Below, piece after piece: positions 1 to 44,828 of a stretch of 44,828 nucleotides of DNA. The first letter of the stretch is position 1, and each line of letters starts with the position of its first letter. Source of the stretch: an uncultured Bacteroidales bacterium (GTDB taxonomy: Bacteria > Bacteroidota > Bacteroidia > Bacteroidales > JACABE01); assembly GCA_903899825.1 (NCBI GenBank), contig CAIUKU010000500.1, positions 1-44,828 on the forward strand, given 5' to 3'. A model generated the notes under the pieces. It ran no database searches and was not told the origin of the DNA. It worked only from the letters and a program-made list of their open reading frames with translations. A program made the position numbers and the translations under genes.

Positions 1-60
1 TGCAGTCTTGATTTTTTGTAACTTTTTGATCAAGCAAAAAGTTAAAAATAAATAAGTTAC
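1..60. repeat. Edge copy of a dispersed palindromic repeat
   Basis: The window opens inside a sequence that recurs at 36334-36395 with few differences, beginning TGCAGTCTTGAT in both places. Both copies hold a hairpin with the same loop, ATCAAG, but different complementary arms: AACTTTTTG/CAAAAAGTT at 20-28 and 35-43 here, AACTTTTGC/GCAAAAGTT at 36353-36361 and 36368-36376 there. The element probably extends left of the window. No gene is seen in 1-184. Confidence 0.7.
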
Positions 61-184
61 GATAATTATTGTAAAAATAAAAGGATTTAAAAGAAATTTT
101 TATTAAAATGCACTCAGCTAGTACTTAATGTCTATATATTCAATATATAATAGAAAATAGAACGCTAAACTAAACTACAACCTA

Positions 185-1387
185 TTATTTTAATTTCCCC
201 AATGCTTCTTTAATACGTTTCACAGCTTCTATCAGATTTTCATTGGAAGTGGCATACGAAAACCTCACACAATTAGGATCTCCGAATGCAGCTCCTGAAA
301 CCAACGCTACATATACAGTATTTAATAAATACATACATAATTCCTCTCCACCATTAATTACAGTATCTCCATAAGATTTTCCATAATAATAAGATACATC
401 AGGAAAAACATAAAAAGCACCCTGAGGTTGATTGGTTTTGATACCGGGAATTTCTTTTAATAAGGAAATTAGTAAATCACGTCTTTCGCGGAAAGCAGCC
501 AGCATCATTTTTAAATCTTTCGATTCTTTTGGATTGCATTCCATGGCATGAAGTGTTGCCCGTTGTGCAATTGAGCTTGGAGCTGAAGTAATCTGTCCCT
601 GCAATTTATCACATGCTTTTGCTATAAAAGTGGGAGCAGCCATATAGCCTATCCTCCAGCCTGTCATGGCAAAGCCTTTGGAAACCCCATTAACGGTAAT
701 TACCCGATCTTTAATAAAATCAAACTGGGCTATGCTTTCGTGTTGACCACCAAAATTGATGAGTTCATAAATTTCGTCGGCAAGGATGTAAATATTTTCA
801 TGTTTTGCTATCACATCTGCAATGGCTTTTAATTCTTCACGGGTATAAACTGAACCTGTTGGATTACAGGGACTGCTGAACATAAATAACCTTGTCTTCG
901 GTGTTATGGCAGCTGCTACCTGTTGAGCTGTAATTTTAAAATCCTGTTCTATCGGAGCATTGATGTATACCGCATTACCTTCTGCTAATTTGATAATTTC
1001 TTTATAGGAAACCCAGTAAGGCGCAGGTACAATTACTTCGTCTCCGGGGTTAACCAGACTTAATACAACATTGGCCAACGATTGCTTGGCACCGTTGGAA
1101 ACTACAATTTGTTCAGGCTTGAAATCTAAATTATTGTCTCGTTTTAATTTGCGGCAAATAGCCTGACGAAGATCCAAATATCCTGAAACAGGGGTGTAGT
1201 GAGAGAAATTATCATCAATTGCTTTTTGGGCATACGTTTTTATATCCAATGGAGTATCAAAATCGGGTTCACCTATACTTAAATTAATTACATTGTGTCC
1301 CAATGCCTGTAACTCTCTGCTTTTTTGTGTCATGGCCAATGTTTCCGATTCAGAAAGACTGTTGATCCTGTTTGATAAAATGTTCAT
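185..1387 (-). CDS. aspC: Aspartate aminotransferase, PLP class I
   Basis: This 400-residue, full-length fold-type I aminotransferase should transfer the amino group of aspartate to 2-oxoglutarate in the cytoplasm. Visible family marks are the PCNPTG motif near residue 173, DEIYE near 204 (Asp that holds the pyridine nitrogen and Tyr that binds the cofactor), the Schiff-base lysine K237 in SKGFAMTGWRIGY, and the C-terminal substrate-carboxylate Arg before FSYATS. The pattern fits the subgroup Ib found in Bacteroidota and Thermus, whose members may also act on prephenate, so exact substrate range is inferred. It stands alone and reads toward the left edge; a TAATTTTG -7 element lies about 25 bp upstream of the ATG. 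Confidence 0.9.
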   Translation of the reverse strand: MNILSNRINSLSESETLAMTQKSRELQALGHNVINLSIGEPDFDTPLDIKTYAQKAIDDNFSHYTPVSGYLDLRQAICRKLKRDNNLDFKPEQIVVSNGAKQSLANVVLSLVNPGDEVIVPAPYWVSYKEIIKLAEGNAVYINAPIEQDFKITAQQVAAAITPKTRLFMFSSPCNPTGSVYTREELKAIADVIAKHENIYILADEIYELINFGGQHESIAQFDFIKDRVITVNGVSKGFAMTGWRIGYMAAPTFIAKACDKLQGQITSAPSSIAQRATLHAMECNPKESKDLKMMLAAFRERRDLLISLLKEIPGIKTNQPQGAFYVFPDVSYYYGKSYGDTVINGGEELCMYLLNTVYVALVSGAAFGDPNCVRFSYATSNENLIEAVKRIKEALGKLK

Positions 1388-1412
1388 ATTAGGTAGTTTT
1401 TAGATTTTGAGA

Positions 1413-1420
1413 CAAAATTA
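1413..1420 (-). promoter_or_regulatory. Probable -7 element for aspC
   Basis: Read on the minus strand this is TAATTTTG, matching the Bacteroidota TAnnTTTG -7 consensus. The transcription start would fall near 1406, giving a leader of about 20 bases. No clear -33 TTTG is seen at the expected distance. Confidence 0.4.
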
Positions 1421-1493
1421 GAAAAAAAAATATTCTTTAAGTGAAAAATTGAAATTTATTTGTTAGCCAATTCACAATACTTGTTTTCAGGCA

Positions 1494-1526
1494 AACCCTG
1501 ACAGGGTTTCAAACCCTGTCAGGGTT
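1494..1526. repeat. CCTGACAGGG palindrome, copy 1
   Basis: Two 16-bp arms, AACCCTGACAGGGTTT (1494-1509) and its exact reverse complement (1511-1526), are separated by one base. Each arm is itself nearly palindromic, so the DNA or RNA could form one long hairpin or two short ones. Related copies are at 11590-11622, 11648-11662 and 13085-13117. Confidence 0.85.
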
Positions 1527-1650
1527 GGAAATATATGATTTAAAAAAAATACATGCATCATCTTTTAGCACTAAATAAAAAATGTTTTTTGAATTTAAAT
1601 GTTGTATCTTTGTTTTGATATATAATTGACATAAATAAAATATGTTTATT

Positions 1651-1709
1651 ATGAAATGTCCATCCCGAAACTTCGGGAACAACGAAAAAAAATATCATGG
1701 ACATTCCAC
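1651..1709. repeat. ATGAAAT...ATTCCA imperfect palindrome, copy 1
   Basis: The arm ATGAAATGTCCAT (1651-1663) faces ATGGACATTCCAC (1697-1709), with 11 of 13 positions pairing. Inside the loop is a second hairpin, CCCGAA/TTCGGG at 1664-1677. It shares its outer sequence with copies at 1789-1851 and 35871-35928, while the inner stem sequence differs. Confidence 0.65.
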
Positions 1710-1788
1710 GGGCGAAACTTGAGTAAAAAATAATAAATTTGAATAATCTAAATATGACAATTACAGTGATTTAACAAAATATAAACAC

Positions 1789-1851
1789 ATGAAATAGCCA
1801 TAAGAATAAAGTTCATTCAAACCGAGAATGATATTATATGGCGTATTCCAT
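1789..1851. repeat. ATGAAAT...ATTCCA imperfect palindrome, copy 2
   Basis: The arm ATGAAATAGCCATA (1789-1802) faces TATGGCGTATTCCAT (1837-1851), pairing with one mismatch and one bulged base. The outer ATGAAAT and ATTCCA are shared with the other two copies. The right end lies 33 bp before the 1885 ATG. Confidence 0.6.
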
Positions 1852-1884
1852 TTGACAATTAAATACTTGTAAAAATAATAACAA

Positions 1885-2409
1885 ATGAAAAATCACATTC
1901 TTATTTTTTGTCTTATTTCTTTTACAATCAGCTTATATTCGCAAGACAAGCCTAAAACTGTTTATATTGTGAGTGAATCTGTTGGTTTAAATTCATTTAC
2001 CAATTGGAGGAAAGATTATCAGCATGAAGGATGGGTGTTGGAAGTCCAACTAGAAAGAATAAAGGATTCTTCCAGACAAAGTACTTTGTTCCGTTTTTCT
2101 TCAGCTTATTTCAAAAGCAAAGATCTTAATTTGTCGGAAAATAAATTTTTAACAAGCTTACATACAATAGGAAGGCTTTATATATCAAAACAATATTTGT
2201 TTAAAACATATTTGCAGATAGGTGTTTTAGAAACGTTTACGACGAGTAATATTGAGATTGGCGCTATTGTGGGAGGTGGTTTACATATAGGTAAATTCAG
2301 GAAAAATAACCTGACATTGGAAATTAACCATATATGGCATACCGGAGGGTTTAATTATTTAAATATTCAAATTGGATTTAGTTCTGATATAGATAATTTA
2401 TTCCGATAA
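1885..2409 (+). CDS. Small secreted protein, probably an outer-membrane barrel
   Basis: I do not recognise a named family. The 174-residue product starts with a typical short signal peptide (about residues 1-19, ending at YSQ), so it should enter the periplasm. The rest is rich in alternating hydrophobic and polar residues (for example LFRFSSAYF, YLQIGVLETF) with a glycine-rich stretch IGAIVGGGLHIG, a pattern typical of small outer-membrane beta-barrels. It ends in aromatic/hydrophobic strands but not with the usual terminal Phe. It is a single gene between repeat-rich DNA and the DUF5686 gene, with a possible promoter at 1605-1612. Function unknown. Confidence 0.6.
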   Translation: MKNHILIFCLISFTISLYSQDKPKTVYIVSESVGLNSFTNWRKDYQHEGWVLEVQLERIKDSSRQSTLFRFSSAYFKSKDLNLSENKFLTSLHTIGRLYISKQYLFKTYLQIGVLETFTTSNIEIGAIVGGGLHIGKFRKNNLTLEINHIWHTGGFNYLNIQIGFSSDIDNLFR

Positions 2410-2472
2410 ATTATTAAAAAATTGAACACCTGATAGAGAAGTATATTGTAACTTTTCTTTACAAATCTCGTC

Positions 2473-2502
2473 TTTAGTGTATGTAATTATTTTATATCTT
2501 TG
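2473..2502 (+). promoter_or_regulatory. Promoter of the DUF5686 gene
   Basis: A TATCTTTG -7 element lies at 2495-2502, with TTTA at 2473-2476 and an 18-base spacer, close to the Bacteroidota TTTG-N19-21-TAnnTTTG pattern. Transcription would begin near 2509, about 18 bases before the ATG at 2527. Confidence 0.5.
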
Positions 2503-2526
2503 CTTATATAACTAATATCGCTATTT

Positions 2527-5217
2527 ATGAATGAATTTTCAAATAAATCAAACCCAATCATTACATCTAAGCCATCCATTATATTTCAAATTCTTTTTCT
2601 CTTTTTATTTTACTTTTTAAATCTTTCTGTTATTTTCGCTCAAACCGGCATCAAAGGTCATATTAAAGATAACAAAGGCAAACCGCTGGCTTATGCAACC
2701 CTCTATATAAAAGAACTCAAAACAGGAACAGTGGCCAATGAAAATGGTTATTTTGAGTATACCTGCCGTCCGGGAGCGTATCAGATCGATTTTCGCTGTC
2801 TGGGTTATCAGTCAGTAAGTAAACAGCTTACCGTACAGCAAGCCTATACCTCTATGGATGTCAGATTGAACGAACAAATGATAGAGCTGAAAACAGTTAA
2901 CATTGTTGCTTCATCGGAAGACCCGGCCTATAGTATTATGCGGAAAGCAGTTGCAGCCTCCTATTATTACCGTATGATAGTGAAAGCCTATGATGCAGAT
3001 TTGTACATCAAAGGAAGCGGTGAAATTAAGATGCCTCGCATTGTTTACAGATTAGGAAAATCAGAAGGTTTTGATACTGTCGAGTATTTTACCAATGAAT
3101 CGTATAATCATATTCGCTACGAATACCCTAATAAGTACAAACAGCGCGTGATTTCAGCCAGAGACAACAGCAGTGATAGTTCTGCATCTATGGTAGCTAA
3201 TTTCATCAATGCCAGTATATATGAACCTGATTTCGCCGGAACGATTTCTCCGCTGTCTCCTTCTGCTTTTTCTTTTTACAGGTTTAAACTCATCAATACC
3301 TTTACCGATAAAGGAAATGAAATTCATAAAATCAGTGTAATCCCCCGTAGCAAAGGGAGCAATGTTTTTAGCGGAGAAATTTATATTGTTGATAAAATCT
3401 GGTGTGTTTACAATTTTAATCTTAAAACCCATGTTCAGGGATTTGAATTTATTATTAATCAAATGTTTGCTGCAGTTAATGATAAAACATGGGTGCCTAT
3501 CAACCAGCAATACAATATTAAAGGACAGTTTTTTGGTGTTCGGATTGCCTGGAAATACCTTGCTTCTTTAAGCGATTATCAACTGGAAATCAACGATTCA
3601 CTTGAATTTGATAAACTGACATTGATAGATGAAAAAACAGAAAATGAATATGCAAAAGCTATGGAAGAAGAGCGAAAATTAAAAAAACTCAAACCTGTAA
3701 TTACTTCTGATACCAATACAGTCTCAAAAGAGGAAGAAAAATTTACGCTCTCTGATTTTAAACGCAGCATGAAAGCGTATGAAAAAAAAGCCAGAAAAAA
3801 AGAAAAAGAACCTGAAGTTGTCAGAGATTATACGATGATTATTGACTCCATGGCTTTTAAAAAAAATACTCAATTCTGGGATTCTATCCGCCCCATCCCG
3901 CTAACTTCAACCGAAACCAAACGCAGCCTTGATTTTAAAATGGATAGTATAAAAGCTGTCAGAAAAAGCGATACCGCATCTGCTGCAGTTTTCGGGAAAA
4001 CACTGGGAGGATTGATTTTTGGTAAGACTTTTACCCTCAGTAAAAACTGGAGACTCAAATATCCTTCTCCTTTGATTAATTTTAATTTTAACACGGTTGA
4101 AGGTTTTAATCTTGATATTCCAATTGAATTGCAATACAGATTAAAAGGGAGTACTGTTTTTAATATTAAACCCGAAATAAGATACGGTTTCAGTAGTGAG
4201 CGTTTTTCTGCTGCCACAAGTTTTTGCTATTATTTTATAAATACCTTTCATAAAAAAACATATCTCAAATTCAATGTCGGAAGACAAATCAGGCAATTCA
4301 ATCCTGAGGAAGCAATTTTCCCGTTTTTTAATACCTTAACCACGCTTTTAGGCAGGAAAAACTATATGAAAGTCTATCAAAATGATATAGCAGCATTGGA
4401 GTACAAAACCTATCTTTCAGACAAACTAAGACTAAAAACCAGCATAGGATGGGCTGAACGAAGCCCTTTGTATAATCAAACCAATTTTAGCTGGATCAAA
4501 TCAAAAGATCGTCCGTATACACCGAATGCACCCCTGAATATTGAAACTATTAACAGCGATTTTAATACACATCAGGCTGTTTTGCTGGGTTTAAAAATGG
4601 AATATCACCCAGTTGTAAAATATCGCAAATACAATGGTGTTAAAGAGCCTATGTTAAACTTATTCCCCTTGCTTATTTTTGAATACAACGGCGGATTGAA
4701 AAATGTAATGGGAAGTGATGTTGGTTTTCATCGGGTTGAAGCTAGTTTTCAGCATCAGCTGGAAGGTTACCGCCGGACGCTTAACTTTAGAGCTTTTGGA
4801 GGAAATACTTTTGCTGAGAAAAATCTGAGTTTTATTGATTATAAACATTTCAACGGTAACCGGATAGCAGTTGATATCTCTGATCCGATGAACAGCTATC
4901 GCCTCCTGGATTACTACCACTACAGTACACAAAATGCATATCTTGGATTGCATGCCAACCTTAGTATGAAAAAGTTTTTGCTCACTCAGTTGTTCTGGCT
5001 GAATATTACGGGAGTTCGCGAAAGTGTATCTTTCAATTATTTAAAAACAGAAAATTCACCTCATTATTTTGAATTGGGCTATGGCCTCGAAAATATGCTG
5101 AAAATATTTAAGCTAGAAGTATTTACAAGTTTCAATGATGGAAAATACAAAGAATTTGGTATTAAACTGGGCATTTCTATGGGTGGAGCAATAAGATTCG
5201 ACAGTGGAGATGACTAA
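2527..5217 (+). CDS. DUF5686 outer-membrane protein with carboxypeptidase-regulatory-like domain
   Basis: The 896-residue protein has a signal sequence with a long polar start (residues 1-39, ending IFAQ), then a carboxypeptidase D regulatory-like beta-sandwich at about 42-117 (GHIKDNKGKPLAYATLYI, NGYFEYTC, LGYQSVSKQL). After it comes a long region typical of DUF5686, predicted to end in an outer-membrane beta-barrel from about residue 490 (many alternating aromatic strands, for example FNFNTVEGFNLDIPI). A lysine/glutamate-rich stretch at about 375-430 is a likely periplasmic linker. Members resemble TonB-dependent receptors in having the N-terminal sandwich but no plug is recognisable. The cargo is unknown. 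It is monocistronic, with repeat DNA on its 3' side. Confidence 0.8.
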   Translation: MNEFSNKSNPIITSKPSIIFQILFLFLFYFLNLSVIFAQTGIKGHIKDNKGKPLAYATLYIKELKTGTVANENGYFEYTCRPGAYQIDFRCLGYQSVSKQLTVQQAYTSMDVRLNEQMIELKTVNIVASSEDPAYSIMRKAVAASYYYRMIVKAYDADLYIKGSGEIKMPRIVYRLGKSEGFDTVEYFTNESYNHIRYEYPNKYKQRVISARDNSSDSSASMVANFINASIYEPDFAGTISPLSPSAFSFYRFKLINTFTDKGNEIHKISVIPRSKGSNVFSGEIYIVDKIWCVYNFNLKTHVQGFEFIINQMFAAVNDKTWVPINQQYNIKGQFFGVRIAWKYLASLSDYQLEINDSLEFDKLTLIDEKTENEYAKAMEEERKLKKLKPVITSDTNTVSKEEEKFTLSDFKRSMKAYEKKARKKEKEPEVVRDYTMIIDSMAFKKNTQFWDSIRPIPLTSTETKRSLDFKMDSIKAVRKSDTASAAVFGKTLGGLIFGKTFTLSKNWRLKYPSPLINFNFNTVEGFNLDIPIELQYRLKGSTVFNIKPEIRYGFSSERFSAATSFCYYFINTFHKKTYLKFNVGRQIRQFNPEEAIFPFFNTLTTLLGRKNYMKVYQNDIAALEYKTYLSDKLRLKTSIGWAERSPLYNQTNFSWIKSKDRPYTPNAPLNIETINSDFNTHQAVLLGLKMEYHPVVKYRKYNGVKEPMLNLFPLLIFEYNGGLKNVMGSDVGFHRVEASFQHQLEGYRRTLNFRAFGGNTFAEKNLSFIDYKHFNGNRIAVDISDPMNSYRLLDYYHYSTQNAYLGLHANLSMKKFLLTQLFWLNITGVRESVSFNYLKTENSPHYFELGYGLENMLKIFKLEVFTSFNDGKYKEFGIKLGISMGGAIRFDSGDD

Positions 5218-5283
5218 ATCTTATAAATTTTTCATCTGTTTATAATTTGTTATTTGTCTGTATTTCATTAATTTGATTATCTT

Positions 5284-5316
5284 AAACCTAACAGGTTTCA
5301 AAAACCTGTTAGGTTT
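5284..5316. repeat. CCTAACAGG palindrome, copy 1
   Basis: The arms AAACCTAACAGGTTT (5284-5298) and AAACCTGTTAGGTTT (5302-5316) are perfect reverse complements around a 3-base spacer. It is a sequence variant of the CCTGACAGGG family and sits 66 bp after the DUF5686 stop codon, where it could end transcripts. Confidence 0.8.
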
Positions 5317-5336
5317 TCCCGGAATAATCATCAGTC

Positions 5337-5673
5337 TGTATGTCAAAATTATTTTGGCATAAATGTTTCATATGTTTAAATTATGTTTGTTTGTTGATTT
5401 ATATTTATTTAAAAATGTTACAAAACACTAAAAAAGTTAAAATTTCATTTTCATGCTCAAATTTGGAACACAGATAACGCGGATCTCGCCTTTGGCAAGA
5501 AACGCTGATTTACGCTGATTTTAAATCCGTTTTATCTGTGTTTTCCTTTAGGAATCCGCGTCATCAGCGTACTCTTTTTTTAATTTTAATTTTTTCAATG
5601 GTTTATGTTTTCTCAATAATCATTCTCTTGTGTGTCAAAATTGTTTTGTCATGAATGTTTCATCTATTTAATT
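5337..5673 (+). repeat. 45-bp direct repeat flanking an inverted-repeat block
   Basis: The segments 5337-5381 and 5629-5673 align without gaps over about 45 bp at about 80% identity; both contain TGTCAAAATT and AATGTTTCAT. They bracket about 250 bp that includes the inverted-repeat block 5467-5570. This could be the duplicated border of an old insertion, or two copies of a dispersed repeat. Confidence 0.55.
5467..5570. repeat. Composite inverted repeat
   Basis: AACACAGATAACGCGGATCT (5467-5486) pairs with 5523-5542 at 17 of 20 positions. The intervening DNA has the direct repeat ACGCTGATT at 5502-5510 and 5512-5520, and a later segment, ATCCGCGTCATCAGCGT (5554-5570), complements this material again. 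A small hairpin, TCTCGCC/GGCAAGA, is nested at 5484-5500. Similar CACAGAT-type intergenic repeats are familiar from Bacteroidota genomes, but I cannot check copy number here. Confidence 0.55.
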
Positions 5674-5848
5674 TTTATTAAATAACTGAAATATTAATTG
5701 TTAAGTTTGTTATGTTTACTAATACTATTAAAATTTCGCTCTCGCCTTCACGAGACCAAATAAACATCCTATTATGTATGAATATTTCGCATGGCTCGTT
5801 TCATTTCAAAAATAATTAAAAACTACTTTTTTTATCAGAGATAAATCC

Positions 5849-5856
5849 TAAATTTG
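5849..5856 (+). promoter_or_regulatory. Probable -7 element for the carboxyltransferase gene
   Basis: TAAATTTG matches the TAnnTTTG consensus. Transcription would begin near 5863, giving a leader of about 42 bases. A T-rich stretch precedes it, but no exact -33 TTTG is present. Confidence 0.4.
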
Positions 5857-5904
5857 CATACTATTAACATGATATATATCATTCAATTTTGCAAATAAGT
5901 TTTT

Positions 5905-7596
5905 ATGAAGAAGAAACTATTAATCAGGGATTTAACTTTACGTGACGGGCAACAATCCTTGTTTGCTACCCGTATGACACAAGCACAGGTGGACAGTGTG
6001 TTGCCATTGTTTAAAGAAGCTAATTTTTATGCCATGGAAGTATGGGGCGGAGCCGTTCCTGATTCTATCATGCGTTTTTTAAATGAAAATCCCTGGGAAC
6101 GTCTCGAAAAAATAAAAACTGCCATTGGTGATTCCTCTAAACTTACGGCTTTGTCCCGCGGACGTAACCTGTTTGGTTATAATCCTTATCCGGAAGAAGT
6201 AATTGAAGGTTTCAACCGTAATGCCATTCAATCGGGGATTGACATTATGCGTATTTTCGATGCATTGAATGATGTAAGCAATATGAAATCTACCATTGAT
6301 ATTGTTAAAAAGAATGGTGGTATTGCCGATTGTACGGTATGTTATACGGTAGATCCAAAGTTTACCCCCAAACAAAAGATCAAAGCCTTATTGCATCTGA
6401 AAACCTTACCTCACGATATTTTTACAATTGATTATTTTGTGGGCAAAGCCAAAGAACTCGAAGCCATGGGTGCAGATATGATCAGTGTGAAAGACATGGC
6501 AGGTTTAATTCCTCCCAATCAGTCGGGTGAATTAATAGCCCGTTTAAAAAAAGAAATCAAAATACCCATTGATTTTCATACCCACTGTACACCCGGATAT
6601 GGTCTGGCTGCTGCGTTGATGGCTATCATTAACGGAGTGGATATTATTGATACATCTATCATGAACTTTGCCGGCGGGCCAGCTGCACATGCTTTTGAAA
6701 TCATTCAGTTGTTTGCAGATAAACTGGGACTGGATACAGGCGTTAATTTAGAAGTAGTAGTTAAAATAAACAAAGAACTCAAAGCCATACGGCACGAGAT
6801 GGCAGATTATGACAGCTACAAAATCTTTCCGACAGAATTTAATATTTGCAGGGACGAATTGCCAAAAGAAGTGGATAAAATGTTTGATATGGCCATCGCT
6901 TTTGCCAAAGCCAATAAAGAAGATGACCTTCTGCAGCAAACACAAAGCATTGAACGCTTTTTTAACTTTCCTGCTCCTGATGAAATGGTGAAAAATGCAG
7001 AAATACCCGGTGGTATGTATACCAATATGTTGTCTCAATTGAAACAGCTAAAATTAGACCAGCTCTTACCCAGGGTGTTGGAATTGGTACCCATGGTCAG
7101 AGTGGCTGCCGGTTGTCCTCCTTTGGTCACACCAACCAGTCAGATTGTAGGTGTGCAGGCTGTTAATTGTGTGATTGATGAAAACAAAGGATTGCCTCCA
7201 TATACTACCAAATCAATTCAATTTGTAAATCTGGTGAAAGGTAATTATGGTAAAACACCATTGCCTATAGATCCAGAGTTCAGAATGAAAGTAGCCGGTG
7301 TAAAGGAAGAAATACCTTACAATACTGCTAATTATAAAAAGCAGGAAAATACAGTTTTTCCAGAATACGGAGATTTGGTGCTGGCCGAAAACGAAAAAGA
7401 TGAATTACTGCTTGAATTGTTTCCTTCTGTGGCCCGTGATTTTTTGAAAAAGAAGGTTGTAGAAAAATATTTGAATGACATTTATGCCATCGAAGAAGAA
7501 AAACGCAGAAAAATAGAAGAAGAAAAAGCAAGTTATGCAGCCTTGTCACCTGAAGAAAAGGAAATGCGCCTGAATTATGGCTTGTACCATTATTAA
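5905..7596 (+). CDS. oadA: Carboxyltransferase, OadA / pyruvate carboxylase subunit B type
   Basis: The protein should move a carboxyl group between biotin and pyruvate/oxaloacetate. Residues 5-275 form an HMGL-like TIM barrel: DLTLRDGQQS (9-18) with metal ligand D14, K196 in SVKDMAGL (the lysine that is carbamylated in this family), and metal-binding H225 and H227 in DFHTHCTPG. Residues of about 295-500 are the conserved carboxylase domain. The C-terminus (about 500-563) is charged and ends EMRLNYGLYHY; there is no biotin-attachment motif MKM or swinging domain, which OadA proteins of about 590-610 residues usually carry. A separate biotin carrier and decarboxylase or biotin carboxylase must therefore be encoded elsewhere. 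It is monocistronic here. Choice between pyruvate carboxylation and oxaloacetate decarboxylation is open. Confidence 0.85.
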   Translation: MKKKLLIRDLTLRDGQQSLFATRMTQAQVDSVLPLFKEANFYAMEVWGGAVPDSIMRFLNENPWERLEKIKTAIGDSSKLTALSRGRNLFGYNPYPEEVIEGFNRNAIQSGIDIMRIFDALNDVSNMKSTIDIVKKNGGIADCTVCYTVDPKFTPKQKIKALLHLKTLPHDIFTIDYFVGKAKELEAMGADMISVKDMAGLIPPNQSGELIARLKKEIKIPIDFHTHCTPGYGLAAALMAIINGVDIIDTSIMNFAGGPAAHAFEIIQLFADKLGLDTGVNLEVVVKINKELKAIRHEMADYDSYKIFPTEFNICRDELPKEVDKMFDMAIAFAKANKEDDLLQQTQSIERFFNFPAPDEMVKNAEIPGGMYTNMLSQLKQLKLDQLLPRVLELVPMVRVAAGCPPLVTPTSQIVGVQAVNCVIDENKGLPPYTTKSIQFVNLVKGNYGKTPLPIDPEFRMKVAGVKEEIPYNTANYKKQENTVFPEYGDLVLAENEKDELLLELFPSVARDFLKKKVVEKYLNDIYAIEEEKRRKIEEEKASYAALSPEEKEMRLNYGLYHY

Positions 7597-7866
7597 TTTC
7601 AATTCATTTTATATTTAGCTGAACAAAACGAATTGTTTAAACTGTTCAGGTGAAACATTCATCTAGCATAAAGTGAGAAACAATAGAATGCTTATTCCAG
7701 AAAACCTAACAGGTTTTCAAAACCTGTTAGGTTTAAACTATGAGTTTAAGTTTTCAGGTAAACTGTTTTTAAGAAAGCATTAAAATATAATACTATTGAG
7801 TTTTTGTCAAGGGAACTGTAAAAATTATTCATGAACAAATCAAAATAAAATCTGTTAGATGCTTCA
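7597..7866 (+). other. Intergenic region with CCTAACAGG palindrome
   Basis: Apart from the palindrome at 7702-7734, this 270-bp gap shows only AT-rich sequence. No clear TAnnTTTG element was found close to the prenyltransferase start. Confidence 0.5.
7702..7734. repeat. CCTAACAGG palindrome, copy 2
   Basis: The arms AAACCTAACAGGTTTT (7702-7717) and AAAACCTGTTAGGTTT (7719-7734) are exact reverse complements with a 1-base spacer. It is located about 105 bp after the carboxyltransferase stop codon, again on the 3' side of a gene. Confidence 0.85.
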
Positions 7867-8742
7867 ATGAAAAATAAAATAGCCGGTTTTAAGTCTTACC
7901 TTTCAATGGTAAAATTTGCACACACCATTTTTGCCATGCCTTTTGCATTACTCGGGTTTTTTATGGGTGAAGCCAGCAGTCATAACTTTAGATGGGGAAC
8001 GTTAATTTTGGTAGTTTTATGCATGGTGTTTGCACGCAATGCAGCCATGGGTTTTAACCGTTTTATCGACAGAAGGTTTGATGCTGCCAATCAACGTACT
8101 GCCGGCCGCGAAATTCCGGCAGGCATCATAAAGCCATTCAATGCCCTTGCTTTTGTGATACTGAACTCTGTTTTGTTTATTCTGTGCAGTTTTTTTCTGA
8201 ATGAAAATAAATTGGCATTTTATCTTTCACCCCTGGCCCTTTTAGTGATTTTAGGATACAGCCTCTGCAAAAGATTTACAGCCTACAGCCATATTGTATT
8301 GGGTTTAGGGCTGGCGCTGGCTCCCATTGGAGCATATATTGCTGTTTGTGGCGAATTTGCTGTCTTACCCATATTACTCTCTTTCATGGTGCTATTTTGG
8401 GTGAGCGGATTTGACATCATTTACGCATTGCAGGACATTGATTTCGATAAATCCCAACAACTTAAATCAATTCCGGCTCGACTGGGTATATATAATTCTT
8501 TGATATTTTCATCAGTTTTGCATTTATTGTCTTTTCTGCTTATCATAGCCATTGGAATCCTGGGTGAATGGCATATTTATTACTGGATAGGAGGGGGCAT
8601 TTTTAGTTTTTTATTGCTTTATCAACACCTTATCGTAAAAACGGATAACCTAAGCCGTATCAATCTCGCTTTTTTTACCACCAACGGTGTTGCCAGTATT
8701 GTTTTTGGTTTTTTTGGAGTATTAGACCTGCTGCTTCGTTAA
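7867..8742 (+). CDS. UbiA-family polyprenyltransferase, MqnP-like
   Basis: This 291-residue integral membrane enzyme should attach a polyprenyl chain to an aromatic acceptor in quinone synthesis. The first Asp-rich motif is NRFIDRRFD (residues 64-72) followed by NQRTAGREIPAG; the second is YALQDIDFDKSQ near residue 187, both needed for Mg-diphosphate binding. About eight or nine hydrophobic helices fit the family. The opening, YLSMVKFAHTIFAMPFALLG, is characteristic of the putative 4-hydroxybenzoate prenyltransferase group that includes MqnP of the futalosine menaquinone route, rather than MenA. That assignment is from motif memory; no other menaquinone gene is nearby to confirm it. Confidence 0.8.
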   Translation: MKNKIAGFKSYLSMVKFAHTIFAMPFALLGFFMGEASSHNFRWGTLILVVLCMVFARNAAMGFNRFIDRRFDAANQRTAGREIPAGIIKPFNALAFVILNSVLFILCSFFLNENKLAFYLSPLALLVILGYSLCKRFTAYSHIVLGLGLALAPIGAYIAVCGEFAVLPILLSFMVLFWVSGFDIIYALQDIDFDKSQQLKSIPARLGIYNSLIFSSVLHLLSFLLIIAIGILGEWHIYYWIGGGIFSFLLLYQHLIVKTDNLSRINLAFFTTNGVASIVFGFFGVLDLLLR

Positions 8743-8744
8743 TT

Positions 8745-8787
8745 GGTTATTTGTAATTAGTTATTTGTAAATAGTTATTTGTAATTT
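8745..8787 (+). repeat. Short tandem repeat GTTATTTGTAA
   Basis: Three copies of a 14-15-bp unit containing GTTATTTGTAA start three bases after the prenyltransferase stop codon. They lie just outside the insertion sequence. Confidence 0.6.
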
Positions 8788-8826
8788 ATATTTCAACAGC
8801 TTAATACTTAAAACTTAATTGTTACA

Positions 8827-8939
8827 TATCATAAGTTCGTTTACATTCTAAAGAACTACTACTATACCAGAAGTTCGTTTACAAATCCCTTAAGGGATTG
8901 CCGCTCTAAGGCGTATAAAATATCAGAAGTTCATTGACA
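8827..8939. repeat. Left-end transposase-binding-like repeats
   Basis: Three 19-bp copies share the core AAGTTC: 8827-8845 and 8865-8883 keep AAGTTCGTTTACA, while 8921-8939 reads AAGTTCATTGACA. Their starts are 38 and 56 bp apart, unlike the 36- and 25-bp spacing on the right, so the ends are asymmetric. That they bind transposase is inferred from position. Confidence 0.8.
8884..8899 (-). terminator. Palindrome downstream of the transposase
   Basis: AATCCCTTAAGGGATT is a perfect 16-bp palindrome between the second and third left-end repeats, 58 bp after the transposase stop codon. It might limit transcription out of the element, but there is no loop and no T-run, so its role is uncertain. 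Confidence 0.35.
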
Positions 8940-8956
8940 TATTGCATATATAAATT

Positions 8957-10111
8957 TTAAGACAAAGACATTATAAACGGGAATATATGATGTACTGTAT
9001 TGTTTTGCATCACAACCAACAAATGTTTTTCAATAATAATTTGAGCTACAACATAACTATAAATCAACTCTTTTTTCAAAATAAAAGTAGTATTTAGAAC
9101 ATTTAATTTCTGGTCACTTCTAATGAAACGAATGAAATTTATTTTTCCTTCTTCAATCATAATCTTACTACTCAAATCAATATTCTTTGTCAATCTAATA
9201 TCATTGAAACTTAGTTTAACCATTTGATTAGGAGTTCGATTCAATTGGCTTGAATACCTATGGTTTTCATTGTGAAAAGCACTGAAATGATTTGCTTTCG
9301 CTATTAATTGTTCAAATGAATCGAATTTTTGAGTATTATAAAAGTATTTCAATACGTTCCCATTAAACTTCTCTATAATACCGTTCCGCCAAGGTTCTGC
9401 TGTAGGTATGAAAATTGGAACTACTCCATTTGAAATAGTAATTCTTAAAATCATTCCCAATCCTCGAGGATGCCTGTTACTACCTCTGAAAGACAATTCA
9501 TTATCCATTTGTAGAAAATCAGGTAAACGATAATTTGTCCAAAAATCTATCAAACAGGGGGTGATGCTTTCTGCTGATTTATTTGTAATAGGATAAACAA
9601 TCGCATAATGCGTCTCAGTATCAATAATACAATAGAAGTAAAATTTAAAACCTCCTTTTAAGTATTTAGGACCAATAAGATCCATCTGTTGTACTCCAAT
9701 GAAATAATCAGGATATTCCTTTTGTTTGGTTTGTTTCACTAAACTTAAACCTATCAGATGGTTGCGTTTAAGTATCCTATTAATACTCGAAATAGAAGGA
9801 GGAACAACTCCTAAACGTTCAAATTCGTACAAAATACTTATCGCTCCTTTTTGAGCATATGGATTGTTTAACAAACGTTTACGTATTTCAACAACTGAGT
9901 TTTCTAATGAAACTGAAGTCTTGTTCAAAATGGAATGAGGAGTATTTGATCGCGTTTTATTCCAATTTGTATCTTGAGACTTTTTATATTGTTTCACCCA
10001 TTTATAAACCCATTGTCGGGTTCGATTTAGTTGTTCACTTATTTTTTGAGCCGAAATGCCTTGTAAAAAAAGACGAACAGCTTCTTGTCTTAAAATTTCT
10101 TCTGTGTCCAT
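8957..10111 (-). CDS. DDE transposase with HTH and integrase core domain
   Basis: I place the start at the ATG at 10111 (384 residues, beginning MDTEEILRQEAVRLF), not at an in-frame TTG 13 codons upstream, since homeodomain-like HTHs normally begin near this point. Residues of about 1-50 form the HTH (ISAQKISEQLNRTRQWVYKWVKQY). The retroviral-integrase-like core shows candidate catalytic residues in VQQMDLIGP, LQMDNELSF and NGIIEKFNG. The last Asp and Glu are separated by 43 residues, longer than the classical 35, with an insertion around RGSNRHPRG. The C-terminal 90 residues look like a small beta-rich domain (GKINFIRFIRSDQKLN). The overall form resembles IS481-group enzymes; the multiple end repeats recall TnsB/MuA/TniA elements. 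Confidence 0.85.
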   Translation of the reverse strand: MDTEEILRQEAVRLFLQGISAQKISEQLNRTRQWVYKWVKQYKKSQDTNWNKTRSNTPHSILNKTSVSLENSVVEIRKRLLNNPYAQKGAISILYEFERLGVVPPSISSINRILKRNHLIGLSLVKQTKQKEYPDYFIGVQQMDLIGPKYLKGGFKFYFYCIIDTETHYAIVYPITNKSAESITPCLIDFWTNYRLPDFLQMDNELSFRGSNRHPRGLGMILRITISNGVVPIFIPTAEPWRNGIIEKFNGNVLKYFYNTQKFDSFEQLIAKANHFSAFHNENHRYSSQLNRTPNQMVKLSFNDIRLTKNIDLSSKIMIEEGKINFIRFIRSDQKLNVLNTTFILKKELIYSYVVAQIIIEKHLLVVMQNNTVHHIFPFIMSLS

Positions 10112-10166
10112 AATTTTTTTTATTATAGACAAGAAAATGCAATATTTCAAAGAACTTTTTTCGTTT

Positions 10167-10246
10167 TGTAAACGAACTTATGATATAGTTTTAATAATTA
10201 AATGTAAACGAACTTATGATACAAATTTGTAAACGAACTTGTGATA
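10167..10246. repeat. Right-end transposase-binding-like repeats
   Basis: TGTAAACGAACTTATGATA is found exactly at 10167-10185 and 10203-10221, and with one change (TTGTG) at 10228-10246. They are inverted relative to the left-end copies. The innermost copy overlaps a small palindrome, TTCGTTT/AAACGAA, and lies 56 bp upstream of the transposase ATG, so bound transposase could repress its own gene. Confidence 0.8.
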
Positions 10247-10317
10247 GTTATCAATTAGACATTAGACTTTTAGGGTTATAAGTAATTCTCCTGACTTAGA
10301 AATTTGTTGCAATTTAT

Positions 10318-10343
10318 AATTCATAATTCATAATTCATAATTA
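10318..10343 (+). repeat. AATTCAT short tandem repeat
   Basis: Three full 7-bp AATTCAT units and a partial fourth stand about 20 bp before the phosphatase ATG. They are simple-sequence DNA that could change length and so alter promoter or leader spacing. Confidence 0.6.
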
Positions 10344-10363
10344 ACAAAATAATCATTTTTCAC

Positions 10364-11176
10364 ATGCGAAAAATACTCAATATCTTTATCATAACTGCAG
10401 TCATTTTTTCATTGGCTGGCTTCATAAATAAATCCGTTGCACAGTCAAATCCACAAAATAAGGATGTGTACAATGAGCATCTGATGATGGCTACATTGTA
10501 TCAGCAACATGCTGCTGAATGCAAAGCATTGTATTATCAGGCCTTCAATCTCGCAAAAATGATGCTTGACAAAGATCTGGCCAATAAAAAACTCAAAGGC
10601 AAACGTGCAGTAGTGGTTGATATTGACGAAACCATTTTAGACAACAGCCCTTTTGAAGCTGCTATGATGAGCAAAAATGCTAGCTATCCTGAAGACTGGT
10701 ATGTATGGACTTCCATGGCTTCTGCAAAAGCATTGCCGGGTGCTCTTGAATTTCTGAATTATGCTGCCGGTAAGGGTGTAGCAGTATTTTATGTAACCAA
10801 CCGCACTGAAAAAGAAACTGCTGCAACACTGAAAAATTTAAGAGCTGAAAAATTTCCAATGGCAGATACGCTGCATTTGATTCCTAAAAAAACTGAATCT
10901 TCCAAGGAAAGCCGCCGCCTAAAAATCATGGAAAAATACCGGATTGTATTACTGGCAGGCGATAACCTTACCGATTTTTCAGCTGTTTTCGACAAAACTT
11001 CCCTCGAAACCCGCGATGCCAAAACCACGGAACTCCGCAATGAATTTGGCAAGCGTTTTATTGTATTGCCCAATGCCATGTATGGAGACTGGGAAAGAGC
11101 CATGTATGATCTTTATAAATCAGATCCTACAAAAGATAAATCAGATATTCGAAAATTATTACTGAAAGACTTTTAA
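10364..11176 (+). CDS. Secreted acid phosphatase, e(P4)/class C HAD family
   Basis: The 270-residue protein should remove phosphate from nucleotides or other phosphomonoesters in the periplasm. A signal peptide covers about residues 1-27, ending in VAQ; there is no lipobox cysteine, so unlike the Haemophilus e(P4) lipoprotein it is probably released by signal peptidase I. The HAD motif I, VVVDIDETILDNSP, places nucleophile D86 and acid/base D88; the DNSP ending is typical of this family. Motif II is probably FYVTNRTE and motif III/IV LLAGDNLTDF. It is followed after 19 bases by a small membrane protein gene, perhaps co-transcribed. Substrate is inferred. Confidence 0.85.
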   Translation: MRKILNIFIITAVIFSLAGFINKSVAQSNPQNKDVYNEHLMMATLYQQHAAECKALYYQAFNLAKMMLDKDLANKKLKGKRAVVVDIDETILDNSPFEAAMMSKNASYPEDWYVWTSMASAKALPGALEFLNYAAGKGVAVFYVTNRTEKETAATLKNLRAEKFPMADTLHLIPKKTESSKESRRLKIMEKYRIVLLAGDNLTDFSAVFDKTSLETRDAKTTELRNEFGKRFIVLPNAMYGDWERAMYDLYKSDPTKDKSDIRKLLLKDF

Positions 11177-11195
11177 ACAATATATCTTATACATT

Positions 11196-11477
11196 ATGGC
11201 TGGAGGTGCAGGATTTATGCTTGACATGAATTCCAAAATAAATGAAAATAGAGCACTTTTAAAGAGAGAAAAATATCATGACAACATACAGTCATATGTC
11301 TTTCATAAACATGGTTTAGAGGTTGATGTTAAAAATCTTACTGATGAAGAGTTTCTTAAAATCCATAAAAAAGTTTTGCTGGAGCGGAAAAGAGAATTGC
11401 ATAAACGATTTGGAATCCTGTTTTTTTCAATTATTATAACAGCTTTTATGGCATTTGGTTTATTTTACTTTTTATAA
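11196..11477 (+). CDS. Small membrane protein of unknown function
   Basis: I do not recognise this 93-residue protein. The first 72 residues are charged and probably helical (NLTDEEFLKIHKKVLLERKRELHKR), with no signal peptide. Residues of about 73-93 form a single hydrophobic helix at the very end (FGILFFSIIITAFMAFGLFYFL region), so it is likely tail-anchored with a cytoplasmic body. It begins MAGGAGFMLDM, which resembles small conserved proteins I associate with Bacteroidota, but no function is known to me. The gap of 19 bases after the phosphatase suggests one transcript. Confidence 0.65.
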   Translation: MAGGAGFMLDMNSKINENRALLKREKYHDNIQSYVFHKHGLEVDVKNLTDEEFLKIHKKVLLERKRELHKRFGILFFSIIITAFMAFGLFYFL

Positions 11478-11589
11478 ACAAAAAAATGTTTTTTTATTTA
11501 TTTTCGCAAAGTAATACAAAAATCAATAAATCGAAACTATAACTTTTGTTTATTTTCTGTAAAATATAGTTAAAGAATAATCGTCTTAC

Positions 11590-11662
11590 AACCCTGACAG
11601 GGTTTTGAACCCTGTCAGGGTTGAGTGGGTTGAATTAAAGGGGTTAAAACCCTGTCAGGGTT
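11590..11662. repeat. CCTGACAGGG palindromes, copies 2 and 3
   Basis: AACCCTGACAGGGTT (11590-11604) pairs perfectly with AACCCTGTCAGGGTT (11608-11622) around a 3-base spacer. A further half-unit, AACCCTGTCAGGGTT, follows at 11648-11662, preceded by a GGGGTT remnant. This is the only place in the window with more than one unit together, perhaps a partial duplication. Confidence 0.85.
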
Positions 11663-11717
11663 AAAATTTCAAAACCGGAATTTCATAAAATTATGTTAAT
11701 GGTATTCATTTTTAGTT

Positions 11718-11725
11718 TAGTTTTG
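11718..11725 (+). promoter_or_regulatory. Probable -7 element for the paired barrel genes
   Basis: TAGTTTTG fits TAnnTTTG. Transcription would begin near 11732, leaving a leader of about 37 bases before the first barrel gene, which with the second probably forms one operon. Confidence 0.4.
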
Positions 11726-11768
11726 TGGCTGTAATTTATTAGCCTGATCTCTCTAAAATTATCATTTT

Positions 11769-12395
11769 ATGTTTAAAAAACTAAGCTTTATAGTATTAAT
11801 GGCCTTTTTCTCGCATACAGCCAGCGCACAATTTATCCATAGTCTAGAGTACAAAGCAGGCGTTTCTGTATCTGCGTTAGAATGGAATATATCCAATTCA
11901 TTTGCTGCATCAAATCTTTTTCCTGATGATTATATTGGTATAGCAACTGCTTTTAAGATAAATTACCTGAATCATAAGTACTGGAATCTTTCCACTCAGA
12001 TAGGTTATACACAATGCGGAGGTTCAATTACTTTACCATTTACTGATGTTACCGGAAATCCTCTGGGTGAAAAAACTTTGCATGAACGCATGGATTATGT
12101 TAATCTTATTGCTCTTTTCGAAATAAAATTTCCCATTAAAAAATTCACACCCTACTTTAAAATAGGGCCTCATCTGGATTATCTGAGCTCTGCATTTTCC
12201 TATGCCGATAATTTCAACCGCTTTAATTATGGGCTGGATATTGGAGGAGGTATCACATATACACTCAATACAAATCTTTTTCTCAGTGCCGATTATAATT
12301 ATTATTGGTTTTACAATCAAATCAGGACTACTTCACTGGAGGTAAGGATTACCAAAAACGCAAGTCTGATGCTGGGAATCGGATATAAATTTTAA
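11769..12395 (+). CDS. Outer-membrane beta-barrel protein, first of a tandem pair
   Basis: This 208-residue protein has a clear signal peptide (residues 1-20, ending ASAQ) and then repeated amphipathic strands, with a glycine-rich turn DIGGGITYTL and a final strand SLMLGIGYKF ending in Phe. A C-terminal aromatic residue is the usual insertion signal of outer-membrane barrels. It resembles the PorT/OMP_b-brl group of Bacteroidota, mostly of unknown role. The neighbour beginning 20 bp downstream is a clear paralogue: both share FIHS after the signal peptide, LNHKYWNLS/LNHNFWNLS, LLEIKFP-like and KFGP-like strands, and the ending GYKF. Confidence 0.75.
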   Translation: MFKKLSFIVLMAFFSHTASAQFIHSLEYKAGVSVSALEWNISNSFAASNLFPDDYIGIATAFKINYLNHKYWNLSTQIGYTQCGGSITLPFTDVTGNPLGEKTLHERMDYVNLIALFEIKFPIKKFTPYFKIGPHLDYLSSAFSYADNFNRFNYGLDIGGGITYTLNTNLFLSADYNYYWFYNQIRTTSLEVRITKNASLMLGIGYKF

Positions 12396-12415
12396 ACAAA
12401 CCCAAAGATACAGAG

Positions 12416-13066
12416 ATGAGCAAAATAATAATCACAACAGCAATGCTTTTACTAAGTAGTGTTTTTACTCAAGCCCAGTTTATTCACAGTATTGAATTTA
12501 ATAACGGATTTACTATCAATTCAGTGGTTAATAAGTCGTTTCAGTACCTTAATACCTATGAAAAATACTCTAATGGACTTGCTTCCGCAATAAATCTAAA
12601 ATATCTGAATCACAACTTTTGGAATTTGAGTTCACAATTGAGTTACATGGAAATTGGGCAAAAAACTGAACAAGAAGGAATTGATGCTATAACACATATT
12701 CAACATACTTATTATGATATTCTTTATTTCAATCTGATCAGCTTTAATACGTTGCTTGAAATAAAATTTCCAACTAAATACATTCATGCTTCTCTAAAAT
12801 TTGGTCCACGAATCGATTATACTTATATTGGTATTTCAGATTTCAATCAACTGAATAAATACAATTACGGATTTGCATTGGGAGGAGGACTCAATTATCA
12901 GTTCAAAGGACATTTCAATCTCCATGCCGATTATATTTACAATTGGTTTGCAAAAGAGCTGATTTCTGAGTCCTATAATACAATAGAATCTCATACAATC
13001 AACAATCCTGCCATTTCAATCAAAAGAAACATGAGTATCATGATAGGATTTGGGTATAAATTTTAA
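12416..13066 (+). CDS. Outer-membrane beta-barrel protein, second of a tandem pair
   Basis: The 216-residue product has a signal peptide (residues 1-20, ending TQAQ) and the same strand plan as the gene before it: QFIHSIEF, YLNHNFWNLSSQLSY, TLLEIKFPTKY, KFGPRIDYTY, FALGGGLNYQF, and final strand SIMIGFGYKF. The two proteins have clearly diverged, so the duplication is not recent. With 20 bp between them they are probably co-transcribed and may form related or alternate outer-membrane proteins. A palindrome follows at 13085-13117 and faces the convergent helicase gene. Ligand or partner unknown. Confidence 0.75.
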   Translation: MSKIIITTAMLLLSSVFTQAQFIHSIEFNNGFTINSVVNKSFQYLNTYEKYSNGLASAINLKYLNHNFWNLSSQLSYMEIGQKTEQEGIDAITHIQHTYYDILYFNLISFNTLLEIKFPTKYIHASLKFGPRIDYTYIGISDFNQLNKYNYGFALGGGLNYQFKGHFNLHADYIYNWFAKELISESYNTIESHTINNPAISIKRNMSIMIGFGYKF

Positions 13067-13084
13067 GATGATTGTTCTTTTTCC

Positions 13085-13117
13085 AACCCTGACAGGGTTT
13101 AAAACCCTGTCAGGGTT
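13085..13117. terminator. CCTGACAGGG palindrome between convergent genes
   Basis: AACCCTGACAGGGTTT (13085-13100) and its exact reverse complement (13102-13117) are separated by one base. It lies between the stop codons of two convergent genes, 19 bp from one and 16 bp from the other, a position fitting a bidirectional terminator. No long T-run follows on either strand, so termination is inferred from placement. Confidence 0.6.
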
Positions 13118-13132
13118 ATATACCTGAATGAA

Positions 13133-14569
13133 TTACTTCTCATCTTCAAAAAAATAATCTGCAAAGTTGATGAAATACAACTTTTTAATGGCACGTGTTG
13201 TGGCAGTGTACAACCAACGCAGAAACTCGGTATTAATCATATCCTCTTTCATATAACCCTGATCTACAAAAACGGTATTCCATTGTCCTCCCTGGGTTTT
13301 ATGACAAGTGAGTGAATAGGCATATTTTACCTGCAAGGCATTCAGATAAGGACTGTTTTTAACTTTCTGTAATCGTTCTCTCTTGAGGGGAACATCCTCA
13401 TAATCCTTCATAATTTCATCCCAGAGTTTGCGGTTTTCTGTAAAAGGGAGTGCAGCTGCTTCCAGCATAATGGTATCGAGCATCACCTTTACTTCCAGCT
13501 CTTTTTCATCAGGAAAGTCAATTAACTGAACCGTTAAATCTGCAAAACGGAAACCATAGATTTCTTCAATTTTTCTGATTTTTAAAATCTCAACAATATC
13601 GCCATTAGCAATAAAACCTGTTTCCGATTCTTCGGGCAACCAGAAATAATTGTTGCGAAGCACCATCATGTAATCGCCTGCCGAAATTTCATCTTCCTGA
13701 AACAAAATACGATTACGGATTTCTTTATTGAAGATATTGGCACGTTTGTTAGAACGGCAGATCACCACTACATTGTCACGTTCTTCGTTTGCATAACTGT
13801 TATTGAGACAGTCTTCCAGATCTGCACCACTCACACGTTGAACATCATCAAATCCCTCCAGATTAAAAAACGGCACATCAAAAGATTCCTCTTTTATTTT
13901 TTCACGCAAATGGGTGGCATTGGTCAATATGCCCGATTCCTGTGCTTGACGGACAACCATGGTAAGTTCATGTTCGGTGATTGTCAAACGGAATGCACCT
14001 TTTAGAAAATCCTTGTCCAAAGCAGGACTTATATCAGATCCTACTGGAGGTAATTGTGCAGTATCGCCTATCAATATTAAATTACAGTTTAAACCTTCGT
14101 TGATGTACAGGATTAAATCTTCCAGCACACTTCTTCCGGAGAACAAACCGCTTTCTGCCTTATGATGCATATCAGGTATCATCGAAGCTTCATCTACGAT
14201 AAAAATGGTATTGCGGTGTTTGTTTTGCTGCAGGGTTAAAAAGGTATGTCCATCTTTGGAAGTTTGAACACGATAAATCTTTTTGTGAATAGTAAAGGCC
14301 CGCATACCTGAATATTCCGACAAGACTTTGGCCGCACGACCGGTAGGTGCCAGCAATACTGCTTTTTTATCAATAAAAGGAAAAGCTTTGACCAATGCAC
14401 TGACCACCGTTGTCTTTCCTGTTCCGGCATAGCCTTTTATTAAAAAAGCATCTTCATTTTCAGTTTGATGAAAAAAGACGCCCAGTTTGTCAATCAATGC
14501 CTTCTGATCCAATGTAGGTTCAAAAGTAAAGAAACGTTGAATAATTTTGCTGATGTCTTTCGCGTGCAA
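13133..14569 (-). CDS. RecD-like superfamily 1 helicase/ATPase
   Basis: The 478-residue protein is an SF1B-type helicase related to RecD/RecD2 and Pif1, likely unwinding DNA 5' to 3' in repair or replication restart. Walker A is GYAGTGKTT (residues 47-55), Walker B FIVDEASMI (123-131), GDTAQLPPVG is the following motif III-like element, and the UvrD_C_2-type C-terminus has YSLTCHKTQGGQW (about 424-436) and YTATTRA. There is no RecB/RecC partner and no long RecD2 N-terminal domain. The start is a TTG at 14569; no in-frame ATG occurs before the Walker A that would fit. It is transcribed toward the barrel genes. Confidence 0.8.
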   Translation of the reverse strand: MHAKDISKIIQRFFTFEPTLDQKALIDKLGVFFHQTENEDAFLIKGYAGTGKTTVVSALVKAFPFIDKKAVLLAPTGRAAKVLSEYSGMRAFTIHKKIYRVQTSKDGHTFLTLQQNKHRNTIFIVDEASMIPDMHHKAESGLFSGRSVLEDLILYINEGLNCNLILIGDTAQLPPVGSDISPALDKDFLKGAFRLTITEHELTMVVRQAQESGILTNATHLREKIKEESFDVPFFNLEGFDDVQRVSGADLEDCLNNSYANEERDNVVVICRSNKRANIFNKEIRNRILFQEDEISAGDYMMVLRNNYFWLPEESETGFIANGDIVEILKIRKIEEIYGFRFADLTVQLIDFPDEKELEVKVMLDTIMLEAAALPFTENRKLWDEIMKDYEDVPLKRERLQKVKNSPYLNALQVKYAYSLTCHKTQGGQWNTVFVDQGYMKEDMINTEFLRWLYTATTRAIKKLYFINFADYFFEDEK

Positions 14570-14751
14570 GGTTATTGGTTATTAGGTAAATGGTTATTGA
14601 GTTACTGGTTTATTGGTTAATTTTCACTTATTGTTTGCCACTCATCACAACTAATCTTTACGTATTTATCAATTATGGCATTGTATTTTCAAATTAACAC
14701 ATTTTCAAATTTTCAAATCATTAAATCGCAAATTCACCAAATCAAAAATTT

Positions 14752-15189
14752 TCAACTGGTATGATCGATGACAATCTTCCATTTCCCTTTGATCTTGCGC
14801 CATAGCAATGAAAAATAGCCTTCAACATTCCCTTTTTCACGGATCAGCTGCCAGCTGCCAATGATAATCATATTGTTATTATCAATGTATTGAAATGATA
14901 AATGATCGAATGTTAATACACCCATCGTTGCTTTATCAGGATAAGATTTCAGATAATTACTGAGGGTCTGTTTCCATCCCTGTGTTACTCCCTTTTTGCT
15001 CACAAATAACATGGAATCCGATTGCCAGTAGTAATTCATATAGGCAGGTATATCTCCCTGATTCCAGGCAATTTCCTGGGTTTTCATCAGCCCTTTAATT
15101 TGAGTAAACGCTTTTTGGCCCTGAGCAAAGGAAGTCAAAGCTAGAAAAGAGCTAACAATAAATAGTACAACAATTCTGAATGTTTTCAT
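14752..15189 (-). CDS. Secreted NTF2-fold protein, DUF4440-like
   Basis: This 145-residue protein has a signal peptide (about residues 1-22, ending SFAQ) and then a compact NTF2/SnoaL-like domain. Typical features are an opening helix (IKGLMKTQEIAWNQGDIPAYMNYYW), then YWQSDSMLFVSKKG, a strand with IGSWQLIREKGN, and a final FSLLWRKIKGKWKIVIDHTS. Proteins of this family are found as small enzymes or unknown binding proteins; there is no catalytic residue I can assign. It is likely periplasmic. It lies in the same direction as HslR/Der, but a 159-bp gap filled with AT-rich repeats separates it from HslR. Confidence 0.7.
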   Translation of the reverse strand: MKTFRIVVLFIVSSFLALTSFAQGQKAFTQIKGLMKTQEIAWNQGDIPAYMNYYWQSDSMLFVSKKGVTQGWKQTLSNYLKSYPDKATMGVLTFDHLSFQYIDNNNMIIIGSWQLIREKGNVEGYFSLLWRKIKGKWKIVIDHTS

Positions 15190-15311
15190 TTACTGAATAT
15201 TTAAATTACGAATTAATAATTACGAATTACGAAAAAAAACTACATCCCAGAATTCCTTAATACCTAATTACAAATAACCTAATAACTTAATAACCTAATA
15301 ACCAATAACAA

Positions 15312-15347
15312 CTTTATAAACTTTATAAACTTTACAAACTTTACAAA
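15312..15347 (+). repeat. CTTTATAAA/CTTTACAAA tandem repeat
   Basis: Four 9-bp units run in tandem, two CTTTATAAA and then two CTTTACAAA, ending just beside the HslR stop codon. Related simple sequence occurs before the agmatine deiminase gene at about 22977-23005. Confidence 0.65.
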
Positions 15348-15348
15348 C

Positions 15349-15720
15349 TCACTTATACTTAAATTCATCAATATCCCGTCTTTCTCGTTTTGTAGGTCTT
15401 CCTACACCTCTGTCCCGTTTTTCAAAATTGGTTTTGCGGGCCATTCTTAAACGTTCAATTTCTTCAGCAGGTGTTTGATCTTCTACAAAATCGACAGCAA
15501 TTTTGGCTGAAACCCTTCGATCGAGGATGTCTTTTACCAATAGAATTCTTTTTAGTTGTTCTACGTGAACTTCTATAACTTCTCCAACTTTAACGGTATG
15601 AGAAGCTTTGGTTTCCTGTCCGTTGATTTTTACCTTACCGGCTCTGCATTCTTCAGTAGCCAAGCTGCGGGTTTTGAATACCCTCACACACCACAACCAT
15701 TTATCGATGCGAACTTCCAT
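15349..15720 (-). CDS. hslR: S4-domain RNA-binding protein, Hsp15/HslR family
   Basis: The 123-residue protein matches heat-shock protein 15, which binds free 50S subunits carrying a stalled peptidyl-tRNA and helps recycle them. The S4 RNA-binding domain occupies residues of about 3-60 (RIDKWLWCVRVFKTRSLATEECRAG split here as RIDKWLWCVRVFKT and AGKVKINGQ). The C-terminal part is basic (KRDRGVGRPTKRERR), as in the family. It begins six bases after the Der stop codon on the same strand, so the two are almost certainly one operon, linking it to ribosome assembly and quality control. Confidence 0.85.
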   Translation of the reverse strand: MEVRIDKWLWCVRVFKTRSLATEECRAGKVKINGQETKASHTVKVGEVIEVHVEQLKRILLVKDILDRRVSAKIAVDFVEDQTPAEEIERLRMARKTNFEKRDRGVGRPTKRERRDIDEFKYK

Positions 15721-15726
15721 AAAAAA

Positions 15727-17031
15727 TTATTTCTGACGGAAATAAAGTTGAATAGGCACACCATTAAAATCGAACAATTCTCTCATTTTATTTTCTACAT
15801 AACGCTTGTAAGGCTCTCTGATATATTGTGGCAAATTACAGAAGAAAACAAAAGAAGGATAAGCCAATGGCAACTGGGTAATATATTTAATACTGATATG
15901 CTTTCCTTTGTAAGCTGGTGGTGGATTATCCTTAACCAGCGGAAGGAATATTTCATTCAGCTGAGAAGTGCTGATGCGACGACATCTGTTTTTATATACC
16001 TGGTTCGCAGTTTCCAAGACCTTAAAAATCCTTTGTTTATTGGGAACAGAAGTAAAAACAATCGGGATATCGGTAAAAGGAGCTAATTTATCACGTATAA
16101 TGGCTTCATAATCCTTATGGGTATTGGTTTCTTTTTCAACCAAATCCCATTTATTAACAACAACCACTACACCTTTTCTGTTTTTTTCGGCAAGGCTGAA
16201 AATATTGATATCCTGAGATTCCAATCCTGCAGTAGCATCCAGCATCAGTATACAAACATCACTGTTTTCAATGGCTCTGATAGAGCGCATTACAGAATAA
16301 AATTCAATATTTTCAAATACTTTGCTTTTCTTACGAACACCTGCTGTATCAACCAGTAAAAAGTTAAATCCAAAGCTATTATAGGGAGTATATACCGAAT
16401 CTCTGGTTGTTCCGGCAATAGGAGTAACAATATTCCTTTCCACACCTATAAAAGCATTAATAATAGATGATTTACCAACATTAGGTCTGCCAACAATAGC
16501 GATTTTAGGAATATCGACGGCTTCTTCTTCAACGATTATTTCAAATTCTTCAACGATTTTATCCAGTAAATCACCGGTTCCCATACCATTGATAGACGAA
16601 ATACAATAAATTTCACCTAAACCCAATGAATAAAAATCATTGATATCAATCATACGGGCATTGTTGTCTACCTTATTGGCTACAAGAAAAACTTTTTTAT
16701 TGGAACGTCGAAGCAAATCAGCTACATCTTCATCCAAAGGATTCAATCCTTCTTTTACATCCACCAAAAAAGCAATTATATCTGCTTCTTCGGTAGCCAA
16801 AACTACCTGCTTGCGAATTTCTTCTTCAAAAATATCATCACTTCCGATTACATAACCACCGGTATCAATTACCGAAAATTCTTTTCCATTCCAGGTTGAT
16901 TTACCATAATGTCTGTCGCGGGTAACTCCACTGGTTGGATCCACAATGGCATCCCTGGTTTCGGTTAAACGGTTAAAAAATGTTGATTTCCCTACATTTG
17001 GGCGACCAACCAATGCTAAAATATTTGCCAT
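15727..17031 (-). CDS. der: Ribosome-assembly GTPase Der (EngA)
   Basis: Der is an essential double GTPase that helps mature the 50S ribosomal subunit. Two G domains are visible, with P-loops [11 protein letters not shown] near residue 7 and [11 protein letters not shown] near residue 181, DTGG and DTAG G3 motifs, and NKVD and NKWD G4 motifs. The C-terminal KH-like domain (about 350-434) ends [20 protein letters not shown]-like, as usual for the family. Length, 434 residues, is normal. HslR follows after six bases, and Era lies upstream on the same strand, giving a cluster of ribosome-biogenesis genes with initiator tRNA. A TAATTTTG element at 17142-17149 may be its promoter. Confidence 0.95.
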
Positions 17032-17141
17032 CTTTGTTATTGCTAAAGAAGTGCCTTAAGTACTTAAAGTACTTTGAGTACTTTGAGTTAAAATGCAACT
17101 TACTAAATTTATTCTTATTTTTATAGTATTCGTTTGTTTTG

Positions 17142-17149
17142 CAAAATTA
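17142..17149 (-). promoter_or_regulatory. Possible -7 element for der-hslR
   Basis: Read on the minus strand this is TAATTTTG. It would give a leader of about 105 bases before the Der ATG, containing AGTACTT-type short repeats. The -33 position is not convincing. Confidence 0.3.
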
Positions 17150-17247
17150 TAAAAAATATTGCCTATAGTACTTGAGTAGGTAAAATGTCAGAAGTTAATT
17201 TGCAAATTATTAATTTTCAATGTCTTGATTAATAAATTAATTTTAAT

Positions 17248-17309
17248 CATTTTCAAATTATCAAATTATCTCATTTTCAAATTATCAAATTATCTCATTT
17301 TCAAATTAC
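17248..17309 (-). repeat. 24-bp tandem repeat overlapping the era stop codon
   Basis: Two full 24-bp units starting CATTTTCAAATTATC (17248-17271, 17272-17295) and a partial third (17296-17309) run into the 3' end of era; its stop codon at 17306-17308 lies in the partial copy. This indicates that the array grew at, or from, the gene end. Confidence 0.75.
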
Positions 17310-18184
17310 ACTTCATATCCAAATCTTTTCAGAAATGTATCATTGTTCCGCCAGTCTTTGTTCACTTTTACATGTAGCTCCAAAAAAACCTTTTTCTGTA
17401 AAAATTCTTCCAGATCAAGTCGGGCTTCGGTACCTACTTTTTTTAATGCACTGCCCTTGTGTCCGATAACAATTCCTTTTTGCGAATCACGCTCTACAAA
17501 AATAGTAGCAGAAATCTTATCAATACTGGGTTCTTCTTTGTAGGATTCAACAATTACTTCACAGGCATAAGGAATTTCCTTCTGATAGTTTTCAAATATT
17601 TTTTCACGGATTATTTCTGAAGCAAAAAAACGCATGGTTTTATCTGAGATTTCATCTTTAGGGAAATAAGGTGGCGATTCGGGTAATTTCTCTAAAATGC
17701 TTTCTATTACCTTTTCCATATTAAACTTGAGCAATGCTGATACAGGAATTACTTCCGCAGTTGGAAATTTCCCCTGCCAGAATTTCATTTTTAATTCCAC
17801 GGTTTCCTGATCTGAAAGATCGATTTTATTGATAATGATAATGGTAGGTATCAATGATTCTTTTACCGTTTCTAGAATTTCCTGATTCTTGAAATCTTCG
17901 CCAATATCAGTAACCAGCAAAAAAACATCGGCATCCTTCAATGCGGACATCACAAAACTCATCATGGATTCATGTAATTTATAATGAGGATTCACAATAC
18001 CGGGGGTATCAGAGTATACAATCTGATAATCATCTGCATTAACAATCCCCATGATACGGTGGCGGGTGGTTTGTGCTTTAGAAGTGATAATGGAAAGTTT
18101 TTCACCTACAAAAGCATTCATAAGTGTTGATTTTCCAGCATTTGGATTTCCCAGAATATTAACAAACCCTGATTTATGTGCCAT
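17306..18184 (-). CDS. era: Ribosome-assembly GTPase Era
   Basis: Era binds the 3' end of 16S rRNA and guides 30S maturation. The 292-residue protein has a G1 loop GNPNAGKSTLM (about residues 11-21), switch region with TTRHRIMGI, G3 DTPG and G4 NKID, followed by a C-terminal KH domain with GHKGSALKKVG. The length is normal. It is encoded 50 bp downstream of initiator tRNA-fMet, but a hairpin terminator stands between them, so era probably uses its own promoter or read-through. Der is the next gene on the strand, 274 bp further. Confidence 0.95.
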   Translation of the reverse strand: MAHKSGFVNILGNPNAGKSTLMNAFVGEKLSIITSKAQTTRHRIMGIVNADDYQIVYSDTPGIVNPHYKLHESMMSFVMSALKDADVFLLVTDIGEDFKNQEILETVKESLIPTIIIINKIDLSDQETVELKMKFWQGKFPTAEVIPVSALLKFNMEKVIESILEKLPESPPYFPKDEISDKTMRFFASEIIREKIFENYQKEIPYACEVIVESYKEEPSIDKISATIFVERDSQKGIVIGHKGSALKKVGTEARLDLEEFLQKKVFLELHVKVNKDWRNNDTFLKRFGYEV

Positions 18185-18205
18185 TTTTTCAATTTTGAAT
18201 AAAAC

Positions 18206-18231
18206 AAAAAAAGGTCAGCTTTTGACTGACC
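18206..18231 (-). terminator. Rho-independent terminator of tRNA-fMet
   Basis: On the minus strand GGTCAG and CTGACC (18226-18231 and 18213-18218) form a 6-bp stem around a 7-base loop, followed by seven Ts (18206-18212). It begins four bases after the mature tRNA end. Confidence 0.85.
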
Positions 18232-18235
18232 TTTG

Positions 18236-18307
<72 letters not shown>

Positions 18308-18354
18308 ATATATCTTTAGTTTATGAACAATTTCTTTTGCTAAATTTGAGAGTG

Positions 18355-18385
18355 CAAAGATAGTATATATTTTTGCTTTTACAAA
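18355..18385 (-). promoter_or_regulatory. Promoter of tRNA-fMet
   Basis: On the minus strand TTTG (18382-18385) and TATCTTTG (18355-18362) are separated by exactly 19 bases, an ideal match to the Bacteroidota primary-sigma consensus. Transcription should start near 18348, about 40 bases before the mature 5' end. Confidence 0.8.
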
Positions 18386-18473
18386 ACAATAAATTTTATT
18401 TCTTTACATTTACCTGACATCTATCGCCTAATTAATAGTATATCTCTAATTTACTTATGTTTATACATTTATT

Positions 18474-18481
18474 TATTTTTG
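18474..18481 (+). promoter_or_regulatory. Possible -7 element for the peroxiredoxin gene
   Basis: TATTTTTG fits TAnnTTTG and would give a leader of about 108 bases. No clear -33 element or OxyR-type operator was identified. Confidence 0.3.
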
Positions 18482-18595
18482 CTACAAGCTAAATATTTTT
18501 TATAAATACTTAAACTTTTTCCTTTGATCCTTGTTTATGTATTGAATTTCTTAACTATTCAATAAAAATATTAAAACATAAAAATTTAAACAAAA

Positions 18596-19225
18596 ATGGT
18601 ATTAGTTGGTAAAAAAGCACCCGTTTTCAGTGCTGATGCAGTGATAAATGGTGGTGAATTTGTAGAAAATTTTTCTTTGGAACAATTTGTAGGTAAAAAA
18701 CATGTGGTATTTTTCTTTTATCCGCTGGATTTTACTTTTGTTTGTCCAACAGAAATCCTTGCCTTTCAGGAAAAAATAGCTGAGTTTGAAAAACGCAATG
18801 TTGCAGTTGTTGGCTGTTCTGTGGATTCTAAATTCTCTCATTGGGCTTGGTTGAATACTGAGCTTAAAAATGGTGGTATCAAAGGTGTTAAATTTCCATT
18901 GGTTTCTGACTTAACAACAACAATCTCACAAAACTTTGATGTATTGGCCGGAAATTTTGACTATAACGAAGAAGGTGAAGTGAGTTTCAACGGAGCTCCT
19001 GTAGCATACAGAGGATTGTTTTTGATTGACAAAAAAGGTGTTGTCCGTCATCAGCTGATCAATGATTTGCCATTGGGCAGAAGTATTGACGAAGCCATCC
19101 GTATGGTAGATGCTTTACAATATTTTGAAGAAAATGGCGAAGTTTGTCCTGCCAACTGGCATAAAGGCGAAACTGCCATGAAAGCTACAGCCGAAGGTGT
19201 TGCAGAATACCTTTCGAAAAAATAA
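18596..19225 (+). CDS. Typical 2-Cys peroxiredoxin, AhpC/Prx type
   Basis: This 209-residue cytoplasmic enzyme reduces hydrogen peroxide and organic hydroperoxides. The peroxidatic cysteine is C50 in FYPLDFTFVCPTE, and the resolving cysteine C184 is in GEVCPANWHKG, the usual pair for the AhpC/Prx1 subfamily. GGLG- and YF-type motifs linked to overoxidation sensitivity are not evident in their canonical form. No AhpF gene is adjacent, so the electron donor (thioredoxin or AhpF elsewhere) is unknown. A strong hairpin terminator follows, making it a single-gene unit. Confidence 0.9.
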   Translation: MVLVGKKAPVFSADAVINGGEFVENFSLEQFVGKKHVVFFFYPLDFTFVCPTEILAFQEKIAEFEKRNVAVVGCSVDSKFSHWAWLNTELKNGGIKGVKFPLVSDLTTTISQNFDVLAGNFDYNEEGEVSFNGAPVAYRGLFLIDKKGVVRHQLINDLPLGRSIDEAIRMVDALQYFEENGEVCPANWHKGETAMKATAEGVAEYLSKK

Positions 19226-19249
19226 GTTTTTTTTATTTATTTGTTTTTT

Positions 19250-19284
19250 CCTGCAAGTGATTGATTTCGCTTGCAGGATTTTTT
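19250..19284 (+). terminator. Rho-independent terminator of the peroxiredoxin gene
   Basis: CCTGCAAGTGA (19250-19260) pairs with TCGCTTGCAGG (19267-19277) with one G-T wobble around a 6-base loop, followed by a T-run at 19279-19284. It is 25 bp after the stop codon. Confidence 0.9.
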
Positions 19285-19375
19285 ATATACGGTTACCTAA
19301 TACTCTAAAATTGAAAATATTATTATTTTCTGACTGAATAGCTTAAATTCTTAATAACTTAATATTCCAATTCTC

Positions 19376-19383
19376 TATCTTTG
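19376..19383 (+). promoter_or_regulatory. -7 element of mutS2
   Basis: TATCTTTG matches the consensus exactly. Transcription should begin near 19390, only about ten bases before the TTG start codon at 19400, so the message would have almost no leader. Confidence 0.55.
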
Positions 19384-19399
19384 CAAAAAAATTATTACC

Positions 19400-21826
19400 T
19401 TGATTTATCCAGCTAACATAGAAAACAAAATAGGGTTCGATACCATCCGTCAACTCATTCTCAATGAATGTATCAGTGTATTGGGTCAAAACCTGGTTGA
19501 AAAAATCAGCTTTAAGCAAAACTATACTGAAATAGATTGTTTACTCAATCAATGCGAAGAATTTCGACAGATATTAATGTTCGACAATTACTTCCCTTCT
19601 CAGGACTATTTTGATTTAAGACCTGAAATTGAAAGAATAAGAGTTTCAGGTAGTTTTATTGAAATACAGTCGTTGATTGAATTAAGATTATCCGTTGCTA
19701 CCATTTTACAATGTATAAAATTTCTCAGCCCACAGGATGAAGAAATTAAATATCCTGAATTATACAGATTATCGGAAAAAGTACATTTGAATGAGATTAT
19801 TCTTATGGCAATCGACAGAATTTTAGATGAAAAAGGATTTATAAAAGACGATGCTTCAGCAGATCTGCGCAAAATAAGAAAAGACCTAAAAACAAAAACA
19901 GCCAACGCTGAAAAAAAACTCAGTCAAACACTCAGTCTGGCAAAGAAAGAGGGCTGGACCGGAGAAGATGTATCGGTAACCATCCGCAACGGCAGGGCAG
20001 TTATTCCTGTGAGTGCAACCAATAAAAGAAAAATTAAAGGTTTTGTACATGATGCTTCCGCAACCGGTCAAACCTATTATATTGAACCTGAAGAAGTTTT
20101 TGAGTTAAACAATGATATCAGAGAGTTAGAAAATGATGAAAGACTGGAAATTGTCAAAATACTTACTGAATTCACCGATTTTCTACGACCCTTCAGCTAT
20201 GATTTAAAAAATGCCTATTATTTTTTAGCACAAATGGATGGTATCCGTGCAAAAGCAAAATTTGCCATTAAAATTGAAGGAATCAAACCACTTTTAAACA
20301 AAACTTCTCTTATTGAATGGTATACTGCTACCCATCCCCTCCTCTATTTATCACACAAGGCACAGAAAAGAAGGATTGAACCCCTGAACATAAAACTTGA
20401 CAATCAACAGAGGATACTGATTATTTCGGGTCCCAATGCAGGTGGAAAATCTGTTTGCCTTAAAACAGTAGGTTTACTCCAATATATGTTACAATGTGGT
20501 TTGCTGCTACCCATGAAACATACTTCGGAATGCGGAATTTTCGAAAGTATTTTTATCGATATCGGGGATGAGCAATCAATTGAAAATGACTTGAGTACTT
20601 ATAGTTCACATTTGCTGAACATGAAAACACTGGCAGCCAATGCTACAACCAGGACTTTATTTTTGATTGACGAATTCGGAACAGGAACAGAACCTCAACT
20701 GGGAGGTGCCATTGCTGAAGCCATACTGGAAGAACTTAATATTAAAAAGGCATTCGGTGTTGTAACCACTCATTATTCGAACCTGAAATTAATGGCTGAT
20801 ACCAACGAAGGCATTGTTAATGGCGCTATGCTTTATGATACGCTGAATATGCAGCCTTTATACAAATTAAAAACAGGAAAACCCGGCAGTTCCTTTGCTT
20901 TTGAAATAGCAAAAAATATAGGTTTGCAACAACATATTTTGGACAAAGCCATGCAGAAATCAGGTAAATCCCACCTTGATTTTGAACAGCAATTGCAGCA
21001 ACTAGAGGTGGATAAAGAAGAAATTGCCAGAAAACAACAAGAACTTGGGGTTGCAGATGAATTTCTTTCTGAAATGATTGATAAATACCGCAACCTCAAC
21101 GATAAACTTGAGAATACCAAAGCCATCATTTTAAAAAGAGCCAAAGAAGACGCTAAAGAGTTGATCAATCAAACCAACAGAATCATTGAAAATGCGGTGA
21201 GAATGATTAAGGAAAGCAATGCAGAAAAAGACATTACCCGTGAAGCAAGAGAAAGCATACAGCATTTCCAGGAAAAAATAGAAGAAACAGTATTGCCACT
21301 TAAAAAAGCAAAATCAAAACAACATCCTCCTCTTAAACCTTCAATTGATAAATCACCCATATTTATTGGCGATTATGTCAGGATAATTGGACAACAAACG
21401 GTTGGCGAAGTTGAATTTATTAAAAATGATAAAGTAATGATATCATCAAATTCAATACGGGTAACACTGCCGCTGAATCAATTGGAAAAAGTTTCGAGAA
21501 AAGAAGCATTACAGAAAACGAAACCTTCCAAAACCAATCATTATGGCAATGTGATGCAGGAAATTTCCGAAAAAGCTACGCATTTTAAAACTTCTATCGA
21601 CTTAAGAGGGAAAAGATCCGAAGAAGCCATTGCCATGGTAAAACACATGGTTGATGAGGCCATACTATTGAGTGTTTACGAACTTACCATTTTGCATGGC
21701 AAAGGAAATGGTATTTTACGCAAGCTCATCCGCGAATACCTACGGAGTGTAAGCGAAGTAAAAAGCTTCAAAGACGAAGCCATTGAAAGAGGAGGAGATG
21801 GAATTACCCTGGTGAGTTTAAGATAG
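19400..21826 (+). CDS. mutS2: Endonuclease/ribosome-rescue ATPase MutS2
   Basis: MutS2 lacks mismatch-recognition domains; family members suppress recombination or rescue collided ribosomes. The 808-residue product starts at TTG, because the resulting MIYPANIENKIGFDTIR matches the usual MutS2 N-terminus. Core and clamp helices fill residues of about 1-320; Walker A is GPNAGGKS (344-351), with LFLIDEFGTGTEP as Walker B and TTHYSNLK following. A long coiled coil spans about 515-640, then a KOW-like stretch with GDYVRIIGQQTVGEV, and a C-terminal Smr domain (about 733-808) with IDLRGKRSEEA, HGKGNGILR and the final GGDG. All parts appear intact. Confidence 0.95.
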   Translation: MIYPANIENKIGFDTIRQLILNECISVLGQNLVEKISFKQNYTEIDCLLNQCEEFRQILMFDNYFPSQDYFDLRPEIERIRVSGSFIEIQSLIELRLSVATILQCIKFLSPQDEEIKYPELYRLSEKVHLNEIILMAIDRILDEKGFIKDDASADLRKIRKDLKTKTANAEKKLSQTLSLAKKEGWTGEDVSVTIRNGRAVIPVSATNKRKIKGFVHDASATGQTYYIEPEEVFELNNDIRELENDERLEIVKILTEFTDFLRPFSYDLKNAYYFLAQMDGIRAKAKFAIKIEGIKPLLNKTSLIEWYTATHPLLYLSHKAQKRRIEPLNIKLDNQQRILIISGPNAGGKSVCLKTVGLLQYMLQCGLLLPMKHTSECGIFESIFIDIGDEQSIENDLSTYSSHLLNMKTLAANATTRTLFLIDEFGTGTEPQLGGAIAEAILEELNIKKAFGVVTTHYSNLKLMADTNEGIVNGAMLYDTLNMQPLYKLKTGKPGSSFAFEIAKNIGLQQHILDKAMQKSGKSHLDFEQQLQQLEVDKEEIARKQQELGVADEFLSEMIDKYRNLNDKLENTKAIILKRAKEDAKELINQTNRIIENAVRMIKESNAEKDITREARESIQHFQEKIEETVLPLKKAKSKQHPPLKPSIDKSPIFIGDYVRIIGQQTVGEVEFIKNDKVMISSNSIRVTLPLNQLEKVSRKEALQKTKPSKTNHYGNVMQEISEKATHFKTSIDLRGKRSEEAIAMVKHMVDEAILLSVYELTILHGKGNGILRKLIREYLRSVSEVKSFKDEAIERGGDGITLVSLR

Positions 21827-21947
21827 ACGCAACAAAAGTCTGTTGAACGCATAAACAAACATCATTGCCTTGAATTTGGTGTAAAATCATCACTATTATA
21901 TTTTAACTCATACTGATAAATTTGCAGCATAAAGAAATATCTTTTTT

Positions 21948-21955
21948 TATCTTTG
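21948..21955 (+). promoter_or_regulatory. -7 element of the aguB gene
   Basis: TATCTTTG is an exact consensus match. It overlaps the first codon of the longest possible aguB frame (21953), which shows that the true start must lie downstream. Transcription should begin near 21962, about 30 bases before the GTG at 21992. Confidence 0.6.
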
Positions 21956-21991
21956 CAACAGAAAAATCTTTTTCTTTTAATTTATACAATC

Positions 21992-22873
21992 GTGGAAAAC
22001 AAAAAAGTAAAAGTTGGCTTGATACAAATGACTTGCACAAAAGACAAACAAGCCAATATCAATAAAGCAACTGAAAAAATAAAGCAAATAGCTGCTGAAG
22101 GTGCTCAGATTATCTGTTTGCAGGAATTGTTTGCTTCCCTTTATTTTTGCGATGTGGAAGATTATGATAATTTTGCACTGGCTGAAGCCATTCCCGGAAA
22201 AACCACCGCTGATTTTTCGGAACTGGCCAAAAAATTGAATGTTGTCATCATTGCTTCCCTGTTTGAAAAACGAGCGGAAGGTTTATACCACAATACAGTT
22301 GCAGTAATTGATGCCGACGGAAGTTATTTGGGGAAATACCGTAAAAATCATATTCCTGACGATCCTGCCTTTTATGAAAAGTTTTATTTTACACCCGGAG
22401 ACCTGGGCTACAAAGTATTCAAGACTAAATACGCAACAATAGGGACCTTAATCTGCTGGGATCAATGGTATCCTGAAGCAGCCAGAATTACAGCCCTCAT
22501 GGGAGCAGAAATTATCTTTTATCCGACAGCCATTGGATGGGCAACATCTCAAACGGAAGAAGTCAACAACGAACAATACTATGCCTGGCAGACGATACAA
22601 CGCAGCCATGCCATTGCCAATGGAGTACATGTAGTTAGCGTAAACCGTACAGGACTAGAAGGTGAATTGAATTTCTGGGGCGGCTCTTTTATCAGCAATC
22701 CTTTTGGAACGTTGATTTATGAAGCAAGTCATCATAACGAAGAAATTCATGTGGAAGAACTCAATCTCGGCAAAACCAACGAATATCGTATCCACTGGCC
22801 CTTCTTAAGAGACCGGAGAATTGATACGTATTTGCCTATCTGCAAAAGATTTATTGACGAAGAAAATAATTAG
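21992..22873 (+). CDS. aguB: N-carbamoylputrescine amidase
   Basis: This nitrilase-superfamily enzyme converts N-carbamoylputrescine to putrescine, CO2 and ammonia, the last step of the agmatine route. I set the start at GTG 21992, giving 293 residues beginning MENKKVKVGLIQMTC, which is the usual family N-terminus; the open frame continues upstream but into the promoter. The catalytic triad is visible as E in CLQELFASLYFC, K in KYRKNHIPDD, and C in TLICWDQWYPEAAR. FYEKFYFTPGD and the end WPFLRDRRIDTY fit plant and bacterial AguB. Agmatine deiminase follows 135 bp downstream, supporting the assignment. Confidence 0.9.
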   Translation: MENKKVKVGLIQMTCTKDKQANINKATEKIKQIAAEGAQIICLQELFASLYFCDVEDYDNFALAEAIPGKTTADFSELAKKLNVVIIASLFEKRAEGLYHNTVAVIDADGSYLGKYRKNHIPDDPAFYEKFYFTPGDLGYKVFKTKYATIGTLICWDQWYPEAARITALMGAEIIFYPTAIGWATSQTEEVNNEQYYAWQTIQRSHAIANGVHVVSVNRTGLEGELNFWGGSFISNPFGTLIYEASHHNEEIHVEELNLGKTNEYRIHWPFLRDRRIDTYLPICKRFIDEENN

Positions 22874-22976
22874 GAATTAGGAATTAGGAATTGAAAATGA
22901 AAGAAGAAACATTTTAATTAATGCCATACAATTACTTTAAAACCTAATATATCAATAACTTAAAAACTTAAAAACT

Positions 22977-23005
22977 ACTTTACAAACTTTAAGAACTTTA
23001 TAAAC
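22977..23005 (+). repeat. ACTTTACAAACTTTA-type simple repeat
   Basis: Three degenerate copies of CTTTA(C/T)AAA lie directly in front of the agmatine deiminase ATG. The units match those of the array at 15312-15347, so the same simple sequence occurs in two distant gaps. Confidence 0.55.
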
Positions 23006-23008
23006 TAA

Positions 23009-24055
23009 ATGGACACCATTACACCCAAAAAGATGGATTATCGTTTCCCTGCAGAATGGGAAAAACATGCTGCAACCTGGCTGAGCTATCCGCACAATGA
23101 AAATTCATGGCCGGGAAGGATACAGAACATTTATCCAGCCTTTCATCAGTTTATCAAAGAAATAAGCAAGGGCGAAATCGTAAACATCAATGTAAATGAT
23201 GCTTTGATGTTAAAGCATGTTGAGGACCAGTTGACAGCTTATGGTATTGATATGAACAATATCCGTCTTTTCGTGCACCCTACCAACGATGCCTGGTGTC
23301 GTGATCATGGTCCTGCTTTTTTGGTGAATCCTTATGGATTAGATAAAAAAATTATTATCAACTGGGAATACAATGCCTGGGGAAATAAATATCCTTTTGA
23401 CTTAGACAATAAAATACCTCAGCTGATAGCAGAAAAATTACAACTTCCCATCGTTAGTCCCGGAATAGTAATGGAAGGTGGGTCTGTTGATTTCAATGGT
23501 AAAGGAAGTCTCATTACAACCAAAGCCTGCCTGTTGAATGAAAATCGCAATCCTGATCTGAATCAGTCACAGATTGAAACTTACTTAAGGGAATACTATG
23601 GCGTGGAACAAATCATCTGGCTCAACGAGGGTATAGACGGGGACGATACCAACGGACATGTGGATGACATCTGCCGTTTTGTAAACGAAGATACCGTAGT
23701 GACTGTGATGGAATCGAATAAAAACGATTTGAATTATGCTCCTTTGGTCGAAAATTACAAAGCGTTGAAAAAACTAAGATTGCTCAACGGAAAACAACTC
23801 AATGTTGTTGAACTGCCTATGCCGGAAGCCCTATACATCGAAGACCAAAGGGTTCCCTGCTCCTATGCTAATTTTTATATAGCCAATAGTGGAGTTATAG
23901 TTCCCATTTTTGGTAGTAAAACGGATGATATTGCCCTGGGCATTTTATCGGAATGTTTTCCCGACAGAAAAGTAATTGGAATTGACTCCTCTGAAATCAT
24001 CTGGGGATTAGGTAGTTTCCATTGCCTGAGTCAACAGGAACCGGAAATTTTATAA
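23009..24055 (+). CDS. aguA: Agmatine deiminase
   Basis: The enzyme hydrolyses agmatine to N-carbamoylputrescine and ammonia. The 348-residue sequence fits the family from the opening FPAEWEKHAATWLSYPHN to the catalytic C339 in GLGSFHCLSQQEP. Other active-site features are NDAWCRDHGPAF, MEGGSVDFNGKG, and the catalytic His region DGDDTNGHVDDICRF, which identify the pentein (guanidine-modifying) fold. With AguB just upstream it completes the two-step conversion of agmatine to putrescine. Arginine decarboxylase is not in this window, so agmatine must come from elsewhere in the genome or from outside. Confidence 0.95.
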   Translation: MDTITPKKMDYRFPAEWEKHAATWLSYPHNENSWPGRIQNIYPAFHQFIKEISKGEIVNINVNDALMLKHVEDQLTAYGIDMNNIRLFVHPTNDAWCRDHGPAFLVNPYGLDKKIIINWEYNAWGNKYPFDLDNKIPQLIAEKLQLPIVSPGIVMEGGSVDFNGKGSLITTKACLLNENRNPDLNQSQIETYLREYYGVEQIIWLNEGIDGDDTNGHVDDICRFVNEDTVVTVMESNKNDLNYAPLVENYKALKKLRLLNGKQLNVVELPMPEALYIEDQRVPCSYANFYIANSGVIVPIFGSKTDDIALGILSECFPDRKVIGIDSSEIIWGLGSFHCLSQQEPEIL

Positions 24056-24072
24056 AAAAAACAATTTGGCCT

Positions 24073-24080
24073 TAAATTTG
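24073..24080 (+). promoter_or_regulatory. Possible -7 element for the thioredoxin gene
   Basis: TAAATTTG fits the consensus and would give a leader of about 33 bases before the ATG at 24120. No good -33 sequence at the right distance. Confidence 0.35.
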
Positions 24081-24119
24081 TTAATCAATACGTATAATTA
24101 AAATCAAAATAATCAGAAT

Positions 24120-24530
24120 ATGAAGAAAACAATCATCGCAAATTTTGTAATCATTTTAGCAATTGTTGCTTTTAGTGGAAAAGTATACAGTCAAAAGGCA
24201 GAAAAGCCTGCCGAAGGAAAAGTGAAAATCATTACAGATGAAGATTTTGACAAAACCATCAAAAAAGGAGTAACTATGATTGATTTCTGGGCAGCCTGGT
24301 GTGGTCCCTGTCGTCGTCAGGGGCCGATAGTTGAAGAAATTGCCAATGAAGTCAGCAAAAAAATCAAAATCGGAAAACTGGATGTAGATAAAAACAAAAT
24401 CGCATCCAATACTTATGGTGTAAGGAATATCCCTACCTTAATCTTCTTTAAGGACGGAAAAGAAGTGAAACGACTGGTGGGATTACAGGACAAACAAACC
24501 ATACTTATTGAACTCAATGCATTAAAATAA
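24120..24530 (+). CDS. Periplasmic thioredoxin
   Basis: The 136-residue protein has a signal peptide (about residues 1-24, ending VYSQ) followed by a short linker and one thioredoxin domain. The redox site is WCGPC with C61 and C64, followed by RRQGP; the cis-proline lies in NIPTLIFF. Motif identity with cytoplasmic thioredoxins (WCGPC rather than DsbA-like CPHC) suggests a reductant, but in the periplasm it would need a membrane electron donor such as a CcdA/DsbD protein, which is not seen here. A strong terminator separates it from the next gene. Confidence 0.9.
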   Translation: MKKTIIANFVIILAIVAFSGKVYSQKAEKPAEGKVKIITDEDFDKTIKKGVTMIDFWAAWCGPCRRQGPIVEEIANEVSKKIKIGKLDVDKNKIASNTYGVRNIPTLIFFKDGKEVKRLVGLQDKQTILIELNALK

Positions 24531-24550
24531 TTTATTACAGACTTAATAAT

Positions 24551-24583
24551 AAAAGCAGGTTGTTCATAACAGTCTGCTTTTTT
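24551..24583 (+). terminator. Rho-independent terminator of the thioredoxin gene
   Basis: AAAAGCAG (24551-24558) pairs with CTGCTTTT (24574-24581), and inside it TGTT and AACA extend the stem around a 3-base loop. The T-run ends at 24583, six bases before the next ATG. Confidence 0.85.
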
Positions 24584-24588
24584 AGCAT

Positions 24589-24819
24589 ATGGAAGAAAAA
24601 CAGGAAAATAAAATTTATCAGAAAGCAAAAGCTTTCTTTTCGATTCAGGCAATTATTGGCATTGTTATTGGTATAATTGCTGGCTATCTTTATTATATAA
24701 AAGTAGGATGCACTTCAGGAACTTGTCCTTTAACTTCCAGTCCCTGGATGAGTATGTTGTGGGGAGGTATTATAGGATATTTATTGGGTGATATGTTTAC
24801 ACGTAAAAAGAAACCCTAA
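24589..24819 (+). CDS. DUF6132-like small membrane protein
   Basis: This 76-residue protein has two hydrophobic helices (about 18-38 and 54-70) and a short loop holding CTSGTCPLTSSPW. That cysteine-containing loop is the signature I associate with DUF6132, a Bacteroidota family of unknown function often found near thioredoxin or rhodanese genes. Its place directly behind the periplasmic thioredoxin fits a redox link, because the two cysteines could form a disulfide; this is inference. The start is six bases after the upstream terminator, so it may depend on read-through or an unseen promoter. Confidence 0.7.
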   Translation: MEEKQENKIYQKAKAFFSIQAIIGIVIGIIAGYLYYIKVGCTSGTCPLTSSPWMSMLWGGIIGYLLGDMFTRKKKP

Positions 24820-25031
24820 AATTTCAGATTTTAATATTTATTAAGGCTTATACTGAGAAGGAATAGGAGTTAGACGCTACGCCCAGCAAGGGAGCGGGTT
24901 ATTGGTTGAAACGAAGTGGGATGCTACGTTTAGCAATTTACGTTACCCTCAGCATTGCGCATAAAAAAATCAATTTATACATACACCTTACTCAAAATTA
25001 TAGTAACTTAGTGGTGCTAATAATCAAGGTG

Positions 25032-27137
25032 ATGAATTGGAAACAATACCCGTTTATCAAGCTATTCCTCCCTTTTAGTCTGGGGATCATTGTTGCTTTG
25101 AATTTTCAGTCATTGGTTGTTTCATTACTGTGGATGGCTGCTCTTTTTATTTGTACCAGTTTGCTGATTTTTCTTTCCAATCGTTTGATCAGCTACCAAT
25201 ACCGCTGGTTACCCGGAATTATGATCAGCATTTTTCTTTTTGTATCGGGTTTTATCATCACAGTTTATTACAATGCAAGCAATCAGTCCCTGTATTTCAA
25301 TAAACATAGTTCTGATAAAGCAATTTACATCCTACAGCTTAGCGAAGCTCCCGAAATAAAGGATAATTCTGTAAAAATTGTTGCAGCAGTAAAACAAAGT
25401 CAACAACAACATCATTGGAAAAACTGCAGTGGCAGCCTTATCATATATTTGCAGAAAGACAGTGCTGCTGCTGTGTTAGCATACGGAGATTTATTGCTTG
25501 TAAATATGCTGGTGAATGAGATTAAACCACCACAGAATCCGGAGGAATTCAACTATAAGCGCTACCTGGGCCATAAAAACATCTTTCACCAAAGTTATAT
25601 AAAACAGGGACTATGGATCAGACTTTCCGGGGACCATGGAAACCCTTTGAAAGCTTTTGCCCTTTCCCTCCGCAGTAAGCTATTGCATATTTTTGAGGAA
25701 AACCATGTCACAGGTCGCGAATATGCTGTTATTTCCGCAATATTACTCGGGCAAACCGATAAGATTGATCCCGAACTCATCAGGGATTATTCGGGCAGCG
25801 GCGCCATTCATGTATTGTCGGTTTCGGGCATGCATGTAGGCCTGATCTTTCTTTCTCTTTCCATATTATTGTCCTTCCTTGATAAGATCAAACACGGGAA
25901 ACCCATTAAAACCATACTCATGCTGATGGCTATCTGGTTTTATGCCCTGCTCACCGGCTTGTCACCTTCAGTAATACGGGCAGCTACCATGATTTCGTTT
26001 ATCATCACCGGGAAAAGCCTGAAGAGGGATGCCGACACCCTCAACATCTTGTTTGCCTCTGCATTCTTTATCCTTGCTTTTAATCCTTTACTGATAGCCG
26101 ATGTGGGTTTCCAGCTTTCTTACCTGGCAGTAGGTGGCATTGTTCTGATCAATGAGGAAATTACTAAATTCTTTACACCCTCAAATTATCTGCTGAACAA
26201 ACTATGGGAATGCACTGCCGTTTCTCTATCTGCCCAACTGATTACTACTCCCCTCTCTATGCTGTATTTCCATCAGTTTCCTAATTATTTCCTTTTGACC
26301 AATATAGTGGTTTTTATATTTGCTGCGGTGGTGATGTATGCAGGCATTTTCGTAATCCTGGTTTCTTTTATTCCCTATGTTGCTGCCTTTTCAGCACAAA
26401 TACTGGTCTACCTTGTATATGGCATGAACAAAAGCATAGGCTTTATCGAAGATCTCCCCTATTCAGTGAGCAGAGGTATTCACCTCAACCTTTGCGAATG
26501 TATATTGCTTTATCTCCTTATTTTTGCATTGCTGCTGCTGTTTTTTAAAAAGGCAAAATATTATGCACTGATAGCAATGACAGCTGTTTTCCTACTCTTT
26601 ACTTCCTTTACCTATACCGCTTATCTACAGTTACAGCAGCGGAAAATGGTAGTTTATGCCATTCCAAAGACCTCAGCCTTTGAGTTTATAGAAGGAAAAC
26701 AACAACTCATCCTGGCCGATAGCTCACTGATCAATGATGAGCAAAAATTCGGCTTTCACATACAAAACCATCATACAGCCTGCGGTATTCATACTAAAAA
26801 CTTTAAAGCCCTGACCGAAAACTGCTTAAATGAGGAAGTCCAACTGTATAAACATCAAAACTTCATACAATTCGCTGATCAACGTATTGCTATAGTGGAA
26901 GCATGGAATAAAAACCTATCTGGCTTCCATACAATTAAACTCGATTACCTCATCCTTTCCAAAAATGCCAAAGCAAGCATCAAAGATATGCTAAAGGTAT
27001 TTGAACCAAAACTGATTATTGCAGATGCTTCGAATACGCAGTGGAAAACATCGCAATGGGAGAAAGAATGCGATGCGCTGCAGCAAGCTTTTTATGATGT
27101 GGGAAGGAAGGGGGCGCTGGTTGTTGAATTAAAATGA
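25032..27137 (+). CDS. comEC: ComEC/Rec2 competence-type membrane protein
   Basis: ComEC proteins form the inner-membrane channel for single-stranded DNA uptake. I use the ATG at 25032 (701 residues, MNWKQYPFIKLFLPFSLG), since the open frame upstream encodes no conserved sequence and runs through repeated intergenic DNA. Residues of about 1-70 are hydrophobic, 70-200 form the DUF4131 beta domain, and the competence domain follows with GSGAIHVLSVSGMHVGLI and SPSVIRAATM. About ten membrane helices are present. The C-terminal part (about 560-701) lies where many ComEC have a metallo-beta-lactamase nuclease, but no HxHxDH is seen, a state I believe is common in Bacteroidota. Confidence 0.85.
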   Translation: MNWKQYPFIKLFLPFSLGIIVALNFQSLVVSLLWMAALFICTSLLIFLSNRLISYQYRWLPGIMISIFLFVSGFIITVYYNASNQSLYFNKHSSDKAIYILQLSEAPEIKDNSVKIVAAVKQSQQQHHWKNCSGSLIIYLQKDSAAAVLAYGDLLLVNMLVNEIKPPQNPEEFNYKRYLGHKNIFHQSYIKQGLWIRLSGDHGNPLKAFALSLRSKLLHIFEENHVTGREYAVISAILLGQTDKIDPELIRDYSGSGAIHVLSVSGMHVGLIFLSLSILLSFLDKIKHGKPIKTILMLMAIWFYALLTGLSPSVIRAATMISFIITGKSLKRDADTLNILFASAFFILAFNPLLIADVGFQLSYLAVGGIVLINEEITKFFTPSNYLLNKLWECTAVSLSAQLITTPLSMLYFHQFPNYFLLTNIVVFIFAAVVMYAGIFVILVSFIPYVAAFSAQILVYLVYGMNKSIGFIEDLPYSVSRGIHLNLCECILLYLLIFALLLLFFKKAKYYALIAMTAVFLLFTSFTYTAYLQLQQRKMVVYAIPKTSAFEFIEGKQQLILADSSLINDEQKFGFHIQNHHTACGIHTKNFKALTENCLNEEVQLYKHQNFIQFADQRIAIVEAWNKNLSGFHTIKLDYLILSKNAKASIKDMLKVFEPKLIIADASNTQWKTSQWEKECDALQQAFYDVGRKGALVVELK

Positions 27138-27214
27138 GTCGGAAGATCGAAGTCAGAAGAACGAAGTCGGAAGAACGAAGTCAGAAGAAGGAAGTCGGAA
27201 GATCGAAGTCGGAA
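27137..27214 (+). repeat. 14-bp tandem repeat beginning in the comEC stop codon
   Basis: Five 14-bp units of the form AGTCGGAAGATCGA, with G/A and T/A variants, run from 27137 to 27206 with a partial sixth to 27214. The first A is the last base of the comEC TGA stop codon. The purine-rich units differ at set positions, alternating CGG and CAG. Confidence 0.85.
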
Positions 27215-27680
27215 TTAGGGAGGTAAAAACAATTATGGATATAAAAATCCTTCAATCCAAAAAACCAGAAATGGCTTTAAAAAAATCTATATCTCGTTAG
27301 CCGGTTTTAATTTGACAAGAAAATAATCTATACAAGTATAAAAACTTGAAAAGATTTTAAATTTAATATTATGAGAATCTGCTAATAGGAAGCCAAAAGC
27401 TTCACAAAAGAAAACCAAACGGAAGGTAAGAATTGTTTATTTTTTTTGCGAATTTAATTCACTTATAAAGCTAATATATTATCTTTGTTCTAGAATAAAT
27501 TATCTAGATTATCAAATCAATTGTGCAACACATAAGGGTTGGGATTTTATTAACTTAGTTTTCCCTCTCAATTTTATTGGGGTATATAAATTGAACTCTT
27601 CGGATTATTCATTATAAGATACTAACTAATTTTTCATCTGCAATATTATAAAACGGAACCTTAATCATTAAAATTAACTT
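27215..27680 (+). other. Intergenic region before the GH3 gene
   Basis: Apart from the promoter below, I see an operator-like pair of TCTAGA hexamers and AT-rich DNA. A 21-codon frame at about 27235 is too short and featureless to call. The predicted leader of the GH3 transcript would be nearly 190 bases. Confidence 0.5.
27480..27508 (+). promoter_or_regulatory. Promoter and possible operator of the GH3 gene
   Basis: TATCTTTG lies at 27480-27487. Straight after it, TCTAGA occurs twice, at 27489-27494 and 27503-27508, centres 14 bp apart and covering the expected transcription start. Such spacing over a start site could fit a repressor, but no regulator gene is nearby. Confidence 0.45.
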
Positions 27681-30311
27681 ATGAAAAAGTTTATATACTT
27701 CTTTGGAATTGTTTGTATTTTAATAAATATGTATACTGTTAATGCTCAGATTACACCAGCTTATAAAAACACCTCCTTATCTTTTGAGCAAAGAGTAACA
27801 GATTTAGTTTCAAGAATGACTTTAGAGGAAAAGATACTTCAAATGCAAAATGATGCACCGGCTATTCCCAGACTTGATATTATTCATTACAATTGGTGGA
27901 GCGAAGGGCTACATGGTGTTGGTTTTAATGGTATTGCTACCGTTTTTCCACAAGCAATAGGTATGGCTGCTACATGGAATACTGATTTGATATACAAAGA
28001 AGCTGATATTATTTCAACAGAAGCTCGTGCTAAACATTATGAAGCATTAAGTAAAAATGCCATTAATTTCTGTACCGGATTAACGTTTTGGTCACCCAAT
28101 ATCAATATATTCAGAGACCCTAGATGGGGAAGAGGTCAGGAAACCTATGGCGAAGATCCTTATCTGACTTCACGCATTGGTATCGCTTTTGTAAAAGGTC
28201 TACAAGGCAATGATTCTAAGTATTTTAAAGTAATATCCACACCCAAACATTATGCAGTTCATTCAGGTCCTGAACCTTTGCGGCATACATTTGACACAAA
28301 AGTCTCAAAAAGAGACCTATACGAAACCTATTTGGCAGCTTTTCATGATTTAATTGTCGAAGGCAATGCATATTCTCTTATGAGTGCCTATTCTCGTTAT
28401 GATGGTATTCCATGTAGTGCAAGTAAATTTTTATTGGATGATATTTTAAGAAAAAAATGGGGTTTCAAAGGATATGTGGTTTCCGATTGCGGAGCAATCG
28501 GAGATATTTATGGAGGTCATAAGTTTGTTAAATCTGCTGATACAGCTTGTGCTTTAGCTGTTAAAGCAGGTTGCGACCTTAGCTGTGGCGGAGAATATAC
28601 TGCATTAAAAGATGCCGTTAAGAAAGGATTAATTTCTGAAAAAGAAATTGATATTTCAGTGAGCCGTTTGATGCTTGCCAGAATGAAATTAGGTATGTTC
28701 GATCCACCGTCAATGGTTAAATATCAGCATATTTCAACAACTGAATATGCTACTAAAGAGCATATAGCTTTTTCGCGTAGAGTAGCCTGCGAAAGTATGG
28801 TTTTGCTAAAGAATGAAAACCATATTCTACCTCTGGATAAATCTAAAATAAAATCCATTGCGGTTATAGGTCCTTATATTACAAGAGATGATATTCTATA
28901 TGGTAATTATAATGGTATTTCCGCAAAACCCGTTACTTTTCTCCAAGGTATCAGAAATAAAGTAGGTGAAAATGTAAAAATAAGCTATACCAAAGGGGTT
29001 AACCCTATCGATGAAGGTGGTGCTTTAACAACAGTACCTTCCGATTATTTGAAAACACCTGAAGGAAATGAAGGATTATTAGGTGAATATTTTGATAATC
29101 AGGATTTAACTGGCAAACCTGTATTCAGTCAAATTGATAAAAATATGGAATTTTATTGGGATAAAAATTCACCTGGTAAAGGTGTATCAGAAGATCTCTT
29201 CTCGGTAAGATGGACAGGCACGATTTCAGCTCCTGAAACCGGAGGTTATGAACTTGGAGTAGTGTCTGATGACAAATCCAGATTATTCTTTGAAGATAAG
29301 ATGTTGATAGATAACTGGAATCCCTATCAGATGAATGTTATGAAGACCTGTAAAGTAAAAATGGAGAAAGGTAAACTATATAAAATAAAAATGGAATTTG
29401 CCGACAGCATCGATTGGGCTGGAATACGTTTTCGTTGGAAAAAGGATAATACTGAAATTGAGACTGAAACTAACAAAGTATTATTAGCAAAAGCAGTGGA
29501 GATGACAAAAAATGCTGACATTGCAATCGTTTATGCAGGAATTTCAGCCAATATTGAAGGAGAAGAAATGTCGATAAATCTAAAATGCTTTAAAGGTGGC
29601 GATCGGATTTGCATGGATATACCTGAAGAACAGCTTGTTTTACTCAAAGCTTTAAAAAAAACAGGTAAACCTATTATTCTCGTATTGACAAATGGAAGTG
29701 CTCTGAGTATTAATTGGGAAAATGAAAATATTCCTGCAATTTTAGAAGCATGGTACCCGGGTGAACAAGGCGGTACAGCAGTAGCAGATGTATTATTTGG
29801 TGATTATAATCCAGCAGCAAGATTACCCGTAACATTTTATAAATCTGTAAATGATCTTCCTGATTTTGAAAACTATACTATGGAAGGACGTACCTATAAG
29901 TATTTTAAAAAGATAGCTTTGTTTCCTTTTGGATATGGATTAAGTTATACCCGATTTGAATATGCTGATCTTAAGTTGTCTAAAAGTACAATAAATAATT
30001 CAGATTCATTAAAAATAAAAGTAAATGTAAGAAATTCTGGTAGTTATGATGGAGATGAAGTTGTTCAATTGTATATTAAACATCTCAATTCAAATCAGCC
30101 ACAACCCATAAAATCTTTAAGAGGATTTAAAAGAATCAACTTAATGAAAGGAGAAACAAAAACTGTTGAACTGATATTAAAAGCAGATGATATCAAATAT
30201 TTCAGTGAATCCAAAGATGATTATGTAATAGAAGCCGGAGAATATGAAATACAAATAGGAGCTTCCTCAGAAGATATCAGGTTGAAAACGATTGTAAAAG
30301 TAAAAGACTGA
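27681..30311 (+). CDS. Secreted GH3 beta-glucosidase/beta-xylosidase with PA14 insert
   Basis: This 876-residue glycoside hydrolase should release terminal beta-linked glucose or xylose from oligosaccharides. A signal peptide (1-22, NAQ) leads to the GH3 N-domain with WWSEGLHGVG, DPRWGRGQETYGEDPYLT, KH189-HYA-like TPKHYAVHSGPE, and nucleophile D269 in YVVSDCGAIGD. The VVSDCGAI form is typical of the plant-like xylosidase/arabinofuranosidase branch. The C-domain (about 373-460 and 600-730) is interrupted by a PA14 carbohydrate-binding module (about 463-590, EGLLGEYFDNQDLTG). The acid/base is probably a Glu in NIEGEEMS (about 627-629). A fibronectin-III-like domain ends the protein. No SusC/SusD pair is adjacent. 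Confidence 0.9.
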   Translation: MKKFIYFFGIVCILINMYTVNAQITPAYKNTSLSFEQRVTDLVSRMTLEEKILQMQNDAPAIPRLDIIHYNWWSEGLHGVGFNGIATVFPQAIGMAATWNTDLIYKEADIISTEARAKHYEALSKNAINFCTGLTFWSPNINIFRDPRWGRGQETYGEDPYLTSRIGIAFVKGLQGNDSKYFKVISTPKHYAVHSGPEPLRHTFDTKVSKRDLYETYLAAFHDLIVEGNAYSLMSAYSRYDGIPCSASKFLLDDILRKKWGFKGYVVSDCGAIGDIYGGHKFVKSADTACALAVKAGCDLSCGGEYTALKDAVKKGLISEKEIDISVSRLMLARMKLGMFDPPSMVKYQHISTTEYATKEHIAFSRRVACESMVLLKNENHILPLDKSKIKSIAVIGPYITRDDILYGNYNGISAKPVTFLQGIRNKVGENVKISYTKGVNPIDEGGALTTVPSDYLKTPEGNEGLLGEYFDNQDLTGKPVFSQIDKNMEFYWDKNSPGKGVSEDLFSVRWTGTISAPETGGYELGVVSDDKSRLFFEDKMLIDNWNPYQMNVMKTCKVKMEKGKLYKIKMEFADSIDWAGIRFRWKKDNTEIETETNKVLLAKAVEMTKNADIAIVYAGISANIEGEEMSINLKCFKGGDRICMDIPEEQLVLLKALKKTGKPIILVLTNGSALSINWENENIPAILEAWYPGEQGGTAVADVLFGDYNPAARLPVTFYKSVNDLPDFENYTMEGRTYKYFKKIALFPFGYGLSYTRFEYADLKLSKSTINNSDSLKIKVNVRNSGSYDGDEVVQLYIKHLNSNQPQPIKSLRGFKRINLMKGETKTVELILKADDIKYFSESKDDYVIEAGEYEIQIGASSEDIRLKTIVKVKD

Positions 30312-30435
30312 AATGGTGAAATTATTATTGAATTCAATCCTTTTTAAATAATTGTCTTTATTATGAGCTTTAAGAAACATGGGGGTTAAATAGCAGAATT
30401 ATAAAGATTTAATCTGTTTTAATCTGCGATGTTTT

Positions 30436-31392
30436 TTATGAATTAGCAAAAAATATTGGCATATATAAAAGTTTATTTTTTTCAAGAAATTGTACGGCAG
30501 TATTGTGATCAAATGTAAAAGCTGTCAGATATCCACCGCCACCTGAACCACAGAGTTTCATGATTAGACTGTTGCTTTCCAGTCCATCCTTCCATACCTT
30601 TATCATTTTATCTGGTATTAATGTATGCATATTACTGAGTTGAAATGCAGACAATGCCAGCAAACTGTTGCGAAAATCATTGATATTACCGCTAAGTAAA
30701 GAATTTATGCATTGATCTGTAAGGCTGACAAATAACTTGGCGGCTTCATTCAATTTTCCATCTGTTGCAAACTGATCTAAAAAAACAGTAACCAATGGGT
30801 TGCTCTTACATGATTCGCCTGTATCTAAAAGAAAACCTGAAACATTTTCACTCACACTGTTTCGGGGAATCTCAACAATGGATGGTTTTCTTTCATTACT
30901 TATAAATAAAGGTTTACTGATGTATATGCTGAGCGGATCAATACCCGATGAGGTGCCATGAAAGAAAGATTCCATATGAGAAAATAGCTTGAAAAGTTTT
31001 TCCATTTCATATTCACTAAGATTTTTATTGGATATATTTTTAAAAGAATAACGTGAATAAACTGCAGCTACAACAGTTCCAGAACTTCCAAGTCCATAGC
31101 TGTTTGGAATGGTGGATTTAAGATAAAGTCCGTTAGAAATATCAAGTCGAAAACGATTCAGATCAAGAATTTGAATATAATTTTCAAATTCTTCCAAATA
31201 ATTCAGTAATTCAAGGAGATGCTGTTGACTTTCCTCTGCTTGTTTCAGATCGATATTTTTATCATCCTGAATAAAACAGAACTCAGCATTGAAATGATTG
31301 TAAGGAATACTTAGTGCTGAAGATCCCAACAAAATGGAATATTCTCCAAAGAGTAGAATTTTAGCGGAATAAGATGGATTACAACTAATCAT
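30436..31392 (-). CDS. mvk: Mevalonate kinase-like GHMP kinase
   Basis: The 318-residue GHMP kinase should phosphorylate mevalonate. Visible are the N-terminal SAKILLFGEYSIL motif (about 9-21), the phosphate loop PNSYGLGSSGTVVAA (about 96-110), the candidate catalytic Asp in GTSSGIDPLSIYIS, and C-terminal motif 3, MKLCGSGGGGYLTAF. KILLFGEY is the usual mevalonate-kinase form. It is the last gene of the five-gene mevalonate operon, 12 bases after the decarboxylase. The operon has two kinases of this superfamily; I assign this one to mevalonate and the GYDIA-type kinase to phosphomevalonate by similarity of the N-terminal motif, but the roles could be reversed. Confidence 0.8.
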   Translation of the reverse strand: MISCNPSYSAKILLFGEYSILLGSSALSIPYNHFNAEFCFIQDDKNIDLKQAEESQQHLLELLNYLEEFENYIQILDLNRFRLDISNGLYLKSTIPNSYGLGSSGTVVAAVYSRYSFKNISNKNLSEYEMEKLFKLFSHMESFFHGTSSGIDPLSIYISKPLFISNERKPSIVEIPRNSVSENVSGFLLDTGESCKSNPLVTVFLDQFATDGKLNEAAKLFVSLTDQCINSLLSGNINDFRNSLLALSAFQLSNMHTLIPDKMIKVWKDGLESNSLIMKLCGSGGGGYLTAFTFDHNTAVQFLEKNKLLYMPIFFANS

Positions 31393-31404
31393 TTGAAGGT
31401 ATAA

Positions 31405-32496
31405 TTAATCAATTTCATTCATTTTTTGTGGTCCTGTACCGGCATAATCAAATATAAGTTTGTTTTCCGGACAGATGTCATTTAATTCGGAAAGTATAAA
31501 AGCCTTTACTTTCTCTTTTTCTGATTCAGGATAAATCAGGTGTATGTTCGGACCCGCATCGATGGTGAAAAAAATGGGTAGTCCTTTTAGTCTGAAATTG
31601 CGAATACGTTGAATCAATTCAAGGCTGGCAGGCTCTAACAAAATATCTCCATTACGAGAACTCATAATTAACGCATGCAAACTTAAAGCCTCGTTTTCAG
31701 TAAGCTGAGCAAGTAATTCCAGATCACCTTCCGCAAGTGCTTTTTGGAATAATTTAAGGTGGCTTTTTGCCTGTATAACACGTCCTGCTGCATAGGGATG
31801 TTCTTTCATTAAATCATGACCGCTACTACTGCTCAACCTTTTTTCTTTAGCTGATACCAGCAGAATAGCATCCTGAAGATGATGGAAATCAGGATGTATA
31901 TGCTCATTGATATCAATAGCGTATAAATCAGAGCTATTCTTCCAGTCTTTCGAAACACCCCAAAGTGAAAATCCGCCATAAACAGAGCGGCAAGCACTTC
32001 CAGATCCCAAGCGCGACAGCCACGATGCATATTTAATAAACACATCATGAGGCAATTGTTTTCCGGAAATTTCTTTGGCAAGATCAACCACAGCAAGTGT
32101 TAGCGCACTGAAACCCGATGCCGAGGATGCAATACCGGCTGAATGCGGAAATGTGTTTTGAGTATGAATATCAATTCTATAATCTTTAAATAATGGTATT
32201 TCCTTTACCACTGTTAGCCAAAATGGTGCTATTTTTTGTAGGAAAGGATGTTGCTTATTATTGTTTATCCCACTGATTCCAGGATTGATTGCATCGGGAT
32301 AAGCAGTTATTTTTGTTGTTGTATGCGCTTCGGAAAGGCTGAAGCTTATAGATGGATTTATTGGAAGCTGCCCTTCACTTTTACCCCAGTATTTAAGCAG
32401 GGCAATATTGGAAGGGCTTCTCCATATAGTTGAAAATACTTCATCATTTTTTGCTTTCCAACTCAGTATTTCATGCTGTATTTCTGTTAACTCCAT
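31405..32496 (-). CDS. mvaD: Diphosphomevalonate decarboxylase
   Basis: The enzyme converts mevalonate 5-diphosphate to isopentenyl diphosphate with ATP. The 363-residue protein carries the full set of family motifs: LLKYWGKSEGQLPINPSIS (about 33-51), HSAGIASSASGFSAL, LSRLGSGSACRSVYGGF, and TIDAGPNIH with the catalytic Asp. The Arg of the third motif and the Lys of KYWGK are both present. Its start is three bases after the stop of the GYDIA-type kinase, so translation is likely coupled. Its unambiguous identity, rather than that of a phosphomevalonate decarboxylase, supports a classical eukaryote-like mevalonate route with two phosphorylations. Confidence 0.9.
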   Translation of the reverse strand: MELTEIQHEILSWKAKNDEVFSTIWRSPSNIALLKYWGKSEGQLPINPSISFSLSEAHTTTKITAYPDAINPGISGINNNKQHPFLQKIAPFWLTVVKEIPLFKDYRIDIHTQNTFPHSAGIASSASGFSALTLAVVDLAKEISGKQLPHDVFIKYASWLSRLGSGSACRSVYGGFSLWGVSKDWKNSSDLYAIDINEHIHPDFHHLQDAILLVSAKEKRLSSSSGHDLMKEHPYAAGRVIQAKSHLKLFQKALAEGDLELLAQLTENEALSLHALIMSSRNGDILLEPASLELIQRIRNFRLKGLPIFFTIDAGPNIHLIYPESEKEKVKAFILSELNDICPENKLIFDYAGTGPQKMNEID

Positions 32497-32499
32497 TTT

Positions 32500-33429
32500 T
32501 TAATATTTAATTACAAAATCATCATATGAAAAGAGGGTAGTTAAACCCAGTTGTTTAAGATCTTCTCTTAATTCGTCAATTGATTTATCTGCTGTGAACA
32601 TGGCAAAATCGCCACCCCAGGCTCCCAGTGATTTTACTGATCCCCGGAATTCAGAAAAACGTTGCTGAGCCAAAACAGGTTTTTGGATGATGGAAGAGAT
32701 AATATGTTCATGTTCTGTCGTAATTTCAATAAGTTCACTGGCACTGGTAGCCTTACAAAACTCATCAGACAGTTCTGATATGCGATCAATTAGCTTTTGA
32801 GAAGGAATTTCAGCTTTTTTATACCGTTCAATTTCATCCTTACTGTTCTGTTTGTTTCCGAGATAAGCAAAAATACAATGATTTTTAATTCCGTTCCCAA
32901 ATTCTGTCAATGTAATTTTTGGCATTTTATCAGTCATTTGGTAAAATATTGGTCTTTGCTGTGATGCACAAGCGATATCGTAAGCTGAACCATCCGTGAG
33001 CTTTTTGTAAAGCGAAAACTCATTGATACATGCCCATCGTGATATCAGATAAATCAAGGTAGAACTGCTGCCAAATCCCCATTTCAGGGGATAATCTGCT
33101 TTTATATCTATTGAAAATCCACATTGAGTAAAAAGGAATTCAGGGTTTAAATTGCGGGCATGCTGTAGTATATTTTTCAATTCAAAAGCAATTGCTGTAT
33201 CTGATGTAGTAAGGATAGATAAATCAGGCAAAGAAAAAGAAGCGGTAAACCAGATCTGATCGTTCTGAATACTTTTCCAGTTGATTATATGATCAGGTAT
33301 TGATTTGATATTAATTTCCTGACCATAACGAATTGGAAATGCAAGCGCTTTTGCCCCGTTCATGACCAGGTATTCTCCACTTATCAGTAGCTTGCCATTG
33401 GCTTTAAGCCTAAAGTCAGTGTTCATCAA
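32500..33429 (-). CDS. GYDIA-type GHMP kinase, probable phosphomevalonate kinase
   Basis: This 309-residue protein belongs to the GHMP kinases found in Bacteroidota mevalonate operons and known for a GYDIA signature, here GSAYDIA near residue 147. The N-terminus NGKLLISGEYLVMNGAKA and the phosphate loop WGFGSSST (about 116-123) are visible; motif 3 appears as SLGAWGGDFAMF near the end, weaker than in typical GHMP kinases. Since mevalonate kinase and the decarboxylase are also in the operon, the remaining step is phosphomevalonate phosphorylation, which I infer for this gene. It overlaps the HMG-CoA reductase stop by 14 bases. Confidence 0.75.
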   Translation of the reverse strand: MMNTDFRLKANGKLLISGEYLVMNGAKALAFPIRYGQEINIKSIPDHIINWKSIQNDQIWFTASFSLPDLSILTTSDTAIAFELKNILQHARNLNPEFLFTQCGFSIDIKADYPLKWGFGSSSTLIYLISRWACINEFSLYKKLTDGSAYDIACASQQRPIFYQMTDKMPKITLTEFGNGIKNHCIFAYLGNKQNSKDEIERYKKAEIPSQKLIDRISELSDEFCKATSASELIEITTEHEHIISSIIQKPVLAQQRFSEFRGSVKSLGAWGGDFAMFTADKSIDELREDLKQLGLTTLFSYDDFVIKY

Positions 33430-34723
33430 TAAACTGTTTTACAGCTGAGAAACTAACTTTTTGTCCCGAAAAGAATTCTGTTGCCAGTTGTCTTTGTCGA
33501 GGTGTGGCTGCTAAAGCATTAAAAATATTTACAAGATGAAGTTTCATGTGCCCTTTTTGAATTCCAATGGTTACCAAACTTTGTACAGCTGCAAAATTGC
33601 TGGATAGTCCAACAGATGCTATGATTGACATAAGTTCAGTAGCAGTTGGATTTCCAAGAATTTCGAGTGATTTTCTGGCGAGAGGATGTAAATTGGTAAT
33701 TCCGCCAACTGTTCCAACTGCCAAAGGAATACACAACCATATTCTGATATGGTCGTTTATAATCTCACATTGGCTCAGTGCTCTGTATTGTCCGCTTCTT
33801 GCGGCAAAAGCATGGGCTCCTGCTTCAGCTGCACGCCAATCATTTCCTGTTGCAATTATCACAGCATCAACTCCATTCATGATGCCTTTGTTATGTGTTG
33901 TTGCACGGTAAACATCATTCCATGCTATTTGGTAAGCCAGTTCAACTTTTTGTGCAAATTGCAAGGGACTCATGCCTGAAGTGATTCCCAGAAGGTTACG
34001 GATAGGACAACCAACCTCCACTGTTACGGTACAATTTTCCACATAATTACTAAGTATTGACATTACAATCCGACAATCAGCATCTTCATGGTTTTTCCCG
34101 TGATTGAGGCCTTCATCTAAACCTTGTGCAAGCTCTTCCAGACAGGTATTTATAAAGTTGGCTCCCATAGAGTTCACAGTATCAAATTCAACAATAAGTC
34201 GAAAGAGATGATCTGTTTTGTGACGGTCGTCCGACAATTCAAGTTTTATAATTCCACCTCCACGTTGAACCATACTTGATGTAACAAATTTCAGTCTTGA
34301 TAATAAACTAATTTTGAGATGAGTCCATGCATCATATAAATCTTTATCACTCCCAAACCATTGAAAATATACATGCCCAAGTTTAGTAGTTGTAATTTCT
34401 TTGACTGCAAAGCCTCCACGATCGGCCCAAAAGCGGGCAGCACTTGCAGCAGCTGCAACTACTGAACTTTCTTCGGTAACCATAGGCACATGATAAATAT
34501 TGCCATTCACGACAAAATTTGGTGCTATTCCAAAAGGAAGATGAAATGAACTCACTGTGTTTTCACTGAGATCCATAAACATTTCACGACGAATACTATC
34601 CTTAAAAATAAACGAATTCATTTCAAGTTCAGTAATTCCCGGTTCCTCACAAAGATGAGCAACAAGTTTCCGCTTTTCGTTTTCAGCTAATCTTGAGAAA
34701 CCTTTATAAATTTTACCTTTCAT
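33416..34723 (-). CDS. mvaA: HMG-CoA reductase, class II
   Basis: The enzyme reduces HMG-CoA to mevalonate. Its 435 residues and motifs match class II reductases: FHLPFGIAPNFVVNG, the catalytic Glu in VTEESSVVAAAA (about 84-85), the catalytic Lys K279 in THNKGIMNG, Asp295 in ATGNDWRAAEAGAHAFAAR, and a His in GHMKLH near the end. One departure is NSMGANFINT (about 184-193) in place of the usual DAMGAN, which in Pseudomonas mevalonii contacts the dinucleotide; this may affect NADH versus NADPH use. It is the second gene of the operon and the committed step. HMG-CoA synthase is not in this window. Confidence 0.9.
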   Translation of the reverse strand: MKGKIYKGFSRLAENEKRKLVAHLCEEPGITELEMNSFIFKDSIRREMFMDLSENTVSSFHLPFGIAPNFVVNGNIYHVPMVTEESSVVAAAASAARFWADRGGFAVKEITTTKLGHVYFQWFGSDKDLYDAWTHLKISLLSRLKFVTSSMVQRGGGIIKLELSDDRHKTDHLFRLIVEFDTVNSMGANFINTCLEELAQGLDEGLNHGKNHEDADCRIVMSILSNYVENCTVTVEVGCPIRNLLGITSGMSPLQFAQKVELAYQIAWNDVYRATTHNKGIMNGVDAVIIATGNDWRAAEAGAHAFAARSGQYRALSQCEIINDHIRIWLCIPLAVGTVGGITNLHPLARKSLEILGNPTATELMSIIASVGLSSNFAAVQSLVTIGIQKGHMKLHLVNIFNALAATPRQRQLATEFFSGQKVSFSAVKQFIDEH

Positions 34724-34812
34724 CTCATTTTAATTTAAATTTTCAAATACATTCAATGGAAATTGCAAACATAATCAACCCCTTGTAACAGCATAATATC
34801 TTATTGCTTTTT

Positions 34813-35814
34813 TTATTTTTTAAATTTAGGATGAAGCCAGGCTTTTGAAAATCTGAGGCCGAGTATTTGTTCTTCAATATATTTTTCCAGCGATTCATAC
34901 GATTCCCTTGCATGGCGGAGAAATCCGGAAGCCTGTCCGTAAATAGCAGGCAATTTACTTTTTGAAATAAGATAATAACCATCCAGATGGGTACGTATCC
35001 CTCCTGAAATAATTAACTGTTTGCATTTAATATCTTTTTCGTTTTCAACAAGTTCGTTTATGATATCTACCATTTCTTCTGCTGTATGACCAATATGAGC
35101 AATTGGTTCGAGATGTGAAACATTTTCAGATGCTCTTCTTATCAATTCAAGACGGGCAAAATTTGTTCCTCCAAAAGAGGCTGTTTCAATCGCTTCTATA
35201 GGCAATTTTATTAATTCTTTCAAGCTTCGGGGACCCATTCCCTGACCAACTTCCTTAACAATAATCTTAATTTCAGTTTTTGAAAGGAAATCTTTAACGG
35301 TATCCAATGGTCGATAATGCAGGAAATCACCTTCTTCCTGAAGGGATTCCTGAGATGGATTTACATGAATAATTAAACCATCAGCCTTTAAGATATTTAC
35401 AACTTCTATGAGCGGATCGTATTCTCCTTTTTTCATCATTTTCTCAAGCTGAGCAATACCAATATTCGCCCATAATGGCAAATCATCTCCAATAATTTCT
35501 CTGACATCAAAATCAGAAAGATGTCTTTTGTTATCTAAAAGAATTCTACAACTTCCAAGCCCCATGCCCATACCAAATTTTTTACATGCTTTTGCAAGGT
35601 TATGATTGATATGATGCGCTTCAGGAGCCCCACCTGTCATGCTTGACACCCACATGGGAACTTTCAGCTGCCTGCCCAGAAACTGAAACGGCTCCCATTC
35701 ACTGTCTGCTTCTGAACCAAGCATAGGCTCATAATCAAAACGGGTATCCAGCTCATCCTGAAAAATCTGTGAATGTAGTGCATGTCTGATGTGATCTCCT
35801 TTCCTGTCTTCCAT
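34813..35814 (-). CDS. fni: Type 2 isopentenyl-diphosphate isomerase
   Basis: This FMN- and NAD(P)H-dependent enzyme interconverts isopentenyl and dimethylallyl diphosphate. The 333-residue protein has the family start RKGDHIRHAL, the FMN-binding SSMTGGAPEAH (57-67), the active-site motif HVNPSQESLQEEG near 155, and KEVGQGMGPRSLKEL. The length is normal. It is the first gene of the mevalonate operon, 89 bases ahead of HMG-CoA reductase, and is likely transcribed from the TATATTTG element at 35932-35939. Placing the isomerase first is consistent with an operon for biosynthesis rather than mevalonate breakdown. Confidence 0.92.
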   Translation of the reverse strand: MEDRKGDHIRHALHSQIFQDELDTRFDYEPMLGSEADSEWEPFQFLGRQLKVPMWVSSMTGGAPEAHHINHNLAKACKKFGMGMGLGSCRILLDNKRHLSDFDVREIIGDDLPLWANIGIAQLEKMMKKGEYDPLIEVVNILKADGLIIHVNPSQESLQEEGDFLHYRPLDTVKDFLSKTEIKIIVKEVGQGMGPRSLKELIKLPIEAIETASFGGTNFARLELIRRASENVSHLEPIAHIGHTAEEMVDIINELVENEKDIKCKQLIISGGIRTHLDGYYLISKSKLPAIYGQASGFLRHARESYESLEKYIEEQILGLRFSKAWLHPKFKK

Positions 35815-35870
35815 ATTCTATTAGTTTTCTAATAAACGTAATTTTTTTTGTTTGGTTCAAAAAACAACAC

Positions 35871-35928
35871 ATGAAATGGCTATGTTCTATTGAAAGCCAA
35901 AAGAAATATTATTTCATGAACATTCCAT
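35871..35928. repeat. ATGAAAT...ATTCCA imperfect palindrome, copy 3
   Basis: ATGAAAT and ATTCCAT bound this copy; inside, ATGTTC (35882-35887) pairs with GAACAT (35918-35923), and ATGAAAT (35871-35877) can also pair with ATTTCAT (35911-35917). If the promoter at 35932 is right, the whole element lies in the untranslated leader of the mevalonate operon. Confidence 0.55.
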
Positions 35929-35931
35929 CGG

Positions 35932-35939
35932 CAAATATA
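35932..35939 (-). promoter_or_regulatory. Probable -7 element of the mevalonate operon
   Basis: Read on the minus strand the sequence is TATATTTG. The transcript would start near 35925 and have a leader of about 110 bases containing an imperfect palindrome. A -33 TTTG at normal spacing was not found. Confidence 0.45.
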
Positions 35940-36012
35940 GAATATTATTAACAAACTTATATTTTATAATAATGACTTTTTTTAGTTTTTTAATAAAACC
36001 TAAACATATAAA

Positions 36013-36045
36013 ACGAGCCATCTCCCCTATTACGAGATGGCTCGT
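36013..36045 (-). terminator. Isolated strong hairpin
   Basis: ACGAGCCATCTC (36013-36024) and GAGATGGCTCGT (36034-36045) form a perfect 12-bp stem with a 9-base loop. Only on the minus strand is it followed by a T-rich tract (TTTTATATG), so it would stop transcripts coming from the right. No gene is known to send them, since the next minus-strand gene is beyond 38.7 kb. Confidence 0.6.
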
Positions 36046-36170
36046 ATCATAAAGCAAAGTTAAACAATGAGCATCCCACAGCCTATTGCCTAAAAAGCAT
36101 ATGTATTAATCCCTAACTTTGCAAAAGTTAAGTATTAAGTACAAGTTTTGCTATAAAACAGGACCGACCT

Positions 36171-36335
36171 TATAGAATTTACGCTACGAAACAAGCATTT
36201 AAAATAGCGGTGGCCTTGTGCAAGCAATACGTAAGGAGCGAATGAAGAAAGTAAAATAAAAGCATTATTGTTTATTTCGCTACGTCTTATATTGCGCGGG
36301 GATTTTAAATGCGTAGTTTTGAAGTAAATTCTATG
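36171..36335. repeat. 165-bp imperfect palindrome
   Basis: The outer arms 36171-36208 and 36300-36335 both contain TAGAATTTAC and GCATTTAAAAT (in inverted order) with moderate mismatch between them. The inner arms 36224-36242 (GCAATACGTAAG then GCGAA) and 36276-36295 (TTCGCTACG then TATTGC) also pair. It is followed at once by the repeat shared with the window start. Confidence 0.65.
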
Positions 36336-36395
36336 CAGTCTTGATCTTTTGTAACTTTTGCATCAAGGCAAAAGTTAAAAGTAAGATATACAGAC
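36334..36395. repeat. Repeat shared with the left edge of the window
   Basis: This segment starts TGCAGTCTTGATC and carries the hairpin AACTTTTGC/GCAAAAGTT (36353-36361, 36368-36376). It matches bases 1-60 of the window, with arm changes that preserve pairing. Confidence 0.75.
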
Positions 36396-36472
36396 CATTT
36401 ATAGATAATTAAATATTATTATTTTCTCTTTACTTTTCCTGATGAAAAGTAACAAAAATCAGCGCTTACGGT

Positions 36473-36628
36473 AATTTTGCTAAAATCAAAACGAATTGAA
36501 TCCCTGCGCGTTCCAAGCCGTCACGAAATAAATAATGTATTTTTAAATAAACATTTACCCTTCGTGACTTCAGGAACGCTTGCTAGTCCCATCACTATTC
36601 AATTCGTCTTGATTTTTTACGCAAAATT
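36473..36628. repeat. Long inverted repeat
   Basis: The arm 36473-36501 and the arm 36597-36628 are reverse complements except for three inserted bases and one change; each holds ACGAATTGAAT or its complement. Nested inside, GCGTTCC (36508-36514) pairs with GGAACGC (36573-36579), and TCACGAA (36521-36527) with TTCGTGA (36561-36567). This makes a hairpin of over 150 bases. Confidence 0.75.
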
Positions 36629-36929
36629 CCCGAATGCGCATCCTTTGCCTTACGGCAATCAGTTTGCCGACAACAATTTAATTATAACAGTGATTTATAA
36701 AAAAGATTTAACCGTTTTATATGCAAATAAGGGCTGAAAAAATTATTTACACTTTACAAAAAATCACGAAGAAAGACATAAAACGTATTTACTTTTTGCA
36801 AAAACAAAACAGAACTTTCTAAAACAAAATGTTTTCTAATGTTTATTAAAACTAATACGTAATTTCCCTCCAAGTTAGGAATTAATTAAGGCAATTACAG
36901 ATATGTATTTTTTATCCGAATGCTTTTCG

Positions 36930-36937
36930 TACCTTTG
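36930..36937 (+). promoter_or_regulatory. -7 element of the ABC-F gene
   Basis: TACCTTTG fits TAnnTTTG and would start transcription near 36944, about 43 bases before the ATG at 36987. Confidence 0.5.
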
Positions 36938-36986
36938 CAAACTTAAAATTCAGCAACATATAAACACATAAATAATACTATTTTAA

Positions 36987-38609
<1,623 letters not shown>

Positions 38610-38648
38610 GTTGAAAAACATTAATATTTAATAATATCTATAAAAAAT

Positions 38649-38677
38649 CGGGAGTAGTCTAATCTTCCGTTTTTTTT
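38649..38677 (+). terminator. Rho-independent terminator of the ABC-F gene
   Basis: CGGGAG (38649-38654) pairs with CTTCCG (38664-38669) with one G-T wobble, around a 9-base loop, followed by eight Ts. It is 40 bp after the stop codon. Confidence 0.8.
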
Positions 38678-38782
38678 AAGGGCCATTTTTTTGGACTAAG
38701 CAAAAAGTTTAAGAAGTTGGATTAGGAAAAATTTCTTTTAAATTAAATTTTCATTCAGAATTTATCTTCAAACTAAAGATCA

Positions 38783-41700
38783 CTAGATTTTTACAAAATG
38801 AGTTCCAGAAATAATTTTTCCATTCTGTTGAATTTGAACCCAATAACAACCTTTAGCCAAGTCAGATACATTTATTTCAATATTTTCATTATGAATGACA
38901 GGAATAAATTTTGTTCTTATTATCTTTCCGAAAGTATTGTATATTAGTATTTTGATTTCATTTAACTGATAATTTTTAGTGCTTATGCTTAATATATCTT
39001 TTGCTGGATTAGGGAAGATGTTGAAAATGATAAGATTATTCTCTTTAATTCCTGATACAGAATTTACAATGAAACTAAAATTAATTTCTCTTCCAAAATC
39101 AGATTCAAAACCATAAGCTGTCACATAACCGTTGCTGATTTTTTTATTTAACATCGCTTGTCCTGCAGTTCCATTTCCATTAGGAGGCATATTAGCCCAA
39201 AATTTCAAACCATCGTCTCCCAAATCTGTTAAGGTTATTTTATAACATCCATTTGCAAGACTGAAATTTTTTGAATACCAAGTGTTTGCATTCATTATAG
39301 TATCACTTTGACTTAAAATATTTCCATTAACATCTTCCACTTTCCAACTGGTTTCATTAGGTTTGTAATTAGTAAAGAAATCCATTTGATATTCGTTTTC
39401 AGTAAAAACAGGAACTGAATTAAAAATTGTCGATAATCGGTTATTAAATAGATATTCATCTGTTAGCCCATTTGGCAATTTAAGTTGAGCCCAAAAACTT
39501 CCTGCAGAGCCACTAATCGAATTCCAGTCTGGTGTTGGTAATATAATTTCAGTCGTCTCTAAAAAAGCGAGATTTCCACTCCAATGATATATATTAGTAT
39601 TACCTGAAGTAAATCCATACTCAATGTCAATTGAAGTTAAATTGTTTTTCCCGGTATTTTTGATTTTTACAATTGGTTTTCCACAAATAGGATTAAAACG
39701 GCTGAGAATTTCGTAATTATTTGGAGCAATAATTTCCTCTAATGCTGCATCATTTTGAAAGTTAGGATTAGAATATGAAACCAATTGTGATTCTGTGATA
39801 TAATTACCATCAGGATCGTAATCAATATCGTAATCAATAGTAATTTGATTATTTGCAATATAATTGCCCAGTTCAAATTCCTGAATGGTAGCAGGCATCC
39901 CAGGGCACCAGGCTGCTCTGTCGTAAACCCAGGTTCCTCCCTGTGGATAGAGAGGGTTTAGAGCACAGGGTTGTAAAATTTGCCATTGCCGTATAGTTTG
40001 TCCGTTAACTTTCATCTTATGTATATTTGAACAAAATTCGGCACAATTATTAGTAACTCCCATTCCATGACCAGTGAGGGTAGTTCTAAGTTTGAGCATT
40101 TTTTCGTTGCTATCAATAGGGATCGTTTTTGCTACAACTTTTGTATCAAAATTACTTAAATTGAAATTTCCCTGCCAAATGTTTTTAATCTGTATAACAT
40201 CACGGGGAGGAGTGCCTTCAATAAAAGCGAATTTTAAATCAAGCATTTCCTGAAAATTCCCGGCTTTTAAATATACAGTATCTTTTAATAAACTTACAAA
40301 ATCAGAAACATCATATGTCCATTGCCATCCATTACCCAGTGACAAGCCATTTCCGTATGGTGTAATAAAGCGGCCCAATTCCCATTTATTGATAATTTCA
40401 AAAGGATTTCCGTAATAAATTGTGTTTTTTTGTATGAATGTAGTATCAGTTGTTGAAAGAACTGAATCTATTGCAAAACCATTGCTGTCATATGTATATC
40501 TGTAAAAAGACTGCCATTTATAAATAGTATCTGTTGGAGTTGTTGGATGTAAATTGTCTCCATAAATTACTATCATTACCGGAGTATTCAGAAGAGAGTC
40601 AAGTATGAATGTAGAATCAATATGTGATTGATATACTCCTTTCTCAAATATTATTATAGGCCTGTAATTTGTATTACTAAAGTTTTTAAACCGGATTCCT
40701 TTATAATTCTGCCAGTTTTGAATTCCTGAAAAAAGAGCCGCGTTCTGTGATTGTAAACTTATATCATTAGTAAACCCGCCAATGCCTTCATTAAAGTCAT
40801 ACGAATAAATCAGATGTTGAAAATCGGGATGAGTAGTTGTGATTTTATTAAACATTAATTGTTTTATTGAAACACTGTTTAATTCTGTATTCCAGACAGA
40901 AAAATCATCAATAGAACCTTTGTAATTTCCATTTTGATAGGATAAAGCACTTCCGATTATAAACCGGTTTATAGTATCCATCAATTTTACTTTAGCTGTA
41001 CCACTTTGCCATAGGTTTCCATTCAAATAAATTTTCATACTTCCACTCTGGCAGTTTTTTGTAAATGTCCAATGATTCCAGTTTCCTTTAAAATCAGTTG
41101 CCAGAGCAAGTTTATTAATTCGGTCATAAGTGTTTTTTCCTGCATCCCAATAAACATTGCTGTTGCTCCAGGGTAGATGTGCATTCAATAATCTGGTGTT
41201 TGCTGAATTTACACCTTCAAAAGCAGAACAGTTTGAAGGTTGCCCATTTAAATCTCCATTTTGCCAAAACATAATTGTAATATTTGAATCAAGCATACTA
41301 AATCTTGATTTAGGAACTTCAAGAAAATTATTTAACCCAAAACTAATATAGTTATCTGTTGAATTGCTTAGTAAACCGGAAGCAAATCCTGTCGTATTCG
41401 CTAATAAATTTATGTTTCCTGAATTGTTAGTGTAAGAAATATCAATAATAATACTGGAAACTCCATCCCAACTATATGGCTGTATAAAATGGAAATATTT
41501 CCATCCGTTTGAAAGTAATGAAGTTGTATTGCTATATACTGTTGTTAAATTTGTAATCGAAGCAGGAACAGACAAGGTATCACTATTACTTTGTTTCATT
41601 CTGATTGTTATTTTTGCAATACAAGAATTGAATAATCCTGAAATATTTAAACGAATTCCACTCAGATTTCCCATTGTTAATCCTGAAGCAATTAATTCAC

Positions 41701-42229
41701 TGGCTTTCCAGATATAAATGTTTCTACCATCGGGGATTCCTGATAAAAAAGGCTGAACAGTAGTTGAAGTCATATTCCCAACTATTGTCGAATCAAAAGA
41801 AATTACATTGTCATAAACAATATGTGATTCAAAATGAGGCAGATATTTTATGGATGGAGAATTTCTTAGTTTTACGGTATCAGTAAGCGTTCCTGTAAAA
41901 TTAAAATATTTATATTTCTGTTGAGTGTATTGAGTTGAATCATACTTTTTTGTATGTTCAAAAAGGTAAGTGTAACTCAGATAATCCCATTCTCCACATT
42001 GAGGATTCTGCCCCGGATCACATTTGAGCTTATAATACATCAGTACTTTTTCAAATTTTTTTCCTGCAAAAGAAGGGAAAACAAAACTGCCTTCTCTTGA
42101 ATTTAAACCTGATGGTCGTGGCCAGTTGAAATCAAAAGTCTGAACTATCGTTGTATCTCCTGGTCCGGCAATTAAATTTGTTTGTAATAATAGGATTATT
42201 ACTACAAATATAAAATTGATTTTTTTCAT
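38783..42229 (-). CDS. T9SS-exported PNGase F-like protein with LamG insertion
   Basis: The 1148-residue protein has a signal peptide (about 1-21) and a T9SS type A sorting domain at the end (about 1070-1148: IFPNPAKDILSIST, KGCYWVQIQQNGK). Between them are sequences matching both halves of peptide-N-glycosidase F: residues 28-92 (TFDFNWP, CGEWDYLSYTY) and 613-680 (WELGRFITPYGNG, DVSDFVSLL) match the first domain, and 700-800 (LRTTLTGHG, NNCAEFCSNIH, YDRAAWCPGMP) the second. D82, a Glu near 661 and E731 fit D60, E118 and E206 of Elizabethkingia PNGase F. About 500 residues, including a LamG-like fold at about 290-460, lie between the two parts of the first domain. The likely role is cleaving N-glycans outside the cell. 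Confidence 0.85.
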   Translation of the reverse strand: MKKINFIFVVIILLLQTNLIAGPGDTTIVQTFDFNWPRPSGLNSREGSFVFPSFAGKKFEKVLMYYKLKCDPGQNPQCGEWDYLSYTYLFEHTKKYDSTQYTQQKYKYFNFTGTLTDTVKLRNSPSIKYLPHFESHIVYDNVISFDSTIVGNMTSTTVQPFLSGIPDGRNIYIWKASELIASGLTMGNLSGIRLNISGLFNSCIAKITIRMKQSNSDTLSVPASITNLTTVYSNTTSLLSNGWKYFHFIQPYSWDGVSSIIIDISYTNNSGNINLLANTTGFASGLLSNSTDNYISFGLNNFLEVPKSRFSMLDSNITIMFWQNGDLNGQPSNCSAFEGVNSANTRLLNAHLPWSNSNVYWDAGKNTYDRINKLALATDFKGNWNHWTFTKNCQSGSMKIYLNGNLWQSGTAKVKLMDTINRFIIGSALSYQNGNYKGSIDDFSVWNTELNSVSIKQLMFNKITTTHPDFQHLIYSYDFNEGIGGFTNDISLQSQNAALFSGIQNWQNYKGIRFKNFSNTNYRPIIIFEKGVYQSHIDSTFILDSLLNTPVMIVIYGDNLHPTTPTDTIYKWQSFYRYTYDSNGFAIDSVLSTTDTTFIQKNTIYYGNPFEIINKWELGRFITPYGNGLSLGNGWQWTYDVSDFVSLLKDTVYLKAGNFQEMLDLKFAFIEGTPPRDVIQIKNIWQGNFNLSNFDTKVVAKTIPIDSNEKMLKLRTTLTGHGMGVTNNCAEFCSNIHKMKVNGQTIRQWQILQPCALNPLYPQGGTWVYDRAAWCPGMPATIQEFELGNYIANNQITIDYDIDYDPDGNYITESQLVSYSNPNFQNDAALEEIIAPNNYEILSRFNPICGKPIVKIKNTGKNNLTSIDIEYGFTSGNTNIYHWSGNLAFLETTEIILPTPDWNSISGSAGSFWAQLKLPNGLTDEYLFNNRLSTIFNSVPVFTENEYQMDFFTNYKPNETSWKVEDVNGNILSQSDTIMNANTWYSKNFSLANGCYKITLTDLGDDGLKFWANMPPNGNGTAGQAMLNKKISNGYVTAYGFESDFGREINFSFIVNSVSGIKENNLIIFNIFPNPAKDILSISTKNYQLNEIKILIYNTFGKIIRTKFIPVIHNENIEINVSDLAKGCYWVQIQQNGKIISGTHFVKI

Positions 42230-42739
42230 ACTAAATAAAATTTAAGTATTTAATACTCTGTGAATAAGAGCTAAGCTATTCCTTTGTTTGCAAAAATAAG
42301 TATTTAAAATCTTGTTCACTGTTAACAAAATCATATTAAAAAGAATGCTTTTTATCTAATTGAAAACATTTTAATCGCTGATATTAAATCTAAGAAATTT
42401 CTGTAACTTAATAGATTTAATTTTTATTATTTTATTGAAACTTATCTAAAATGAATCATACTTTCATGTTTATATCTGATAATACTTTGTTCAGTAAAAT
42501 ATATATTGTCTTTCATTATGTAAAGCATTATAAACTTATTTTTTGTAACGAATTCTTACATCTGAATTTTTATTTTTTAATGATTGATTTACATTCTCTG
42601 ACGGAATCTAAAATCTACCCCTATATTTAGGAGCAGAATCCTATCAAATGTCATATTTAATTCTCCCAAATGTACATATAATTTATTATCATGTATTTGA
42701 TTTAGAAAGTGTAAAATAAAACTTAAAGTGGCATTATAT
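42230..42739 (-). other. Intergenic region upstream of the PNGase F-like gene
   Basis: This 510-bp AT-rich gap holds a TATTTTTG -7-like element (minus strand, 42291-42298) about 60 bases before the PNGase F-like ATG. Beyond that I see no hairpin, repeat family member or coding frame. Confidence 0.5.
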
Positions 42740-43375
42740 TTATAAAATATGTATCCCTAGCAAATTCAGGGTAGCAGATGTTAAAAACTTCATCGCTTTG
42801 CCGATGGGCAATAAGTTTAATTGGGTCTGGCTGTCAATAATTACGATGGCAAACAATGCCAGCGAACCATATTTGAAAATATTGCGTTCTAAGTCTTTAC
42901 TTAATTTCAGCGATTTGAGAATCAAATGCGAACCATCCAGTGGTGGAACCGGAATCATGTTGAAAATAAATAAACCGAAATTGATATAAATACAAGCCAG
43001 CATCATGGACATCAAAATACCCTCAACAGAAATAAAGAGCATGGCTATCTTCAGTAAAACTGCAAATACTATAGCCAGTATAAAATTGGAAACAGGTCCG
43101 GCTACTGCAATCAGCATTTCGTCGCGGCAGGGATTTTTTAGTTTCTCAGGGTTAAATGACACGGGTTTAGCCCAGCCAAAACCTGCAATAAGTATAAATA
43201 CAAAGCCAATCCAGTCGATATGTTTCAGTGGATTCACCGTTACCCTGCCATCCAGATAGGCTGTATCATCACCCAATAAATGAGCAACTTTGGCATGCAT
43301 GTATTCATGAAACGTAAGGCCAATCAATATGGCAGGCAGTACAGTGATAATACTTTCAAGGTTTAGGGATGACAT
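42740..43375 (-). CDS. Site-2 protease homologue, M50 family
   Basis: This 211-residue integral membrane metalloprotease should cut substrate proteins within the membrane. The zinc motif is HEYMH (H23, E24, H27) in the first membrane helix, and the third ligand is the Asp of NMIPVPPLDGSH near residue 145. There is no PDZ domain, and the short length matches the minimal M50 group seen in many bacteria and archaea, rather than RseP. The substrate is unknown, and no anti-sigma factor is adjacent. It is divergent from the HAD gene; TACTTTTG on the minus strand (43399-43406) is a possible promoter. Confidence 0.85.
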   Translation of the reverse strand: MSSLNLESIITVLPAILIGLTFHEYMHAKVAHLLGDDTAYLDGRVTVNPLKHIDWIGFVFILIAGFGWAKPVSFNPEKLKNPCRDEMLIAVAGPVSNFILAIVFAVLLKIAMLFISVEGILMSMMLACIYINFGLFIFNMIPVPPLDGSHLILKSLKLSKDLERNIFKYGSLALFAIVIIDSQTQLNLLPIGKAMKFLTSATLNLLGIHIL

Positions 43376-43413
43376 CTTTTGCTTTTATTAATAATCATCA
43401 AAAGTAACATTAA

Positions 43414-43446
43414 TTTGCATTGTATAACGTAAATCTTCTAATTTTG
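43414..43446 (+). promoter_or_regulatory. Promoter of the HAD phosphatase gene
   Basis: TTTG at 43414-43417 and TAATTTTG at 43439-43446 are 21 bases apart, within the Bacteroidota consensus. A second -7-like element, TATTTTTG, follows at once (43447-43454). Transcription should begin near 43453. Confidence 0.6.
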
Positions 43447-43485
43447 TATTTTTGCAATTGCATCAATACAATTTAATCAAACCGA

Positions 43486-44148
43486 ATGAACCCTATATCA
43501 GCAGCAAATTTTAAACTATCCAACTATCAACATATTATTTTCGACTGGAACGGTACGCTTTTGAACGACCTTTGGCTGGCAGTAGATGTAATAGACAAAA
43601 TGCTCGTTCAGCGAAAACTACAAGGCATGACGCATGAACGCTACTGCGAAGTATTCGATTTCCCTGTCAGAGATTATTATCAGAACATTGGGTTTGACTT
43701 CAACAAAGAATCTTTCGAAATTGTAGGTACTGAGTTTATTGTAGAATATGATAAACGACAATATGAATGCGAATTACAATTAGGTACCGTTGAATTGATC
43801 AAGAAACTGCATCAGCAAAACATACACTTAAGTATATTATCAGCCAGAGAACAATCTATGCTTGAACAAAACCTCAAGTATTACGGAATCGAACATTATT
43901 TTCCGGTAGTTTCTGGTTTAAAGGATCATTATGCACATGGAAAACTCGAGAGCGGATTGCTGCTTATTGAAGAGGCCCATATTCCTGCAGCTGATACATT
44001 ATTGATAGGCGATACCATACATGATGCCGAAGTGGCCAGAGAAATGGGTATTCATTGTATTCTGATTGCTTCAGGCCACCAGGCCATTCATCGGTTAAAA
44101 AAAGCTGAAGTTCCTATATTTGACAGATTAGATCATATTATATCTTAA
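43486..44148 (+). CDS. HAD-superfamily phosphatase, phosphoglycolate phosphatase-like
   Basis: The 220-residue protein has a Rossmann-like core with cap and is related to phosphoglycolate phosphatase (Gph). HAD motif I reads IFDWNGTLLND with nucleophile D20; the usual second Asp (acid/base) is replaced by N22. This D-x-N-G-T form occurs in a subgroup of HAD proteins, some of them still active. Motif II appears as LSILSARE, and motif IV as LLIGDTIHDAEVAREMG, both intact. The physiological substrate cannot be read from the sequence. It has its own promoter and is convergent with the channel gene. Confidence 0.8.
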   Translation: MNPISAANFKLSNYQHIIFDWNGTLLNDLWLAVDVIDKMLVQRKLQGMTHERYCEVFDFPVRDYYQNIGFDFNKESFEIVGTEFIVEYDKRQYECELQLGTVELIKKLHQQNIHLSILSAREQSMLEQNLKYYGIEHYFPVVSGLKDHYAHGKLESGLLLIEEAHIPAADTLLIGDTIHDAEVAREMGIHCILIASGHQAIHRLKKAEVPIFDRLDHIIS

Positions 44149-44175
44149 TTCATACAGCTATTTAGCGCAGATTAA

Positions 44176-44820
44176 TTACATATGACAGGATTTAATATTA
44201 TTCTTCCTTTCCTTAGTGGTACTATAATCTAAAAACGACCATAATGTCCATAATGAAATACAAATGATAAGTCCTATATAAGCATAAAAAATAGATATTA
44301 TAAATGCCAGGAGGTAAATAACAAATCCAATCATGTAAGCTTTTTTAATTTTTCCAATCAGTTTGGTACTGATAATTGGTTTAATAAGTCTCCGCTTATA
44401 GGCAGAAGTAAACCAAAGCAGGTTAAAAGCTATACTTATCAGCACCATGGTTCCGCAATAAAAAGCTGCTGCTGCATTTACAGCTTCTGATTCTATATAT
44501 TTTGCAAGAATAGCTGTAGGAAAAGGAATAAAGGTAATTAAGAGCAATAAAAAACCGTTTGCAAATAAGAATCTTGAATCTATTTTTTTTAAATAATTAA
44601 AAAATCCATGATGGTTGATCCACATGATCAGAATAGCAGCAAAGCTGACTATAAAAGCAAAATAGGAAGGCCATAAATTGATTAATGCCTTGTATAACAA
44701 ATCACTTGATTTAAAACTCTCTAAATCAGGTACCTTTATTTCCAAAATTAACAAGGTTATTGCAATAGCAAATACACCGTCACTAAATGCTTCAACCCTT
44801 GAAGTTTCTTTATCTGCCAT
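44176..44820 (-). CDS. TMEM175-like potassium channel family protein (DUF1211)
   Basis: The 214-residue membrane protein begins MADKETSRVEAFSDGVFAIAITLLILEIKVPD; the RxxxFSDGVFAIAITLL signature is that of TMEM175-type channels, whose bacterial members are tetrameric K+-permeable channels with one six-helix repeat. Six hydrophobic segments can be traced, with Asn/His in MWINHHGFFNY (second helix) as in the family. Function as a K+ leak channel is inferred from family knowledge; no regulator is nearby. The frame starts just inside the right window edge and is complete. Confidence 0.85.
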   Translation of the reverse strand: MADKETSRVEAFSDGVFAIAITLLILEIKVPDLESFKSSDLLYKALINLWPSYFAFIVSFAAILIMWINHHGFFNYLKKIDSRFLFANGFLLLLITFIPFPTAILAKYIESEAVNAAAAFYCGTMVLISIAFNLLWFTSAYKRRLIKPIISTKLIGKIKKAYMIGFVIYLLAFIISIFYAYIGLIICISLWTLWSFLDYSTTKERKNNIKSCHM

Positions 44821-44828
44821 AATTTTAA

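Follow-up and report, generated by a model that had tools for sequence, protein, structure and literature searches.

A PNGase F-like protein of an uncultured Bacteroidales bacterium with a LamG-containing insertion inside its first catalytic domain

Described PNGases and the split protein

PNGase F from Elizabethkingia (1pgs, 1pnf and 3pms) has a two-domain core with which the protein studied here is colinear, and the two have in common D60, E206 and R248, three disulfide pairs, an aromatic residue of the W120 type and the aromatic-Asp motif. They differ in that about 520 residues of the present protein stand in place of a short turn of PNGase F, which also has E118 where the present protein has Gly and contains no LamG module. 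Nor is PNGase F known to have a T9SS domain. The type II enzymes PNGase F-II and PNGasePm resemble the split protein in having Gly at the E118 position (PMC9522356), but they carry an N-terminal NBL domain instead of the insertion. The NBL domain is absent from the split protein, in which the N-terminal PNGase half starts at residue 25 and leaves no room for it, and a profile of the split family matched the type II structure 7zgn only weakly (0.0032). The zebrafish acid PNGase Ngly2 (9lwg; match 2.2e-14) likewise combines a PNGase core with an accessory domain, and its Asp421 and Glu555, the equivalent Asp and Glu, are both essential (PMC12753239). Ngly2 is, however, a lysosomal animal enzyme with an unsplit core, and its accessory domains (Tx-like and PA) are N-terminal. 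PNGaseL from Flavobacterium akiainvivens and PNGaseDo from Draconibacterium orientale are assayed enzymes that, like the split protein, come from Bacteroidota and have T9SS tails and accessory modules; in the published descriptions these modules flank the catalytic domain on its N- or C-terminal side, and no internal insertion is mentioned (PMC12381499). The PNGase tree in the same study comprises 1897 sequences. In the open-licence papers searched we found no described or assayed example of the split, lectin-armed architecture, and searches of such papers for LamG-bearing or type IX-secreted PNGases gave nothing relevant. The split PNGases apparently constitute a large uncharacterised branch, of which the core is known, the split architecture and its breadth being absent from the papers searched.

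A PNGase F core in two pieces

The window, i.e. the whole stretch of 44,828 nucleotides that was analysed, from what is presumably a lake bacterium, encodes the split PNGase F-like protein (1148 aa) at 38783..42229 on the (-) strand, to which all features of the protein given below also belong. The open reading frame has an ATG start and no internal stops. Its first 21 residues (MKKINFIFVVIILLLQTNLIA; 42167..42229), as read from the sequence, form a Sec-type signal peptide, and the N-termini of relatives are similar. The N-terminal half of PNGase domain 1, which comprises four strands, spans residues 25-91 (41957..42157) as judged by the match to PNGase F and by the model strands, and the C-terminal half, residues 613-685 (WELGRFITPYG...; 40175..40393), was delimited by the PNGase F match and by alignment to L052, an unsplit member of the same family. 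Domain 2 (residues 686-815; 39785..40174) follows directly, with eight model strands and a Pfam N-glycanase_C match (PF09113) at residues 695-803 (3.4e-15; 56.5 bits against a cut-off of 25), and is succeeded by a C-terminal beta region (residues 816-1065; 39035..39784) that is common to L052. The Pfam model N-glycanase_N (PF09112) matched weakly at residues 615-655, and its score (14.7 bits) falls below the cut-off of 22.4 because the split defeats that model.

The first-pass annotation had proposed that the first domain of PNGase F is present here as two consecutive parts separated by about 520 residues, and this proposal is confirmed. Searching PDB sequences, we found that PNGase F (3pms) matches the 1148-aa protein in two pieces, residues 21-91 and 616-801. 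A profile built from 77 split relatives and run against 1pnf gave the same picture, positions 3-63 corresponding to chain residues 5-71 (conditional E 8.6e-7) and positions 585-777 to residues 74-282 (7.5e-24); in PNGase F the pieces directly adjoin, and in the split family they lie 522 profile positions apart. L052 (654 aa) served as an unsplit control. Residues 1-89 and 616-1140 of the split protein align to its residues 1-87 and 100-652, so that the two proteins share the N-terminus, the core, the C-terminal beta region and the T9SS sorting domain, and the sole large difference between them is the 12 versus 526 residues at the insert site, the hairpin of domain 1. At the level of sequence these comparisons confirm a catalytic core that matches PNGase F colinearly, with an interruption of about 520 residues in its first domain.

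The architecture is widespread. A scan of species genomes gave at least 508 relatives, of which 80 were kept, all spanning the query from near its start to about residue 800. These come from Bacteroidales, Flavobacteriales, Chitinophagales, Sphingobacteriales, Chlorobiota and Ignavibacteria, and almost all are metagenome-assembled. Among them the distance from CGEWD to TPYG varies little (about 530-550 residues), and since relatives with readable ends preserve it, the spacing is not a matter of chance. With a profile of the insert only, matches at E <= 1e-30 were obtained in 102 of 395 sampled Bacteroidia genomes, a figure that is approximate since some matches are partial or represent copies of one inserted domain (INS1, see below) in other proteins; there was mostly one match per genome, and the matched ORFs were mostly about 1140-1220 aa long. 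The nearest relative (L042/L056), a Bacteroidales protein of the same genus from an environmental sample, is 75% identical over the queried part, and the isolate name Loc090721-8-6m suggests that the sample came from a lake. The genome assembly consists of 526 contigs, and one might suspect a chimeric assembly or a fusion of neighbouring genes. Such an artefact is exceedingly improbable and was rejected, as the same continuous architecture recurs in dozens of independent genomes, including that of this same-genus relative.

Conservation of the active site

Residue conservation was counted over 78 split proteins at about 40% identity. C70, C78, W81, D82, Y83, G657, N658, Q660, E661, H721, C729, E731 and C755 are invariant (78/78), and C733, R771, W774 and C775 are found in 77, the one remaining protein having a gap at R771, W774 and C775. 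The catalytic Asp60 of PNGase F corresponds to Asp82 of the W81-D82-Y83 motif (41984..41986) in the PNGase F alignments. Glu206 corresponds to E731, which is situated inside its disulfide in C729-A-E731-F-C733 (40031..40045), and R248/W251/C252 correspond to R771...W774-C775-P-G (39899..39919). All three disulfide pairs of PNGase F are retained, C51-C56 as C70/C78 (41996..42022), C204-C208 as C729/C733, and C231-C252 as C755/C775. The retention of D60 and E206 had thus been predicted correctly, and D82, E661 and E731 were located where the first-pass annotation had put them.

With regard to E118, which had been thought probably kept, the alignments give a different answer. The loop G657-N-F-Q-E661 (40247..40261) faces E118-T-W120 of PNGase F, and in the profile alignment the E118 position is taken by the invariant Gly657; other PNGases have an [ED]-T-W motif that corresponds to G-N-[W/F] here, W/F659 facing W120. 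An ungapped alignment instead places Phe659 at the E118 position, and Glu661 equals E118 in neither alignment. The absence of Glu118 does not exclude the protein from the family, because Glu118 is a feature of type I alone, type II PNGases having Gly at this position and Bacteroides group 1 PNGases Asp (PMC9522356). Type II enzymes accept core alpha1,3-fucose (PMC9522356), and since Gly657 occupies the E118 position as in these enzymes, the same tolerance is predicted for the split proteins.

The split protein is likely an active amidase, since D82, E731, Arg771 and the disulfide cysteines are essentially invariant at about 40% identity. Comparison of the gene with that of L042 gave pN/pS values of 0.12-0.17 in the core and 0.23-0.36 in the insert, indicating purifying selection in both, with the lowest values in the catalytic halves. 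A conceivable alternative is that the same fold acts as an amidase on another bond, for instance in glycoconjugates of other bacteria or in non-glycan amides. The family is divergent, and the cores known to have been assayed are PNGase F-like and unsplit, which would leave room for this. PNGases hold the first GlcNAc through an aromatic-Asp-aromatic motif and through His and Glu (PMC12381499), however, and these contacts (W81-D82-Y83, H721 and E731) are all present and invariant in the split proteins; moreover, the six diverse PNGases assayed in the same study all act on N-glycoproteins. We consider a different target bond improbable.

Make-up, origin and placement of the insertion

The insertion is itself composite. 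Its outer part, a beta insert of about 110 aa, is divided into a first arm (residues 92-130; 41840..41956), which aligns with the relatives L185, L186, L188, L191 and L202, and a second arm (residues 526-612; 40394..40654), delimited by HMMs for the separate pieces and by alignment to these intermediate relatives. Within this outer insert sits a module of about 395 aa (about residues 131-525) that consists of INS1, a mobile beta domain of adhesin type (residues 131-297; 41339..41839), and LamG (residues 301-455; 40865..41329). INS1 and the outer insert gave no match to Pfam or NCBIfam models up to E = 10. The LamG-like module, which had been noticed before, was recovered by the Pfam model Laminin_G_3 (PF13385; 2.2e-12, 54 bits against a cut-off of 27.6), and a separate Foldseek search with the insert gave pentraxins and PAPP-A, which are LamG-type folds, as well as 4dqa, a putative carbohydrate-binding Bacteroides protein. 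The LamG carries family-specific conserved residues (H351-P353-W354, Y360-D362-G364 and D369-R370), and 28 of its 173 positions are conserved at >=95%, comparable to domain 2 (19/130). LamG domains may have proteins or ions as ligands instead of glycans.

Using the piece HMMs, we found that the gap between the core halves falls into three classes of 2-17, 107-112 and 496-528 residues. In the middle class (L185, L186, L188, L191 and L202) the segments corresponding to residues 92-130 and 526-612 form one continuous insert of about 110 aa. As read from these sequences, the origin of the arm is nested: a beta insert of about 110 aa was later interrupted by INS1 and LamG. In a tree of the C-terminal halves, the split proteins form one group together with truncated ones, L200 and L199 (99/89), and this group adjoins L185 and L191 of the middle class (100/99) in what is an unrooted tree. 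L199 (588-aa ORF) has no insert and yet falls within the split clade; since forcing its exclusion from the group was rejected (p-AU 0.0022), its sequence points to a secondary loss of the insert, i.e. to a natural deletion form. L200 was considered as a form without the N-terminal half and rejected, an in-frame TAA being found inside an otherwise complete split gene. This TAA lies at about nt 2055, within INS1, and represents a pseudogene or an assembly error.

INS1, a beta domain of about 150 aa, occurs at 12 further sites in the same genome, almost all of them in giant ORFs of 2573-4569 aa, on contigs C296, C491, C331, C229, C415 and C246 (L206-L214). This recurrence in giant ORFs marks it, as far as the sequences tell, as a mobile domain of surface type. 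The other INS1 copies have no LamG of the inserted kind next to them in the stretches examined around them. The possibility that the inserted LamG was relocated from T9SS PNGase-like paralogues of about 840 aa found no support, as these form a separate clade and carry their LamG N-terminally.

The split protein might in principle serve chiefly in surface adhesion or glycan binding, with the PNGase fold retained as a scaffold and catalysis lost or altered. The occurrence of INS1 in giant surface-type proteins encoded by this genome, the absence of E118 and the existence of a split relative with C-terminal SprB repeats (L058) are compatible with this. A scaffold would not need the residues D82, H721, E731, R771 and the disulfides, however, which are essentially invariant in the 78 proteins, and pN/pS is lowest in the catalytic halves; we regard such a role as rather doubtful. 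The SprB repeats of L058 (5992-10074 (+)) are additional and precede its T9SS tail.

To place the insertion relative to the core, we used structure models. An AlphaFold2 model of residues 23-815 had a mean pLDDT of 88 and a pTM of 0.65, and a count along the chain gave four strands on either side of the insert (domain 1), then eight (domain 2). Modelled alone, the insert forms a compact unit (pLDDT 91). Since its pTM (0.87) exceeds that of the whole, the uncertainty of the whole model appears to lie mainly in the relative placement of the arm and the core. Foldseek matched the core to PNGase F (1pgs; TMt 0.55) and also to Ngly2. The PNGase F alignment spans about 228 columns, too few to surely include the N-terminal half, and the joined jelly roll therefore rests on homology and strand count.

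The insertion had been placed next to the catalytic Asp. In sequence it is indeed close to Asp82, but according to the strand order of the model it exits at the distal end of the strand after Asp82, and the loops 623-635 and 657-661 are on the Asp82 side. From this topology, the insert should leave the core on the face opposite the active site. The placement bears on the main rival to a binding arm, namely that the insertion acts as a lid or gate that restricts the substrates entering the cleft, as the PA domain of Ngly2 does. That PA domain lies over the active site and narrows the range of substrates (PMC12753239), accessory modules of PNGaseDo, PNGaseCg and PNGaseDr have been modelled above the active site (PMC12381499), and the strong conservation of the LamG would be compatible with an interdomain contact of this kind. 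A hairpin end opposite Asp82 and both loops argues against a lid, however, and the low pTM of the whole model lends no support to a fixed one. We consider the lid unlikely, although less so than the other alternatives.

Export, genomic setting and proposed role

The protein ends in a T9SS type A sorting domain (residues 1071-1138; 38816..39019; Por_Secre_tail 2.1e-15), which also scored 33.8 bits against a cut-off of 23 with TIGR04183, and the same genome encodes the T9SS machinery protein SprA (2413-aa ORF; 7e-173). Export by T9SS, as first suggested, is supported at the sequence level by the signal peptide, the sorting domain and the SprA gene. Taken as a whole, the first-pass annotation stands in its split, LamG, D60/E206 and T9SS parts and is not supported on E118 and on the location of the insertion; the nested make-up, wide distribution, intermediates and secondary loss had escaped it.

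The split gene is an orphan. Its neighbours encode an ABC-F-type ATPase, an M50 peptidase, a HAD phosphatase and a TMEM175 channel, and no glycan genes were found next to it. When 580 flanking ORFs were compared all-against-all, no family occurred in more than nine loci, and none of the recurrent flanking families listed includes the analysed window. Most PNGase genes studied in PMC12381499 are likewise orphans. Elsewhere in the window, a mevalonate-pathway cluster is present at 30436-34723 (-), with HMG-CoA reductase, a diphosphomevalonate decarboxylase-like gene and a GHMP kinase.

The same genome contains two GH92 genes and seven PNGase-like genes. In L049 (2364-5711 (+)) an unsplit PNGase F-like domain is fused to a C-terminal GH29-type alpha-L-fucosidase (PF01120; 5.1e-86), likely giving a two-step N-glycan enzyme as judged by its domains, and this fusion is a pointer to fucosylated N-glycans. 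Together, the GH92 genes, the seven PNGase-like genes and L049 lend indirect support to a role on glycoproteins. The paralogues of about 840 aa, several with N-terminal LamG, are L038 (C143), L039 (C268), L041, L053 and L055; three are in tandem on C143. Since members elsewhere adjoin SusD or TonB-receptor genes, these paralogues look PUL-linked, in contrast to the split gene.

On the whole we find it probable that the protein is a surface PNGase whose lectin arm tethers the enzyme to glycoprotein substrates. It would be exported by Sec across the inner membrane and then by T9SS to the cell surface or the outside. The catalytic core would adopt the usual two eight-stranded jelly rolls, the first being formed by residues 25-91 and 613-685 folded around an arm that emerges from one hairpin and that would have been gained in two steps, the beta insert of about 110 aa first and the INS1 and LamG module within it later. 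Asp82, Glu731 and Arg771 are predicted to hydrolyse the GlcNAc-Asn amide (EC 3.5.1.52), and Gly at the E118 position may leave space for core alpha1,3-fucose. The LamG/INS1 arm would bind a glycan or glycoprotein, retaining the substrate close to the enzyme or anchoring the enzyme to a surface. More tentatively, the split proteins might constitute a distinct and widespread class of surface PNGases, present in roughly one Bacteroidia species in four and mostly as a single copy, in which the two-step nested insertion made the lectin arm and in which the arm, not the pocket, selects the core-fucosylated glycoproteins that are stripped.

PNGases are key tools and an entry point for bacterial N-glycan breakdown. 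In the split family the accessory arm lies within the catalytic domain and not alongside it, and room for core alpha1,3-fucose is predicted. The readable series of forms without insert, with about 110 aa, with about 520 aa and with secondary loss bears on the way in which enzyme domains accommodate nested insertions and put them to use.
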